From the NCBI RefSeq assembly GCF_024345475.1, contig NZ_JAGQBE010000012.1, positions 1 to 57,643 of the forward strand: a stretch of 57,643 bases of DNA, written 5' to 3'. The first letter of the stretch is position 1; each line of letters begins with the position of its first letter. The position numbers and the translations under genes are program-made. Of the stretch, positions 1 through 57,643 are shown in pieces. The notes under the pieces are model-generated. The model was given only the letters and a program-made list of their open reading frames with translations. It was not told the DNA's origin and did no database searches. Origin of the DNA: Cyanobium sp. T1B-Tous. GTDB lineage: Bacteria; Cyanobacteriota; Cyanobacteriia; PCC-6307; Cyanobiaceae.

Positions 1-1
1 G

Positions 2-703
2 GAGAATGGGCTATTAATGGATGATTTTATTACTATACCTCCTGCTCCTATTACGACAATTAATGATCTAGCCCTTGGAAACTATATACATACTTGTTCT
101 TGTGTATTTAGAAATAGAGGCGTTATGATTTTTGGCCCTAACTTTAAAGAGTGTCCGCTGGGAGACTACTACATGCATATGATGAATGCGCAACATGGCA
201 ACATTTACTATGTTGATTCAGTTATGGCAGTATATCGTATTCACAATGACTCACTTTGGTCAAGTCAAGCTAAATTCGATAATCTGTTGAAAACCCTAGT
301 TGCTCAAAAATACATCTCCAAAGATCTTATCGGCAGCCATACCTTGGCTAACATGAATATTATTGATAGCAGCATTAATATAGCCTTGGAAGTAAAAAAT
401 ATGTCTCGTGGACATATTATTAATGTCGAGAACCTGACTTTTAACCGTGAAAAGTACTCAAACCGCCTTCTGGAACGATTACTAGACTCTAATAAAGAGA
501 TCGAAAGGCTCAATGCCGAGATTAAAAACTTTATTCAATTAAATGACTCCGTTCGGTTTCTTCTATTGAGAATATTCGTCAATTGCAAGAGTAGGCTCAA
601 CAAATATACAGCCGCTAAAGCGCATAAGCACCTTTTAAGCTGGATAAATAGGAAATTTTCTCGAGAAAATGGTACTTCCCCGTCTACTCTAAATCCAAAG
701 TAA
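2..703 (+). CDS. Glycosyltransferase family 2, C-terminal part (5' end outside window)
   Basis: The reading frame is open to the left edge, so the gene very probably starts upstream; the first in-window ATG is at 17. The visible part resembles the C-terminal half of GT2 enzymes: an 'IHTCSCVFRN' stretch, a 'GDYYMHMMNAQHG' stretch and 'VDSVMAVYRIHNDSLWS', the usual acceptor-side motifs of sugar transferases acting on surface glycans. The last 90 residues are a Lys/Asn-rich helical tail. Base composition is strikingly AT-rich compared with the rest of the window, which suggests horizontal acquisition at a polysaccharide locus. It converges on the next glycosyltransferase gene. The donor and acceptor sugars cannot be inferred. 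Confidence 0.7.
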   Translation, partial: ENGLLMDDFITIPPAPITTINDLALGNYIHTCSCVFRNRGVMIFGPNFKECPLGDYYMHMMNAQHGNIYYVDSVMAVYRIHNDSLWSSQAKFDNLLKTLVAQKYISKDLIGSHTLANMNIIDSSINIALEVKNMSRGHIINVENLTFNREKYSNRLLERLLDSNKEIERLNAEIKNFIQLNDSVRFLLLRIFVNCKSRLNKYTAAKAHKHLLSWINRKFSRENGTSPSTLNPK

Positions 704-836
704 AACTATAATTCATTGCAACTAGGCCTCAGCTTTATGATTAGCACTTAAAAATTCGTTTGCATTATTAGTGCGCCCAAGCAAATATCTAAAGCCCAAT
801 GGTTGCGTGGCCTCAGATTGCCTATTATATTTTTCA
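704..836. other. AT-rich convergent intergenic gap
   Basis: The stretch lies between two convergent glycosyltransferase genes. I see no gene, no strong hairpin and no repeat in it. It keeps the low GC of the left flank. Confidence 0.5.
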
Positions 837-2783
837 TTACTTCTCCTCGGCAATGCCACGAAAAGTAAAATCATACGGTAGTGAAGCATTGCCAACAATA
901 GTCGCACCCCATCTATTCAAGCGCGGCGGGCATGCCAATCGGAACAGAGGAGTATCGAAGCTAAGATTAGGATTATAGGCCGGATCGTTCTGCAAAAGAT
1001 GGCTCCAACGATAATGCATCCAGCTCACCTCTTGAGCAAAACGAGCCGCTTTTTCAGGATTATGATCTAAGCCACGGCTCGCAGATTCATGATGAATCAG
1101 CCGAGCAGCAGGAACATAAATATTGTGCAGTCCTTGCTCCTTAAGTTTCAGGCAAAAATCTACATCATTGAAAGCAACCCTAAGATTCACCTCATCTAAG
1201 CCACCTACTTCTAAGTAGTGACAACGTTGAACCACCAGGCAGGCGGCCGTAACTGCTGAGATCTCCTGGGCTAGTTGCGCCCGGGAAAAATAGCCAGGAC
1301 TGTCGCCAGGCATACCTAAATGGGCATGGCCTGCAACTCCACCCAATCCAAGCCCAAGCACAACACCAGCATGTTGCAGTTTTCCGTTTGGGAACAGGAG
1401 GCGAGCACCCACAGCACCCACACCTGGGCGCAGAGCAAACACCACCATTTCCTCTAACCAACCCTGATCAAGAACCTCAATATCGTTATTAAGAAGGCAA
1501 ATCAATTGACCGCTAGCTTCCTGAACAGCTCTATTATTAAGTGCCGAATAATTAAATGAGCTAGGATCATGTAGCACCTTAATTTTTTCCTGCTGCCTTA
1601 GGCTCTCCAAAAACTGAAGCGTCGCCCAGTCGTCGGATCCGTTGTCTACAACAAGAACCTCAAAATCCGGATATCGAGTCATTTTAAGTAGACTTTCAAG
1701 GCACGGCTTGAGCACATTCAGACCATTGCGCGTCGGGATTATAATGCTAACCCGAGGTGCTGGATCAGGCAAAAGTCGCTTAGCATGGAAGCCAAATGTG
1801 TTTGACCTGAGCTCCTGCAAGGGTTCGCAACGACGCACCAGATGTTCCTTTATCGCTCGGGCTGCTGACTCCTTCCGATCACCCATGCCACCAAGTGCTG
1901 TTGAGCGGCGACTCACGCGTACGTGATAGAGCACTCTCGGAATATGCACGATCTGATCTCGGCGCACCTGCTCGCTACAACGCAGCACTAGATCATAATC
2001 TTGGGAGCTCTCTACCCCCTGTCGAAAGCCACCCACCTGACGCATCAAATCAGCGCTGTACACCCCTAAATGGGAAAACATATTTTGTCCTTCCATCAAC
2101 AAAGGATTCCATTGCCCCTTAAAATACGGCTCGAACAAATCACCCATGGGGCGAATTTTATCTTCATCAGAATAAAAAAGACGCGCTTCAGGGTGTTCTT
2201 GAATCGCCTTAGCGACCCAGATTAACGCGTCATCAGACAACAAATCACTTTGATCCAGCAAAGCAACCCAAGGAGCTTTAGCGAGCTCCAGTGCACGGTT
2301 AGAAGTCTCGCAGATCTTGCCCTTGCCCTCACAGAAAACCACTTCAATACGTGGCTCTGAGGCGCTCTTCGCCTCCAGCAACAGCCGGATGCGCTGATCA
2401 GTAGATGAATCAATGGCGATACAAAGCTGCCAGCAGGGATAAAGCTGGGCCTGCACTGAATGAATCGCGGCCTGCAACCACTCATATCTAGGGTTACTTA
2501 GAGGCATCAGCACGGCAACTTGGGTGGGATGCGGCAAAGCCTGCGCCCAATCTCTCATCGCAAGCTTCTCTTCTACGGTAGTGCCAAACTCAGCCTGCCA
2601 GGCCCTATAATCCAGAGACAATCGCAGGCGATTGATGACGGCTCGCATTCGATCAATGCTAGCTCTCGGGCCTTCTTTCAATGCTCGCCATGCAAAGCGA
2701 GGCCCTCGGCGCACCAAGCCTGGATTTACAATCAGAACCTGAGCAAAAGAACCCAGACGATTAAAAAGAGTGCGAATAGTCAT
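837..2783 (-). CDS. Tandem two-domain family 2 glycosyltransferase
   Basis: The protein is about 648 residues with two GT-A (GT2) domains. The first, near residues 85-300, has 'VAVLMPLSNPRYEW' and a 'FYSDEDKI' acidic motif. The second, near 340-600, has 'VSIIIPTRNGLNVL', 'LLNNDIEVLDQGWLEE' and 'FNDVDFCLKL'. Such double GT2 proteins usually extend O-antigen or exopolysaccharide chains on the cytoplasmic side of the membrane. I chose the ATG at 2783 because it forms an ATGA overlap with the stop of the upstream glycosyltransferase; a TTG 12 bases further up also exists. It is the last gene of the rfbB-led run. GC content is intermediate between the AT-rich left edge and the GC-rich core. Sugar specificity is unknown; rhamnose is possible from context. 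Confidence 0.85.
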   Translation of the reverse strand: MTIRTLFNRLGSFAQVLIVNPGLVRRGPRFAWRALKEGPRASIDRMRAVINRLRLSLDYRAWQAEFGTTVEEKLAMRDWAQALPHPTQVAVLMPLSNPRYEWLQAAIHSVQAQLYPCWQLCIAIDSSTDQRIRLLLEAKSASEPRIEVVFCEGKGKICETSNRALELAKAPWVALLDQSDLLSDDALIWVAKAIQEHPEARLFYSDEDKIRPMGDLFEPYFKGQWNPLLMEGQNMFSHLGVYSADLMRQVGGFRQGVESSQDYDLVLRCSEQVRRDQIVHIPRVLYHVRVSRRSTALGGMGDRKESAARAIKEHLVRRCEPLQELRSNTFGFHAKRLLPDPAPRVSIIIPTRNGLNVLKPCLESLLKMTRYPDFEVLVVDNGSDDWATLQFLESLRQQEKIKVLHDPSSFNYSALNNRAVQEASGQLICLLNNDIEVLDQGWLEEMVVFALRPGVGAVGARLLFPNGKLQHAGVVLGLGLGGVAGHAHLGMPGDSPGYFSRAQLAQEISAVTAACLVVQRCHYLEVGGLDEVNLRVAFNDVDFCLKLKEQGLHNIYVPAARLIHHESASRGLDHNPEKAARFAQEVSWMHYRWSHLLQNDPAYNPNLSFDTPLFRLACPPRLNRWGATIVGNASLPYDFTFRGIAEEK

Positions 2784-3742
2784 CGGGGCAAGCAAGCAAG
2801 AAGACCGTAAAGTCCCAAGGTACGTAATGGGCCATGCTTAGAAGGCCGCTGAGCAGCTGGAAGCTGCAACAGACCTAGCCAGCGGTACCGACGCCGAAGT
2901 CTCAGCAATGTTGGTAGCGCCGAGATCCGCAGGTGATAGCGCTGCTCAAAGAGTGCCGCCTGCTGCAGCGCCGCCCCAGTGTGGCCACCAGCGGCAGGAT
3001 CTGCAATGAGGTTATGAAGCCTCTTGCACCAATAAACTAATCCAAGTCCTTTAGCGCCAAGAACATTACCGCCGTGTTGCCTGTAAAGCACCCCCGGCGA
3101 CTGCAAGAGTGCGATCTTTCCGAAAGCGCTGGCCACCAGCGCCAACCACCAGTCATGCATTAGGGCCTCAGTCGGAATCGGCAGGGCCTTCTGTATGAGG
3201 GCACGGTTTAATAGCGTCGTACAGCCAGTCACCACATTGGTGAAGGCGAGATCCGCCGGTTGCGTGCGCTGCGGATCAAGTCGCTGACGTTGCAGATAGC
3301 GGCAACCCATAGGCTTGCCTACTTGATCCACCAGCTCCAAATCGCTGTGCACCAACAACGGCGTGGCAGAGCCCTTCCTCACCTCCAACTGCTGCATCAG
3401 AGCCAAAGACTGCTCAAGCTTGTGGGGCAGCCAGAGATCATCCTGATCCGCCAGAGCCACATAAGGAGCCGTAGTGGCCTGCAGCAGCCGATTCACATTG
3501 GCCGTGCAGCCGAGATTGCCATCAGCCGGCAACATCTGAAGCCACGTCCCATAGCGCTGCTGCAGCTGGCTGATTAGAGCCGGCGTGCCGTCGCTGGAGC
3601 CATCGTCTCGGAGCAGCACCCTCTCAGGTCGCAGAGTCTGGTTGTAAATCGAAGTGATCTGGGCCTCAAGGTAGGAAACGCCGTTGTAAGTAGGCAACAC
3701 AACCTCGATCGATGCAACGCTCACCACAGCGCCCAGCCCCAT
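2780..3742 (-). CDS. Rhamnosyltransferase-like family 2 glycosyltransferase
   Basis: The protein is about 320 residues with a single GT2 domain starting at the N terminus: 'IEVVLPTYNGVSYLEAQ', 'LLRDDGSSDGT' for nucleotide binding, 'ALADQDDLWLPHKL' as the metal-binding DxD region, and 'MHDWWLALVASAFG' plus 'GVLYRQHGGN' on the acceptor side. This pattern is typical of the RfbF/WbbL-like rhamnosyltransferase branch, which fits the dTDP-rhamnose genes nearby. The start is ATG 3742; an alternative GTG at 3724 overlaps the upstream stop as GTGA and would give 314 residues. The downstream gene begins inside its stop codon. The acceptor is not known. Confidence 0.85.
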   Translation of the reverse strand: MGLGAVVSVASIEVVLPTYNGVSYLEAQITSIYNQTLRPERVLLRDDGSSDGTPALISQLQQRYGTWLQMLPADGNLGCTANVNRLLQATTAPYVALADQDDLWLPHKLEQSLALMQQLEVRKGSATPLLVHSDLELVDQVGKPMGCRYLQRQRLDPQRTQPADLAFTNVVTGCTTLLNRALIQKALPIPTEALMHDWWLALVASAFGKIALLQSPGVLYRQHGGNVLGAKGLGLVYWCKRLHNLIADPAAGGHTGAALQQAALFEQRYHLRISALPTLLRLRRRYRWLGLLQLPAAQRPSKHGPLRTLGLYGLLACLPR

Positions 3743-4950
3743 TTGCGGAAGTAATGCCAGGCGCTGGCCAGGTTGACAGCCATCAGGACAAGGTTGCGGT
3801 AGTTGCCGCGGCCCCAGCCATGGACAACACCAGCCACCGGCAGATGCACGCAGCGACCATCACGGGCCAGGGTGCGGGTGAGATCGGCATCCTCCAGGTA
3901 GAGGAAATAGCGCTCATCGAAGCCGCCAACCCGGCGGAAGGCCTCGCTTCGAATCAACATGCAGCAGCCACTCAGGTAGGGCGCCTCAAACACCTCTTGG
4001 TAGTTCTGATCCGCCATCACATACCAGCGGTCGTAGCGCTTTAGCCAGGTGGGCTTGAGCCACTCCGGCAGGAAGCGGCGGCTGAACAGACCGAGCGCAG
4101 TTGGGTTGTGCTTGCACAGCTTCTGGGGAGAGCCAGCCTCATCCAGGATCTGCGGCACCGCCAGGCTCACCTGCGGGTGCTGCTGCAACCAGCCCAGCAG
4201 CTGCTCAAAAGTGCCGCTGGGCCAGGTGAGATCGGTGTTGAGCACTCCGACGTAAGGCGGGAGCTGGCCGAGGTGCGCTACCAGACGGTTCACGGCACGG
4301 CCGTAACCCGGGTTGTCGGGATTAGCCAGGAAGCCATCGGCCCCTGCAGCCATCTGCTCCACCGGTTCACCCGGATGATGGTCGTTCACCACCACCGCGT
4401 AACCCACCTGAGACGGTAACTCCGCCAGGCAGGCCTGCAGTTGCTCCACTTCCGGCTGCGATGGGTGGTAGGCCACAAACAACAGAATCAACTGCCTTCC
4501 CTGGCTGTGGTTAATCCCAGCCACCGGCGAGGCCGCCAGCCGCTGGCTGGCCTGGGTCCGCGCTAGCGGTTGCAGCCAGCGCCGCAGCAGCCCTCCCCAC
4601 ACCGCCAACACCGCACCAAGGATAAGCAGGCTGCTGGGCTGCCACCACACCGCTATGGGCGGCGCATTCAGCAGCAAACCTCCCAGCACCGCCAGCCCAA
4701 GGGCGATGACCACCACCACCAACCAACGCTGCACCAGCTGCCGGTAAGGCATCCACGGCCACCTCAGGAAGGAATAGCCGCCGAAAAACCAGGCCACAAG
4801 TAAAAATCCAATCCCGAAGACCAGGCCATCGGCCTGAAGCACCAGGACGGGGTTGAGCTGGCGCAACTCAGCTGCCAGCAGGCCCCCGGCGAGCATCCCC
4901 ACCAGGTCCAGGCCAACGCCGAGTGCAAGCAGCGTCCAGCCGCGCCTCAT
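3721..4950 (-). CDS. Membrane-anchored family 2 glycosyltransferase with four-helix N-terminal module
   Basis: Residues 5-125 contain four predicted membrane helices; the remainder (about 150-409) is a GT2 domain with 'LLFVAYHPSQPEVEQL', 'GFLANPDNPGYGRAVN', 'VGVLNTDLTW' (DxD-like region), 'GCCMLIRSEAFRRVGGFDE' and 'FLYLEDADLTRTL'. The catalytic half resembles rhamnosyltransferases of the WbbL/RfbF type. The membrane half instead resembles the N terminus of polyprenyl-phosphate sugar transferases and aligns with the protein at 17769-19088 (GLD near residue 13, FGGYSFL near 56). Its ATG overlaps the rfbB stop (ATGA), which suggests translational coupling. It probably adds a sugar to a lipid-linked intermediate at the inner face of the plasma membrane. 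Confidence 0.82.
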   Translation of the reverse strand: MRRGWTLLALGVGLDLVGMLAGGLLAAELRQLNPVLVLQADGLVFGIGFLLVAWFFGGYSFLRWPWMPYRQLVQRWLVVVVIALGLAVLGGLLLNAPPIAVWWQPSSLLILGAVLAVWGGLLRRWLQPLARTQASQRLAASPVAGINHSQGRQLILLFVAYHPSQPEVEQLQACLAELPSQVGYAVVVNDHHPGEPVEQMAAGADGFLANPDNPGYGRAVNRLVAHLGQLPPYVGVLNTDLTWPSGTFEQLLGWLQQHPQVSLAVPQILDEAGSPQKLCKHNPTALGLFSRRFLPEWLKPTWLKRYDRWYVMADQNYQEVFEAPYLSGCCMLIRSEAFRRVGGFDERYFLYLEDADLTRTLARDGRCVHLPVAGVVHGWGRGNYRNLVLMAVNLASAWHYFRKWGWALW

Positions 4951-6074
4951 CCGGCAGGCACAGTCTGCGCCGGTGCCTGGGTGCCGATGCGCTCACCGCT
5001 ATAGCCAGCGCGATCGCGCACCTGCTGGCACCAGTCGAGATGCTCGAGATACCAGCGCACCGTGGCCGCCAGGCCCTGCTCAAAGCTGTGGCGTGGTTTC
5101 CAGCCCAGCTCGGTGGTGATCTTGGCCGCATCGATCGCATAGCGCCGGTCGTGGCCGGGGCGGTCGCCCACACGGCTGATCAATCGAACATGAGGAGCAC
5201 CCTGGGGCTGCAGCTGATCCATCAGCGCGCAGATCGTTTCCACCACGTCGCGGTTGGTGCGCTCACTGGGGGAGCCGTGATCGCCGGCACCGCCCACACA
5301 ATAGCTCTCACCAAGCCGGCCCCGGGTGGCTGCCAGCAGCAGCGCCTCCACGTGGTCTTCCACATAGAGCCAGTCGCGCACATTGGCGCCGTCGCCATAC
5401 AAGGGAATCGGCTCGCCGGCGATCGCCTTGAGGATCACCACCGGGATCAGCTTCTCGGGGAATTGCCAGGGACCGTAGTTGTTGGAGCAGTTGGTGAGCA
5501 CCACCGGCAGGCCGTAGGTGTGGTGCCAGGCGTTCACCAGGTGGTCGCTGGCGGCCTTACTGGCCGAGTAGGGGGAACGCGGGTCGTAGGGGGTGATTTC
5601 TGAGAAACGGCCGGTTGCACCCAGGGATCCGAACACCTCATCGGTGCTGATGTGGTGGAAGCGGAAGCCGGCCCGACGCTCTTCGCTGAGTTGCTCCCAA
5701 TGAGCCCGCACCGCTTGCAACAGGTTGAACGTGCCGCTCACGTTGCTCTCGATGAACGCCCCAGGCCCATCAATCGAGCGATCCACATGGCTTTCGGCTG
5801 CCAGGTGCATCACCAGGTCGGGATCGGCCTGGCGCACGGCTGCGGCTGTGGCATCGGCGTCGGTGAGGTCCACCCGCAGCAGCTGGTGGCGCTGGGCCGC
5901 CTCAGGGCCCAGCCGATCAATGCTGGTGAGATCGCTGGCGTAACCGATCTTGTCGAGGTTGAACACCATGGCGGTGGTGTCCGCCAAAAGGCGCCGCACC
6001 AGGGCTCCACCAATGAAACCCGCCCCGCCGGTCACCAGAACACGGTTGATGCCTTGAGGCAACAGGGAGGCCAT
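4947..6074 (-). CDS. rfbB: dTDP-glucose 4,6-dehydratase
   Basis: This extended short-chain dehydrogenase converts dTDP-glucose to dTDP-4-keto-6-deoxyglucose, the second step towards dTDP-L-rhamnose. Seen in the sequence: 'VLVTGGAGFIGGALVRRLL' (NAD-binding GxxGxxG), 'MHLAAESHVDRSI', the catalytic 'STDEVFG' with its Asp-Glu pair, 'SPYSASKAASDHLV' (YxxxK) and 'NCSNNYGPWQFPEKLIP'. I chose ATG 6074 (375 residues), just before the family's usual N terminus; a GTG 48 bases upstream is less likely. It heads a run with three glycosyltransferases and is separated from rfbACD by a broken gene on the other strand. Confidence 0.95.
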   Translation of the reverse strand: MASLLPQGINRVLVTGGAGFIGGALVRRLLADTTAMVFNLDKIGYASDLTSIDRLGPEAAQRHQLLRVDLTDADATAAAVRQADPDLVMHLAAESHVDRSIDGPGAFIESNVSGTFNLLQAVRAHWEQLSEERRAGFRFHHISTDEVFGSLGATGRFSEITPYDPRSPYSASKAASDHLVNAWHHTYGLPVVLTNCSNNYGPWQFPEKLIPVVILKAIAGEPIPLYGDGANVRDWLYVEDHVEALLLAATRGRLGESYCVGGAGDHGSPSERTNRDVVETICALMDQLQPQGAPHVRLISRVGDRPGHDRRYAIDAAKITTELGWKPRHSFEQGLAATVRWYLEHLDWCQQVRDRAGYSGERIGTQAPAQTVPAG

Positions 6075-6158
6075 GAGCTCAATCAGGCTCCCGGGGAGCG
6101 TAGCTTCGCAAACTATCACCACCGGGCGGCGGCATCCATACAGGCAGGACGCCCTTAA

Positions 6159-6486
<328 letters not shown>

Positions 6487-6573
6487 GCCGAGTTTCACGG
6501 CATTGCCGATCTCCCCCAGAAATGGCTCGGTTGATCGCTGGCCCCGGATGGGGGTGAGCTGAAAGCTTCAAAA

Positions 6574-6590
6574 CTGTACGACCTGTACAG
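6574..6590. repeat. TGTACA-type repeat pair, site 1
   Basis: The sequence reads ctgtacgacctgtacag: TGTACG at 6575-6580 and TGTACA at 6584-6589, 9 bases apart start to start. The same spacing occurs at 9517-9543 and 14034-14077. It lies between the convergent ends of the broken protease gene and rfbD. It could be a decayed operator or a dispersed repeat. Confidence 0.5.
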
Positions 6591-6676
6591 ATTTGCCGAC
6601 ACTCCCAAACACCACACTCCCAAAGAGCACTGGCCGCAATTCCGCAGGCGGGCAGGCGCAGCCCCTGCAGCCACGC

Positions 6677-7540
6677 TCATCCGGGGTCCAGCACCTGCGC
6701 CAGGACCGCCCGCCAGTGATGCGGCTCCAGCCCCAGGGCGGCCCGGCTGGCCGTGCAGTTGAGCAGGGAGTAGCTGGGGCGCTGGGCTGGGGTTGGGTAG
6801 TCGGCCGTGGTGAGGGGGCGCACGGCCGCCGCCTGCTGCAGCAGCCCCAGCTCCACCCCCAGCTCGCCGATGGCCACAGCGAAGTCGTACCAGCTGGCGG
6901 CGCCGGCATCGCTCCAGTGCAGGATCCGCGGGCCCTCGACGCTGATAGCCCGCCAGCAGGCCGTCGCCAGGGTATGGGTACTGGTGGGACATCCCACCTG
7001 ATCAGCCACCACCCCCAAGGCTTCCCCCGCCGCCGCTTTGAGGGCATGGAGCCGCAGCATCGTGAGGCAGAAGTTCTTGCCCACCGGCCCGTACACCCAG
7101 CTGGTGCGCAGCACCCGGGCGCCGGGTAAGGCCAGGGCCGCCGCCTCGCCCGCCGCCTTGGTGGCTCCGTAGACCCCCAGGGGATCAAGCGCCTGATCCG
7201 GCTGGTAGGGCCTGCCCTGCTCGCCATTGAACACGAAATCCGTGCTCACCTGCAGCAACCGGCCGCCCGTTTCGGCCAGGGCCTCAGCAAAGGCGCCGGG
7301 GGCGCCGGCATTCACGGCATGGGCCAACTCCGGCTCGCTTTCGGCCTTGTCCACCGCCGTGTAGGCGCCGGCATTCAGCACCCAATCCGGGCGCTGAGCC
7401 TGCACAGCGGCCCGACAAGCCTCGGGGTTGGCCAGATCGAGCTCGGCCCGGCTGCAGGCGATCAGCTCCACCTGCGGCGGCACTGAGGCGAGCAACGCCT
7501 GGCCCAGCTGGCCGGCGGCGCCGGTGAGCAGCACCTTCAT
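6677..7540 (-). CDS. rfbD: dTDP-4-dehydrorhamnose reductase
   Basis: The enzyme catalyses the last step of dTDP-L-rhamnose synthesis, NAD(P)H-dependent reduction of dTDP-4-keto-L-rhamnose. The 287-residue protein has 'VLLTGAAGQLGQALL' at the N terminus, 'VLNAGAYTAVDKAESEPELA', 'STDFVFNGEQGRPYQPD' and 'GVYGATKAAGE' (YxxxK), all normal for the RmlD family. Its ATG (7540) overlaps the rfbC stop as ATGA, so the two are probably translationally coupled. Length is as expected. Confidence 0.95.
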   Translation of the reverse strand: MKVLLTGAAGQLGQALLASVPPQVELIACSRAELDLANPEACRAAVQAQRPDWVLNAGAYTAVDKAESEPELAHAVNAGAPGAFAEALAETGGRLLQVSTDFVFNGEQGRPYQPDQALDPLGVYGATKAAGEAAALALPGARVLRTSWVYGPVGKNFCLTMLRLHALKAAAGEALGVVADQVGCPTSTHTLATACWRAISVEGPRILHWSDAGAASWYDFAVAIGELGVELGLLQQAAAVRPLTTADYPTPAQRPSYSLLNCTASRAALGLEPHHWRAVLAQVLDPG

Positions 7541-8121
7541 GAAAACAGATCTCCTTCGGCCAGCTCCCCCAGCAACGGCGCCGCGGCATCCTTCTCGGAG
7601 AGCTGGGGCAGCAGCCCCGCCAGGGCCTCTAAAGGCCAGGCAATCGCCAGCTGCGGGTCATCCCAGCGGATGGCGCGCTCACAATCGCGGCTCCAGAAGT
7701 CGGTGGTTTTGTAGAGCACCTCGGCCTGCTCGCTCAGGGTGAGGAAGCCATGGGCAAAGCCCGCCGGCACCCACAGCTGCTGGTGGTTGGCGGCACTCAG
7801 GTGCGCCCCCACCCACTGGCCGAACGTGGTTGAGCCGCGGCGGATGTCCACCGCCACGTCAAAGATCTCCCCCACCACGCAACGCACCAGCTTTCCCTGG
7901 GGATGGGGCGGCAACTGGTAGTGGAGGCCCCGCAACACCCCACGGCTGGAGCGGGAATGGTTGTCCTGCATAAAACAGGTATCGCCGGCGGCCGCGTTAA
8001 AGGCCTGCTGGTTCCAGCTCTCAAAGAAGAAGCCCCGCTCGTCGCCAAACACCCGTGGTGTGAGCAGCAGGGGCCCATCAAGGGTGGCGCCTGCCGCCGT
8101 GGTGAGCGCTTCAGCCTGCAT
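7537..8121 (-). CDS. rfbC: dTDP-4-dehydrorhamnose 3,5-epimerase
   Basis: This cupin-fold epimerase inverts C3 and C5 of dTDP-4-keto-6-deoxyglucose. In about 194 residues it shows '[21 protein letters not shown]', the signature '[18 protein letters not shown]' carrying the catalytic His, '[19 protein letters not shown]' and '[16 protein letters not shown]'. I chose ATG 8121, which overlaps the end of rfbA by 11 bases and gives the usual length; a long upstream extension in the same frame is out-of-frame rfbA sequence. It sits between rfbA and rfbD in one transcription unit. Confidence 0.95.
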
Positions 8122-8995
8122 CGGGGGTCTCCAGCAATTGCAGTAGGTAGTCGCCGTAGCCACTTTTGCGCAGCGGCGCCGCCAGGGCCGCGAGCTGATC
8201 GCTGCTGATCCAGCCCAGCCGCCAGGCCACCTCCTCCGGGCAGCCCACCTTGAGCCCCTGGCGGTGCTCGAGCGTGCGGATGTAGCTGCCGGCCTCATGC
8301 AGCGAATCGCAGGTGCCCGTATCCAGCCAAGCCATACCCCGGCCCATCAGCTCCACCTGCAGCAGCCCCTCCTCCAGATACATCCGGTTGAGGTCGGTGA
8401 TCTCCAGCTCGCCGCGGGGCGAGGGCTGCACCCGCCGCGCCCGCTCCACCACCGAGGCGTCATAGAAGTAGAGGCCGGTCACCGCATAGCGCGACCTGGG
8501 CTTGCTGGGCTTTTCCTCCAGGCTCAGCACCCGGCCATCGGCGGCAAACTCCACCACGCCGTAGCGCTCGGGATCCCGCACCGGATAGGCAAACACCGTG
8601 GCCCCCTCGGCTGGGCCATTGCAGCCCTGCAGCTGGGGGATCAGGTCGTGACCATGAAACAGGTTGTCGCCCAGCACCAGGGCCGCCGGGGCGCCGTTGA
8701 GGAAATCGGCGCCGATCAGAAACGCCTGGGCCAGTCCATCCGGGCTGGGCTGCACGGCGTAGGCGATCGTCATGCCCCAAGCCGAACCATCCCCAAGCAG
8801 GCGTTCGAAGGCCGGTTGATCGTGGGGTGTACTGATGATCAGCACCTCCCGAATCCCCGCCAGCATCAGCGTGCTGAGCGGGTAATAGATCATCGGCTTG
8901 TCGTAGACCGGCAGCAGCTGCTTGCTCACCGCCTGGGTGATCGGATGCAGCCGGGTGCCGCTACCTCCAGCCAGGATGATGCCCTTGCGGCTCAT
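8111..8995 (-). CDS. rfbA: Glucose-1-phosphate thymidylyltransferase
   Basis: The enzyme makes dTDP-glucose from dTTP and glucose-1-phosphate, the entry step of the rhamnose pathway. It is about 294 residues and starts '[18 protein letters not shown]', the nucleotide-binding loop; it also has '[20 protein letters not shown]', '[12 protein letters not shown]', '[20 protein letters not shown]' and '[16 protein letters not shown]'. The start is ATG 8995, immediately before the conserved N terminus. It is the first gene of rfbACD and is divergent from the acetyltransferase at 9025, with only 29 bases between the two start codons. Confidence 0.96.
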
Positions 8996-9024
8996 GGAGC
9001 ACACTCCGCTGGGAAGATGTTGCC

Positions 9025-9498
9025 ATGGCAGCACTGCAGCTCCTGATCCACGCCCCGGGCGCCCCAGGCCTGCGCTGGTTCGGCCTCGGCCCGGGGCTAC
9101 GGCCTAGCCGGGGCCTGTGGAAACTGCAGCGCCTGTTCAACAAGCACGCCTTCTGGGCCCAGGGGCGCAGCGTTGCGGATCTGCGTCGCCTGCTGGCAGG
9201 CAGCCGCGTGGTGGTGAGCCTCTGGCAGGGCAAACGCCTGGTGGGCTTCGGACGGGCCAGCAGCGACGGCATCTGCCGCGCCGTGCTCTGGGACGTGGTG
9301 GTGGCGGGAGATCTGCACGGCCAGGGCCTGGGCCGCCGGGTAGTGGAGGCCCTGCTCGCGGCCCCAGACCTGCGCGGCGTCGAGCGCGTTTATCTGATGA
9401 CCACCAACAGCGCCGGCTTCTATGAGCAGCTGGGCTTCCGCAACGCTGCCCCCCAGGCCCTGCTGGTGAAGCGAGGGGCCGGTGAGGCTCCTGACTGA
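9025..9498 (+). CDS. GNAT-family N-acetyltransferase
   Basis: The 157-residue protein has a GNAT acetyl-CoA-binding core in its second half: '[25 protein letters not shown]' contains the Q/RxxGxG/A pyrophosphate loop, followed by '[19 protein letters not shown]', the classic motif B end. The first 45 residues are Gly/Leu-rich and not recognised. Start ATG 9025 is preceded by GGGAAG at 9011-9016, a fair ribosome binding site. It is divergent from rfbA. The substrate (amine, antibiotic or protein N terminus) cannot be told. Confidence 0.85.
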
Positions 9499-9516
9499 CA
9501 GAAGCCTGCCTGTCAT

Positions 9517-9543
9517 GAATTCTGTACAGGCTGTACAGAATTC
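9517..9543. repeat. 27-bp perfect palindrome with two TGTACA motifs, site 2
   Basis: The arms gaattctgtacag and ctgtacagaattc surround a single central G. TGTACA occurs at 9523 and 9532, 9 bases apart. Twenty bases (aattctgtacaggctgtaca) are identical to the array before the antitoxin-toxin gene at 14 kb. It lies between the convergent ends of the acetyltransferase and ribH. It has no T-run, so it is not a classical terminator; an operator or relic of one is more likely. Confidence 0.7.
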
Positions 9544-9612
9544 CGGAGAGCACACGAAACCACCCCCCAGGATCCCGGCGGCCCCTGCAGTGCGGCCTTC
9601 AGCCTGGCGCGT

Positions 9613-10092
9613 TCACCCGGGCAACTCGGCCATCAAGCTGCCCATCTCCAGCGCCTGCAGGCCGTAGTTCCAGCCCAGGTTGCTCTTGATGCCGGCCCGC
9701 TCCAGAGCTTGCTGCAGTGTGTCGGTGGTGAGCACGCCGAAGATCACGGGCACGCCGGTGGAGCGGCTCACGGCGGCCACACCCTTGCTCACCTCAGCCA
9801 CCACCACATCGAAGTGTGGGGTGTCGCCGCGGATCACGGCCCCCAAGGTGATCACCACCTGGTAGCGACCACTGGCCGCCAGGCGCTGGGCCACCAGGGG
9901 AATCTCGAAGCTGCCGGGCACCCAGGCGATGTCGAGCTGGGCGCTGGTAGCCGCGGTATCAATCCCGTGCCGGCTCAGACAATCCAGACAACCGCTCAAC
10001 AGCTTGCCGGTCACCAGATCGTTGAACCGGGCCACCACGATGGCGATGCGCAGACCACTGGCGCCGGTGAAGGTGCCCTCGAAGCTGGCCAC
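9613..10092 (-). CDS. ribH: 6,7-dimethyl-8-ribityllumazine synthase
   Basis: The enzyme condenses the ribityl-aminouracil intermediate with 3,4-dihydroxybutanone phosphate in riboflavin synthesis, as a hollow oligomer in the cytosol. The 159-residue protein has '[20 protein letters not shown]', '[18 protein letters not shown]', '[19 protein letters not shown]' (the catalytic His is in the PHFD motif), and '[20 protein letters not shown]'. Length and motifs are normal. It lies downstream of psbZ on the same strand, 40 bases away. Confidence 0.96.
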
Positions 10093-10132
10093 TGGGTTGG
10101 GATGCGAATGCCTTCAGGCTACGCAGCAGCCC

Positions 10133-10321
10133 TTAGACCACAAAGAAGCTCACGCCCCAATTGAGCAGCACCAAGGCCACCCAGGCGATCCCGCCCAGCA
10201 GGATCAGGCGGTTGGAGCGGCCCGAATCCTCACTGCTGGCGTAAAGCACCGGCACCGCCACAATCAGGGCGAACGACAGCACCACCAGGGCCAGAACGGT
10301 GAGGGTGTTGAGGATCTGCAT
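10133..10321 (-). CDS. psbZ: Photosystem II protein PsbZ (Ycf9)
   Basis: The protein is 62 residues with two membrane helices: '[19 protein letters not shown]' and '[20 protein letters not shown]', separated by a polar '[12 protein letters not shown]' loop. This length, topology and loop are characteristic of PsbZ, a peripheral subunit at the edge of the PSII core that stabilises antenna contacts. It starts with ATG 10321 and is divergent from mutS. Its presence shows that the organism is an oxygenic phototroph. Confidence 0.93.
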
Positions 10322-10485
10322 GGCGGATGCGGCGAATGGCGCGGAGCCAGATCAGAGCGGGGCCTGATCAAGTCAGTGGGCGGATTCTCACACGACGGCC
10401 CGGCCACCCGCCGAGGGCCCCCGGCGATCCTTCACAAGTTGTGGGGTGCGCCTACCATCAGGCCCCTCCGAGCAACCCCGTCGCC

Positions 10486-13263
10486 GTGGCCGCGGAAGCC
10501 GACCAGCAGCTTTCGCTCGCAGCCGCCCTGGGCCTGCCCGAAGAAACTCCAGCCGCCACCGAGCCCGCCCCTGAGCCCGAAGCGCTCGGCCCCGGGCGGC
10601 CCCGCACCCGCCAGCGCAAGCCCACGCCGGAAGCCGCACCGGCCACCAGCCCCGACTCCCCCACCGAGTCCGATTCCGCAGAGCCCGACTCCGACCTGCC
10701 CGCCTGGCATCACCACGGCCTGGTGGATCCCGAGCAGCTCACGCCCATGCTGCGCCACTACGTGGAGCTCAAGGCGGCCCATCCCGATCGGGTGCTGCTC
10801 TACCGCCTGGGCGACTTCTTCGAGTGCTTCTTCGAAGACGCCATCACCCTCTCGCGCCTGCTGGAGCTCACCCTCACGGGCAAGGAGGGCGGCAAAAGCG
10901 TTGGCCGGGTGCCGATGGCGGGCATCCCCCACCACGCCGCCGAGCGCTACTGCGGTGAACTGGTGCGCCGCGGCCTCAGCGTCGCCCTCTGCGACCAACT
11001 CGAAACCACCCCCGCCAAGGGCGAACTGCTCAAGCGCGGCATCACCCGGGTACTCACCCCCGGCACGGTGCTCGAGGAGGGCCTGCTGGCGGCCCGCCGC
11101 AACAACTGGCTCTGCGCCGTGGTGCTGGAGGGCGCCGGCACCTCAGCCGCCCGCTGGGGCCTGGCGGTGGCCGATGTGAGCACCGGTGAATTCAGGGTCA
11201 CCGAGCGCGCCGGTAGCGACGCCCTGCACCAGGAGCTGCTGCAGGTGGAGGCCGCCGAGGTGCTCTGGCCCGCCACCAGCACGAGCGCCGAGAGCAACAG
11301 CCCCGCCTGGTGCCCTGAGGCCCTACGGCTAACGCCCCTGCCCCGCACCCCCTTTGAGGCGCCGGAAGCCTCCGCCACCCTGAAGCAGCGCTTCGGCCTG
11401 GCCAGCCTCGATGGCCTGGGGCTGGGCGAGCTGCCCCTGGCCCTACGAGCGGCCGGGGGCCTGGTGGCCTACCTCGACAGCACCCTCCAAGAAGCCCTCG
11501 TCCCCCTCGATCCCCCCACCACCTGGCACGCCGGCGACCAGCTGGTGCTCGATGCGGCCACCCGCCGCAACCTGGAGCTCACCAAAACCCAGCTGGGCGG
11601 CAGCGTGCACGGCTCCCTGCTCTGGGCCCTCGATCGCACCCACACCGCCATGGGCGGCCGCTGCCTGCGCCGCTGGCTGCAGGCGCCACTGGTGGAACGC
11701 GCGGCGATCCTGGAGCGCCAGGGTGGGGTGAGTGAGCTGGTGGCGGGCCGCGGCCTGCGGCTGACCCTGCGCCGGCTGCTGCGCCCGATGGGCGACCTGG
11801 AGCGCCTGGCCGGCCGGGCCGGTGCCGGCAGCGCCTCGGCCCGGGATCTGGTGGCCCTGGCCGATGGTCTGGAGCGCCTGCCCCAGTTGGCCGCCCAGCT
11901 CACCCAAGCGAGCAGCGCCCCGCTGCAGGCCCTGGCCCGCCCCTGGCCCGAGCTCGACACCCTCGCCGCCGACCTGCGCCACACCCTGCTCGACACCCCG
12001 CCCCTCTCCCTCACCGAGGGCGGCCTGATCCACGACGGCGTCGATCCGGCCCTCGATGCGCTGCGCAACCAGCTCGATGACCAGGACGCCTGGCTGGCCC
12101 AGCAGGAGGCAGAGGAACGCCGGCTCAGCGGCATCGCCACCCTCAAGCTCCAATACCACCGCACCTTCGGCTACTTCCTGGCGGTGTCCAAAGCGCGGGC
12201 GGCGGCGGTGCCGGAGCACTGGATCCGCCGCCAGACTCTGGCCAACGAGGAGCGCTTCGTCACCCCGGCCCTGCGCAACCGCGAGGGCGCCATCCAGCAG
12301 CTCAAGGCCCGGGCCGCCCAACGCGAATACGACCTGTTCTGCGCCCTGCGCGCCCGCGTCGGCGAACACGCCGCCGCCATCCGCACCGCCACCCGCCTGG
12401 TGGCCGAGCTCGATGGCATCGCCGCGCTGGCGGAGGTGGCCGCCACCTCCGGCTACTGCTGCCCCGACATCACCGACCCCGCCGGCCCCGAGGCCCGCCT
12501 GCTCCAGATCGAAGCCGGCCGCCACCCGGTGGTGGAGCAGCTGCTGGTGGAGGAACCCTTCACCGCCAACAGCATCCGCCTAGGGGCCGCCCCTGACCTG
12601 CTGATCCTCACGGGCCCCAACGCCAGCGGCAAGAGCTGCTACTTGCGCCAGACGGGCCTCTTGCAGCTGATGGCCCAGATGGGCAGCTGGATCCCGGCCA
12701 CCTCCGCGCGGCTGGGGATCGCCGACCGGATCTTTACCCGCGTCGGCGCCGGCGACGACCTGGCGGCCGGCCAGTCCACCTTCATGGTGGAAATGGCCGA
12801 GACGGCGAACATCCTTCACCACGCCACGCCGCGCTCGTTGGTGCTGCTCGACGAGATCGGCCGCGGCACCGCCACCTTCGACGGCCTCTCGATCGCCTGG
12901 GCCGTGGCCGAGCACCTGGCTACCCCGGCCGAGGGCGGCGGCATCGGCGCCCGCTCGATCTTCGCCACCCACTACCACGAGCTCAACGCCCTGGCCGAGC
13001 AGCTGGCCAACGTGGCCAACGCCCAGGTGCTGGTGGAGGAAACCGGCGACGCCCTGGTGTTCCTGCACCGGGTAGCTCCGGGGGGCGCCAGCCGCAGCTA
13101 CGGCATCGAGGCCGCCCGCCTGGCCGGCGTACCCGCCGCGGTGGTGCTGCGCGCCCGCCAGGTACTGGGCCGCATCGAGGCCAACAGCGTCGTGCGGGTG
13201 GATCAGGAGGGCGATCAGGAAAGCGGCGAAGAAGACGGGCCAGACGGCGCGCTCGCCGCCTGA
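10486..13263 (+). CDS. mutS: DNA mismatch repair protein MutS
   Basis: MutS recognises base mismatches and small loops and starts repair. The protein keeps the mismatch-reading F-x-E in '[14 protein letters not shown]', a connector and lever region, and the ATPase with Walker A '[13 protein letters not shown]', '[18 protein letters not shown]', '[21 protein letters not shown]' (Walker B) and 'FATHYHEL'. I prefer the GTG at 10486 (925 residues); the frame is open further up to near psbZ, with another GTG at 10441, so the start is uncertain. About 60-70 residues rich in Glu, Pro and Ala precede the conserved mismatch domain. The 3' end overlaps the convergent cobH gene by 49 bases. Confidence 0.95.
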
Positions 13264-13919
13264 CACCAGCCCGCCCGCAGCAAGGCGTTGCAGGCCGCGG
13301 CCACCAGTCCGGCTCCGCCCTTGGAGCCCTCGAGCTGGATGTGGGCCAGGCCACTGTCAGCCAGGTGACGCTTGCTCTCCGCCACCCCCACAAACCCCAC
13401 CGGCATGCCGATCACCAGGGCGGGGGCCGCCGCGGTGCCAGCTGCCACCTGCTCCAACAGCACCTCGAGGGCCGTGGGGGCGCTGCCAATCAGCACCACA
13501 GCCGGGCTTAAGACCTCCAGAGCCACTGCCATCCCGGCAGCCGTGCGCGTGGACCCCTCTGGGGCCCGCTCAGGGGCCCAATCGAGCACGCTGCGCACCG
13601 CATTGCCAAAGGTGCGCCGCGCCATCGGCGCCACCGCCGCCGCCGCCATGGCCGTGTCCGTGAGGATCGGCGCCCTGGCGGCCAGGGCCGCCAAGCCAGC
13701 CTCGCAGGCCCCCGCCGCAAACCGCACCGCACCCGCCAGCTCCGGATCGCCGCTGCTGTGGATCAGGCGCAACACCACGTCCTGCTGCAGGGGGGTAAGC
13801 GGCGCCAGAGCCGCCGCCGTGCCCGGCAGCGCCCGGATCAGCCGCAGGCTCTCGCGAAAGATCGGGTGATCGAACCCGACCCCCAAATCAGCCTCGAAGT
13901 CAGCGCCGGCGGCGGGCAT
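13215..13919 (-). CDS. cobH: Precorrin-8X methylmutase (CobH/CbiC)
   Basis: The enzyme moves the C11 methyl group to C12 in corrin ring synthesis, giving hydrogenobyrinate or cobyrinate in vitamin B12 (pseudocobalamin) formation. The 234-residue protein shows '[16 protein letters not shown]', '[20 protein letters not shown]' (the catalytic His lies in IHSSGD), '[16 protein letters not shown]', '[19 protein letters not shown]' and '[18 protein letters not shown]'. The C terminus is a Ser/Pro-rich tail that runs 49 bases into the end of mutS on the other strand. A second corrin gene, cbiD, lies at 47883. Confidence 0.92.
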
Positions 13920-14033
13920 GGAACGTCTTCAGTCGCCGTCCCACCCTGCCGCAACCCGGCCTGCCGCAGCCCCTGACACCTCAACCCAACTCAGCACGAC
14001 ACGACTCCATCCATCCCAAAACAACACTGTCCT

Positions 14034-14077
14034 CAATTCTGTACAGGCTGTACAACTTGTACAGGTTGTACAGAATC
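14034..14077. promoter_or_regulatory. Four-copy TGTACA array, 9-bp period, candidate operator (site 3)
   Basis: TGTACA occurs at 14040, 14049, 14058 and 14067, exactly 9 bases apart, with spacers ggc, act and ggt, inside an overall near-palindrome (aattc... to ...gaatc). It ends 15 bases before the ATG of the fused antitoxin-toxin gene. Phd/YefM-type antitoxins commonly bind palindromic repeats over their own promoter, so an autoregulatory operator is the natural reading. The spacing just under one helical turn would place dimers almost on one face. Confidence 0.65.
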
Positions 14078-14087
14078 TGGAAGGCAC

Positions 14088-14879
14088 ATGCGCTCGCCCC
14101 AGCCCGACTCCGCCACCACCCCGGAGGCCTCCTTTGGCGTGGAGGCGGCGCGGCGGCGGCTGCCAGAGCTGCTGGAGCGGGCTGCGGCCGGCGAGCGCAT
14201 CGTGATCCGGCGGCACCGCACCCCCATGGCCGCCCTGGTGCCCCTGGCCGGGCAGGCGCCCACCGATCCGAGCCTGCGGCAGCGGCAGGTACAGAGCCTG
14301 ATGGGTCTGCAGGGCAGCGGCCGTGGCTGCTGGGACCCCAACCAACGGCATCCGGCCCGCCCAGCCCCGGCAGCCCCCGCCTTTGTGCAGCCCGTTCAGC
14401 ACCTGGGGCCCCCAGGTGAGGCACAGCGCCAACGCGCCTTCAATCCCCGCCTCCTAGCCCACGGCTCCCGGATCGCCCTCGACAGCACGGCACTGGTGGC
14501 CTTTCTGGCCGACGCCAAGGGCGCCGGCAAGCACCTCGAACCCCTCCTGCAGGGCATTGCGGCGGGGTATTGGATCGGGGTCGTGAGCAGCGTGAGCCTG
14601 ATCCGGGTGCTCGAGGGACCCCTGGCCTGCGGCGATGAGGCCCTGGCCCAGCGCTACACCAAGGCCTTCGAGAACCCGGTCCACTGGCAGTTAGTGCCCG
14701 CCGATGCCGCCATCGCGGCAGCGGCCGTGCGCCTGCGCCGCCAGGAGCCCCAGCTCGACGACAGCGCCGCCATCGAACTGGCCACCGCGATCCAGGCCGG
14801 TGCTGCAGTGCTAGTCACCGACCATCCCGCCCTGGCCCAAACTGGACAGCACCCCGTGCTCAGTGCCCTGCGGGTCTGA
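14088..14879 (+). CDS. Single-chain Phd-type antitoxin fused to PIN-domain (VapC-like) protein
   Basis: Residues 15-55 resemble a Phd/YefM antitoxin DNA-binding domain ('FGVEAARRRLPELLERAAAG', 'RIVIRRHRTPMAALVPL'). Residues 56-125 are a Pro/Gln/Arg-rich linker. Residues 127-250 resemble a PIN ribonuclease fold: 'RIALDSTALVAFLAD' (Asp132), 'SSVSLIRVLEGPL', 'LDDSAAIELATA' (Asp224/225) and 'VLVTDHPAL' (Asp245). In many PIN proteins the second acidic residue would fall near 173, which is Arg here, so catalysis may be lost or use Glu176. The start ATG follows GGAAGG at 14079-14084. It lies 10 bases before holA and may be co-transcribed with it. The fusion could be self-neutralised or a degenerate toxin kept as a regulator. 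Confidence 0.72.
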   Translation: MRSPQPDSATTPEASFGVEAARRRLPELLERAAAGERIVIRRHRTPMAALVPLAGQAPTDPSLRQRQVQSLMGLQGSGRGCWDPNQRHPARPAPAAPAFVQPVQHLGPPGEAQRQRAFNPRLLAHGSRIALDSTALVAFLADAKGAGKHLEPLLQGIAAGYWIGVVSSVSLIRVLEGPLACGDEALAQRYTKAFENPVHWQLVPADAAIAAAAVRLRRQEPQLDDSAAIELATAIQAGAAVLVTDHPALAQTGQHPVLSALRV

Positions 14880-14889
14880 GTCCCTCCCC

Positions 14890-15870
14890 ATGCCCATCCA
14901 CCTGTTCTGGGGCGACGACGAGGCGGCCCGCAACCGCGCCGTGGAGGCGCTGGTGCAGGAGCAGCTGGATCCCGGCTGGGCCAGCCTCAACCTCAGCCGC
15001 CTCGATGGCAGCGACGCCGGCCAGGCCGCCCAGGCCCTGGAGGAAGCCCGCACCCCCCCCTTCGGTGCCGGCAACCGGGTGGTGCTGCTGCAGCGCAGCC
15101 CCTTCTGCAGCCAGTGCCCGGCCGAGCTGGCCGAGGGCTTTGAGGCCGCCCTCGGCCAGGTGGCGGATGGCTGCCACCTGCTGTTGGTGAGCGCCGGCAA
15201 ACCCGACGCCCGGCTGCGCACCACCAAGGCCCTCCAGAAGCTGGTGAAGGCGGGCCAGGCCAGCGAGCAGAGCTTTGCCCTGCCGGCCATCTGGGACGGC
15301 GCCGGCCAGGTGGAGCTGGTGAGCCGCACCGCGCGGGAACTCGGGCTGAAGCTAGAGCCGGCCGCCGCCGAAGCCCTGGCCGACGCGATCGGCAGCGACA
15401 GCGCCCGCCTGGCCAGCGAACTGGAAAAACTCAGCCTCTACGCCGCCCCGGGCGCGCCGATCAGCCGGGCCGCCGTGCAGGCCCTGGTGGGCGGCCAGAG
15501 CACCAGCGCCCTGGCGGTGGGTGACGCCCTGCTGGCGGGCCAACCGGCCGAGGCCATCGCCTGCCTCGACGCCCTGCTGGAGGCCAACGAACCGGCCCTG
15601 CGCATCGTGGCCGCCCTCACCAGCCAGATCCGTGGCTGGCTGTGGGTGACCCTGCTGGAGCGGGCCGGCGAACAGGACGTGGCCGTGATCGCCAAGGCCG
15701 CCGGCATCGGCAACCCCAAGCGCATCTACGTGATGCGCAAGCAGATCCGCGGCCGCCAGCCCGCCGTTTTCCTGCGCCTGCTCAGCCAGCTGCTCGATGT
15801 GGAAGCCGCCCTCAAACGGGGCACCGACGCCGGCGACGCCTTCCGCGACGGCTTCCTGCTCTGCGCCTGA
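14890..15870 (+). CDS. holA: DNA polymerase III subunit delta
   Basis: This is the clamp-loader delta subunit, which opens the beta sliding clamp as part of the DnaX complex (dnaX is at 32886 in this window). The 326-residue protein begins 'MPIHLFWGDDEAARNRAVEA' and has 'NRVVLLQRSPFCSQCPAELA', 'LLLVSAGKPDARLRTTKALQ' and a C-terminal helical collar 'LRIVAALTSQIRGWLWVTLL', typical of HolA. I chose ATG 14890, just downstream of the antitoxin-toxin gene; the frame is open slightly further up. lysC follows after 72 bases. Confidence 0.88.
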   Translation: MPIHLFWGDDEAARNRAVEALVQEQLDPGWASLNLSRLDGSDAGQAAQALEEARTPPFGAGNRVVLLQRSPFCSQCPAELAEGFEAALGQVADGCHLLLVSAGKPDARLRTTKALQKLVKAGQASEQSFALPAIWDGAGQVELVSRTARELGLKLEPAAAEALADAIGSDSARLASELEKLSLYAAPGAPISRAAVQALVGGQSTSALAVGDALLAGQPAEAIACLDALLEANEPALRIVAALTSQIRGWLWVTLLERAGEQDVAVIAKAAGIGNPKRIYVMRKQIRGRQPAVFLRLLSQLLDVEAALKRGTDAGDAFRDGFLLCA

Positions 15871-15942
15871 GCCCAAACCAAGCCTTGGACCAAGACGGAT
15901 AATCAAGCGTTCTTTCCCCAACGCCCGCCGCCGCGCCCCGCC

Positions 15943-17772
15943 ATGGCCCTGCTGGTTCAGAAGTTCGGTGGCACCTCGGTGGCCGATGTGGAGCGCATCC
16001 AGGCGGTGGCCCGCCGCGTCGCCCGCTGCCGCGAGGAGGGCCATGAGCTGGTGATCGTGGTGTCGGCGATGGGCCACACCACCGACCAACTCACCAGCCT
16101 GGCCGGGGCGATCAGCACCAATCCGCCCCAGCGGGAGATGGACATGCTGCTGGCCACCGGCGAACAGGTGTCGATTGCCCTGCTGTCGATGGCCCTCCAT
16201 GCCGAGGGCGTTCCGGCGGTTTCAATGACCGGCACCCAGGCGGGGATCGTCACCGAATCGGCCCACGGCCGCGCCCGCATTCTGGAGATCCGCACCGAAC
16301 GGCTGCAGCGCCTGCTGGCCGAGGGCCAGGTGGTGGTGGTGGCCGGCTTCCAGGGCACCAGCAGCGGCGCCGGCGGTACCCCGGAGATCACCACCTTGGG
16401 CCGCGGTGGCTCCGACACCTCGGCCGTGGCCCTGGCCGCTGCACTCGGCGCCGATGCCTGCGAGATCTACACCGACGTGCCCGGCGTGCTCACCACCGAC
16501 CCCCGCAAGGTGGCCGACGCCCAGCTGATGGACACCGTCACCTGCGACGAGATGCTGGAGTTGGCCAGCCTCGGTGCCGCCGTGCTGCACCCGCGCGCGG
16601 TGGAGATCGCCCGCAACTACGGCGTGCCCCTGGTGGTGCGCTCCAGCTGGAGCGAGTCCCCCGGCACCCGCCTCACCAGTGGCACGCCGCGGCCGATCGG
16701 CCATGAGGGGCTGGAGCTGGGCAAACCGGTGGATGGCGCCGAGCTCGACACCGATCAGGCCGTGCTGGCCCTGTCCCACGTGCCCGACCGGCCCGGGGTG
16801 GCGGCCCAACTGTTTGAGGCCCTGGGCCAGGCTGGGCTCAACGTGGATCTGATCGTGCAGGCCACCCACGAGGGGGCCTCCAACGACATCGCCTTCACCC
16901 TGGCGGCCGCCGAAAGCGACCGGGCCCAACTGGTGTGCCGGGAAGTGCTGGCAGGCCTGGGGGCGGCGCTGGGAGATGGCGGCGCCCAGCTCAGCGCCGA
17001 GGCGGGGCTGGCCAAGCTGAGCATTTCCGGCGCCGGCATCATGGGCCGGCCTGGGGTGGCCGCGAAGCTGTTCGACACCCTGGCCCGCGCTGGCATCAAC
17101 CTGCGCCTGATTGCCACCAGCGAAGTGAAAGTGAGCTGTCTGGTGGCCGGGCACCAGGCCGCCAAAGCCCTGCGGGCCGCGGCCGAGGCCTTTGAGCTGC
17201 CCGAGCAGCACCTGCGCCGCAATCCCGAGCCCTGCTCCCTCGGCAACCCGGCCGTGCGCGGTGTGGCCCTCGACCGCGACCAGGCCCAGGTGGCCGTGCA
17301 ACGCCTGCCGGATCGCCCCGGCACCGCCGCGGCCGTCTGCCGCACCCTGGCCGATGCGGGCATCAGCCTCGATGCCATCGTGCAGTCCGAGCGCACCCAC
17401 GGTGAGGGCGATGCCCGCAGCCGCGACATGAGCTTCGTGCTCAAGCGCGACGACCTGGCCCGGGCCGACCAGGCCCTGGCGCCCCTGCTGCGCCAATGGC
17501 CCGGCGCCCGCTTCGAGGAAGGGCCTGCCATCGCCCGCATCAGCGCCGTCGGCGCCGGCATGCCCTGCACCCCCGGCACCGCCGCCCGCATGTTCCGCTG
17601 CCTGGCCGACGCGGGCATCAACATCGAGCTGATCGCCACCAGTGAGATCCGCACCAGTTGCGTGGTGGCCGAAGCCGACGGCCTTGGGGCCCTGCAGGCG
17701 GTGCATGCCGCCTTTGGGCTGGGCGGGGCCATCAACCACCGCGCCGAAGGCACCGAAGCACCCGTGCCATGA
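15943..17772 (+). CDS. lysC: Aspartate kinase with two ACT pairs
   Basis: The enzyme phosphorylates aspartate, the first step towards lysine, methionine, threonine and diaminopimelate. The N-terminal kinase domain (1-245) has '[20 protein letters not shown]', '[20 protein letters not shown]', '[20 protein letters not shown]' and '[14 protein letters not shown]'. The rest carries four ACT units, near 275, 355, 440 and 520, recognised by repeats of '[20 protein letters not shown]' type and '...[17 protein letters not shown]' / '[17 protein letters not shown]'. The duplicated ACT pairs (609 residues instead of about 400-450) are usual in cyanobacteria and give feedback control by lysine and threonine. 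Its stop overlaps the start of the next gene (ATGA). Confidence 0.95.
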
Positions 17773-19088
17773 GCTGGGCCCGCCACCGCTTTCCGCTGGC
17801 CCTGGCCGCCGGCCTCGACGCCGCCGGGCTGGTGGGGATCGCGGTGGCCGTGAATGGTCTGCGCCGCAGCAACCTGGCCGAGCAGCAGCTTCTGCTGCTG
17901 GTGCTGGTGCTGCTCTACCTGAGCCTGGGCTGGCTGTTCGGCTCCTACACCCTGCTCAAACGGTCACGGCTGCGCTGGACCCAGCTTCTGCTGCGCCTAG
18001 GCGTCACCAGCGCCGCCAGCCTCACCGCCGGGGCGTTGCTGGGCTGGTTGCTGCGGGTGCCGCCCGACATCGGCCTGCTGCACCGGGGCAGCCTGATTCC
18101 CCTGTTCAGCCTGGTCACCATCTGGAGCGCCCTGGTGCGTCTTGGGCTGCGGCAGGGTGAGCGCCTCTCTCCGCTGCCGGCCTGGCAGATCGTGGCGCTC
18201 CCCCAGGAAATCGAGGCGATCACCCGGGAATGGCGCCGCTCCAGCAACAACGCCCCCGCACCCACCATCCTGCGCTTCAGCCCAACGCTGTGGGCAACCG
18301 ATGGCCCCAGCGCCGCCATCGCCCTCAGCACCGGCGTGGCTGCCGAGGCGAACGTGCAGCAGTTCTGCCAGGAGGTGGTGGGCCAGGGGCACCCGGTGCT
18401 GGGCCTGGCGGCCCTGGCGGAACAGGAACTGCAGCGGATCCCGCCCCACTGGGTGGCCAATCAATGGCTGCTGTTCTCCAGCCGGATCGATGGCGAACAC
18501 AGCACCATCCAGCAGCAGCTCAAACGCTTCGCCGATGTGGTGATCAGCGTGCTGCTGCTGCTAATCACCAGCCCGATTCTGGCCCTGGCGGCGCTGATGA
18601 TCCGGGCCCAGGACGGCGGGGCGGTGATCTACCGGCAGCAGCGCAGCGGCCTGCTGGGGCAACCCTTTGCCGTGCTGAAACTGCGCACGATGGTGCCCCA
18701 AGCCGAAACGGGCTCAGCCCTCTGGGCCACCGAGCAAGACCACCGCATCACCCCGATCGGCCAATGGCTGCGCCGCACCCGCCTCGATGAACTGCCCCAG
18801 CTGATCAATGTGCTGCGCGGCGAGATGAGCCTGATCGGCCCGCGCCCGGAACGGCCCGAACTGGAAGGTCAACTGGAGGCGGAGATTCCCAATTACCGCC
18901 TGCGGCATTGGGTGCGGCCGGGCCTGAGTGGCTGGGCCCAGGTGAACATGCCCTACACCTCAAGCGTCGAGGATTCCGAGCTGAAACTCAGCTACGACCT
19001 CTACTACCTGCGCAACGCAGGCCTCTGGCTCGACCTGTTGATCCTGGCCAAAACCATCAAGATCGTGCTCAAAGCCGCCGGTCGCTGA
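17769..19088 (+). CDS. Polyprenyl-phosphate sugar-1-phosphate transferase (WcaJ/WbaP-like)
   Basis: The protein starts surface glycan repeat-unit assembly by moving a sugar-1-phosphate onto undecaprenyl phosphate in the plasma membrane. The 439-residue protein has four N-terminal helices (15-125), a middle soluble part, and the PF02397-type core from about 250: '[15 protein letters not shown]' helix, '[20 protein letters not shown]', '[20 protein letters not shown]' and '[16 protein letters not shown]'. ATG 17769 overlaps the lysC stop, so it is coupled to an amino-acid gene, an unusual partner. It probably works with the glycosyltransferases of the rfb locus. Confidence 0.92.
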
Positions 19089-19095
19089 CCCCTGT

Positions 19096-21123
19096 TTAAG
19101 CCTTGCCCACCAGCTTCTGGCGCAGGGTCTTGATCTTGTCGCGCAGGTTGGCAGCCTCCTCGAACTCCAGGTTCTTGGCGGCTGTTTTCATCTTCTCCTC
19201 GAGCTGCTGGATCAGCTCCGGCAGCGAATCGAGGGGCACTTCGTTGTGCTCGGCCTGCTCGGTGGCCTGCTCGAGCTGATCGTCGTTGAGCCGGCGCGAC
19301 ACCTCCAGAAAGGCCAGGATCGAATTGCCCGCCCGCTTGCCCGCCGGGGTGGGCGTGATGCCGTGCTTCACGTTGTAGGCGTGCTGGATGGCGCGGCGGC
19401 GCTCGGTTTCCGAGATGGCCTTGGCCATCGAATCGGTGAGGTTGTCGGCGTAGAGAAGGGCCACCCCCTCGATGTGGCGGGCGGCGCGGCCAATGGTCTG
19501 GATCAGGGAGCGCTCGGCCCGCAGGAAGCCCTCCTTGTCGGCATCGAGGATCGCCACCAGGGACACCTCCGGTAGATCCAGGCCTTCGCGCAGCAGGTTG
19601 ACCCCCACCAGCACGTCGTACTCGCCATTGCGGAGGTCTTGGATGATCTCGATCCGCTCGATCGAGTGGATCTCGGAGTGCAGGTAGCGCACCCGCACGC
19701 CGTTCTCGGCCAGGTAGTCGGTGAGGTCCTCGGCCATGCGCTTGGTGAGGGTGGTCACCAGCACCCGCTCGCGCTTCTCAGCCCGGGTGCGGATCTCGCC
19801 GAGCAGGTCGTCCACCTGGCCTTCGGTGGGACGCACCTCCACAATCGGATCGAGCACGCCGGTGGGGCGGATCACCTGCTCCACCACCTGGCCCGTGCTC
19901 TGCCCCAGCTCCCAGTTGCCCGGGGTGGCGCTCACGAAGATGGTCTGGCGCGCCTTCTCCCAGAACTCCGAGCCCTGCAACGGCCGGTTGTCCGCCGCAC
20001 TGGGCAACCGGAAGCCGTGCTCGATCAGCACCTGCTTGCGGGATTGGTCGCCGTTGTACATGGCCTGCAACTGGGAGCAGGTGACGTGGCTCTCGTCCAC
20101 CACCAGCAGCCAGTCGTCGGGGAAGTAGTCGATCAGGCATTCGGGCGGGGTGCCGGCTTCGCGGCCAGCGAGGTGGCGGGCGTAGTTCTCCACACCGTTG
20201 CAGTAACCCACCTGCTCCAGCATCTCCAGGTCGTAGGTGGTGCGCTGCTCCAGCCGCTGGGCCTCCAGCAGCCGGCCCTGGCCGTTGAGCACCTCAAGTC
20301 GCTCGCGCAATTCGGTGCGGATCGCCTGGATCGCATCGGCCAGCCGCTCCTTCGGGGTCACGAAGTGCTTGGCCGGATAGATGTTGATGCTGTCCAGGCT
20401 CTGCAGGATCTCACCGGTGGTGGGATCCACGTAGCGGATGGCCTCCACCTCGTCGCCGAAGAGCTCGATGCGCACCAGCCGGTCTTCGTAGGCCGGGCCG
20501 ATCTCCAACACATCGCCGCGCACGCGGAAACGACCGCGGGAAATTTCCAGGTCGTTGCGGGAGTACTGGTTGTTGACCAGCTCCCGCAGGGAGCCGCGCA
20601 GATTCAGGGTCTCACCCACCTCGAATCTCACCGCCGCCTTGAGGTATTCCGAGGGAATCCCCAGGCCGTAAATGCAGCTGATCGAGGCCACCACGATCAC
20701 GTCCTTGCGCTCGAACAGGGAGCGCGTCGCCGAGTGGCGCAGCATGTCGATCTCCTCGTTGATCGACGCCGTCTTGGCGATGTAGGTGTCGGAGACGGGC
20801 ACATACGCCTCCGGCTGGTAGTAGTCGTAATAGGAGATGAAGTACTCAACGGCGTTGTTCGGGAAGAACTCCCGCAGCTCGTTGCAGAGCTGGGCCGCCA
20901 GGGTCTTGTTGTGGGCCAGCACCAAAGCCGGTCGCCCCGTCTGGGCGATCACGTTGGCGATGGTGAAGGTCTTGCCGGTGCCGGTGGCCCCCAGGAGGGT
21001 TTGGTAGCGCTCGCCCCCCTCCACGCCCTGCACCAGCCCAGCAATGGCGGTGGGCTGGTCACCCTTGGGCTCGTAGGGGGCGTGGAGCTGGAACGGAACC
21101 ATCCCCCCATTCTCGGGGGCCAT
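19096..21123 (-). CDS. uvrB: Excinuclease ABC subunit B
   Basis: UvrB is the damage-verifying helicase of nucleotide excision repair, loaded by UvrA and partnered with UvrC. It has '[18 protein letters not shown]', Walker A '[17 protein letters not shown]', the beta-hairpin region '[17 protein letters not shown]', '[10 protein letters not shown]', '[20 protein letters not shown]', '[13 protein letters not shown]', and a C-terminal UVR coiled-coil domain '[20 protein letters not shown]'. The start may be ATG 21123 or ATG 21102, the latter with a G-rich ribosome binding site. It ends 7 bases from the convergent sugar transferase. Length 675 is normal. Confidence 0.97.
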
Positions 21124-21153
21124 TGGAGTCGCTGTGACTCCGGGAAGCCGAAC

Positions 21154-21579
21154 TCAGGCCACCGGCGCCGCGGTGATCAGCGCTGCCGCCCGGGTGAAGT
21201 CCACATCAAGGCCCAACACCCGCAGGATCAGGGCCGAGAGCACCGCGTACACCACACCGCCGAGAATCGCACTCACCACACCGTTCTTGAGGCGGAACCC
21301 CTTGATCAGCCAGGCCGCCAGGCCAAACAGGATCACGGTGATCACCCAGTTGAACAGCAGGCTCACCGGACTGATCAACCCGCCCAGGCTGGTGATCGCC
21401 CAGACGGGTCCCAGCACCAGCTTCAGCGGCCAGATCAACAGGGTGCCCAGCAGGCCGATCACCACCGCGGAGAGCAGGGCGATCGGAAAGCTGCTCACCT
21501 CCACGCCGAGGGGCAGCCACGCCACGATCAACAGCACGATGGCCCGAATCGGCCACTGCAACAGCCACATCAAACCCAT
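21154..21579 (-). CDS. Holin-superfamily-like small membrane protein (Phage_holin_4_2 type)
   Basis: The 141-residue protein has four hydrophobic segments: 'LLQWPIRAIVLLIVAWLPLG', 'ALLSAVVIGLLGTLLIWPLK', 'LLFNWVITVILFGLAAWLIK' and 'NGVVSAILGGVVYAVLSALI'. The 'GFRLKNGVVSAILGGVV' segment is typical of the chromosomal PF04020 family, which is common in bacteria and not usually prophage-linked. The function is unknown; no phage genes are nearby. It lies upstream of uvrB in the same direction, after ycf23. Confidence 0.75.
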   Translation of the reverse strand: MGLMWLLQWPIRAIVLLIVAWLPLGVEVSSFPIALLSAVVIGLLGTLLIWPLKLVLGPVWAITSLGGLISPVSLLFNWVITVILFGLAAWLIKGFRLKNGVVSAILGGVVYAVLSALILRVLGLDVDFTRAAALITAAPVA

Positions 21580-21647
21580 GACAGACGAGCAGGGATCAAC
21601 CCCCGCAACGTAGACATGGGTTCAACCCAAGACCAACTCGCCTGGCG

Positions 21648-22427
21648 TCAAACGGCAACGCTTGCGCGGTTGGGCAGGGCTTCCCGCAGGCCGCGCACGA
21701 CCGCCACCATGGCGAGCTCATCCTGGAGCCTGTTGATCGCCGAACCCACGCCCACCCCGGCGGCGCCGGCGGCGATGGCCATTGGCACGGTGACCGCCGA
21801 GAGGCCAGAGGCACACAGCACTGGAGCGGTGGCCCCGGCCGACTGCAGGGCGCGGCTGATGCTGTGGGCCGCGGCCAGGGTGGGGGCGGCCTTCTCGATC
21901 AAGCCGAGGCTGCCGGCGCTGAAGGGCTTGGCGCTGGTGCCGCCCTCGGTTTGGATCAGATCGGCCCCGGCGGCCACCAGATCCAGGGCCAGCTGCTCCT
22001 GCTGATCGAGGGGCAGCACATGGGGCACGGTGACGCTCAGCACCACCTCGGGCAGCAGCGCCCGCGTGCGGCGGGTGAGCTCCAGCACTTCAGCCGCATC
22101 GAAAACGCGGCCGAGGGGATAGAAGGCGTCGTAGTTGCCGATCTCCACCAGGGCGGCCCCGGCAGCGACGGCGGCGGGGAACAGCTCGGGATCCACGGCA
22201 CTCACACAGATCGGCAGCCCGGACACCTCGGCCGCCAGACGCACCAGGGCCGGATCACAGGCCACATCAATCAGATCGGCTCCGCCCTGGCCAGCCGCCC
22301 GGCTGATCCGCTCCACGGCAGCGGCGTCGAAGTTGGTCAGGCCCGCGATCACCTTCAGGAGGCGACGCTCCACCAAGGCGGCTTGCAGCGAGCTGGGCAG
22401 GAGGGCGAGACGCGACTTCGCAACCAT
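21648..22427 (-). CDS. ycf23: Ycf23/DUF561 family protein
   Basis: This TIM-barrel-like family is found in cyanobacteria and plastids (as Ycf23), with no established reaction. The 259-residue protein shows 'LLKVIAGLTNFDAAAVERIS', 'GGADLIDVACDPALVRLA', 'PICVSAVDPELFPAAVAAG', 'VEIGNYDAFYPLGRVF', 'ADLIQTEGGTSAKPFSAG' and 'APVLCASGLSAVTVPMAIAA', all typical of the family and reminiscent of phosphate-binding barrels. I chose ATG 22427. It is divergent from tilS with about 26 bases between starts. Confidence 0.85.
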   Translation of the reverse strand: MVAKSRLALLPSSLQAALVERRLLKVIAGLTNFDAAAVERISRAAGQGGADLIDVACDPALVRLAAEVSGLPICVSAVDPELFPAAVAAGAALVEIGNYDAFYPLGRVFDAAEVLELTRRTRALLPEVVLSVTVPHVLPLDQQEQLALDLVAAGADLIQTEGGTSAKPFSAGSLGLIEKAAPTLAAAHSISRALQSAGATAPVLCASGLSAVTVPMAIAAGAAGVGVGSAINRLQDELAMVAVVRGLREALPNRASVAV

Positions 22428-22453
22428 GGGGACGCAAGCATTGGGATAGTGGG

Positions 22454-23539
22454 GTGATTCTCCCATCCAGAGGCCCTACGGCCCAGGCCCCAACCCACCA
22501 ACCCGTTCCGCGCTGGGGGCCCGACCACCTGCGGCTGCACCGCCACCTGCTGCGCCATCCGGAACTGCTGCCTGCGGGGGCCACCCTGCTGCTGGCCCTC
22601 TCGGGCGGGCAGGACTCCATGGCCCTGCTGGCCCTGCTGCATGACCTGGGCCGACTGCACCATTGGTCCCTGCAGCTCTGGCACGGCGACCACCGCTGGC
22701 GGCCGGACTCCAGCCGTCAGGCCGCCGAGCTGGAACGCTGGACCGCCGCCCTGGGACTGGAGCTGCACATCGACACCTGGGAGCCAGCGGCGGCCCAAAA
22801 CGACCTGGATCCCCGCAGTGAAGCCGGCGCCCGCCAGTGGCGTTACGGCCAGCTGCAAACCCGGGCCCGGGCCCTGGGGGCCAGCCACGTGGTGACGGCC
22901 CACACCGCCAGCGACCGGGCCGAAACCCTGCTCCTGCACCTCGCCCGCGGCAGCCACCGCCGCGGCCTGGCCAGCCTGCGCCGCCAGCGTCCCCTCAGCC
23001 CCGGAGCGGAAGACACCGCCCCCATCCTGCTGAGCCGGCCCCTGCTGACCTTCTCCCGGGCCGACACGGCCCGCCTCTGCAGTGAACTGGAGCTGCCGGT
23101 CTGGATCGACCCCTCCAACAGCGACTGCCACTTCAGCCGCAACCGCATCCGGGCCGAGGTACTGCCCGTGCTGGAGGAGCTGCATCCCGGCGCAGCCCAA
23201 CGGATCAGCGCCCTGGCCGAACGGCTGGTGGAGGAGGTGAACGACCGCGATGCCCTGGTCGACCTGGCCCTGCAGGCCCTGGACGCTGGTGGGCCGAACC
23301 AGACCCTGCGGCGCCCCGAGCTGGTGCGGCAGGCCCCCGCCACCCAGCGCCAACTGCTGCATCGCTGGCTCGAACGCTTCAGCGGCCAAACCTTGACGGC
23401 CCGGCAACTGGAAGACCTCCTGCCGCGCCTGCAGGCCGGCCAGCCGCCTGGCACAACCGCGCTGCGCACGGGTTGGCAGCTCCGGTGGGATCGCTGCACA
23501 CTGTGGCTGAATGCTCCCCCCTCGCCCCCAGCGCAATGA
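22454..23539 (+). CDS. tilS: tRNA(Ile)-lysidine synthase
   Basis: TilS converts C34 of the CAU-anticodon tRNA-Ile into lysidine so that it reads AUA and charges isoleucine; it is essential. The 361-residue protein has the PP-loop 'LLLALSGGQDSMALLALLHD', 'LQLWHGDHRWRPDSSRQA', 'EAGARQWRYGQLQTRARAL', 'VVTAHTASDRAETLLLHLAR' and 'WIDPSNSDCHFSRNRIRAEV'. The best start is GTG 22454, only 26 bases from the divergent ycf23 start, so the true start may be later. The next gene begins inside its stop (ATGA). Confidence 0.93.
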   Translation: MILPSRGPTAQAPTHQPVPRWGPDHLRLHRHLLRHPELLPAGATLLLALSGGQDSMALLALLHDLGRLHHWSLQLWHGDHRWRPDSSRQAAELERWTAALGLELHIDTWEPAAAQNDLDPRSEAGARQWRYGQLQTRARALGASHVVTAHTASDRAETLLLHLARGSHRRGLASLRRQRPLSPGAEDTAPILLSRPLLTFSRADTARLCSELELPVWIDPSNSDCHFSRNRIRAEVLPVLEELHPGAAQRISALAERLVEEVNDRDALVDLALQALDAGGPNQTLRRPELVRQAPATQRQLLHRWLERFSGQTLTARQLEDLLPRLQAGQPPGTTALRTGWQLRWDRCTLWLNAPPSPPAQ

Positions 23540-24255
23540 CCGCCTCGCCGGAGTCTCTGCAACAGCGCTACGAAGCCATCGAGCGGGTCTACAGCGAGCG
23601 TCAATGGGACGATGTGGCCCGCCTGAGCGAAGCGCTGCTGCTGGAACTGCCGGACGACGCCAGCCATCCCCTGCGCCAGCGGCTGCAGCTGTTGCTGGGC
23701 CACACCTACCTGTACGGCTACCAGGATGCCGCTACAGCCACAGGCTTCTACAACCGGGTGCGCGCCGCCACCTCAGAAGCCGTTCTGCGGGACATCGCCG
23801 ACCAGGGGTTGGAGCAGTGCGCCAACCAGGCCGCTGGAAACACCCCAACGACGGGCTCAGGCCCAACCACGGCGGAGAGCTCCGCTGCAGCAGGCGGCCA
23901 GGCGTTTCCGTTCAGCTCCACACCCGTCGCGGTTGGGGCGGGCGCCACAGATGCCGTGCCTGCCATGCCCTGGATGACCCAACGGGATGAGATCCCCGTG
24001 GCCGCAGCCGAGGCTCAGACACCGGGGGCTCCTGCGGATCCCTCACCAGGGCTGGCCGTCGGATCCGAGCCGGAGCTGGTGGTGGAGGTGGTCGAAGAGC
24101 CGGAGCTCATAGACGTGGCCCAGGCCGATCCCGCCCGGGCCGAAGAGCTGGAGGTGGCCATCCGTTCGGAGAGCACCCACGAGCCCGCGGGCAGCTTCAG
24201 CCCCGAGGAGATTGCCGATCTCTCCAAGGGGCTGCTGCGGGTGGTGATCCGCTAA
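23536..24255 (+). CDS. Conserved cyanobacterial protein of unknown function, tetratricopeptide-like N terminus
   Basis: I do not recognise the family with certainty. The first 100 residues are helical and repeat-like ('LQQRYEAIERVYSERQWDDV', 'LLLELPDDASHPLRQRLQLL', 'GYQDAATATGFYNRVRAA'), similar to TPR helices. Residues 105-200 are low complexity, rich in Ala, Gly, Thr and Pro, probably disordered, then acidic. The last 20 residues, 'FSPEEIADLSKGLLRVVIR', look conserved. Its ATG overlaps the tilS stop, so expression is coupled. No membrane segment or signal peptide is seen. It converges on rnj. Confidence 0.7.
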   Translation: MTASPESLQQRYEAIERVYSERQWDDVARLSEALLLELPDDASHPLRQRLQLLLGHTYLYGYQDAATATGFYNRVRAATSEAVLRDIADQGLEQCANQAAGNTPTTGSGPTTAESSAAAGGQAFPFSSTPVAVGAGATDAVPAMPWMTQRDEIPVAAAEAQTPGAPADPSPGLAVGSEPELVVEVVEEPELIDVAQADPARAEELEVAIRSESTHEPAGSFSPEEIADLSKGLLRVVIR

Positions 24256-24274
24256 GGCTGCAGCGCTGCCCGGC

Positions 24275-26308
24275 TCAGCCGGCGGCGGCGGAGCGGCGGC
24301 GGCGGGTGCGGCCGGCGGGTTCCGGCTCAAGCTCCACCGCTGCCGCTGAAACCGCCGCGGCCACAACGGCTGTTGCTGTAGCCGTGGCCGTGGCCGGAGC
24401 CGCCACCGGAGCTGGGGTGGCCGGAGCGCCGACGGCAGCCAGCTGACGCTGGGGGGCCGGGGCCCGACCCCGCTCATCCCGGGCTGCATCCCGACCGCCG
24501 CCACGACCGCGGGGCGCCGGGCGGCTGTCGGGCTCGGCATCGGCCCGGCCCTTGTAGGCCGGCGTGCCGGCGGGGGCGGGCTGCACCAAACAGATGATCA
24601 GGGGTTCCACCTGCAGCTCGCGGCGCAGACGGCGCTGGAGGCCCACCTCCACCTCCCGCTGCACGCCCACCCAGTCGACGTCGGGGGCCTTGCCGCCGGT
24701 GTTGCGGCAGAGCTGGTTCCAGCGGTTCTCCAGCACCCAGCCGATCTCCCGCTCAGCCCACATCGAGAGCTTGCGGGCATCGGCCGTGGTGACGACACCG
24801 CGCAGGTTCACCCGGGGGGGTGCAGCCATCACACCATCGATGCTGATCACGGCCAGCAGGGTGATCACGCCGTCTTCCGCCAGCTGCTGACGCTCCTTCA
24901 GCACCCGGGCATCGACGATGCCATTGCGGGAGGCATCCAGCAGTTCGATACCCGCTTTCACCGGATCGCCCTTGTGGATCGAATCGGCGGTGAGTTGCAC
25001 CACGTCGCCGTTGTCGATGATCAGGATGTTGTCGGCCGGCACGCCCATCGACTGGGCGGTCTTGCTGTGGGCCACGAGCATGCGGTGCTCGCCGTGCACC
25101 GGCACGAAATATTTGGGCTTGGTGAGGGCCAGCATCAGCTTCTGGTCTTCCTGGAAGCCGTGGCCGGACACGTGAATGCCCTCGCCCTTGCCGTAGACCA
25201 CCTTGGCTCCCTGCATCATCAGCCGGTCGATGGTGTTCACCACCGAGATGGTGTTGCCGGGGATCGGGCTGGCCGAGAAAATGATCGTGTCGGTGCTCTT
25301 CACCTGCACCTGGGGGTGCTCCCCGCGGGAAATACGGCTCAGGGCGGCCAGGGGCTCACCCTGGCTGCCGGTCATCAGCAGGAGGGTTTCGCGGTCGGGC
25401 AGATCGCGAATCTGCTTGATCGGCACGAACAGGTCATCGGGGGCGCGCATGTAACCCAGCTCCCGCGCCTTGGCGATCACGTTGAGCATGGAGCGGCCCA
25501 GCAGGCCCACCTTGCGGCCGTTCTTGAGGGCCAGCTCCAGGATCATCGACACGCGATGGATCGAGCTGGCGAAGGTGGTGATGATCACCCGGCCTTCGGC
25601 CTGGGCGATGTGGCGATCCAGGCAGGGGAACACCGAGCGCTCAGGCGGGCAGAAGCCCGGCACCTCGGCGTTGGTGGAATCGCTGAACAGGCACAGCACA
25701 CCCTGATCGCCGTAGTGGGCCAGGCGAGCCATGTCGAAGGTTTCGCCGTCCACGGGGGTGTGGTCGAACTTGAAGTCGCCGGTGAAGATCACCGTGCCCA
25801 CCGGAGTGGTGATGGCCAGCGAGAAGCTGTCGGCCATCGAGTGGGTGTTGCGGATGAACTCCACCGAGAAGTGCTGGCCCACCTTCACCACGTCGCGCGG
25901 GGCGACGGTCTGGAGGATGGTGCGATCCATCACACCGGCTTCCTCCATCTTTCCGGTGAGCATGGCCAGCGCCAGGCGCGGCCCATGAATCACAGGGATG
26001 TTGAAGTTCTTGAGGTGGTGGGCAATGCCCCCAATGTGATCTTCGTGACCGTGGGTCACGATCATGCCGCGAATGCGCTTCTGGTTTTCCTTCAGATAGC
26101 TGGTGTCCGGCATCACCACGTTGACGCCGTGCATGCCATCGCTGGGGAAGGCCAGGCCGGCATCCACCAGCATGATGTCGTCGCCGTACTCGAACACACA
26201 GGTGTTCTTGCCGATCTCGTGCAGGCCGCCGAGGGGGATCACCCGCAGGTGGGGCTGGCTGGGGTTGGAGGACCGGGAGCCGTGGTTGCTGCCATTGGAA
26301 CTGGACAT
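24275..26308 (-). CDS. rnj: Ribonuclease J
   Basis: This metallo-beta-lactamase/beta-CASP ribonuclease has 5'-exo and endo activity in RNA turnover. The protein, about 677 residues, has 'RVIPLGGLHEIGKNTCVFEY', the metal site 'VTHGHEDHIGGIAHHLKNF', 'NTHSMADSFSLAI', 'IFTGDFKFDHTPVDGE', 'MTGSQGEPLAALSRI' and 'VPVHGEHRMLVAHSKTAQ'. The C terminus (from about 575) is a long Arg/Ala-rich disordered tail ending in 'RTRRRRSAAAG', common in cyanobacterial RNase J. I chose ATG 26308. It is the last gene of asd-dapA-rnj. A short hairpin overlaps its stop codon. Confidence 0.95.
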   Translation of the reverse strand: MSSSNGSNHGSRSSNPSQPHLRVIPLGGLHEIGKNTCVFEYGDDIMLVDAGLAFPSDGMHGVNVVMPDTSYLKENQKRIRGMIVTHGHEDHIGGIAHHLKNFNIPVIHGPRLALAMLTGKMEEAGVMDRTILQTVAPRDVVKVGQHFSVEFIRNTHSMADSFSLAITTPVGTVIFTGDFKFDHTPVDGETFDMARLAHYGDQGVLCLFSDSTNAEVPGFCPPERSVFPCLDRHIAQAEGRVIITTFASSIHRVSMILELALKNGRKVGLLGRSMLNVIAKARELGYMRAPDDLFVPIKQIRDLPDRETLLLMTGSQGEPLAALSRISRGEHPQVQVKSTDTIIFSASPIPGNTISVVNTIDRLMMQGAKVVYGKGEGIHVSGHGFQEDQKLMLALTKPKYFVPVHGEHRMLVAHSKTAQSMGVPADNILIIDNGDVVQLTADSIHKGDPVKAGIELLDASRNGIVDARVLKERQQLAEDGVITLLAVISIDGVMAAPPRVNLRGVVTTADARKLSMWAEREIGWVLENRWNQLCRNTGGKAPDVDWVGVQREVEVGLQRRLRRELQVEPLIICLVQPAPAGTPAYKGRADAEPDSRPAPRGRGGGRDAARDERGRAPAPQRQLAAVGAPATPAPVAAPATATATATAVVAAAVSAAAVELEPEPAGRTRRRRSAAAG

Positions 26309-26368
26309 AGAAGGGAAACGATCAGGGAAGGGAAACGGACGGAGCGGATCTGGTCTCAAGCCTTGGCG

Positions 26369-27274
26369 TCAGGTGGGACGCAGGGCGGCCAGGGTTTCGG
26401 AAAGGCGTTGTCGCACGTCGGCAGTGGCGGACAGCAAGGGAAGACGGGGGGCACCCACCGGCCAGCCGCAGAGCTCCAGGGCGGCTTTGACGGGGATGGG
26501 ATTGGTGGTGCAGAACAGGGCCTTGCACAGGGGCAACAGCTGCTCATGCAGGGCCAGGGCGAGGGCCTGATCGCCCTCGAGGAAGGCGTGCACCATGGCG
26601 CTGATCTGGGGGCCGGCCAGATGGCTAGCCACACTCACCACTCCCACGGCCCCCACGGCGAGCATCGGCAGGGTGAGGGCGTCATCGCCGCTGTAGATGG
26701 CCAGACGGTCGCCACAGAGGGCCCGCAGCGCACTCACCTCTTCGGTGGTGCCGCTGGCGGCCTTGAAGCTCACCACATTGGGGCAGTCGAGCAGCCGGGC
26801 CACGGTGGCCGGCTCCAGGCTGGTGCCGGTGCGACCGGGGATGTTGTAGAGCATCAGCGGCAACTCGGGAGCTGCCGCGGCCACGGCGCGGAAATGGGCT
26901 TCCAGGCCGTCCTGGGGAGGCTTGTTGTAGTAGGGCACCACTACCAGGGCACCGTCGGCTCCGAGGGCTGCGGCCTGGCGGGTGGCCTCCACCGCCTCAG
27001 CGGTGCAATTGCTGCCGCTGCCGGCCAGCACCCGGGCCCGATCGCCCACGGCTCCCTTCACCGCCGCAAACAGGGCGTGCTGCTCGTCCCAGCTGAGGGT
27101 GGGGGATTCGCCGGTGGTGCCGCACACCACCAACCCATCGGAGCCATGGCTCACCAGGTGATCGGCCAGCCGGGCGGTGAGGGCCAAATCCACGGAGCCA
27201 TCGGCAGCAAACGGCGTGACCATGGCCGTCACCACGCGGCCAAATGGCGCAGACGCCTCCTGGGGGCGGCTCAA
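26369..27274 (-). CDS. dapA: 4-hydroxy-tetrahydrodipicolinate synthase
   Basis: The enzyme condenses pyruvate with aspartate semialdehyde, the first committed step to diaminopimelate and lysine. The protein, about 301 residues, has '[19 protein letters not shown]', '[20 protein letters not shown]', '[19 protein letters not shown]' (catalytic Tyr), and '[18 protein letters not shown]' (Schiff-base Lys). I chose the TTG at 27274, which overlaps the asd stop as TTGA and gives the normal N terminus; the frame continues further but in asd sequence. Coupling to asd, the preceding enzyme, supports this. Confidence 0.94.
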
Positions 27275-28350
27275 GCGGCACCTCCCGGGGTGGCGTTCGG
27301 GCCCTGGATCAGCAGTTCGGCGATCTGAATGGCATTGAGGGCTGCCCCCTTGCGGATCTGATCGCCGCAGAGCCACAGCTCCAGGGCATTGGGCTCGCTC
27401 AAATCTTGGCGGATGCGACCCACAGCCACCGGATCCCGGCCGGTCACATCCGTGGGCATGGGGAAGCGGTTGGCCTCGAAGTTCTCCAGCAGTTCCACCC
27501 CGGGAGCCACCGCCAGCAGGGCGCGGGCCTCCTCCACCGGAAAGGGCTCGTGGAATTCGATGTTGACGGCTTCCGAATGGGCCCGCAGCACCGGCACCCG
27601 CACACAGGTAGCCGAGAGCCGCAGCTCAGGAACTCCCATGATCTTGCGGGTTTCGTTGACCATCTTGAGCTCCTCCTCGCAGTAGCCGTTGGGCTGGAGC
27701 GGCGAGTTGTGCAGAAACAGGTTGAAGGCCAGCGAGTGGGGCAACACCGCACTCACCGGTTCGCCGCCATCGAGCACGGTGCGGCTCAGGCTGCGCAGCT
27801 CCTCCATGGCCCGGGCTCCGGCGCCACTGGCGCTCTGATAGGTGCTCACCACCACCCGACGGATGGCCCGCCGCGCCGCCAGGGGAGCCAGGGCCAGGGT
27901 GAGCAGGATCGTGGTGCAGTTGGGGTTGGCGATGATGCCCCGATGGCTGAAGGCAGCCTCGGGGTTCACCTCAGGCACCACCAGCGGCACCTCCGGGTCC
28001 ATCCGAAAGGCACTGGAGTTGTCGATCACCACGGCCCCGGCCTGGGCCGCCACCGGAGCCCACTGCCGCGACACCGAGCCACCAGCCGAGGCCAGCACCA
28101 CATCGACGCCCTCAAAGGCAGCGGCCTCAACCGGCTGGATGGTGAGCGCCTGGTCCTGCCAGCGCAGGCTCTGGCCGGCGGAGCGGGGCGAGGCCAGCGG
28201 AATCAACTCCCCCACGGGAAAACGGCGCTCCTCGAGCAGTTCGAGCAGTTCCTGACCCACCGCACCGGTGGCTCCCAGCACCGCCACCCGCAGGGGTCGG
28301 TTGGGAAGGGAGATCGGGGTGGGAGAAAGGGCGGTCTGGGCGGCGGTCAA
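27271..28350 (-). CDS. asd: Aspartate-semialdehyde dehydrogenase
   Basis: The enzyme reduces aspartyl phosphate to aspartate semialdehyde, linking lysC and dapA. It has '[20 protein letters not shown]', '[20 protein letters not shown]', '[20 protein letters not shown]', '[19 protein letters not shown]' (catalytic Cys), '[17 protein letters not shown]' and '[17 protein letters not shown]' (catalytic His). The frame stays open far upstream, antisense to tig, but the family N terminus begins near 28305. I chose the TTG at 28350 (359 residues), the nearest start codon; this start is uncertain. It heads asd-dapA-rnj. Confidence 0.93.
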
Positions 28351-28524
28351 GGGAGCGGGAACGGGATCGAAAGCGAGTGGCGGAACCGAGTTGGGGACGA
28401 AACCCGGGCCGAATGCTGAAGGGCCAGAGGGCTGAAGCTGCCGCAAAGCGCAGGGTCTGAATTCAGACCTGCGGATGCAGATTGGGAAGCTATCGCCTTC
28501 GTCGTGCGCCGACCCGACAATACG

Positions 28525-28542
28525 CGTTCCGGGTCCGGAACG
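28525..28542. promoter_or_regulatory. Inverted repeat at the tig promoter region
   Basis: cgttccgg-gt-ccggaacg is a perfect inverted repeat with 8-base arms and a 2-base centre. A TAGGAT -10-like hexamer follows at 28552-28557, so the repeat would cover the -35 region, and the tig start is 36 bases after its end. No good -35 hexamer is seen. A dimeric regulator binding here is an inference. Confidence 0.4.
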
Positions 28543-28578
28543 GTCAGTTTCTAGGATCGGGGGCTGCATCCGTTTTCC

Positions 28579-30012
28579 ATGAGCTCTGCCGCCGCCCCAT
28601 CCACCAGCCTGTCCGTGAAGGCCACCCCCCGCCCGGGCAGCCGCGTGGCCCTCGAGGTGGCCATCCCCGGCGGCCGTAGCCAGGCCAGCTACGACGCCGC
28701 GGTGGAGAAGCTGAGCCGCAGCATCAAGCTGCCCGGCTTCCGCAAGGGCAAGGTGCCCCGGCCCGTGCTGCTGCAGCAGATCGGCCCCCTCCGCATCCGC
28801 GCCACGGCCCTGGAAGACCTGGTGGACTCCGCCTTCCGCGACGCCCTGGAGCAGGAGCCGGTGGCGGCCATCGGCCGGCCCGAGCTGAGCGAGGGCTTTG
28901 AGGCCGTGCTGGAGCGCTTCGAGCCCGGCAGCGCCCTCACCATCACCCTGGAGCTCGACGTCGAGCCCACCCCCACCCTCAAGGCCACCAAGGGGCTGAA
29001 GGCCGAAGCCGAGGCCGTGGATTTCGATCCGGCCCGCGTCGATGAGCTGATTGAACAGTCGCGCAAACAGCTGGCCACCCTCGTGCCCGTGGAGGGCCGC
29101 GCTGCCGCCAGCGGAGATGTGGCCGTGCTGAGCTTCAGCGGCGTCTACGCCGACACCAACGAGGCGATCAGCGGCGGCAGCAGCGACGCCATGGAGGTGG
29201 AACTGGAAGAAGGCCGCATGATCCCCGGCTTCGTCGAAGGGGTGATCGGCATGGCGGTGGGCGACACCAAGACCATCGATTGCCAGTTCCCCGAGAGCTA
29301 TCCCCAGGAGGAGTCCGCCGGCCGCCCGGCCCGCTTTGACATCGGCCTCAAGGACCTCAAGAGCCGCGAGCTCCCGGCCCTCGACGACGCCTTCGCCCAG
29401 CAGGCCAGCGACAAAACCACCCTGGCGGAGCTGCGCAGCGACCTGGAAACCCGGCTCAAGGACGACGCCGAGCGCCGGGCCAAGGCCAACCGCCACGACG
29501 CCCTGCTCGCCGCACTGGTGCAGGAGCTGGAGGTGGAGCTGCCCGAAACCCTGGTTCAGCAAGAAATCCGCAACCTGGTGGAGCAGACCGCCAGCCAGAT
29601 CGCCCAGCAGGGCATGGACGTCAAGAAGCTGTTCACCCCCGACCTGGTGCGCAGCCTGATGGACACTTCTCGCCCCGAAGCCGAGGAGCGCCTGCGCCGC
29701 AGCCTGGCCCTCAAGGCCCTCGCCACCGCGGAGGCGATCGAAGTGGAGGCCAAGGAGCTGGAGGCCAAGGTCAAGGAGATCAGCCGGGGTCTGAGCCAAC
29801 AGGGCAACATCGATCCCGAGCGCCTGCGCCTGGCCGTGGCCGACGACCTGCTGCGCGACAAGCTGCTGGAGTGGCTCGAGGCCAACAGCACCATCACCGA
29901 GACGGCTCCCGAATCGGCCTCGGAGAGCGACGGTGCGGGCAAGCCCAAGGCGAAAGCCAAAGCCAAGGCTGCCAAAGGCGAAACCAAGGCCGACGCCACC
30001 GCCGAGGCCTGA
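28579..30012 (+). CDS. tig: Trigger factor
   Basis: This ribosome-associated chaperone and peptidyl-prolyl isomerase meets nascent chains at the tunnel exit. The 477-residue protein has an N-terminal ribosome-binding domain with the signature '[19 protein letters not shown]' (normally GFRxGKxP), an FKBP-like domain near 160-245 ('[13 protein letters not shown]', '[20 protein letters not shown]'), and a helical C-terminal domain. The last 40 residues are Ala/Lys-rich and probably disordered. It precedes clpP-clpX, the classic tig-clpP-clpX order, 58 bases away. Confidence 0.96.
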
Positions 30013-30070
30013 TCCGGGCCCGGTGCCCGGTCAAAGCCCATAGATTGCAACCACGAGCCCTCCCCCGCGC

Positions 30071-30730
30071 GTGATCGACGCCACCATCCGCCATCCCATC
30101 CACAGCAGCTGGAGCCCCAGCGGCTCCCCCGGGGTGCTGCCCACCGTGGTGGAGCAGTCGGGCAAGGGCGACCGCGCCTTTGACATCTATTCGCGCCTGC
30201 TGCGCGAGCGGATCATCTTCCTGGGCACCGGCATCGACGACCAGGTGGCCGATTCCCTGGTGGCCCAGCTGCTGTTCCTGGAAGCCGAGGATCCGGAAAA
30301 GGACATCCAGATCTACGTGAATTCACCGGGAGGGTCGGTGACCGCCGGCCTGGCGATCTACGACACCATGCAGCAGGTGTCCCCCGATGTGGTGACCATC
30401 TGTTACGGCCTGGCGGCCTCCATGGGTGCCTTTCTGCTGTCGGGCGGCACCAAGGGCAAACGGCTGGCCCTGCCCAATGCCCGGATCATGATCCACCAAC
30501 CCCTCGGTGGCGCCCAGGGCCAGGCCGTCGACATCGAGATCCAGGCCAAGGAAATCCTGTTCCTCAAGGACACCCTCAACGGCTTGATGGCCGAACACAC
30601 CGGCCAGCCGCTCGAGAAGATCACCGAAGACACCGATCGCGACTACTTCCTTTCCCCGGCAGAGGCGGTTGAATACGGCCTGATTGATCAGGTGGTGACC
30701 GACTCCAGCGCGGCCACGGCCCTGGTTTGA
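30071..30730 (+). CDS. clpP: ATP-dependent Clp protease proteolytic subunit
   Basis: This serine peptidase forms the 14-mer chamber served by ClpX or ClpC. The 219-residue protein starts with GTG and has '[20 protein letters not shown]', '[20 protein letters not shown]' (oxyanion loop), '[19 protein letters not shown]' with the nucleophile Ser in ASMGAF, and '[20 protein letters not shown]' with the catalytic His. '[20 protein letters not shown]' is the usual C-terminal part. A 25-residue N-terminal extension before 'GDRAFDIY' is normal in cyanobacterial copies. clpX follows after 77 bases. Confidence 0.97.
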
Positions 30731-30807
30731 TCCTTAAGGACGGCTGACGAACCGTTTTTTCCGTCGATCCTGAATCCAGGACCCCCTGCCCGCCCGTCGC
30801 CGCCCCG

Positions 30808-32175
30808 ATGGCCAAGTTCGATGCCCACCTGAAGTGCTCGTTCTGCGGCAAGTCCCAGGAACAGGTGCGCAAACTGATTGCCGGCCCCGGCGTTTACATC
30901 TGCGACGAATGCATCGATCTCTGCAACGAGATCCTGGATGAGGAACTCGTCGACGGCCAGGGCGGCAGCGGCAGTGGCGGCCGGCACACCCCGGAAACCG
31001 GCCGCAGCAAGGCTCCCACCAAGAAAACCTCCAAGCCAGCGCCCACCCTGGCCGAGGTGCCCAAGCCCCACGAGATCAAGGCCTTCCTCGACCGCCAGGT
31101 GGTGGGACAGGAGGAGGCCAAGAAGAACCTGTCGGTGGCGGTCTACAACCACTACAAACGGCTGGCCTGGCAGGGCGACGGCAAGGGCGAAACCGACCAG
31201 ACGGCCACCCGCCTGCACAAGAGCAACATCCTGCTGATCGGCCCCACCGGCTGCGGCAAAACCCTGCTGGCCCAGACCCTGGCCGAGATGCTCGACGTGC
31301 CGTTTGCGGTGGCCGACGCCACCACCCTCACCGAGGCGGGCTACGTCGGTGAAGACGTGGAGAACATCCTGCTGCGCCTGCTGCAGAAAGCGGATCTGGA
31401 TGTGGAGCAGGCCCAGCGGGGCATCATCTACATCGACGAGATCGACAAGATCGCCCGCAAGAGCGAAAACCCCTCGATCACCAGGGATGTGTCCGGCGAG
31501 GGCGTGCAGCAGGCCCTGCTGAAGATGCTGGAGGGCACCGTGGCCAACGTGCCCCCCCAGGGCGGCCGCAAGCACCCCTATCAGGACTGCATCCAGATCG
31601 ACACCAGCCAGATCCTGTTCATCTGCGGTGGCGCCTTCGTGGGTCTTGAAGACGTGGTGCAGAAACGGATGGGCCGCAATGCCATTGGCTTCCTCAGCGC
31701 CGATGGCAGCAGCCGGCCCCGCACCGGCAAGGATCGGCACGCGGCGGAAGTGCTGCGCCACCTCGAACCCGACGACCTGGTGCGCTACGGCCTGATCCCT
31801 GAATTCATCGGTCGGCTGCCGGTGAGTGCGGTGCTCGAACCACTCGACACCACCGCCCTGGAGTCGATCCTCACCGAACCGCGCGATGCCCTGATCAAGC
31901 AGTTCCAAACCCTGCTGAGCATGGACAACGTCCTGCTCGAATTCGAACCGGGGGCCGTGGAGGCCATCGCCATCGAGGCCCACCGCCGCAAGACCGGCGC
32001 CCGGGCCCTGCGCGGCATCGTGGAAGAGCTGATGCTCGATCTGATGTACGACCTGCCCTCCCGCAAGGACGTCACCTCCTTCACCGTGACCCGGGAACTA
32101 GTGGAACAGCGCAGCAAGGCCCAGGTGCTGCCGCTGGGCGGGACCCTCGAGGAAGCCCAGCAGGCCAGCGCCTGA
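30808..32175 (+). CDS. clpX: Clp protease ATP-binding subunit ClpX
   Basis: This AAA+ unfoldase feeds proteins to ClpP. The 455-residue protein begins with the four-Cys zinc domain '[20 protein letters not shown]' followed by '[13 protein letters not shown]', then a Gly/Ser-rich linker, '[20 protein letters not shown]', Walker A '[18 protein letters not shown]', '[17 protein letters not shown]' , Walker B '[15 protein letters not shown]', the ClpP-docking loop '[10 protein letters not shown]' region (an IGF motif), and sensor 2 '[16 protein letters not shown]'. Length is slightly above E. coli because of the linker. It is followed 13 bases later by an LRAT-like gene. Confidence 0.97.
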
Positions 32176-32188
32176 TCCAGCCCCACCG

Positions 32189-32836
32189 ATGACCGCTGCC
32201 GATCACCTGCAGGTGCCGCGCCAGCACGGCCTGTTCCTGCACCACGGCATCGACCTGGGCGACGGCAGCGTGGCCCACTACCTGGAAGGGCGCGAGATTC
32301 TGCGCAGCCCGGTGGTTGATTTCAGCCGCGGCCAACCCGTGGCCGTGGTGGCCTACCCGGCAGGCACCTGCTCGCCGGTGGGCGTCACCCTGCGGCGCGC
32401 CATGGGGCGGCTGGGCGAACAGAACTACAACCTGCTGTTCAACAACTGCGAGCACTTCGCCCACTGGTGCAAAACAGGCCGCCACCGCAGCGCCCAGGTC
32501 GAAGACTGGCTCCATACCGGCAGCCTGGGGGCCCTGGCCCTCGGCCAGTGGATGCCCGCCGCCGTGCTGACCGGCGCCCGGATGCTGCTGGGCCAGGGCC
32601 CCCAGCTGGAAAAGGGCAAGGAGCTGGCGCGGCGCAGTCTCGACCAGCTCGACCAGCTCCGCCTCAGCCTGCAGCAGAAGCTGGAGGAGGAACTCGCCCG
32701 GGCCGAAGCGCGCTGGGGGGAGGATCGCTTCGAAAGCCTGCGGCTGGCGGCCCAGAACCTGGCCGACCGGCTCACGGAAGTGGAAGAACTGGAAGAGCGC
32801 CTGCGGCGCCAGTTCGAACCGGGACAGGACCAGTAA
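32189..32836 (+). CDS. LRAT-domain (NlpC/P60 fold) protein
   Basis: The first 110 residues match the lecithin-retinol acyltransferase family: 'HGLFLHHGIDLGDGSVAHYL' supplies the two His, and 'NYNLLFNNCEHFAHWCKTGR' supplies the catalytic Cys in the NCEHF motif. The remaining part is a Leu/Glu/Arg-rich coiled coil (about 150-210). LRAT-like enzymes transfer acyl groups or cleave thioester or amide bonds; the substrate here is unknown. It lies between clpX and dnaX, 13 and 49 bases from its neighbours, and is probably in their transcript. No signal peptide is seen, and the short hydrophobic stretch 'LGALALGQWMPAAVLTGARM' could touch a membrane. Confidence 0.8.
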   Translation: MTAADHLQVPRQHGLFLHHGIDLGDGSVAHYLEGREILRSPVVDFSRGQPVAVVAYPAGTCSPVGVTLRRAMGRLGEQNYNLLFNNCEHFAHWCKTGRHRSAQVEDWLHTGSLGALALGQWMPAAVLTGARMLLGQGPQLEKGKELARRSLDQLDQLRLSLQQKLEEELARAEARWGEDRFESLRLAAQNLADRLTEVEELEERLRRQFEPGQDQ

Positions 32837-32885
32837 TCTCAACCATCCGCCTCTTCGAGGCAGCCTCCCTGCGCGCCGCTGCCCC

Positions 32886-34763
32886 ATGAGCCCAACGGCG
32901 ATCCCCAGCTACCAGCCTCTCCACCACAAGTACCGGCCCCAGCGCTTCAACCAGCTGGTGGGTCAGGAGGCGATCGCCGCCACCCTGGGCAATGCGCTGC
33001 GCACCGGGCGAATCGCGCCGGCCTATCTCTTCTGCGGTCCCCGCGGCACCGGCAAGACCTCCAGTGCCCGCATCCTGGCCCGCTCGCTCAACTGCATCGG
33101 CGCAGACGGCCCCACCCCGGAACCCTGCGGCGCCTGCGAGCTCTGCACCTCCATCGCCGCGGGCAATGCCCTCGATGTGATCGAGATCGACGCCGCCTCC
33201 AACACCGGCGTCGACAACATCCGCGAGCTGATCGAGCGCTCCCGCTTCGCGCCGGTGCAGGCCCGCTGGAAGGTGTACGTGGTGGACGAGTGCCACATGC
33301 TCTCCACCGCGGCCTTCAACGCCCTGCTGAAAACCCTGGAGGAACCCCCGCCGCGGGTGGTGTTCGTGCTGGCCACCACCGACCCCCAGCGGGTGCTGCC
33401 CACGATCCTGAGCCGCTGCCAGCGCTTTGATTTCCGCCGCATCCCCCTGCAGGCCCTGGAACAGCACCTGGGCTGGATCGCCGAACAGGAGTCGATCGGC
33501 ATCACCCCCGAGGCCCTGCACGTGGTGGCCCAGCGGGCCCAGGGGGGCCTGCGGGACGCCGAGAGCCTGCTGGATCAGCTGAGCCTGCTGCCGGCGCCGA
33601 TCGAGGCCACGGCGGTGTGGGAACTGCTCGGGGCGGTGCCGGAGCAGGAGCTGCTGGCCCTGGCCCAGGCCCTGGCCAGGGCCGAACCCCTCGCCCTGCT
33701 GGAGGGCAGCCGGGAGCTGCTGGAGCGGGGCCGGGAACCCGCTGCGGTGCTGCAGGGGTTGGTGAGCCTGCTGCGGGATCTGGTGCTGGCCGGCACCGCC
33801 CCCGACCGGCTAGAGCTCACCAGCGTGTCGCCCCAGTTCCGCGGCGAACTGCCCGATCTGGCCCGCGCCATCGGCAAGGCGCGCTTGCTGCAGTGGCAGG
33901 CCCAGCTCAAGGGCAGCGAACAGCAGCTGCGCCACAGCGTCAATCCGCGCCTGTGGCTGGAGGTGCTGCTGCTAGGGCTGTTGGCCGAACCGGTTGCCGC
34001 TCGGGCCGTCGTCCCCGTCCCCGTCGCCACTCCCAATCCAGCTCCCTCCCCAGCTCAAGCTGCCCCAGCCCCGCCCCTGGCAACTGCACCTGCACCTGCA
34101 CCTGCAACGCAAGCTGAAACAACCCCGGCCCTAGCCGCCCCTGCAGCCGCCCCTGCCGCGGCAGAGGCCGCCACCGAAACGGCAGCAGCGGAGCACTCCC
34201 CCAACCTGCCGGAACTGTGGCAACAGATCCTGGCCGGACTGGAGCTGCCCTCCACCCGCATGCTGCTGTCCCAGCAGGCCCAGCTGGTGCGCCTGGACGA
34301 GCGCCGGGCCGTGGTGCAGGTGGCAGGCAACTGGATGGCGATGGTGCAGAGCCGCCTCTCCCTGCTGGAGACGGCGGTGACCAAGGCCCTCGGCAGCCCG
34401 CGGCAGCTGGTGCTCGAAGGCGGAGGAGAACCCATGCCCCCTCCCAGCGCCGCCCCGGCCCCAACCGTCTCCCGGGTGATCCCGGCAGCAACGCCGGCCG
34501 CCCCGGCGATGGAGCCCCCGAGTTCCGCTGCCGCGGCCAGTCCAACGCCGGCTCCGACCGGAGCTCCAGCGCCACCGGCGACAGCGCTAGCAACGGCTAC
34601 GGCTACAGCTACGGCGAATCCAACACCCATTTCGGCGGCCCCTCCGACCCCCGCCGCCCCCCTCGATGAGAAGGCGCGGCGGCTGGCCGAGTTCTTCAAC
34701 GGCGAGGTGGTCGAACTCGATGGCCCCCTCGACGGGCTCCCCCCAGACGAAGCGGCGGCCTGA
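32886..34763 (+). CDS. dnaX: DNA polymerase III subunits gamma/tau
   Basis: DnaX is the ATPase of the clamp loader, working with delta (holA at 14890). The 625-residue protein has 'YRPQRFNQLVGQEAIAATLG', Walker A 'LFCGPRGTGKTSSARILARS', the zinc-binding Cys set 'CGACELCTSIAAGNALDVIE', Walker B/SRC-type 'VYVVDECHMLSTAAFNALLK' and 'ILSRCQRFDFRRIPLQAL'. From about 375 the protein is Pro/Ala/Thr-rich, with short sequence repeats, around a small folded segment near 440-505. I see no intein and no A-rich slippage site for making a short gamma form. Confidence 0.95.
   Translation: MSPTAIPSYQPLHHKYRPQRFNQLVGQEAIAATLGNALRTGRIAPAYLFCGPRGTGKTSSARILARSLNCIGADGPTPEPCGACELCTSIAAGNALDVIEIDAASNTGVDNIRELIERSRFAPVQARWKVYVVDECHMLSTAAFNALLKTLEEPPPRVVFVLATTDPQRVLPTILSRCQRFDFRRIPLQALEQHLGWIAEQESIGITPEALHVVAQRAQGGLRDAESLLDQLSLLPAPIEATAVWELLGAVPEQELLALAQALARAEPLALLEGSRELLERGREPAAVLQGLVSLLRDLVLAGTAPDRLELTSVSPQFRGELPDLARAIGKARLLQWQAQLKGSEQQLRHSVNPRLWLEVLLLGLLAEPVAARAVVPVPVATPNPAPSPAQAAPAPPLATAPAPAPATQAETTPALAAPAAAPAAAEAATETAAAEHSPNLPELWQQILAGLELPSTRMLLSQQAQLVRLDERRAVVQVAGNWMAMVQSRLSLLETAVTKALGSPRQLVLEGGGEPMPPPSAAPAPTVSRVIPAATPAAPAMEPPSSAAAASPTPAPTGAPAPPATALATATATATANPTPISAAPPTPAAPLDEKARRLAEFFNGEVVELDGPLDGLPPDEAAA
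34086..34107 (+). repeat. TGCACC-type short tandem repeat inside dnaX
   Basis: About three in-frame copies of the hexamer tgcacc encode Ala-Pro repeats in the disordered linker of DnaX. Hexamer slippage would change linker length without a frameshift. Confidence 0.5.
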
Positions 34764-34795
34764 GCCCCCCACAACCGCCAACCGAGCCGTCGGAC

Positions 34796-36139
34796 TCAGG
34801 CGGCAGCCGGATCCTCCATCGGCGCCTCGTCGTCTTCGCCGAGGTGCATCGTCTTGGCCCACACCAGGCTCTTGGGCAACAGGGCCATGCGCAGGCTGGT
34901 CCAAGGGATCACCACAAACCAGTGGCCCAGATAGGCAATGCCCAGGGCCAAGTTCCAGGGATTCATCGCGGGCAGGGGCGGACCCTCGCCGGGGCGACGA
35001 CAGCCAGCCAGGATGGCGCCGCCCGACAGTCCAAAGGCCACAAAGGACAGGGGCCAGACCGTGGGGGACGTGCGGGTGATCAGGGCTCCGAGCAGATCGG
35101 CGATCGCCACCACCGGCAGCCCGTACTGGAGCAGGAAAAAACAGGCCAAATCGAGCTTCTGGGCCCCACTCAGCCGGTCCGACAGCAGGCCTGGCCCGTA
35201 GTCGAAGAACCGCTGCAAGCCGCCTTCAGCCCAGCGCTGGCGCTGACGCCAGAGGGCCGCCAGGCTGAGCACGGCCTCCTCCTGCACGGGAGGGTCCCAG
35301 AGCAAGCCCACCGGCTGGCCGTCGAGGAGCAGCCGGAAGCTGAGGTCGAGGTCGTCGGTGACCGTGGCTTCATTGAAGCCACCGCTGCTGAGCAGGGCAT
35401 CGCGGCGCAGCAACTGGCCGTTGCCACGCAACTCGACCACGCCGCCCACCGCCAGCCGTCCCTGCTGAATGACGGCGTCCAGAGCCATCTCCATCGCCTG
35501 AGCCCGGGTGAGCCAGTTGGCCGTGGCGTTCACCTCGGCCTTGCGCAGCTGGACCGCCGCCCATCCGCCCTGCTCCGCGTAAGGAATCAGGCGCTCCAGG
35601 GTGTCGCTCTGGAGATCGGCATCGGCATCCAGCACGAACATCCAGCGACCCTGGAGCTGCTGCAGCACCAGATTCAGGGCCCCCGACTTGCCGCCCCCGG
35701 CATCGGCCTCGCGGCGCAGCACCTGCAAAAAGGCGTGGCGTTCCTGCAGCTCAGCGAGCACCTCGGGCGTTCGATCCCGGCTGGCGTCATCGATCACCCA
35801 GAGCCGCAGTTGACCCTCCGGGTAACGCAACTGGGCGATGCGCTCCACCAGCCGCCCGATCACGGCCTGTTCATCGCGGGCCGCCACCACCACGTCCACC
35901 GCCGGCAACGCAGCCAGGGAGGCGCCCTCGCCCTCGGCAGGAGCGGACGACGGACCAAAGGCCCGCAGCAGCACGGTGCGCAGGGTGTATCCCCCCAGCA
36001 GCACCGCCAGGGTGATAGCGGGAGCCAAGCGCAGGGGACCCTGCAGCCAGTGGGGCGCCATCCCTGCCCAGCCACAGCCGATCAGGAACAGGGCAGACTT
36101 GCCACGACGGTGATCGGTGGAACGGCCACCCGCAGCCAT
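34796..36139 (-). CDS. Processive-type family 2 glycosyltransferase (cellulose-synthase-like)
   Basis: The 447-residue protein has N-terminal helices around 15-60, a GT2 domain with 'AALPAVDVVVAARDEQAVIG', 'LRLWVIDDASRDRTPEVLAE', 'MFVLDADADLQSDTLERLIP' (DxD), 'VTDDLDLSFRLLLDGQPVG' (the third Asp) and 'RQRQRWAEGGLQRFFDYG' (the QxxRW-like motif), then several C-terminal membrane helices. The D,D,D,QxxRW set is the mark of processive beta-glycan synthases such as cellulose, hyaluronan and poly-GlcNAc synthases, and of related lipid glycosyltransferases. Start is ATG 36139. It follows the SpoIID-like gene by 24 bases on the same strand. The product is unknown. Confidence 0.87.
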   Translation of the reverse strand: MAAGGRSTDHRRGKSALFLIGCGWAGMAPHWLQGPLRLAPAITLAVLLGGYTLRTVLLRAFGPSSAPAEGEGASLAALPAVDVVVAARDEQAVIGRLVERIAQLRYPEGQLRLWVIDDASRDRTPEVLAELQERHAFLQVLRREADAGGGKSGALNLVLQQLQGRWMFVLDADADLQSDTLERLIPYAEQGGWAAVQLRKAEVNATANWLTRAQAMEMALDAVIQQGRLAVGGVVELRGNGQLLRRDALLSSGGFNEATVTDDLDLSFRLLLDGQPVGLLWDPPVQEEAVLSLAALWRQRQRWAEGGLQRFFDYGPGLLSDRLSGAQKLDLACFFLLQYGLPVVAIADLLGALITRTSPTVWPLSFVAFGLSGGAILAGCRRPGEGPPLPAMNPWNLALGIAYLGHWFVVIPWTSLRMALLPKSLVWAKTMHLGEDDEAPMEDPAAA

Positions 36140-36163
36140 GGCGATCCCAGAAGTGGCCGAACT

Positions 36164-37747
36164 CTAAGGGGAGCCTGCAGCAGGGCCCGCCGGCGCGGCT
36201 CCAATCCCGCTGGTGAGGGCCTTGAGGTGCTCCAGGCTTGTGCCCGGATAGTAGTGATCGAGGATTCGGGTCAGGCTCCAACCGCGACGGGCCAGGTCGA
36301 TGGCTCCCGCCTGGGACAGGCCGGCACCATGGCCAAACCCACCACCCTCGAAACGCCAACGGCCCGGACCCTCAGGACGCAGGACAAACAAGGTGCTGGG
36401 CAACTGCCGCAGGGTGCGCCGAATGGCATCGCGCCGCAGCACCACCCGCTGGGGAGCTCCGGCCGGAGCCTGGAGGCTGATGGCCAGGGCCAGGACCCGG
36501 CCACTGGGGCCCCGCTCCAGCACCGCCAGCCCGGTGGGCACGCCAAGCTGGGGGCCCGTGCGGGCCAGGGCCTGGCGAATCTGGGCAGCGTCGAGGCTGC
36601 GGCTCCAGCGGAAGCGGGGATGGTCGGCCCCGTAGGCCCGGGAGGTGGCCGCCAGGGCCGCGGCGACCCCGGCCGGCGGCAGCGGCAGGGCCACGCTGGC
36701 CTCCATGGCGGACGGACCATCCACCCGCGGCCGCAGATAGGGCAGGGCCGACCCACTCCAAACCTCCTCAAACCCAGCCGCCAGCCCTCCGTTGGTGGCG
36801 TGGTACACCCCATGGATCGGTGCCCCCTGCCAGGCCAGCACCTGGTATCGGGTAGCCCCAACCGCCTGCCGCACAGCCGCTCCAGCCTGGCGGGGATCGG
36901 CATACACCTGGCACTGGGTGTCGGCACAGAGGTGGTAGCCATCCACGGCGAAGCGCTCCTGGTTGCGCACGGCCCAGGTGCGGGCCAGCACCGCCTGGGC
37001 TGCCAACGCTGCCGCAGGAGCACCGGCCCCTATCTCGTGGGGCACCACACCGAGCAAGTAACGCTCCAGCGGCACCTGCTCCACCAGGGTCCAGCTGCCG
37101 TAGGCATCGCTCTGCAGCCGGAAGGGCCCGGCATACACCCCCCCCTGCCAGCGCAATCCCCCCGGCGCCTCCAGTCGCAAGGGACCCTCCAGCAGCAGCG
37201 GACCTTCAGGGCGCCGCAGCTCCAACACGAGGCGCTGGCGCTGGAGCTGCTCCAGCCGCCGCGACGAGGCTCCTGGGGGCATGGGGGCATCCAGGGGGGC
37301 CCACACCTCCCACTCCGCCGGATGGGCAATCACCGCAGCCGCTCCGGCCTGGCGCCAACGGGTTGCCGCATCCTGGGCGCTTTCATAGCTGGCAAACGGA
37401 CCCCACACCTGACGCCGCAGGGTCAGGGGCTCCGCCAGGGGCAGGCTTCGCCACTGCAACGTGAGCTGGGGGGCCTGAACGCGCTGGCCACCCGCTGTCT
37501 CCAACGTGAGGTTGCCGGCGGCGCTGCGCAGCAGCAGGGGGGCCGGGGGGCGCAGATGGGCCGCCAGGGCCACCCACAGCACGGGCGCCGCCCCATCCAG
37601 CGCAGGCGGGGCTGGCACGGGCCAGTGGGTGCTGCTCGCTGGAGCGGGGGGCACGGCGGCCCGACACCCCCCGGCCAAGAGCAGAGACCCTGCCCAGACC
37701 GCCGCCGGCAGCAGCGATGGGAGCGAAGCCATCCGGAACGGAACCAT
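36164..37747 (-). CDS. SpoIID/LytB-domain exported protein
   Basis: SpoIID-type proteins cleave denuded peptidoglycan strands or modify the wall outside the membrane. After the start (ATG 37747, or ATG 37732) comes a hydrophobic signal '[17 protein letters not shown]', possibly a lipoprotein signal though AGGC is not an ideal lipobox. Near 125-160 a SPOR-like segment reads '[20 protein letters not shown]'. The SpoIID domain follows: '[20 protein letters not shown]', '[20 protein letters not shown]', '[20 protein letters not shown]', '[17 protein letters not shown]' and '[16 protein letters not shown]'. It is divergent from rpmI and is followed by the glycosyltransferase at 36139. Confidence 0.87.
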
Positions 37748-37823
37748 GGCTGGTGAAGAGGGGCTTGGAGGAAGGCACTGCCACGTCGTACTCTGCTTGT
37801 TTGTGCCCGCCGCGACGCGAGAC

Positions 37824-38021
37824 ATGCCGAAGCTCAAGACCCGCAAAGCAGCCGCCAAGCGGTTCAAAGCCACCGGCAGCGGCAAATTCCTGCGTCGCCG
37901 GGCGTTCCGCAGCCACCTCCTCGACCACAAGAGCCCGAAGCGCAAGCGCTACCTGGGCACGATGGCGGTGGTCGACGAGCGCGACGCCGACAACGTGAGC
38001 GCGATGCTCCCCTACGCCTGA
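37824..38021 (+). CDS. rpmI: 50S ribosomal protein L35
   Basis: This is a 65-residue basic protein of the large ribosomal subunit starting '[20 protein letters not shown]' and continuing '[20 protein letters not shown]', the standard L35 signature. It lies directly before rplT, the usual pair; infC is not upstream here. The region upstream to the divergent SpoIID-like gene is under 80 bases and must hold both promoters. Confidence 0.97.
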
Positions 38022-38071
38022 TCCCACGGCGCCCCTGCCCATCCGTTTTCATTTTTTCCTGATTCCCTGCC

Positions 38072-38419
38072 ATGGCTCGCGTCAAGAGGGGCAACGTTGC
38101 CCGCAAACGCCGTAACAAGATCCTTCGCCTCGCCCGCGGCTTCCGCGGTGGCAACGGTTCCCTCTTCCGCACCGCCAACCAGCGGGTGATGAAGGCGCTG
38201 TGCAATGCCTACCGGGACCGTCGTCGTCGCAAGCGCGACTTCCGCCGTCTTTGGATTGCCCGCATCAACGCCGCTGCTCGCCTGAACGGCCTGAGCTACA
38301 GCCGTCTGATGGGTGGCCTGAAAAAAGCTGACGTGCGCATCAATCGCAAAATGCTGGCCCAGCTCGCCGTGGTCGATCCCGGCAGCTTCACCAGCGTGGT
38401 GGGTGCCGCCAAAAACTGA
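38072..38419 (+). CDS. rplT: 50S ribosomal protein L20
   Basis: The 115-residue protein has '[20 protein letters not shown]', '[20 protein letters not shown]' and '[20 protein letters not shown]', the standard L20 pattern. L20 is needed early in 50S assembly, and in other bacteria it represses its own rpmI-rplT operon by binding the mRNA; whether this occurs here cannot be read. It follows rpmI by 50 bases. Confidence 0.97.
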
Positions 38420-38438
38420 GTCCCCCTGGTAGGTCCCC

Positions 38439-38981
38439 TTGGACGCCCTCCTTCCGCAGGCCTACCTCATTGGGCTGATTGTTCTCCTCGGGGTCGCCGC
38501 AATCGTGGTGGCCCGACAGATTTGGCGTGTGCGCGCCGATGAGGTCACCCTGGCCAAGTTGGAGCGCAAAGACAGCGCCAAACCCTCCGACGCCGCCAGC
38601 TTGTATGAGTTGGGCTCGGTGCAGCTGCGCAAAAGGCTCTACGGGCAGGCCGCCGAATCCCTGAAGCTGGCCTTGAAGAAGGCGGAAGCGGAAAAGGAGC
38701 CGGCCGAAGCCCAAGCGGTGATTCAAAACGCCCTGGGCTTTGCCCTGGCGGCCCAAAACAATTACAAAGGCGCCATGCGCCACTACAAACTGGCGCTTGA
38801 GGCCAAACCCGCCTACCCGGTGGCCCTCAACAACCTGGCCTACGCCCTCGAAAAACAGCTCAAGTTGGAGGAGGCCAGGGAGACCTACGAACGGGTCATT
38901 GCCCTGGATGCCACCAACAAGACGGCGCGCAAACGGCTGAAGCTTCTGGAGCGCAAAGTCGGCACGGACAAAGTGGCCTGA
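38439..38981 (+). CDS. Membrane-anchored TPR protein, Ycf37-like
   Basis: The 180-residue protein has one N-terminal membrane helix ('AYLIGLIVLLGVAAIVVARQ') followed by three TPR units, including 'NALGFALAAQNNYKGAMRHY' and 'ALNNLAYALEKQLKLEEARE'. This size and layout fit Ycf37, a thylakoid protein that helps photosystem I assembly; the assignment is by layout, not a certain orthology. It starts with TTG 38439, 19 bases after rplT. The stop codon lies inside a strong terminator-like hairpin. Confidence 0.75.
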   Translation: MDALLPQAYLIGLIVLLGVAAIVVARQIWRVRADEVTLAKLERKDSAKPSDAASLYELGSVQLRKRLYGQAAESLKLALKKAEAEKEPAEAQAVIQNALGFALAAQNNYKGAMRHYKLALEAKPAYPVALNNLAYALEKQLKLEEARETYERVIALDATNKTARKRLKLLERKVGTDKVA

Positions 38982-38997
38982 ACGTCTCGTTCAGGCC
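38975..38997. terminator. 10-bp stem hairpin at the end of the TPR gene
   Basis: ggcctgaacg-tct-cgttcaggcc is a perfect 10-base stem with a 3-base loop; the stop codon TGA (38979-38981) is part of it. The convergent gene ends at 39012, so it may serve both strands. There is no long T-run. Confidence 0.6.
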
Positions 38998-39011
38998 CTT
39001 AACGCTGGACC

Positions 39012-39638
39012 TCACCAGAGTCCACGAACCGGGGAGCCCGAGCCGTAAGCATTGCGGCTGGTGGCGGTTCGGGAGGTGCTAACGGGCCTCAGATCGAGGC
39101 GACCACCTCGACTGGTGAGGCGAGGTGCCTGCCAGCCGGACAACTGCAGGCCCTGCAGACCGGTGAACACGCCACCGAGCTCCAGACCTGCGACGTCGCA
39201 CTGACAGAGCATCAGCAGATCCAGCTGGTCCGACTCGGCATTGAGATTGCCCTGTACGGGGGTGGTGACCCCGCCCACCGTGAGCTCACCCCGCAGGTCG
39301 ATCATCTGGCCCATCGGCCGGGCCGAGGCCAACCGCAACTCGGCGTTGACGGTCTGGGAATTGTCGAAGGACTGATACACCCCGCTCCAGTTGAGGGGCA
39401 GATCCCTGGCCAGCAGCTGGGCACGGGCGATGGGATCGAAGGTTTCGGCCCCACCCAGACCACTGAGGGATTCCCCACCGAGGCTGGCGGCCGCGGGGGC
39501 CATGAAGGGCACGAAGGCCTCGCTGGCCAGGGGTGTGGCCGCCTTCGCCGGGGACTGCAGTTGCGGCACCACAAGGAGCGGCAGAACAGCCAGAGGCACA
39601 AGAGCTAGGGGCACGGCAGCCCGAACAGCGACGGACAC
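39012..39638 (-). CDS. Exported protein of unknown function
   Basis: The 208-residue protein starts with GTG. Residues 1-33 look like a signal peptide ('VPLALVPLAVLPLLVVPQLQ', then 'SPAKAA'). The body has a possible beta-rich domain: 'LPLNWSGVYQSFDNSQTVNA', 'MGQMIDLRGELTVGGVTTPV', 'DLLMLCQCDVAGLELGGVFT', 'LSGWQAPRLTSRGGRLDLRP'. I do not recognise the family, though the motif order suggests a conserved cyanobacterial lipocalin-like protein; that is only a guess. It is divergent from thiG, with 59 bases between the starts. Confidence 0.65.
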   Translation of the reverse strand: MSVAVRAAVPLALVPLAVLPLLVVPQLQSPAKAATPLASEAFVPFMAPAAASLGGESLSGLGGAETFDPIARAQLLARDLPLNWSGVYQSFDNSQTVNAELRLASARPMGQMIDLRGELTVGGVTTPVQGNLNAESDQLDLLMLCQCDVAGLELGGVFTGLQGLQLSGWQAPRLTSRGGRLDLRPVSTSRTATSRNAYGSGSPVRGLW

Positions 39639-39697
39639 GACAGAAGGGATCCAACTGATGGGAGGCTAGGACCGTTGCCGAGATCTGGCCCTGTTCC

Positions 39698-40564
39698 GTG
39701 GTCACCACAGCCTCCCCCAGCGATCCGCACACTGATCGACACACCGATCCGCACCAGGATCCAGCCCCGGTCCAGGACCCGCTGGTGATCGGTGGGCGCC
39801 GTTTTCGCAGCCGGTTGATGACCGGCACGGGCAAATACCCAAGCCTGGCGGCGATGCAGGCCAGCCTCACGACCAGCGGCTGCGAGATCGTGACCGTGGC
39901 GGTGCGACGCGTCCAAAGCCAGGCCGCCGGCCACGAGGGGCTGATGGAGGCGATCGACTGGACACGCATCTGGATGCTGCCCAACACGGCCGGCTGCGCC
40001 ACCGCCGAGGAGGCCATCCGGGTGGCCCGACTGGGTCGGGAGCTGGCCAAGCTGGCCGGCCAGGAGGACAACACCTTCGTGAAGCTGGAGGTGATCCCGG
40101 ACACGAAACACCTGCTCCCCGATCCCTTCGGCACCCTGGAAGCGGCCGAGCAACTGGTGAAGGAGGGGTTCACGGTGCTGCCCTACATCAACGCCGATCC
40201 GCTGCTGGCCAAACGACTCGAGGAGGCGGGCTGTGCCACGGTCATGCCGCTGGGCTCGCCGATCGGCTCGGGCCAGGGCATCCGCAACGCCGCCAACATC
40301 GCCCTGATCATCGAGAACGCCTCCGTACCCGTGGTGGTGGATGCCGGCATCGGCGTGCCCAGCGAGGCCGCCCAGGCCATGGAGATGGGAGCTGACGCCC
40401 TGCTGATCAACAGCGCCATTGCCCTGGCGGGCGATCCCCCAGCCATGGCGCGGGCCATGGCCCTGGCCACCGAAGCCGGCCGGAGCGCCTTCCACGCCGG
40501 CCGGCTACCCGTAAGGGCACAGGCGAGCGCCAGTTCCCCCAGCTCCGGACGGGTGGGCAGCTGA
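39698..40564 (+). CDS. thiG: Thiazole synthase
   Basis: This TIM-barrel enzyme forms the thiazole ring of thiamine from deoxyxylulose-5-phosphate, ThiS thiocarboxylate and dehydroglycine. The 288-residue protein has '[20 protein letters not shown]', '[20 protein letters not shown]', '[20 protein letters not shown]', '[19 protein letters not shown]' (catalytic Lys), '[20 protein letters not shown]' and '[20 protein letters not shown]'. The start is GTG 39698. About 25 His/Asp/Pro-rich residues precede the barrel, and the C terminus carries a short Ser-rich tail. Confidence 0.95.
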
Positions 40565-40665
40565 GGCCCTCTGCCGCCGCTCAGGCGCACTGTGACGATC
40601 CATGCCAGGGCCTGGGCAGCCAGGGACAGCATCCATAGGTTGATCGTCCTTGCGCTTCCTCTCCC

Positions 40666-40833
40666 ATGCAAGTCACCGAAGAAGACGGCGGCAGGCTCAA
40701 CGCCTTCGCCCGCGAACCCCGCATGGTGGTGATGGACCAGGCTGAAGCCAGCGCCTCCAGCTCCCGCCTGCTGCTGATCGGCGGCGCCGTGCTGGTGGCC
40801 GTCCTGATGCTGGTGGCCGCCTGGATCAGCTGA
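40666..40833 (+). CDS. Psb34-like (Ssl1498 family) small single-helix membrane protein
   Basis: The 55-residue open frame reads 'MQVTEEDGGRLNAFAREPRM', a short linker, then one membrane helix 'LLLIGGAVLVAVLMLVAAW'. The N-terminal EDGGRLNxFAxEP motif followed by one helix is the hallmark of Ssl1498/Psb34 and related high-light-inducible-like proteins, which bind photosystem II during the conversion of the RC47 assembly intermediate. Start is ATG 40666. The gene is monocistronic-looking, 96 bases before sqdB. It is short enough to be missed by length cut-offs. Confidence 0.75.
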   Translation: MQVTEEDGGRLNAFAREPRMVVMDQAEASASSSRLLLIGGAVLVAVLMLVAAWIS

Positions 40834-40929
40834 GCCCCAAGCCGAACGCCTGTAGTAGCTTGCGAGGCGGAGCACCCGCTCGTCCTGCTGGAGTTGGGTT
40901 CACGGAATGAGGTCGGAATGGGGATTGCG

Positions 40930-42123
40930 ATGAAGGTCTTCGTTCTCGGCGGCGACGGCTTCTGCGGTTGGCCCTGTGCGGTGAACCTGGCCGACGCTGG
41001 CCACGAGGTGGTGATCCTCGACAACCTCAGCCGTCGCAAGATCGACATCGATCTGGAGGTGGAGTCACTCACCCCGATCGCCACCATGGGCGACCGCCTC
41101 AAGGCCTGGGAGCAGGTGGGCGGCAAGCCGATGCGGTTCGTGAACCTCGACCTGGCCCACGAGTACCAGCGGTTGGTGGACCTCCTGGTGGCGGAGCGCC
41201 CTGATGCAGTCGTCCACTTCGCCGAGCAGCGGGCCGCCCCCTACTCGATGAAGAGCAGCGCCACCAAGCGCTACACCGTTGACAACAACGTCAACGGCAC
41301 CCACAACCTGCTGGCCGCCATCGTCGAGAGCGGCCTCGACACCCACATCGTCCACCTCGGCACGATGGGGGTGTACGGCTACGGCTCCCACCGCGGCGCC
41401 ACCATCCCCGAGGGCTACCTCAAGGTGGAGGTACCCCAGCCCGACGGCTCGCGCTTTGAGGAGGAAATCCTGCACCCGGCGAGTCCGGGCAGCGTCTACC
41501 ACATGACCAAGACGCTGGATCAGCTGCTGTTCCTCTACTACAACAAGAACGACCAGGTCCGCATCACCGACCTGCATCAGGGCATCGTCTGGGGCACCAA
41601 CACCGAGGCCACCGAGCGGGATCCCCGGCTCACCAACCGCTTCGACTACGACGGGGACTACGGCACCGTGCTCAACCGCTTCCTGATGCAGGCGGCCATC
41701 GGCTACCCGCTCACGGTGCATGGCACCGGCGGCCAAACCCGCGCCTTCATCCACATCCGCGACTCGGTGAAGTGCGTGCAACTGGCCCTGGAGAACCCCC
41801 CGGAGCGGGGCGAGCGGGTGAAAATCTTCAACCAGATGACCGAGAGCCACCAGGTGGGCGAGCTGGCCCGCAAGGTGGCTGCCCTGACGGGAGCGGAAAT
41901 CAACTACCTGCCCAACCCCCGCAACGAGGCCGTCGAAAACGACCTGATCGTGGACAACCGCTGCTTCATCGAGCTGGGCCTCAATCCCACCACCCTCGAT
42001 GACGGCCTGTTGGCGGAAGTGGTGGATGTGGCCCGTCGCTGGGCCGATCGCTGCGACCGCAGCCGCATCCCCTGTGTGTCGGCCTGGACCCGCACCCAGG
42101 CCCAGGCCATTCAGACGGCCTGA
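40930..42123 (+). CDS. sqdB: UDP-sulfoquinovose synthase
   Basis: The enzyme converts UDP-glucose and sulfite to UDP-sulfoquinovose, the head group donor of the thylakoid lipid SQDG. It is an extended SDR of about 397 residues: 'MKVFVLGGDGFCGWPCAVNL' binds NAD, then 'VVILDNLSRRKIDIDLEVES', 'VVHFAEQRAAPYSMKS', 'THIVHLGTMGVYGYG' , 'GSVYHMTKTLDQLLFLYYNK' (YxxxK) and 'LHQGIVWGTNTEATERDPRL'. I chose ATG 40930; ATG 40918 is possible. sqdX follows after 17 bases. Confidence 0.96.
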   Translation: MKVFVLGGDGFCGWPCAVNLADAGHEVVILDNLSRRKIDIDLEVESLTPIATMGDRLKAWEQVGGKPMRFVNLDLAHEYQRLVDLLVAERPDAVVHFAEQRAAPYSMKSSATKRYTVDNNVNGTHNLLAAIVESGLDTHIVHLGTMGVYGYGSHRGATIPEGYLKVEVPQPDGSRFEEEILHPASPGSVYHMTKTLDQLLFLYYNKNDQVRITDLHQGIVWGTNTEATERDPRLTNRFDYDGDYGTVLNRFLMQAAIGYPLTVHGTGGQTRAFIHIRDSVKCVQLALENPPERGERVKIFNQMTESHQVGELARKVAALTGAEINYLPNPRNEAVENDLIVDNRCFIELGLNPTTLDDGLLAEVVDVARRWADRCDRSRIPCVSAWTRTQAQAIQTA

Positions 42124-42140
42124 GGCGCCCCAGATCACCC

Positions 42141-43277
42141 TTGAAGATCGCCTTTTTCACCGAGACCTTCCTGCCCAAGGTTGACGGGATCGTCACCCGA
42201 CTCACCAAGACGGTGCAGCACCTGGTGGCCGCCGGCGACGAGGTGCTGATCTTCTGCCCGGAGGGTGCCCCCGAGACCTACATGGGGGCCCAGGTGGTGG
42301 GGGTGCCGGCCATGCCGCTGCCCCTCTACCCCGAACTGAAACTGGCCCTGCCGCGGCCGGCCGTGGCCGAAGCCCTGGACCGCTTCCAGCCTGACCTCGT
42401 CCACGTGGTGAACCCGGCGGTGCTGGGCCTGGGGGGCATCTGGCTGGCCAAGACCAAGGCCTACCCCCTGGTGGCCAGCTACCACACCCACCTGCCCAAA
42501 TACCTGGAGCACTACGGCATGGGCATGCTGGAACCCCTGCTCTGGGAGCTGCTCAAGGCCGCCCACAACCAGGCTCGGCTCAACCTCTGCACCTCCACAG
42601 CGATGGTGCAGGAACTGAGCGAGAAGGGGATCCAGCACACCGACCTCTGGCAACGCGGAGTGGACACCGACCTGTTCCAGCCCGAATTGCGCTCCGATGC
42701 CATGCGGGCCCGGCTGCTCAACGGCCAGAGCGACACCGGCAAGCTGCTGCTCTACATCGGCCGCCTCTCGGCCGAGAAACAGATCGAACGGATCCGCCCC
42801 GTGCTCGAGGCCATGCCCGACGCCCGGCTGGCCCTGGTGGGGGATGGGCCCTACCGCCAGCAACTGGAAAAGATCTTCGCCGGCACCCCCACCCACTTTG
42901 TCGGCTACCTGGCCGGTGAAGAGCTGGCCGCCGCCTACGCCAGTGGCGACGCCTTCCTGTTCCCCTCCAGCACCGAAACCCTGGGCCTGGTGCTGCTCGA
43001 AGCCATGGCAGCGGGCTGCCCCGTGGTGGGGGCCAACCGTGGCGGCATCCCCGACATCGTCAGCGATGGGGTGAACGGCTGCCTCTACGAACCCAACCAG
43101 GAGGGCAGCCTGGCCGCCGCGGTGGAACGCCTGCTGGGCGATGCCAGCGAGCGCTCCCAGCTCCGCCGCAACGCCCGCGAGGAAGCCGAGCGCTGGGGCT
43201 GGGCTGGGGCCACCGAACAACTGCGCGGCTACTACCGCCGTCTGCTGGACCATCCAGAACTGCAACTGGTCGCCTAA
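42141..43277 (+). CDS. sqdX: SQDG synthase (sulfoquinovosyl diacylglycerol glycosyltransferase)
   Basis: This GT4-family enzyme transfers sulfoquinovose from UDP to diacylglycerol. The 378-residue protein has 'MKIAFFTETFLPKVDGIVTR', 'DLVHVVNPAVLGLGGIWLA', 'LLYIGRLSAEKQIERIRPVL', 'GYLAGEELAAAYASGDAFLF', and 'PSSTETLGLVLLEAMAAGCP' (ExxxxxxxE nucleotide-sugar site). The start is TTG 42141. The sqdB-sqdX pair is the standard cyanobacterial sulfolipid operon. Confidence 0.96.
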   Translation: MKIAFFTETFLPKVDGIVTRLTKTVQHLVAAGDEVLIFCPEGAPETYMGAQVVGVPAMPLPLYPELKLALPRPAVAEALDRFQPDLVHVVNPAVLGLGGIWLAKTKAYPLVASYHTHLPKYLEHYGMGMLEPLLWELLKAAHNQARLNLCTSTAMVQELSEKGIQHTDLWQRGVDTDLFQPELRSDAMRARLLNGQSDTGKLLLYIGRLSAEKQIERIRPVLEAMPDARLALVGDGPYRQQLEKIFAGTPTHFVGYLAGEELAAAYASGDAFLFPSSTETLGLVLLEAMAAGCPVVGANRGGIPDIVSDGVNGCLYEPNQEGSLAAAVERLLGDASERSQLRRNAREEAERWGWAGATEQLRGYYRRLLDHPELQLVA

Positions 43278-43302
43278 GCCAGGGGTCGCCTGAGCCAGGG
43301 GC
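43271..43302 (+). repeat. 16-bp tandem duplication at the end of sqdX
   Basis: cgcctaagccaggggt and cgcctgagccaggggc are adjacent 16-base copies differing at two positions. The first contains the sqdX stop codon. The second feeds the hairpin that follows. Confidence 0.5.
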
Positions 43303-43320
43303 GGCCTACGCCGGCTCAGG
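43289..43320. terminator. Bulged hairpin between convergent sqdX and PBP2 genes
   Basis: CCTGAGCC (43289-43296) pairs with GGCTCAGG (43313-43320), with an inner GGCG/CGCC pairing and a 5-base loop, giving 12 pairs and a 3-base bulge. The stop codon of the PBP2 gene lies in the right arm. It probably terminates both genes. Confidence 0.5.
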
Positions 43321-45073
43321 ACCGGGACGATGGGCTGGGGAGACTGCCGCGAAACCAGGTGGTCATCAGCGCCTTCACCATGGGGGCGGCAACGGTGCCG
43401 CCGTAGCCCCCGGAATTTTCGCCGAAGGCGATGATCACCAGGGTGGGCTTACCGGCGGGGGCGTAACCACCGAACCAGGCGTGGTCGGGACGGGGCGGAT
43501 CCTCTCCGGTGCCGGTCTTCCCTGCCACCGGCGGCAGGCTGGGATCATTGAGGAGCGTGGCGGTGCCATTGGTCACCACCTGGCGCAGACCATCGCGCAA
43601 CACCTGCAGGGTGGCCGGCTTGAGACCGATCCAGGTGCGTTCGGTGGGGCGCTCCACCAGGTGGGGCGTCACCAGCCAGCCGCCATTGGCCACCGCGGCG
43701 TACAGCCGGGCCATCTGGATCGGCGTCACCTGCAGGGCCCCCTGGCCGATCGCTGAGGTGATGGTGTCCACCGGCGTCCAGGCCTCCCCGAGCACCTCCC
43801 GTTTCCAGGCCTGATCCCCCAGCAGACCAGGGGTCTCCTCCTCCACCAGCTCGATGCCCGTGACCTGGCCGTAGCCCATGCGCCGGGCGGCCTTGAAGAG
43901 CTCATCGGGGCCCACCTTCAGCCCCACCTGGTAGTAGAAGGTGTTGCTGCTCACCGCCAGGGCGAAGGGGAAACCGATCGCCCCATGGGCGCCATGGTCG
44001 CCGTAACAGAGGCCCGCGTAGCAGAAGGAATTCATCGTCATCACCTTCGAGCCAGCGGTGTAACGGCCGGATTCCAGGCCCGCCACCGTGGTGACGATCT
44101 TGAAGGTGCTGGCGGGGGGAAACCCCTGGAAGGCCCGGTTCAGCAGGGGGGCATCCGGCGAATTGAGGGCTGACCACTGGCTCGTGCTGGGAGCGGGCGA
44201 AAAGACGTTGGGATCAAAGGTGGGCCGACTGGCCAGGGCCCGGATGGCTCCGGTCTGGGGGTCGAGCGCCACGATCGCTCCCTTGCGCACCCCATCGAGG
44301 GCCCGCTCCGCCGCCTGCTGCAGAGCCAGATCGAGGGTGAGGCGGAGGTCCTTGCCGGCCCTGGCGGGTTTTTCGCCCAGGATCCGCTGCACCTGACCCG
44401 CCGCATTCACCTCCACCTGCTGGCCGCCCCATTCCCCGCGCAGGTGCCCTTCGTATTGCTTCTCCACCCCGCTGCGGCCTACCCGGTCCAGGATCCGGTA
44501 ACCCTTGGCTTCGAGCTGGGCGTATTCCTCCTCGGTGATGCCGCTGGTGTAGCCGAGCACGTGGGCTGCCAGCCGCCCATGGGGGTAGCTGCGCAGGATG
44601 TCCACATCCACCTCGGCCCCCGGCAGGCCCGAAGCCTGCTCACGGAAACGCAGGACCTGCTCGGGCTTGAGGCCGCTGGCCAAGGCAATGCGGAACCCCT
44701 CCGCATTGGCACCGCTGCGCCGCTTCGCCTCGAGCTGGGCCGCCGGGACGCCCATCACGGCCACCAGTCGATCGCGCAGGGCGGGCCACTGGGCGTCGCT
44801 GACCTCCCGGGGCTGGATGTAGAGGTTGTAGGTGAGGCGACTGGTGGCCAGCACCTGGCCATGGCGATCCAGCAGGCGGCCCCGGATGGGATTGCGGGGC
44901 ATCAACCGGATCCGGTTTTCATCCGCCCGGGCCCGGTTTTCACTGCCATGCAGCAACTGGAGCCAGGCCAACCGGGCCACCATGGCCCCACAGAACAGCA
45001 ACACCACCGCCAGCAGCAGCGCTGGCTGCCGGCCCATGCCGGTGTGGCGCCAGGCCCCGGAGACAAACGCCAC
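43316..45073 (-). CDS. mrdA: Penicillin-binding protein 2 (elongasome transpeptidase)
   Basis: This class B PBP crosslinks peptidoglycan during side-wall growth. The 585-residue protein has one N-terminal membrane helix ('ALLLAVVLLFCGAMVARLAW'), a dimerisation domain with 'PIRGRLLDRHGQVLATSRLT' and 'RVGRSGVEKQYEGHLRGEWG', and a transpeptidase domain with the SxxK nucleophile in 'FQGFPPASTFKIVTTVAG', SxN in 'FALAVSSNTFYYQVG' and KTG in 'LPPVAGKTGTGEDP'. The start is GTG 45073 (ATG 45037 is an alternative), 2 bases after the stop of the upstream unknown gene. It ends in a hairpin shared with sqdX. Confidence 0.93.
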   Translation of the reverse strand: MAFVSGAWRHTGMGRQPALLLAVVLLFCGAMVARLAWLQLLHGSENRARADENRIRLMPRNPIRGRLLDRHGQVLATSRLTYNLYIQPREVSDAQWPALRDRLVAVMGVPAAQLEAKRRSGANAEGFRIALASGLKPEQVLRFREQASGLPGAEVDVDILRSYPHGRLAAHVLGYTSGITEEEYAQLEAKGYRILDRVGRSGVEKQYEGHLRGEWGGQQVEVNAAGQVQRILGEKPARAGKDLRLTLDLALQQAAERALDGVRKGAIVALDPQTGAIRALASRPTFDPNVFSPAPSTSQWSALNSPDAPLLNRAFQGFPPASTFKIVTTVAGLESGRYTAGSKVMTMNSFCYAGLCYGDHGAHGAIGFPFALAVSSNTFYYQVGLKVGPDELFKAARRMGYGQVTGIELVEEETPGLLGDQAWKREVLGEAWTPVDTITSAIGQGALQVTPIQMARLYAAVANGGWLVTPHLVERPTERTWIGLKPATLQVLRDGLRQVVTNGTATLLNDPSLPPVAGKTGTGEDPPRPDHAWFGGYAPAGKPTLVIIAFGENSGGYGGTVAAPMVKALMTTWFRGSLPSPSSRS

Positions 45074-45075
45074 GG

Positions 45076-45489
45076 TCAGTTGCCGCCCCCATCGGTGGGG
45101 GGCACGAGCCCGAGCCGCTGCTCCAGCAGCTCCAGGCGACCGGCAATCAGGGCCAGACCCTGCTGCAAGGCAAGGGCGTCCTGGGGATCGGCCCCATGGA
45201 CATCGCCAGCTTCAGGGTGCACCATCCCGTCGGCCATCTCGTGCACATCCACCTTCATCACGGGATTGCCCAGGCCGGGACTGACCCGGTCCAGCCCCTG
45301 CCGCACCTGGCTGGCAGCAGGTTCACCCTCCTGGCGCAGGGTGCCGAGGGGATCGGCGGAGCGGCCATCAAAGGCCGCCATCACCTCCTGGGCGCCGCCC
45401 TTGCGGGCCCGCTCCACCACCGCCAGACCCACGGGCAGCACGTCCTGCATGAGGGTCAGCCGGAGGGCATCAAGGGGATCGGTGGCCAT
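45076..45489 (-). CDS. Conserved picocyanobacterial protein of unknown function
   Basis: The 137-residue soluble protein begins 'MATDPLDALRLTLMQDVLPV', has 'VVERARKGGAQEVMAAFDG', and ends with a helical 'ALALQQGLALIAGRLELLEQ' that may form a short coiled coil. I do not recognise a domain. It ends 2 bases before the PBP2 start, so it is probably co-translated with it, and a role near wall growth is possible but not shown. Confidence 0.7.
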   Translation of the reverse strand: MATDPLDALRLTLMQDVLPVGLAVVERARKGGAQEVMAAFDGRSADPLGTLRQEGEPAASQVRQGLDRVSPGLGNPVMKVDVHEMADGMVHPEAGDVHGADPQDALALQQGLALIAGRLELLEQRLGLVPPTDGGGN

Positions 45490-45540
45490 GGCGGCGGTCC
45501 TGGCACTGGATCTCCAGTCTGACGCGCCGGCACCCGAACC

Positions 45541-46170
45541 TCAGGGCGCCAACCGCTGAATCCCCGGATCGACGATCACCTGCCGGCAGTTCTGCTGGCT
45601 GCCCCACCACCAGCCAGCCGCCACCGCGATCACCAGGAGGGAGGCCAAGGGCACCAGCGCCTGGCGGGTCACATCGAGGGCGAGCCACTCGCCCCAGGCC
45701 CGCAGGGTGCGCTCGCGATCGAAACGCCGGCGAGCCTTCTCCTCCTCCTGCTGACGCCGGCGCAGGGAACGGGCCACCCAGCGCTCAAACGACTTTTTCT
45801 TGGTGACCGCCATCTTGCGCTCCACCTCGAGCAGCTGACCGGCCGTGAGCTCGGGGTTGAAGGTGCTGATCAGCTCCAAGCTCTTGAGGAACATCTCGAC
45901 GGCGCCATCCTTGGCGGCCCGCTCCGGGTCATCGAGCAACTCCCAGTCGACCTCGGGATAAAAGCGGGCCCGGTTACTGACGATCTGGTCTTCCATCAAC
46001 TGACCGGGCTCCCGCAGCCAGCGGTCGGTGTTGGCGTCGAAACGGCGCCAGTAGAGAAAGGGGTTGAGGTAGATCGTCTTGCCGCCCAACAGGATGCTGT
46101 CCTGCTGCAGCCGTCGCTGCATGTCGGAATCGGGGGTTGTCGAGCTGGGGGGCGCGGAGGCGGCAGTCAC
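45541..46170 (-). CDS. Conserved cyanobacterial protein with C-terminal membrane helix
   Basis: The 209-residue protein has a soluble N-terminal part ('ILLGGKTIYLNPFLYWRRFD', 'DQIVSNRARFYPEVDWELLD', 'KSLELISTFNPELTAGQLLE'), a strongly basic helical segment ('RWVARSLRRRQQEEEKARRR') and one membrane helix near 178-195 ('LVPLASLLVIAVAAGWWWG'). The topology suggests a tail-anchored protein. No family function is known to me. It lies between guaA (46-base gap) and the unknown gene before PBP2 on the same strand. Confidence 0.7.
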   Translation of the reverse strand: MTAASAPPSSTTPDSDMQRRLQQDSILLGGKTIYLNPFLYWRRFDANTDRWLREPGQLMEDQIVSNRARFYPEVDWELLDDPERAAKDGAVEMFLKSLELISTFNPELTAGQLLEVERKMAVTKKKSFERWVARSLRRRQQEEEKARRRFDRERTLRAWGEWLALDVTRQALVPLASLLVIAVAAGWWWGSQQNCRQVIVDPGIQRLAP

Positions 46171-46216
46171 GACGGTTGGGCTGGGAGCCGATGGTATCGA
46201 AGGTCGACCGACGGGG

Positions 46217-47836
46217 CTACTCCCACTCGATCGTGCCGGGGGGCTTGCTGGTGATGTCCAGCACCACCCGATTCACGCCCTTCACCTCGTTGACGATGCG
46301 GTTGGAAATGGTCTCCAGCAGGTCATAGGGGAGGCGCGACCAGTCGGCCGTCATGCCGTCCTCCGACGAGACACAGCGCAGCACGATCGGGAAGGCATAG
46401 GTGCGCTTGTCGCCCATCACCCCGACGCTGCGCACCGGCAGCAACACGGCGAAGGCCTGCCAGATCTCGTGATACAGCCCTGCCTCCTTCACCTCCTCAC
46501 GCACGATCAGGTCGGCATCGCGCAGGATGTTGAGCTTCTCGCTGGTCACCTCGCCAAGAATGCGGATCGCCAGACCCGGGCCCGGGAAGGGATGGCGGCC
46601 GACGATCTCCTCGGGCAGGCCGAGGGAGCGGCCCACCTTGCGCACCTCGTCCTTGAACAGACGGCGCAGGGGCTCCACCAGCTTGAACTGCAGATCCTTG
46701 GGCAGGCCGCCCACGTTGTGGTGGCTCTTGATCTTCACCGCCACCCGCTCGCCGGTCTTCGGGTCGATGTTGGTGCCGGCACTTTCAATCACATCGGGAT
46801 AGAGGGTGCCCTGGGCCAGGTAGTCGAAGGGGCCAAGGCGCTTGCTCTCCTCCTCGAACACCCGGATGAACTCCGTGCCGATCAGCTTGCGTTTCTCCTC
46901 CGGATCGGTGATGCCATCAAGCTTGTTGATGAAGCGCTCCCGGGCATTGATGTATTCCACGTTGATGTGGAAGCGCTTGTCGAAGAACTCCACCAGGAAC
47001 TCGGGCTCGCCTTTGCGCATGAAGCCCTGGTCGATGAACATGCAGGTGAGCTGGTCCCCGATCGCCTTGTGCAGCAGGAAGGCGAGGGTCGAGGAGTCGA
47101 CGCCACCGGAAAGGGCGAGGAGCACCCGCTTGTCACCCACCTGACGGCGCACATCGTCGACCGCCTCATCGATGAAGGCGGCGGTGGTCCAGTCGGTCTC
47201 ACAACCGCAGATGTGGTACACGAAGTTGCGCAGCATCGCCATGCCGCCGGTGGAGTGCACCACTTCGGGATGGAACTGCACGCCGTAGAGCCGGCGCTGG
47301 TGATCGGCAACCGCCGCCTCGGGCGTGTTGTCGGTGTGGGCCAACCGCACAAACCCATCCGGCAACCGCTCCACCGAATCGCCATGGCTCATCCACATCG
47401 TCGAGCCGTCTTCGACATTGGTGAGCAGATCCACCGGATCGTCCACATGCAGGGGCGCCTTGCCGTATTCGGCGCGGCCCGCAGCCACCACCGACCCGCC
47501 CAACTGCTGCACCATCAGCTGCATGCCGTAGCAAACCCCCAGCACGGGAATGCCGAGATTCCAGATCTCCGGATCACACACCGGTGCGCCGGACTCATAG
47601 ACGGAACTGGGGCCACCGCTGAGGATGATTCCCTTCGGCGCAATCGCCCTCAGCTCCTCAGCCGTGGTGGTGTAGCCCATCACCAGGGAGAACACCTCCG
47701 TTTCCCGCACCCGCCTGGCGATCAGCTCGGAGTACTGGGAGCCAAAATCCAGGATGACGATCGCGGGGTGGCGCGACGACTGGGAGGTGGCGTCGACCTG
47801 GGCCGACTGGACAGGAGGGGACGCGGTTTGGGACAT
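46217..47836 (-). CDS. guaA: GMP synthase (glutamine-hydrolysing)
   Basis: The enzyme aminates XMP to GMP. The 539-residue protein has an N-terminal class I amidotransferase domain ('[20 protein letters not shown]', '[18 protein letters not shown]' with the catalytic Cys, '[15 protein letters not shown]' with the His), the ATP-pyrophosphatase domain ('[20 protein letters not shown]'), and the C-terminal dimerisation domain ending '[12 protein letters not shown]', the standard GuaA terminus. Length and motifs are normal. The two small unknown genes and PBP2 follow on the same strand. Confidence 0.97.
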
Positions 47837-47882
47837 CGACAGCGCTGGACCCGGGGCATTCGAACCACCCTAGGCGGCGCCG

Positions 47883-49028
47883 CTAAGAGGGGTCACGCAG
47901 GGCGGTGAGCAACTCCAGACCCACCGGGCCCTGGGCGCAGATCTGGCGGGAGCGGTCAAACAGCACAGCCCCCACCTCCATGGCCTCCTGGCCGTAGCGG
48001 GCCAGATAGCGCCGGCTGCGCTGCTCCACGGCCGCGGCGATGGTCTGGCGCAACTGCTGGGCCCGGGACCCGTCCCGCAGGGCCAGCTCCGCCAGGGCCG
48101 TCTCGACCGTGGGGGCGTCATACAGGGCCTGCAGGGCGTCGCCCTCCAGGCCCCCCAAGGCGGCCAGGGCCGTGAGCACCTCGGCCCGTCCATCGGCCAG
48201 GTGGTGGTGGGTGTGGAAGATCCCCCCCGCCAACTTGATCAACTTGCCCTGATAGCCAAACAACAGCAGACGCCGCACGCCCGCCTCGGCCGCCGCCACC
48301 AGCAAGGGACCCAGCCAGTTGCCCGCCTTGAGCAACAGCTCGGCCGGCAAGCCCAACCGCGGGGCCAGGTCGAGGCCGTTCTCGCCGATCACCAGCACCA
48401 GATCCCCGCTAAAGCCCGGGGCGCTGCAGCGCGCGCGCAGCTCGGCCAGAGATTGGGCCAGGGGATCGGGCCCGGCACTGCGCTGCACCTCAGCCTGGGT
48501 GCCGATCAGGGCCAACCCATCCACCACGCCGAAGGCGGCATTGCTGGTGCGCTCCGCCAGCCGCCGTCCCTCGGGAATCACCACCTGCAGCTCCAGACGA
48601 CGGCCCAGGGGCACCAGGGGCCGCAGATTGATCTCCAGCAGCTGGCGGGCATAGGCCGAGAGGCAGGGGTCGCCGCTGTCCTGGAGGACCCCCACCCCCT
48701 CGCCGGCCCGCAGCTCCAACCAGTCACCCGGGCCTTCTCCCCAGCGCAACTGCACCCAGAGCCGCAGGCCGCGGGTGAGATCCAGCACCTCTGGTCCGGG
48801 ATCGCAGCAGGCCATCGCCAGCACCCAGCCGTCCGCCAGGGGAGCCACCGCCTCCACGGGCACGGGCTGGGGTTGGACATCGTCCCCGAGGGCCGTGGGA
48901 TCCAACCAGAGCGGCTGGGTCCTGGTGCTGGGCTCTCCACGCAGGTAGATCAGCGCCGCCCGGGCGGCCGCCGCGAGCCATACCGGCACGGTGTAACCAC
49001 CGCTGGAGTCCTGGGGTTGGGTCGACAC
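47883..49028 (-). CDS. cbiD: Cobalt-precorrin-5B C1-methyltransferase
   Basis: CbiD methylates C1 of the corrin ring in the anaerobic cobalamin pathway. The protein, about 381 residues, starts 'MSTQPQDSSGGYTVPVWLAA' , a variant of the usual GYTTGxCAAAA, and has 'VGVLQDSGDPCLSAYARQLL', 'LELQVVIPEGRRLAERTSNA', 'LVLVIGENGLDLAPRLGLP', 'LLLFGYQGKLIKLAGGIFHT' and 'HTHHHLADGRAEVLTALAA'. The start is GTG 49028. It is divergent from the aminotransferase, with 81 bases between. cobH at 13215 acts later in the same pathway. Confidence 0.92.
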   Translation of the reverse strand: MSTQPQDSSGGYTVPVWLAAAARAALIYLRGEPSTRTQPLWLDPTALGDDVQPQPVPVEAVAPLADGWVLAMACCDPGPEVLDLTRGLRLWVQLRWGEGPGDWLELRAGEGVGVLQDSGDPCLSAYARQLLEINLRPLVPLGRRLELQVVIPEGRRLAERTSNAAFGVVDGLALIGTQAEVQRSAGPDPLAQSLAELRARCSAPGFSGDLVLVIGENGLDLAPRLGLPAELLLKAGNWLGPLLVAAAEAGVRRLLLFGYQGKLIKLAGGIFHTHHHLADGRAEVLTALAALGGLEGDALQALYDAPTVETALAELALRDGSRAQQLRQTIAAAVEQRSRRYLARYGQEAMEVGAVLFDRSRQICAQGPVGLELLTALRDPS

Positions 49029-49109
49029 GGCCAGGGGTCCCGGGAACTCTGTTTTTTATGGTGGTCGATAACGCGGTTCGACGCCGCCCGCCGCAGCACC
49101 CCCCTATCC

Positions 49110-50261
49110 ATGCAGGACAAGCTCACCCTGATGATCCCCGGCCCCACCCCGGTGCCGGAAAGCGTCCTGCTGGCCATGAGCCGCCACCCGATCGGTCACC
49201 GCAGCGCCGACTTCCAGAAGATCGTCAAGCGCACCACCGAGCAGCTGCAGTGGCTGCATCAGACCCAGAACGATGTGCTGGTGATCACCGGTAGCGGCAC
49301 GGCCGCCATGGAGGCCGGGATCATCAACGTGCTGAGCAAGGGCGACACCGTGCTCTGCGGCGACAACGGCAAGTTCGGTGAGCGCTGGGTGAAAGTCGCC
49401 CGGGCCTACGGCCTGAACGTGCAGGTGATCCAAGCCAAGTGGGGCCAGCCCCTCGATCCCGAGGCCTTCCGCGCCGCCCTGGAGGCCGACACGGCCAAGG
49501 CGATCAAGGCCGTGATCCTCACCCACTCGGAAACCTCCACGGGCGTGATCAACGACCTGGAAACCATCGCCAGGCACGTGCGTGCCCACGGCACCGCCCT
49601 CACCATCGCCGACTGCGTCACCAGCCTGGGCGCCTGCAGCGTACCCATGGATGCCTGGGGCCTCGACGTGATCGGCTCGGGCTCCCAGAAGGGCTACATG
49701 ATGCCCCCGGGCCTGGCCTTCGTCGCCATGAGCGACCGGGCCTGGGCCGCCGCTGAGCGCTCTGATCTGCCGAAGTTCTATCTGGATCTGGCCAAATACC
49801 GCAAATCGGCCAAGGCCGACAGCAACCCCTTCACCCCGGCCATCAATCTCTACTTCGCCCTCGAGGCGGCCCTGGAGATGATGCAGAAGGAGGGCCTGGA
49901 GGCAATCTTTGCCCGCCACGCGCGCCACCGGGCCGCCGCCCAGGCCGGCATGCAGGCGATGGGCCTGCCCCTCTACGCCGCCGAGGGCTACGGCAGCCCC
50001 GCCATCACCGCCGTGGCCCCCGAGGGCATCGACGCCGAGGCGATGCGCAAGGCCGTGAAAGAGAAGTTCGACATCCTGCTGGCCGGCGGCCAGGACCATC
50101 TCAAGGGCAAGGTGTTCCGCATCGGCCACCTGGGTTTTGTGTGCGACCGCGACGTGCTCACGGCCGTGGCCGCCATCGAGGCCACCCTGCAGGACCTGGG
50201 CCTGCACAAGGGCACCATGGGAGCCGGTGTGGCCGCCTGCGCCGCCGCCCTGGCTGGCTGA
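49110..50261 (+). CDS. Class V aminotransferase (alanine/serine-glyoxylate aminotransferase family)
   Basis: This PLP enzyme family moves amino groups between alanine or serine and glyoxylate or pyruvate, relevant to photorespiration in cyanobacteria. The 383-residue protein starts 'MQDKLTLMIPGPTPVPESVL' and has 'VLVITGSGTAAMEAGIINVL', 'LTIADCVTSLGACSVPMDAW', 'DVIGSGSQKGYMMPPGLAFV' (the PLP Lys is in SQKGY) and 'GKVFRIGHLGFVCDRDVLTA'. It is close to proteins once annotated as 'soluble hydrogenase small subunit', a historical misnomer. A perfect hairpin follows the gene. Confidence 0.92.
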   Translation: MQDKLTLMIPGPTPVPESVLLAMSRHPIGHRSADFQKIVKRTTEQLQWLHQTQNDVLVITGSGTAAMEAGIINVLSKGDTVLCGDNGKFGERWVKVARAYGLNVQVIQAKWGQPLDPEAFRAALEADTAKAIKAVILTHSETSTGVINDLETIARHVRAHGTALTIADCVTSLGACSVPMDAWGLDVIGSGSQKGYMMPPGLAFVAMSDRAWAAAERSDLPKFYLDLAKYRKSAKADSNPFTPAINLYFALEAALEMMQKEGLEAIFARHARHRAAAQAGMQAMGLPLYAAEGYGSPAITAVAPEGIDAEAMRKAVKEKFDILLAGGQDHLKGKVFRIGHLGFVCDRDVLTAVAAIEATLQDLGLHKGTMGAGVAACAAALAG

Positions 50262-50273
50262 GGGAAACCTGGA

Positions 50274-50300
50274 AGGGCCCGGGCAATCACCCCGGGCCCT
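50274..50300. terminator. GC-rich perfect hairpin after the aminotransferase gene
   Basis: agggcccggg (50274-50283) and cccgggccct (50291-50300) pair perfectly over 10 bases with a 7-base loop. It lies 12 bases after the stop codon and 31 before the tRNA gene. No T-run follows. Confidence 0.65.
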
Positions 50301-50331
50301 CCGGTATCTGCTAGTTTAATTTGTACACCTT

Positions 50332-50403
50332 GCGGGTGTAATTCAGTGGTAGAATGTCAGCTTCCCAAGCTGAACGTCGCCGGTTCGAGTCCGGTCACCC
50401 GCT
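50332..50403 (+). tRNA. tRNA-Gly (anticodon CCC)
   Basis: The 72-base cloverleaf has an acceptor stem of 7 pairs (gcgggtg with cacccgc, 50396-50402), a D-arm, the anticodon arm tcagc-ttcccaa-gctga giving anticodon CCC, and the T-arm with ggttcgagtcc. The discriminator is T at 50403. CCA is not encoded. It reads GGG codons. Confidence 0.93.
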
Positions 50404-50551
50404 TTTAGTTTTAAACTCTACTGAAGTTCTAAACTTGCTGCTTCGGCTTTGCCGCAGCCGATTTGCCTGCCGCTGCAATCGTGCCGTTTCAAGCCGCCCC
50501 AGATGAAACCTGATCCAGGCCCTTCTGGACCGGTGGCCACGACAAGGCCGA
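50404..50551. other. Gap after tRNA-Gly
   Basis: The gap starts AT-rich (ttttagttttaaactc) and then returns to normal composition. I see no gene, no repeat of the tRNA 3' end and no integrase, so there is no sign of an integrated element. Confidence 0.5.
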
Positions 50552-50785
50552 TCAGCCCCGGGGTTTGATCACCTGCAGAACCTGAGGTCCTGAGCCGGCC
50601 ATCCGACGTTCCGCATCCAGTGCGGCCAGGATGGATCGGGCGGCCCCGGCCAGGTCTCCCTGCTGAGCCGACTGCTGAGCCTGGGCCTCATGGGCCTGAA
50701 TGGCGTCCTTGAGATGGGCACGACGATCGGCCACCTCACGGGCAGCGTCGGAAGCGCGGGATGGTCTGGACAGGATGGCCGTCAT
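50552..50785 (-). CDS. Small helical protein of unknown function
   Basis: The 77-residue protein reads like one long amphipathic helix: 'RASDAAREVADRRAHLKDAI', 'AHEAQAQQSAQQGDLAGAAR' and 'SILAALDAERRMAGSGPQV', ending 'LQVIKPRG'. It has no Cys, no signal peptide and no membrane segment. Start is ATG 50785. I do not recognise it; it may be lineage-specific to picocyanobacteria. Confidence 0.6.
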   Translation of the reverse strand: MTAILSRPSRASDAAREVADRRAHLKDAIQAHEAQAQQSAQQGDLAGAARSILAALDAERRMAGSGPQVLQVIKPRG

Positions 50786-50952
50786 TGAAGCTGGTGCCTG
50801 AAGAAAGATTGGGGTGGTTCTGATGATTCGGGAACAAGCCCTGAAAGCCTCACCAATGACCCAGATCCCGAGTCTGCCTGTCCAATAACTTAGACCCGCG
50901 ACAAGATCGCCGCCTCAAGCATCTCCAAGCACAAACATTTGGCGACGGGGAG

Positions 50953-51207
50953 TCAGGTACCAGGCTCTTCCTGATTGCCACCCAGGGCTGCAATCTGGTT
51001 GCGCAGATTCTCGGAGCGCTGGAGATCTCCACGGGTGAGCGCCACAGCCAGGGCGAATTCCAGCTTCTCGAGCTGATGATCACCCTCGCCAGGGGTGGGG
51101 GGGAACCCGGGGCGTCCGCCAGATAGAGCAGAGGCTCCGGAACCCTGGGCGAACCGCGCAGCGGCCCCATGCTGGGAGCCGGGAGTGGACGGGGTGGGGT
51201 ATGCCAT
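50953..51207 (-). CDS. Small protein of unknown function with UVR-like helix pair
   Basis: The 84-residue frame starts 'MAYPTPSTPGSQHGAAARFA', a flexible Gly/Ser/Pro-rich part, then 'HQLEKLEFALAVALTRGDLQ' and 'RSENLRNQIAALGGNQEEPG', which look like the short helical hairpin of UVR or UvrB/C-type motifs. I chose ATG 51207; a longer frame upstream has no coding signature. The overlapping frame at 50850-51224 on the same strand is a shadow. Family not recognised. Confidence 0.55.
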   Translation of the reverse strand: MAYPTPSTPGSQHGAAARFAQGSGASALSGGRPGFPPTPGEGDHQLEKLEFALAVALTRGDLQRSENLRNQIAALGGNQEEPGT

Positions 51208-51251
51208 GGCCACTTTCTTCCCATTGTGACACCGCTGACCAGCCCTCGTGG

Positions 51252-51554
51252 TCAGGCTGCTGTCGCAAACGTGTCGTCCTCGGCACCGTGATCGGCACCG
51301 CCATCCCCGCTGTGAATCCCACCGGTTGCCTGCTCGGACATCTCGAGCAAGGTGCGGCAATCCAGAAGCAACCGCTCCACATTGTCGAGGCTGGTGCTCT
51401 CCTGGGGATCCCGCTCCACCTGGCGATCTACTTGCAGCTCCATCGCCCCGAGCCGCTGTTCCAGCTTGACCAGCCGCTGGGACAGGGCATGCACGGTCTG
51501 GGCGAGATCTTCTGCGTTCCGGCTGATGCGGAAGGAAACCGACTCGGAGGCCAT
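51252..51554 (-). CDS. Small coiled-coil protein of unknown function
   Basis: The 100-residue protein starts 'MASESVSFRISRNAEDLAQT' and continues as heptad-like coiled coil ('VHALSQRLVKLEQRLGAMEL', then 'SLDNVERLLLDCRTLLEMSE') before an acidic Gly/Asp tail. I chose ATG 51554. It is probably a structural or adaptor protein. It is divergent from the AbrB-type membrane gene, with about 98 bases between. Confidence 0.6.
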   Translation of the reverse strand: MASESVSFRISRNAEDLAQTVHALSQRLVKLEQRLGAMELQVDRQVERDPQESTSLDNVERLLLDCRTLLEMSEQATGGIHSGDGGADHGAEDDTFATAA

Positions 51555-51652
51555 GGCAAGAGGCGCAGTGGAGCCGATCACAACACACAAACGCAACGGG
51601 GCCAAGGCCAGACTGCGTCCACCAGCCCTCTGGCAATCCGACCCAGGTGACG

Positions 51653-52174
51653 ATGACCCAGCCCTGGTCCCTGTTGGTTTACGGCCTCGCCGGTGCCGGG
51701 GGCGGCATGCTGGCCCTGCGCACGGGGATTCCCGCCGCTCCGCTGGCGGGAGCCCTGCTGGGCGCAGGCCTGGTGAGCATGAGTGGCCGGCTGGAAGCGG
51801 CGCAATGGCCCAGCGGAACCCGCACCCTGCTGGAAATCGCCATCGGCACCGTGATCGGCACCGGCCTGACGGCCGGGGCGCTGGGGGAGCTGCGCCTCCT
51901 GTGGCGACCCGCCCTGCTGATCACCATCACCCTGGTGCTGACGGGGTTGGTGGTGGGCCTGTGGTGCAGCCGACTGCTCGGCATCGATCCGGTGGTGGCC
52001 CTGCTGGGGGCCGCGCCGGGAGGCATCAGCGGCATGAGCCTGGTGGGGGCTGAATTTGGGGTGGGGGCCGCCGTGGCCGCTCTGCATGCGGTGCGACTGA
52101 TCACGGTGCTGGTGGTGCTGCCCTTGGTGGTGCGCTTGGTGGTGCCTGGGGGACCCACCCCGCCGACCGGCTGA
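51653..52174 (+). CDS. AbrB-type (PF05145) membrane protein, single-repeat form
   Basis: The 173-residue hydrophobic protein has about five or six membrane segments and the family pattern 'LAGAGGGMLALRTGIPAAPL', 'ALLGAGLVSMSGRLEAAQWP', 'LEIAIGTVIGTGLTAGALGE' and 'VVALLGAAPGGISGMSLVGA' (the PGG motif), ending 'VRLITVLVVLPLVVRLVVPG'. The usual proteins of this family (about 350 residues) carry two tandem copies; this one has one. It probably pairs as a dimer in the plasma membrane. The transport substrate is unknown; 'ammonia monooxygenase' in databases is a misnomer. Confidence 0.8.
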   Translation: MTQPWSLLVYGLAGAGGGMLALRTGIPAAPLAGALLGAGLVSMSGRLEAAQWPSGTRTLLEIAIGTVIGTGLTAGALGELRLLWRPALLITITLVLTGLVVGLWCSRLLGIDPVVALLGAAPGGISGMSLVGAEFGVGAAVAALHAVRLITVLVVLPLVVRLVVPGGPTPPTG

Positions 52175-52219
52175 ACCGGGGCTCGACTGGGACCGCTCCG
52201 ATCGATACGTTGGGCCCTG

Positions 52220-52708
52220 GTGTTTCGACGTTGCCCCCAGGCCATGGCCCTGAGCCTTTTTGCCCCGCTGGACTCCCGAGGGGACTCACGCCAGCGCCCC
52301 AGGTTGCGCAGCCTGGCCCTGGCCCTGGTCAGCACGATCGGTTGCGCCGCACTCGGCACCCCGCCCAGCCAGGCCCAGACAGCAGAAATCAATGCGGCAG
52401 CCAGCAGCGCTGGGGCCGGCGGCAAGGGGGCCCAGATCTATTGCTTCATGCGCAACAGCGGCAACAACCACCAGGTGAGCTGGGATGCGGCCTATGCGGT
52501 GATCAAACGCCAGAACGACAAACTGTTCAAGACATCCCCGGAACACGCCGCGGTGATGATCACGGAAGCCGTGGTGCAGAACCCCAGTGTTTATCCAGAC
52601 TGCGGCCGCTATCTCGGCGACCTGTTCACCAAGCCCGAACCCAAGCCAGAGAGCGACACAACAACGGCTCCCACCGGCGTCAGCCGCAATGAGCGTCTCG
52701 GTCAGTAG
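52220..52708 (+). CDS. Exported small protein of unknown function
   Basis: The 162-residue protein has a signal-like stretch near 30-52 ('SLALALVSTIGCAALGTPPS', then QAQT), after a basic N terminus. The mature part has two Cys, in 'QIYCFMRNSGNNHQVSWDAA' and 'VVQNPSVYPDCGRYLGDLF', which may form a disulfide. Start is GTG 52220 (ATG 52244 is possible). It overlaps the next gene by 20 bases. Conserved in related cyanobacteria as far as I can judge; function unknown. Confidence 0.65.
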   Translation: MFRRCPQAMALSLFAPLDSRGDSRQRPRLRSLALALVSTIGCAALGTPPSQAQTAEINAAASSAGAGGKGAQIYCFMRNSGNNHQVSWDAAYAVIKRQNDKLFKTSPEHAAVMITEAVVQNPSVYPDCGRYLGDLFTKPEPKPESDTTTAPTGVSRNERLGQ

Positions 52709-53129
52709 GGCGCCCCGCTGCCGGGGTGGCCGTGGCCTGGTGGACAACCTGGCCGCCACGGCCGCCCTGGTTGGGTTGTTGCTGACCAGCGGCTGCTCGG
52801 AGGAACCCCTGCCCCAGCGCCAGGTGCGCAGCGACGACTGCCTCCAAAACGTCAACCTCGCGCAACTCAACGAGCAGATCCGCCGCTGCAATGGGGTGGT
52901 GGCTGCCTTCCCGACCAACCCCGTTCCCCTGAACGATCGGTACCTGCTTCACAGCCTGGCCGGCAACGAAGCGGCTGCCTGTGCCGACATCGCCCGGGCG
53001 TCAACCCTGGCCCGTGCCAAACCCCCCGGCAGCCTCGATGCTCAGCTGCGCACGGAACTGAAACTCCGGCAAGAGCTCTGCCAAGACCCCAAGGGCACCC
53101 CAGCCACCAACAACCGCCCCCAGCCCTGA
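52689..53129 (+). CDS. Probable lipoprotein of unknown function
   Basis: The 146-residue protein has an N-terminal signal with a candidate lipobox ('TAALVGLLLTSGCSEEPLP', Cys near 36). The mature part has several Cys ('DDCLQNVNLAQLNEQIRRCN', 'GNEAAACADIARASTLARAK', 'RQELCQDPKG'), so disulfides are likely. It starts inside the end of the previous exported gene, and the two are probably co-expressed envelope proteins. It ends 5 bases from the convergent SNF2 gene. Confidence 0.6.
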   Translation: MSVSVSRAPRCRGGRGLVDNLAATAALVGLLLTSGCSEEPLPQRQVRSDDCLQNVNLAQLNEQIRRCNGVVAAFPTNPVPLNDRYLLHSLAGNEAAACADIARASTLARAKPPGSLDAQLRTELKLRQELCQDPKGTPATNNRPQP

Positions 53130-53134
53130 ACCGC

Positions 53135-54748
53135 TCACCAACGGTCCATCAGGTCGCGCACCATGGCCGGCAGACTGCGGCGCTCCAACAGCTGGGGACG
53201 GCGCTCCAGCAGCAGGGCGATGCGCTCCGCCTTGCTGGCAATCAGACCGTCCACCAGTTGATCGGCCACCCCCAATTGCAGCCAGTGGCTGGTGAGACAG
53301 GCCCCCATGCCGATCCGATGGCAACGGTCCTCGGCCTGCTCGGCATCACCGGGGGTCCAGGGACGTTCCACCAGCACCACATGCCGGGCCCGGTGCAGGG
53401 TGAACCCCAGGCCCCCAGTGCCATAGGTGGCAATCAGCAGGGGATGCTCACCCCGCTGAAAGGCATCCACCTGCCCTTGACGCTGTGCTGGCGGCAGGGC
53501 CCCGGTGAGCAGGGCGCTGGCCGGGAAACGGCGATGCAGCAACGCGGCAGTGGCCACGAAGGCCGTGAACACCACAACCGCCTCGCCCCGGTCCAGCAGC
53601 GAGGCCACCAGGCTCTGGGTGGCCGGCAGCTTGTAATCGGAGCCGATCTGACGTAGCGCCGTCAGCACCGCCAGCACCTCCGCATCCCGGCGCACCTCAC
53701 CGCGGGCCGCCCGGCGCCGGTAATCGTCCACCTTGGTCTGCAGGCGATGGTGGAAGCCCCGGGCCTGAAGGTCGTCCAGCTCCACCGCCAGCAGCTGCCG
53801 GTGCTTGGGGGGCAGGTCGAGACAATCCTGCTTGCGGCGATGCAACACCAGGGGCCGGACCAACCGCTGCAGCTCGTGGAGATGGCTGGCGCCCGTGGCC
53901 TGCCAGAGCCTCCGCCCCCCCTGCTCCCGCCAGTGACCCTGGCAGAACAGCTCCTCGTAGGCCCGTTGATCGCGGGCGAGGGGATGGCCGATGGCGGCCA
54001 ACAGGGGAAACAACTGGGCTGGCCGGCCGTTCTTCATCGGGGTGCCGGTCAGCAGCCAGATGGCCCGCAGCCGGGGGTGCCGCGCCAGACGCAGCAGACC
54101 CTGGCTGCGCCGGGTCTGGCCGTTCTGGGCGTAATGGGCTTCATCGGCGATCACCACGGTGCCGGCGGGGGGCAGGGCCTGGGGCAGCCGGGCCCAGCTG
54201 TGCAGCTCAAGCCGCAGACCCAGGGAGGCCGCCTCGCCCTGCCAATGGCCGTGCAGGCCAACCGGCGCGATCACCAGGATGCGGCAATCGGCCAGACGCA
54301 CCATGGCGCGAGCCGCCACCAGGGCGGAGAGGGTCTTGCCCAGGCCCATGGCATCGGCCAGCACGGCCCCACGCCGGGCCAGCAACCAGCGCACCGCCGC
54401 CCGTTGGTGGGCAAACAGGTGGCGACCATCCAGCAGGGTCTGCTCCAGGTCGGCCGCCGCCACCAACTGCCGATGGGGAGGCAGGGGCGGCAGGGGTTGG
54501 GCCAACCAGGCCAGCCACTCCGCCAGCTCGGGCTCCAGCGGAAAACGGCCCGCCAGGGCCTGCTGCAGCGCCGGGGCCGCCTCCAGAGGGAAACACCAGC
54601 AACGCCTCCGACCCGACCAGACCCCCCGGGGACGAATCGCCCGCAACTGGGCCTGGGTCACGGCGTCGTAGGGGCTGACCACCTCGATCTGCCCCGTCGC
54701 TCCCAACCGCAGCAGACAGCGCATCCGCGGAAGTGCAACCCTCGACAC
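53135..54748 (-). CDS. SNF2-family DNA-dependent ATPase (SMARCAL1-like core)
   Basis: The 537-residue protein has a short N-terminal domain (1-90: 'IEVVSPYDAVTQAQLRAI', 'GVWSGRRRCWCFPLEAAPAL') that resembles the HARP-like domain of annealing helicases. The ATPase follows: 'HLFAHQRAAVRWLLARRGAV', Walker A 'ADAMGLGKTLSALVA', 'TVVIADEAHYAQNGQTRRS' (DEAH), 'IWLLTGTPMKNGRPAQLFPL', 'LLIATYGTGGLGFTLHRARH' and 'RPWTPGDAEQAEDRCHRIGM' (motif VI). The start is GTG 54748 or ATG 54724. It is divergent from an HNH gene. Such short SNF2 enzymes may remodel replication forks; function here is inferred. Confidence 0.87.
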   Translation of the reverse strand: MSRVALPRMRCLLRLGATGQIEVVSPYDAVTQAQLRAIRPRGVWSGRRRCWCFPLEAAPALQQALAGRFPLEPELAEWLAWLAQPLPPLPPHRQLVAAADLEQTLLDGRHLFAHQRAAVRWLLARRGAVLADAMGLGKTLSALVAARAMVRLADCRILVIAPVGLHGHWQGEAASLGLRLELHSWARLPQALPPAGTVVIADEAHYAQNGQTRRSQGLLRLARHPRLRAIWLLTGTPMKNGRPAQLFPLLAAIGHPLARDQRAYEELFCQGHWREQGGRRLWQATGASHLHELQRLVRPLVLHRRKQDCLDLPPKHRQLLAVELDDLQARGFHHRLQTKVDDYRRRAARGEVRRDAEVLAVLTALRQIGSDYKLPATQSLVASLLDRGEAVVVFTAFVATAALLHRRFPASALLTGALPPAQRQGQVDAFQRGEHPLLIATYGTGGLGFTLHRARHVVLVERPWTPGDAEQAEDRCHRIGMGACLTSHWLQLGVADQLVDGLIASKAERIALLLERRPQLLERRSLPAMVRDLMDRW

Positions 54749-54798
54749 ATTGACACCCTGGGCGATCGGGGCAAACTGCCGCCAATCGGGGCGCCCGG

Positions 54799-55221
54799 AT
54801 GCAGGCCAGGGATGCGGTCTTCCTTGAGGATCTCTGCCCCAAGTTGCGCGTCAGGCGATGGCGCCAATCCCTGCACCAGGTCACCGACCAACGGTGCATC
54901 TACTGCGGCGAACGCTCCGAATCCATTGACCACGTGCATCCCCAGAGCCGGGGGGGCTTGAGCGTCACCGAGAACTGCGTGCCGGCCTGCCTCGCCTGCA
55001 ACGGCCACAAGGGAGACTCCAACGCCTTCGAGTGGTATCGGCGCCAGGCGTTTTACGACCCGCGTCGGGCGATGGCCATCCGGGCCTGGACCGACGGGGA
55101 CCTGCGCCTGGCCATGCGACTCCTGGACTGGGTGCATCCGGGCCAACCCCAGCCAGAACCCGAACCTCACCAGACGCGGCAGGCCTCGGCACCGTTGTGG
55201 CGCTGGCAGATGGCCTCCTGA
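54799..55221 (+). CDS. HNH endonuclease-domain protein
   Basis: The 140-residue protein has a zinc-binding HNH domain: 'QRCIYCGERSESIDHVHPQS' gives the first CxxC and the DH metal and catalytic pair, and 'VTENCVPACLACNGHKGDSN' gives the N, second CxxC and the final part. The tail 'AFEWYRRQAFYDPRRAMAIR' is the usual extension of this cyanobacterial HNH group. Start is ATG 54799. It lies 50 bases from the divergent SNF2 gene. It could be a repair nuclease rather than a homing or restriction enzyme; the target is unknown. Its end overlaps a small minus-strand gene by 55 bases. Confidence 0.85.
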   Translation: MQARDAVFLEDLCPKLRVRRWRQSLHQVTDQRCIYCGERSESIDHVHPQSRGGLSVTENCVPACLACNGHKGDSNAFEWYRRQAFYDPRRAMAIRAWTDGDLRLAMRLLDWVHPGQPQPEPEPHQTRQASAPLWRWQMAS

Positions 55222-55415
55222 ACCTGGGGGCGCTCAGGGGCGACCACCACAGCCACCAGCAGCAGCACGGCCGCCAACATCGCCGGCACCGGGAAGGAGC
55301 TGGCCGTGTTCAACCGACGCGGCCTGGTCGGCGCAACGGGGGTCGGGGACACTGGTGCATGAAACAGGCGCGCTGAAGACGCTGAAGCTGGGTATCCGGA
55401 GACCGTCATGGCCAT
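55167..55415 (-). CDS. Small single-helix membrane protein of unknown function
   Basis: The 82-residue protein has one membrane helix ('PVPAMLAAVLLLVAVVVAPE'), a polar N terminus, and a short C-terminal end 'QVQEAICQRHNGAEACRVW' with two Cys and a Trp at the end, which looks conserved in picocyanobacteria. Start is ATG 55415 or 55409. The last 55 bases overlap the end of the convergent HNH gene. The function is unknown. Confidence 0.6.
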   Translation of the reverse strand: MAMTVSGYPASASSARLFHAPVSPTPVAPTRPRRLNTASSFPVPAMLAAVLLLVAVVVAPERPQVQEAICQRHNGAEACRVW

Positions 55416-55444
55416 AACCGCTGAGAACTAATACAGGTGTACTC

Positions 55445-56410
55445 ATGACAGCTGCTCTTGTCAACCCGGTCCGGCGATTGCTGGTGATCGGCGGCGGCTA
55501 CACGGGTTTGCGTCTGGCCCGGGCGGCCCAGCGGCAGGGCATGGCCGTGCAGCTGACCAGCCGCGAACCCAGGCAGGACGCCGATGGACTGGTGTGGCTC
55601 CCCTTCAACAGCGCCTCGGAGCCCCCCGTTCTCCCCCCCCGCCAGGCCCTCCACGGCACCACAGACGTGGTGGTGTGCGTGCCCCCCGAGGCAGGGCTGG
55701 GCGATCCGGTGCTGCGGCTGCTGGGGCCGATCCTCAAGGAGCTGCCGCTGCACTGGGTGGGCTACCTCTCCACCACCGGCGTCTATGGCGACACCGGCGG
55801 CGCCTGGGTCGACGAAACCGGTGCCACCGCCCCCCGTCCCGGCCGCAGCCAGGCCCGGCTGGAGGCCGAACAGGCGTGGCTCGCCAGCGGCCTGCCGGTG
55901 CAACGCTTCCGCCTGCCGGCGATCTACGGACCCGGCCGCTCCCCCTTTGAGGCCCTGGCAAGCGGCCGCAGCCGGCTGATCCACAAGCCGGGCCAGGTTT
56001 TTTCGCGGGTGCACGTGGACGACATCGTGGGCTGTCTGCTGCACTGCCAAGCCCTGTCACCGGAGCGGCGCCCGCCCGTGGTCAACGTCGTGGACGACTG
56101 CCCCTGCCCCTCCAGCGAAACCCTGGGCTATGCCGCCCACCTGCTCGACCACAAACTGCCGCCCATGGAGCGCTTCGAGGCCATTGCCGCGGCCATGAGC
56201 CCGATGGCCCGCAGCTTCTGGGCCGAGAACCGCCGGGCCAGCAATGGACTGCTGCGCAACACCCTGGGCTACACGCTGCGTTACCCCAGCTATCGGGAGG
56301 GTTACCGAGCCTGTCTGGCCGAAGAACGGGCCGCAGCAGGAGCGCCAGCACGGGTCGAGGCGCTCGGTGGCGGCGGACAGTCCCCCAGATCACCAGGATC
56401 GGCCACATAG
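55445..56410 (+). CDS. NAD(P)-dependent short-chain dehydrogenase-like protein (YeeZ-type)
   Basis: The 321-residue protein has 'RLLVIGGGYTGLRLARAAQR' as the nucleotide loop, 'VGYLSTTGVYGDTGGAWVDE' (the Tyr-like catalytic region of extended SDRs), 'RFRLPAIYGPGRSPFEALAS' and 'FSRVHVDDIVGCLLHCQAL', typical of atypical or extended SDRs acting on nucleotide sugars or quinones. The C terminus is Gly/Ser/Pro-rich. Its last 109 bases overlap a small minus-strand membrane gene. Substrate unknown. Confidence 0.85.
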   Translation: MTAALVNPVRRLLVIGGGYTGLRLARAAQRQGMAVQLTSREPRQDADGLVWLPFNSASEPPVLPPRQALHGTTDVVVCVPPEAGLGDPVLRLLGPILKELPLHWVGYLSTTGVYGDTGGAWVDETGATAPRPGRSQARLEAEQAWLASGLPVQRFRLPAIYGPGRSPFEALASGRSRLIHKPGQVFSRVHVDDIVGCLLHCQALSPERRPPVVNVVDDCPCPSSETLGYAAHLLDHKLPPMERFEAIAAAMSPMARSFWAENRRASNGLLRNTLGYTLRYPSYREGYRACLAEERAAAGAPARVEALGGGGQSPRSPGSAT

Positions 56411-56520
56411 GGCAGGCCGAGGTCGGCCAGCATGCGCCCCCAGCGCATTTCGATCCAGCCCTTGCTGAATCCCGTTCCCAAACCCAGCACCAGACCCCCC
56501 AGCACCAACCAGCGCAGCAT
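56302..56520 (-). CDS. Possible small membrane protein overlapping SDR and sharing start with pdxA
   Basis: The 72-residue frame reads 'MLRWLVLGGLVLGLGTGFSK', 'GWIEMRWGRMLADLGLPYVA', then a Pro/Ala/Arg-rich end. The N-terminal helix and 'GWIEMRW' look like a real small protein of picocyanobacteria, but the C-terminal half is antisense to the end of the SDR gene and may be spurious. Its ATG (56520) overlaps the ATG of pdxA on the other strand (catg at 56518-56521). Confidence 0.45.
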   Translation of the reverse strand: MLRWLVLGGLVLGLGTGFSKGWIEMRWGRMLADLGLPYVADPGDLGDCPPPPSASTRAGAPAAARSSARQAR

Positions 56521-57553
56521 GGGCTCGTCCACCAGCAGCCAGGCCCCATCCAACCCCAGGCCCGTCCGCCTGGCCATTGCCCTGGGAGATCCGGCCGGCA
56601 TCGGCGCGGAGGTGACCCTCAAGGCCCTGGCCCAACCGGAATGGCGCCTGGACCCCACCCGCCAACCCCTGCTGGTGGGCTGTCGTCGCTGGCTGGAGCG
56701 CAGCTACCAGCAGCTGCGACCAGTCAGTCGCGAACCGCTGCGGGATCCGGCTGAGCTGGAGATGGTCGACCTGCCCCTGGCCGAGCCCTGCCAGGCCGGG
56801 ATCAGCACGCCGAGCTGCGGGGCCGCCAGCTTCAGCTGGCTCACCGCCGCCACGGAGCTGGTGCAACAGGGACGCTGCCAGGCCCTGGTCACCGCGCCGA
56901 TTGCCAAGGCGAGCTGGCATGCCGCCGGCCACCCCTACCCAGGACAGACGGAGCGGCTGGCCGAACTGGCGGGCTGCCCGGACGCCTCCATGTTGTTCAC
57001 CGCCGTGGCGCCCTCAGGCCAGTGGCGCCTGAATACCCTCCTGGCCACCACCCACATTCCCCTGGCGGCGGTGCCCCAGCGGCTGAATGGCGCCCTGATC
57101 CAGCGCAAGCTGGACGCCCTGCTCGCCTTCTGCCAACGGTTCCGCCCCAACCCCCACCTCGTGGTGGCGGGCCTCAATCCCCATGCTGGCGAAGCGGGGC
57201 AGCTGGGCCTTGAGGAAGCCACCTGGTTGGGGGCCGCACTGGAGGCCTGGCGTCAGCACCACCCCCAGGTGCGGCTGGACGGGCCAGTGCCACCGGACAC
57301 CTGCTGGCTCGACGCTGCGAGCGCCTGGGCGGGGGGGGGATCCGGTCCAGATGGCTACCTGGCGCTGTATCACGACCAGGGCCTGATTCCGGTGAAACTG
57401 CTGGCCTTCGATGCCGCCGTGAACACCACCCTCGGCCTGCCGTTCCTGCGCACCTCTCCGGACCACGGCACTGGCTTTGCCATCGCCGGCCGAGGTGAGG
57501 CCAGGGCCGCCAGCATGGCTGCGGCCCTGGTGACGGCAAGGGATCTGGGCTGA
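56519..57553 (+). CDS. pdxA: 4-hydroxythreonine-4-phosphate dehydrogenase
   Basis: PdxA oxidises 4-hydroxythreonine-4-phosphate in the deoxyxylulose-dependent pyridoxal phosphate pathway. The 344-residue protein has 'VRLAIALGDPAGIGAEVTLK', 'ALVTAPIAKASWHAAGHPYP' (metal-binding His), 'LATTHIPLAAVPQRLNGALI', 'VAGLNPHAGEAGQLGLEEAT' and 'YLALYHDQGLIPVKLLAFDA' (second His), with 'GTGFAIAGRGEARAASMAAA' near the end. I chose ATG 56519. It is followed by a hairpin and the convergent accB gene. Confidence 0.95.
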   Translation: MGSSTSSQAPSNPRPVRLAIALGDPAGIGAEVTLKALAQPEWRLDPTRQPLLVGCRRWLERSYQQLRPVSREPLRDPAELEMVDLPLAEPCQAGISTPSCGAASFSWLTAATELVQQGRCQALVTAPIAKASWHAAGHPYPGQTERLAELAGCPDASMLFTAVAPSGQWRLNTLLATTHIPLAAVPQRLNGALIQRKLDALLAFCQRFRPNPHLVVAGLNPHAGEAGQLGLEEATWLGAALEAWRQHHPQVRLDGPVPPDTCWLDAASAWAGGGSGPDGYLALYHDQGLIPVKLLAFDAAVNTTLGLPFLRTSPDHGTGFAIAGRGEARAASMAAALVTARDLG

Positions 57554-57556
57554 GCA

Positions 57557-57576
57557 TCCCGGGACCCTTCCCGGGG
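57557..57576. terminator. Hairpin between convergent pdxA and accB
   Basis: cccggg (57558-57563) and cccggg (57570-57575) pair with a 6-base loop, with a further T-G pair outside. It sits 4 bases after the pdxA stop and 6 before the accB end, and may terminate both. Confidence 0.45.
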
Positions 57577-57581
57577 ACCCG

Positions 57582-57643
57582 TCAGGCAGGCCGGACCCGC
57601 ATCAACACCTGGCCAAACTCCACAGGCGTGCCGTTCTCCACCA
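57582..57643 (-). CDS. accB: Biotin carboxyl carrier protein of acetyl-CoA carboxylase, C-terminal end (partial)
   Basis: Read on the minus strand, the last 19 codons are 'VENGTPVEFGQVLMRVRPA' and a stop. This is the typical end of AccB, just after the biotinylated Lys hammerhead (that Lys is beyond the window). AccB carries CO2 as carboxybiotin for malonyl-CoA synthesis. The gene continues past the right edge. Confidence 0.8.
   Translation of the reverse strand, partial: VENGTPVEFGQVLMRVRPA

Follow-up and report, generated by a model that had tools for sequence, protein, structure and literature searches.

Within the 57,643-nucleotide stretch of Cyanobium sp. T1B-Tous DNA analysed here (the window), four TGTACA palindromes follow each other at exact 9-bp steps in front of a gene for a fused Phd-PIN protein. 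Taken as a whole, the best reading, to which we assign a probability of roughly 0.6, is that an exapted Phd-PIN protein controls its own gene through this array as auto-operator and probably also binds hairpin-forming palindromes dispersed over the genome. The parts of this reading differ in strength. Very probably the array serves the fused protein encoded downstream as its auto-operator, and the operator idea is well supported both for phd-pin and for a general class; that the same protein would bind the dispersed sites is a view towards which we lean slightly. The hairpin repeat that carries the operator core is statistically tied to the fused gene. A class of untagged palindromic repeats, for which the partner protein is seldom known, is here connected with one specific candidate DNA-binding protein.

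Table 1. Features of the window discussed in the text
Feature	Positions	Strand	Basis
Very probable operator array: four TGTACA units, 9-bp step, spacers GGC/ACT/GGT	14040-14072	+	letters, counts, orthologue conservation
Larger near-palindrome (CAATTC ... GAATC) enclosing the array	14034-14077	+	letters, RNA fold z -5.7
Single ORF, 263 aa, Phd-PIN fusion	14088-14879	+	ORF, domain profiles, fused orthologues
Phd/YefM-type N-terminal domain, residues 17-53	14136-14246	+	PF02604, TIGR01552, PDB relative 6jqy
PIN-like domain with most catalytic acids replaced, residues 129-245	14472-14822	+	PF01850 E 4e-4, alignments
Palindrome relic within the ORF, inter-domain linker FVQPVQ	14382-14402	+	near-intact in three relatives
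Dispersed palindrome of two units, GAATTCTGTACAGGCTGTACAGAATTC; GNAT and lumazine synthase genes converge on it	9517-9543	.	
Decayed dispersed copy CTGTACGACCTGTACAG, past the rmlD 3' end; one mismatch at 6575	6574-6590	.	

The array and its occurrence beside Phd-domain genes

The exact units occupy positions 14040-14045, 14049-14054, 14058-14063 and 14067-14072, and the array (TCAATTC-TGTACA-GGC-TGTACA-ACT-TGTACA-GGT-TGTACA-GAATCTGGA) ends 15 bases (14073-14087) before the ATG at 14088, which confirms the layout and coordinates given by the sequence-only reading. Its claim of a larger near-palindrome likewise stood (z -5.7 for the fold of a 58-nt strand), as did that of two further places in the window, namely the exact pair at 9523/9532 and the copy at 6575 with one mismatch. 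The window contains ten TGTACA, whereas dinucleotide shuffles predict 2.0 (none of 100 had as many as 10); for TGTACA-N3-TGTACA with at most two mismatches, the count is five and the expectation 0.17. Genome-wide, 23 matches to this core with at most one mismatch were found, compared with none for a reversed control pattern. A sigma-70 consensus promoter was not found in the array region by a search that spans part of the range of cyanobacterial promoters.

The array could alternatively be a product of chance or a short tandem repeat of the satellite type, devoid of function; indeed, unrelated bacteria contain long satellites made up purely of TGTACA units with a 9-bp period (L108:3717-3821, L128:8-100 and L085). 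Shuffles and the reversed control pattern rule out a chance origin of array and core, and the excess over both in window and genome, together with the fact that orthologues keep the units although their spacers have diverged, leaves this alternative scarcely credible. Four TGTACA-like units at 9-bp steps stand upstream of the orthologues in G014, G007, G005, G006, G012 and G166, and two such units in G010, G160, G093 and G024, units and step being kept despite differing spacers in this and other genera. In G013, a degenerate five-unit array was recognised by inspection about 200 bp upstream of the orthologue.

The same geometry was found far outside the family. Among 84,980 prokaryotic species genomes scanned, runs of at least three units with this spacing occur at 118 or more places, compared with 4 to 8 expected by chance on a rough estimate that assumes even base composition. 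Among the 123 ORFs that start within 60 bp of such arrays, 27 belong to PF02604, from many phyla, and 13 to PF12910 (the latter count possibly overlapping with the former); the 25 families listed for 125 control ORFs, which comprise all families with at least two members, include no Phd family. A further eight of the 123 are FMN reductases, in which the array is coding. In three genes of this type (L101:5405-5428, L136:5579-5602 and L095:6338-6361), three TGTACA at 9-bp steps lie within or at the edge of the coding region, probably as a codon coincidence (Cys-x-x-Cys). TGTACA units at 9-bp steps are a signature by which operators of the Phd/YefM type can be found across phyla.

TGTACA is the operator core of YefM and Axe, where the cores lie 12 bp apart from centre to centre (PMC7730913; PMC4803016). 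The present array resembles YefM-YoeB and Axe-Txe in its palindromic TGTACA core beside a gene of the Phd/YefM type, but theirs are two palindromes at the studied 12-bp distance (PMC7730913) and here there are four at 9 bp, in front of a fused protein. The operator suggested from the letters alone is supported by orthologue conservation, by the known YefM/Axe core and by the link with Phd/YefM genes across phyla. The tabulation of genes adjacent to TGTACA-N3-TGTACA, proposed at the same time, was borne out in part: Phd/YefM genes do accompany arrays of three or more units across phyla, but nearly all other local copies lack a Phd neighbour. The sequence-only reading had counted a motif that occurs at random and unlinked to Phd-domain genes as evidence against itself, and locally this is half the case. 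Nearly all other genomic copies adjoin unrelated genes, which rules out a regulon of Phd genes only.

The fused Phd-PIN gene

The gene is flanked by cobH (reverse strand) and holA, a position that is conserved, with mutS and an aspartate kinase gene nearby. Its orthologues share 71-92% identity within the genus and about 45-83% in other genera, and the fusion is likewise a single ORF in orthologues at 52-92% identity. The Phd domain matches PF02604 at E 8e-5, which for this protein is under Pfam's cut-off, though the family was matched in 14 of 14 orthologues and TIGR01552 exceeds its cut-off when the N-terminus is searched alone; the sole PDB relative found by profile is the antitoxin VapB46 (6jqy), and it covers the N-terminus only. 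PF01850 was found in the PIN part of nine of the 14 orthologues, and a predicted structure was too poor for use (pLDDT 40).

The PIN parts were aligned (MAFFT) with VapC-type PIN proteins encoded beside Phd genes that carry 9-bp arrays, and the catalytic-residue argument is based on this alignment because profile-profile comparison yielded no usable score. The first Asp (D132) is kept in all 14 aligned fusions. R, Q or D occurs at the second position, one of A, C, G, R, Q and H at the third, and mostly H at the fourth; two to three of the four catalytic acids are lost, and replacements are present in every one of the 14. This loss makes a working toxin doubtful, and to judge from these residues the PIN part is probably inactive as a nuclease, so that the protein resembles a toxin-antitoxin pair that has been converted into a DNA-binding protein. 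The earlier label "antitoxin-toxin gene" is accordingly doubtful, given mostly lost PIN acids and one ORF that carries both domains rather than separate antitoxin and toxin genes. The locus is similar to type II pairs of the Phd-PIN kind (VapBC with a Phd-type antitoxin) in joining Phd-type and PIN-type domains, and differs from them in its single ORF, its depleted PIN acids and its conserved cobH-holA position. Some two-gene Phd and PIN pairs are also preceded by 9-bp arrays (L064, L083 and L119).

Dispersed two-unit hairpins

About 20 dispersed copies of the two-unit core occur in this genome. Apart from the array itself, two probable coincidences within coding sequence and perhaps a few more, the core matches are enclosed by a palindrome of ~40 bp, roughly GTGTCCTGAATTC-TGTACAGGCTGTACA-GAATTCAGGACAC. 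The exact 9523/9532 pair forms the centre of a perfect palindrome with 13-bp arms. A decayed antitoxin gene after this site was considered and dropped, because the end of the lumazine synthase gene lies 75 bp beyond it. An apparently frameshifted ORF (6168-6487), which resembles aspartyl proteases (weak PF13975 match), closely precedes the decayed copy at 6575.

With genes called by a simple GC-pattern caller of our own, the sites of ten genomes of the genus fall between convergent genes in 36 cases, between tandem genes in 50 and between divergent genes in 12, with nine inside genes and 14 at edges; the remaining intergenic regions at these loci gave 6 convergent, 50 tandem and 19 divergent. 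Gene ends make up 122 of the 196 flanking sides, the sites lying a median of 56 bp past the stop codon. The dispersed copies belong to the 3' ends of genes rather than to promoters, and because they avoid divergent promoters most of them cannot be ordinary repressor operators. The hairpins fold strongly as RNA, and their arms covary beyond what column composition explains (z 5.0 for 59 cluster representatives, z 7.4 when other genera are added), with nothing detected at positions 20-30 from the centre; perfect copies with differing arms include CTCCTGAATTC/GAATTCAGGAG, CTCCCTAATTC/GAATTAGGGAG and GTTTCCCAGTTC/GAACTGGGAAAC. This covariation points to a hairpin constraint beyond protein binding.

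Many sites are common to orthologous positions and others are wholly missing from sister genomes. Inside genes, the palindrome is read as VQPVQ in two linkers, that of the fusion itself and that of FtsY. The in-frame relic in the fusion is near-intact in G005 and G006 (TTTGTACAACCTGTACAGAAC), has one base changed in G012, and is absent in G024 and G120; the ftsY copy (L007:1490-1530) is present in ten of 16 genomes of the genus. One dispersed copy of G014, between convergent genes, has expanded and now comprises four units, again at 9-bp steps (L193:1495-1527).

Several known classes of element were compared. TTTT follows the hairpins on 10 of 238 sides compared with 9 of 238 in the control, which rules out a canonical intrinsic terminator for lack of a T-tract. 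Like REP elements (GTAG/CGTC-tagged), the copies are foldable palindromes of 20-40 bp between convergent and tandem genes; unlike them, they have an invariant TGTACA-N3-TGTACA core, follow a Phd-domain gene in abundance, and lack an associated Y1 transposase (PF01797) in the five element-rich genomes G000, G010, G014, G007 and G005, so that a REP with a RAYT (Y1) transposase is ruled out. Rfam gave no match except a tRNA, and our literature search returned no description of the element in cyanobacteria.

Link with the gene and competing explanations

Of 151 genomes of the family, 21 have the gene and 130 lack it; their median excess of sites over control is 5 and 0, respectively (p 2e-11). The difference is also found outside the genus (16 vs 129 genomes, p 7e-9) and within those other genera in which the gene occurs (16 vs 13 genomes, p 2e-4); these p-values ignore relatedness, and each gene-bearing genome includes its own operator in the count. 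In a comparison of sisters, 13 sites found in G012 were followed in two genomes with the gene (G005, G006) and two without it (G001, G011). Among the copies retained, the core had no or one mismatch in 10 of 14 where the gene is present and in one of nine where it is absent (p 0.009; mismatch ranks, p 0.003), from a small sample in which G011 is somewhat more diverged. The FtsY core, for example, is exact in G005 and G006, with one mismatch in G012 and two each in G001 and G011. G001 still holds three exact sites without the gene, and G004 and G015 retain gene remnants only, yet 9-14 sites. Such a natural series of gene losses allows repeat and protein to be examined together.

The dispersed copies may instead be REP-like RNA or DNA hairpins at 3' ends, acting in mRNA stabilisation or transcription end, of which the array is one expanded copy, the Phd protein having nothing to do with the dispersed set. 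Their position past stop codons, the covariation of their arms and their strong RNA folds all suit this explanation, as does the occasional expansion of a dispersed copy at the 9-bp step (L193), and REPs elsewhere have the same convergent bias (PMC3733652). However, such hairpins would account neither for the co-occurrence with the Phd-PIN gene and the decay of cores in its absence, nor for a core identical to the Phd operator found across phyla; the missing T-tract excess and Y1 transposase count against them as well, and we consider this explanation unlikely. Even less can be said for the core as a site of another regulator (such as LexA, NtcA or CRP) with only incidental adjacency to phd-pin. 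GTAC-containing palindromes serve several cyanobacterial regulators, but to our knowledge the LexA and NtcA boxes of cyanobacteria are unlike the GTAC-N5-GTAC spacing, and these regulators are, as far as we know, near-universal in the family. Site abundance follows the phd-pin gene and the dispersed sites lie at 3' ends, which renders this option very improbable.

If the array is the auto-operator of the Phd-PIN protein, dimers of the Phd domain would bind the palindromic units, with several dimers lined up next to each other 9 bp apart, and the bound protein would repress its own transcription. Recognition of TGTACA is established in Phd/YefM relatives, and by analogy the array may be bound by the Phd domain of its own protein. 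As each unit is itself palindromic, the array offers alternating dyads, comparable to the alternating palindrome of mazEF, where overlapping dyads likewise provide several registers for the antitoxin, although protein fold and sequence are different there. Roles as a roadblock, as a structural protein or as a factor at mRNA ends are conceivable for Phd-PIN at the 3'-end sites, as is simple titration of the protein. More tentatively, and with rather less confidence, the fusion might have ceased to be an active toxin and now bind throughout the genome, its operator core embedded in arm-covarying 3'-end hairpins and its sites gained and lost together with the gene. On this tentative account, the joint gain and loss would suggest that an addiction-module repressor now serves as a roadblock or chromosome-organising factor with a repeat class of its own.

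A variant hairpin occurs in genus g6 (L284:5708-5722, L289:1487-1501), with the core TGTACA-CAA-TGTACA and arms TTTTCCAGGC or TTTTCCAACC; its spacer is that of the g6 phd-pin operator.
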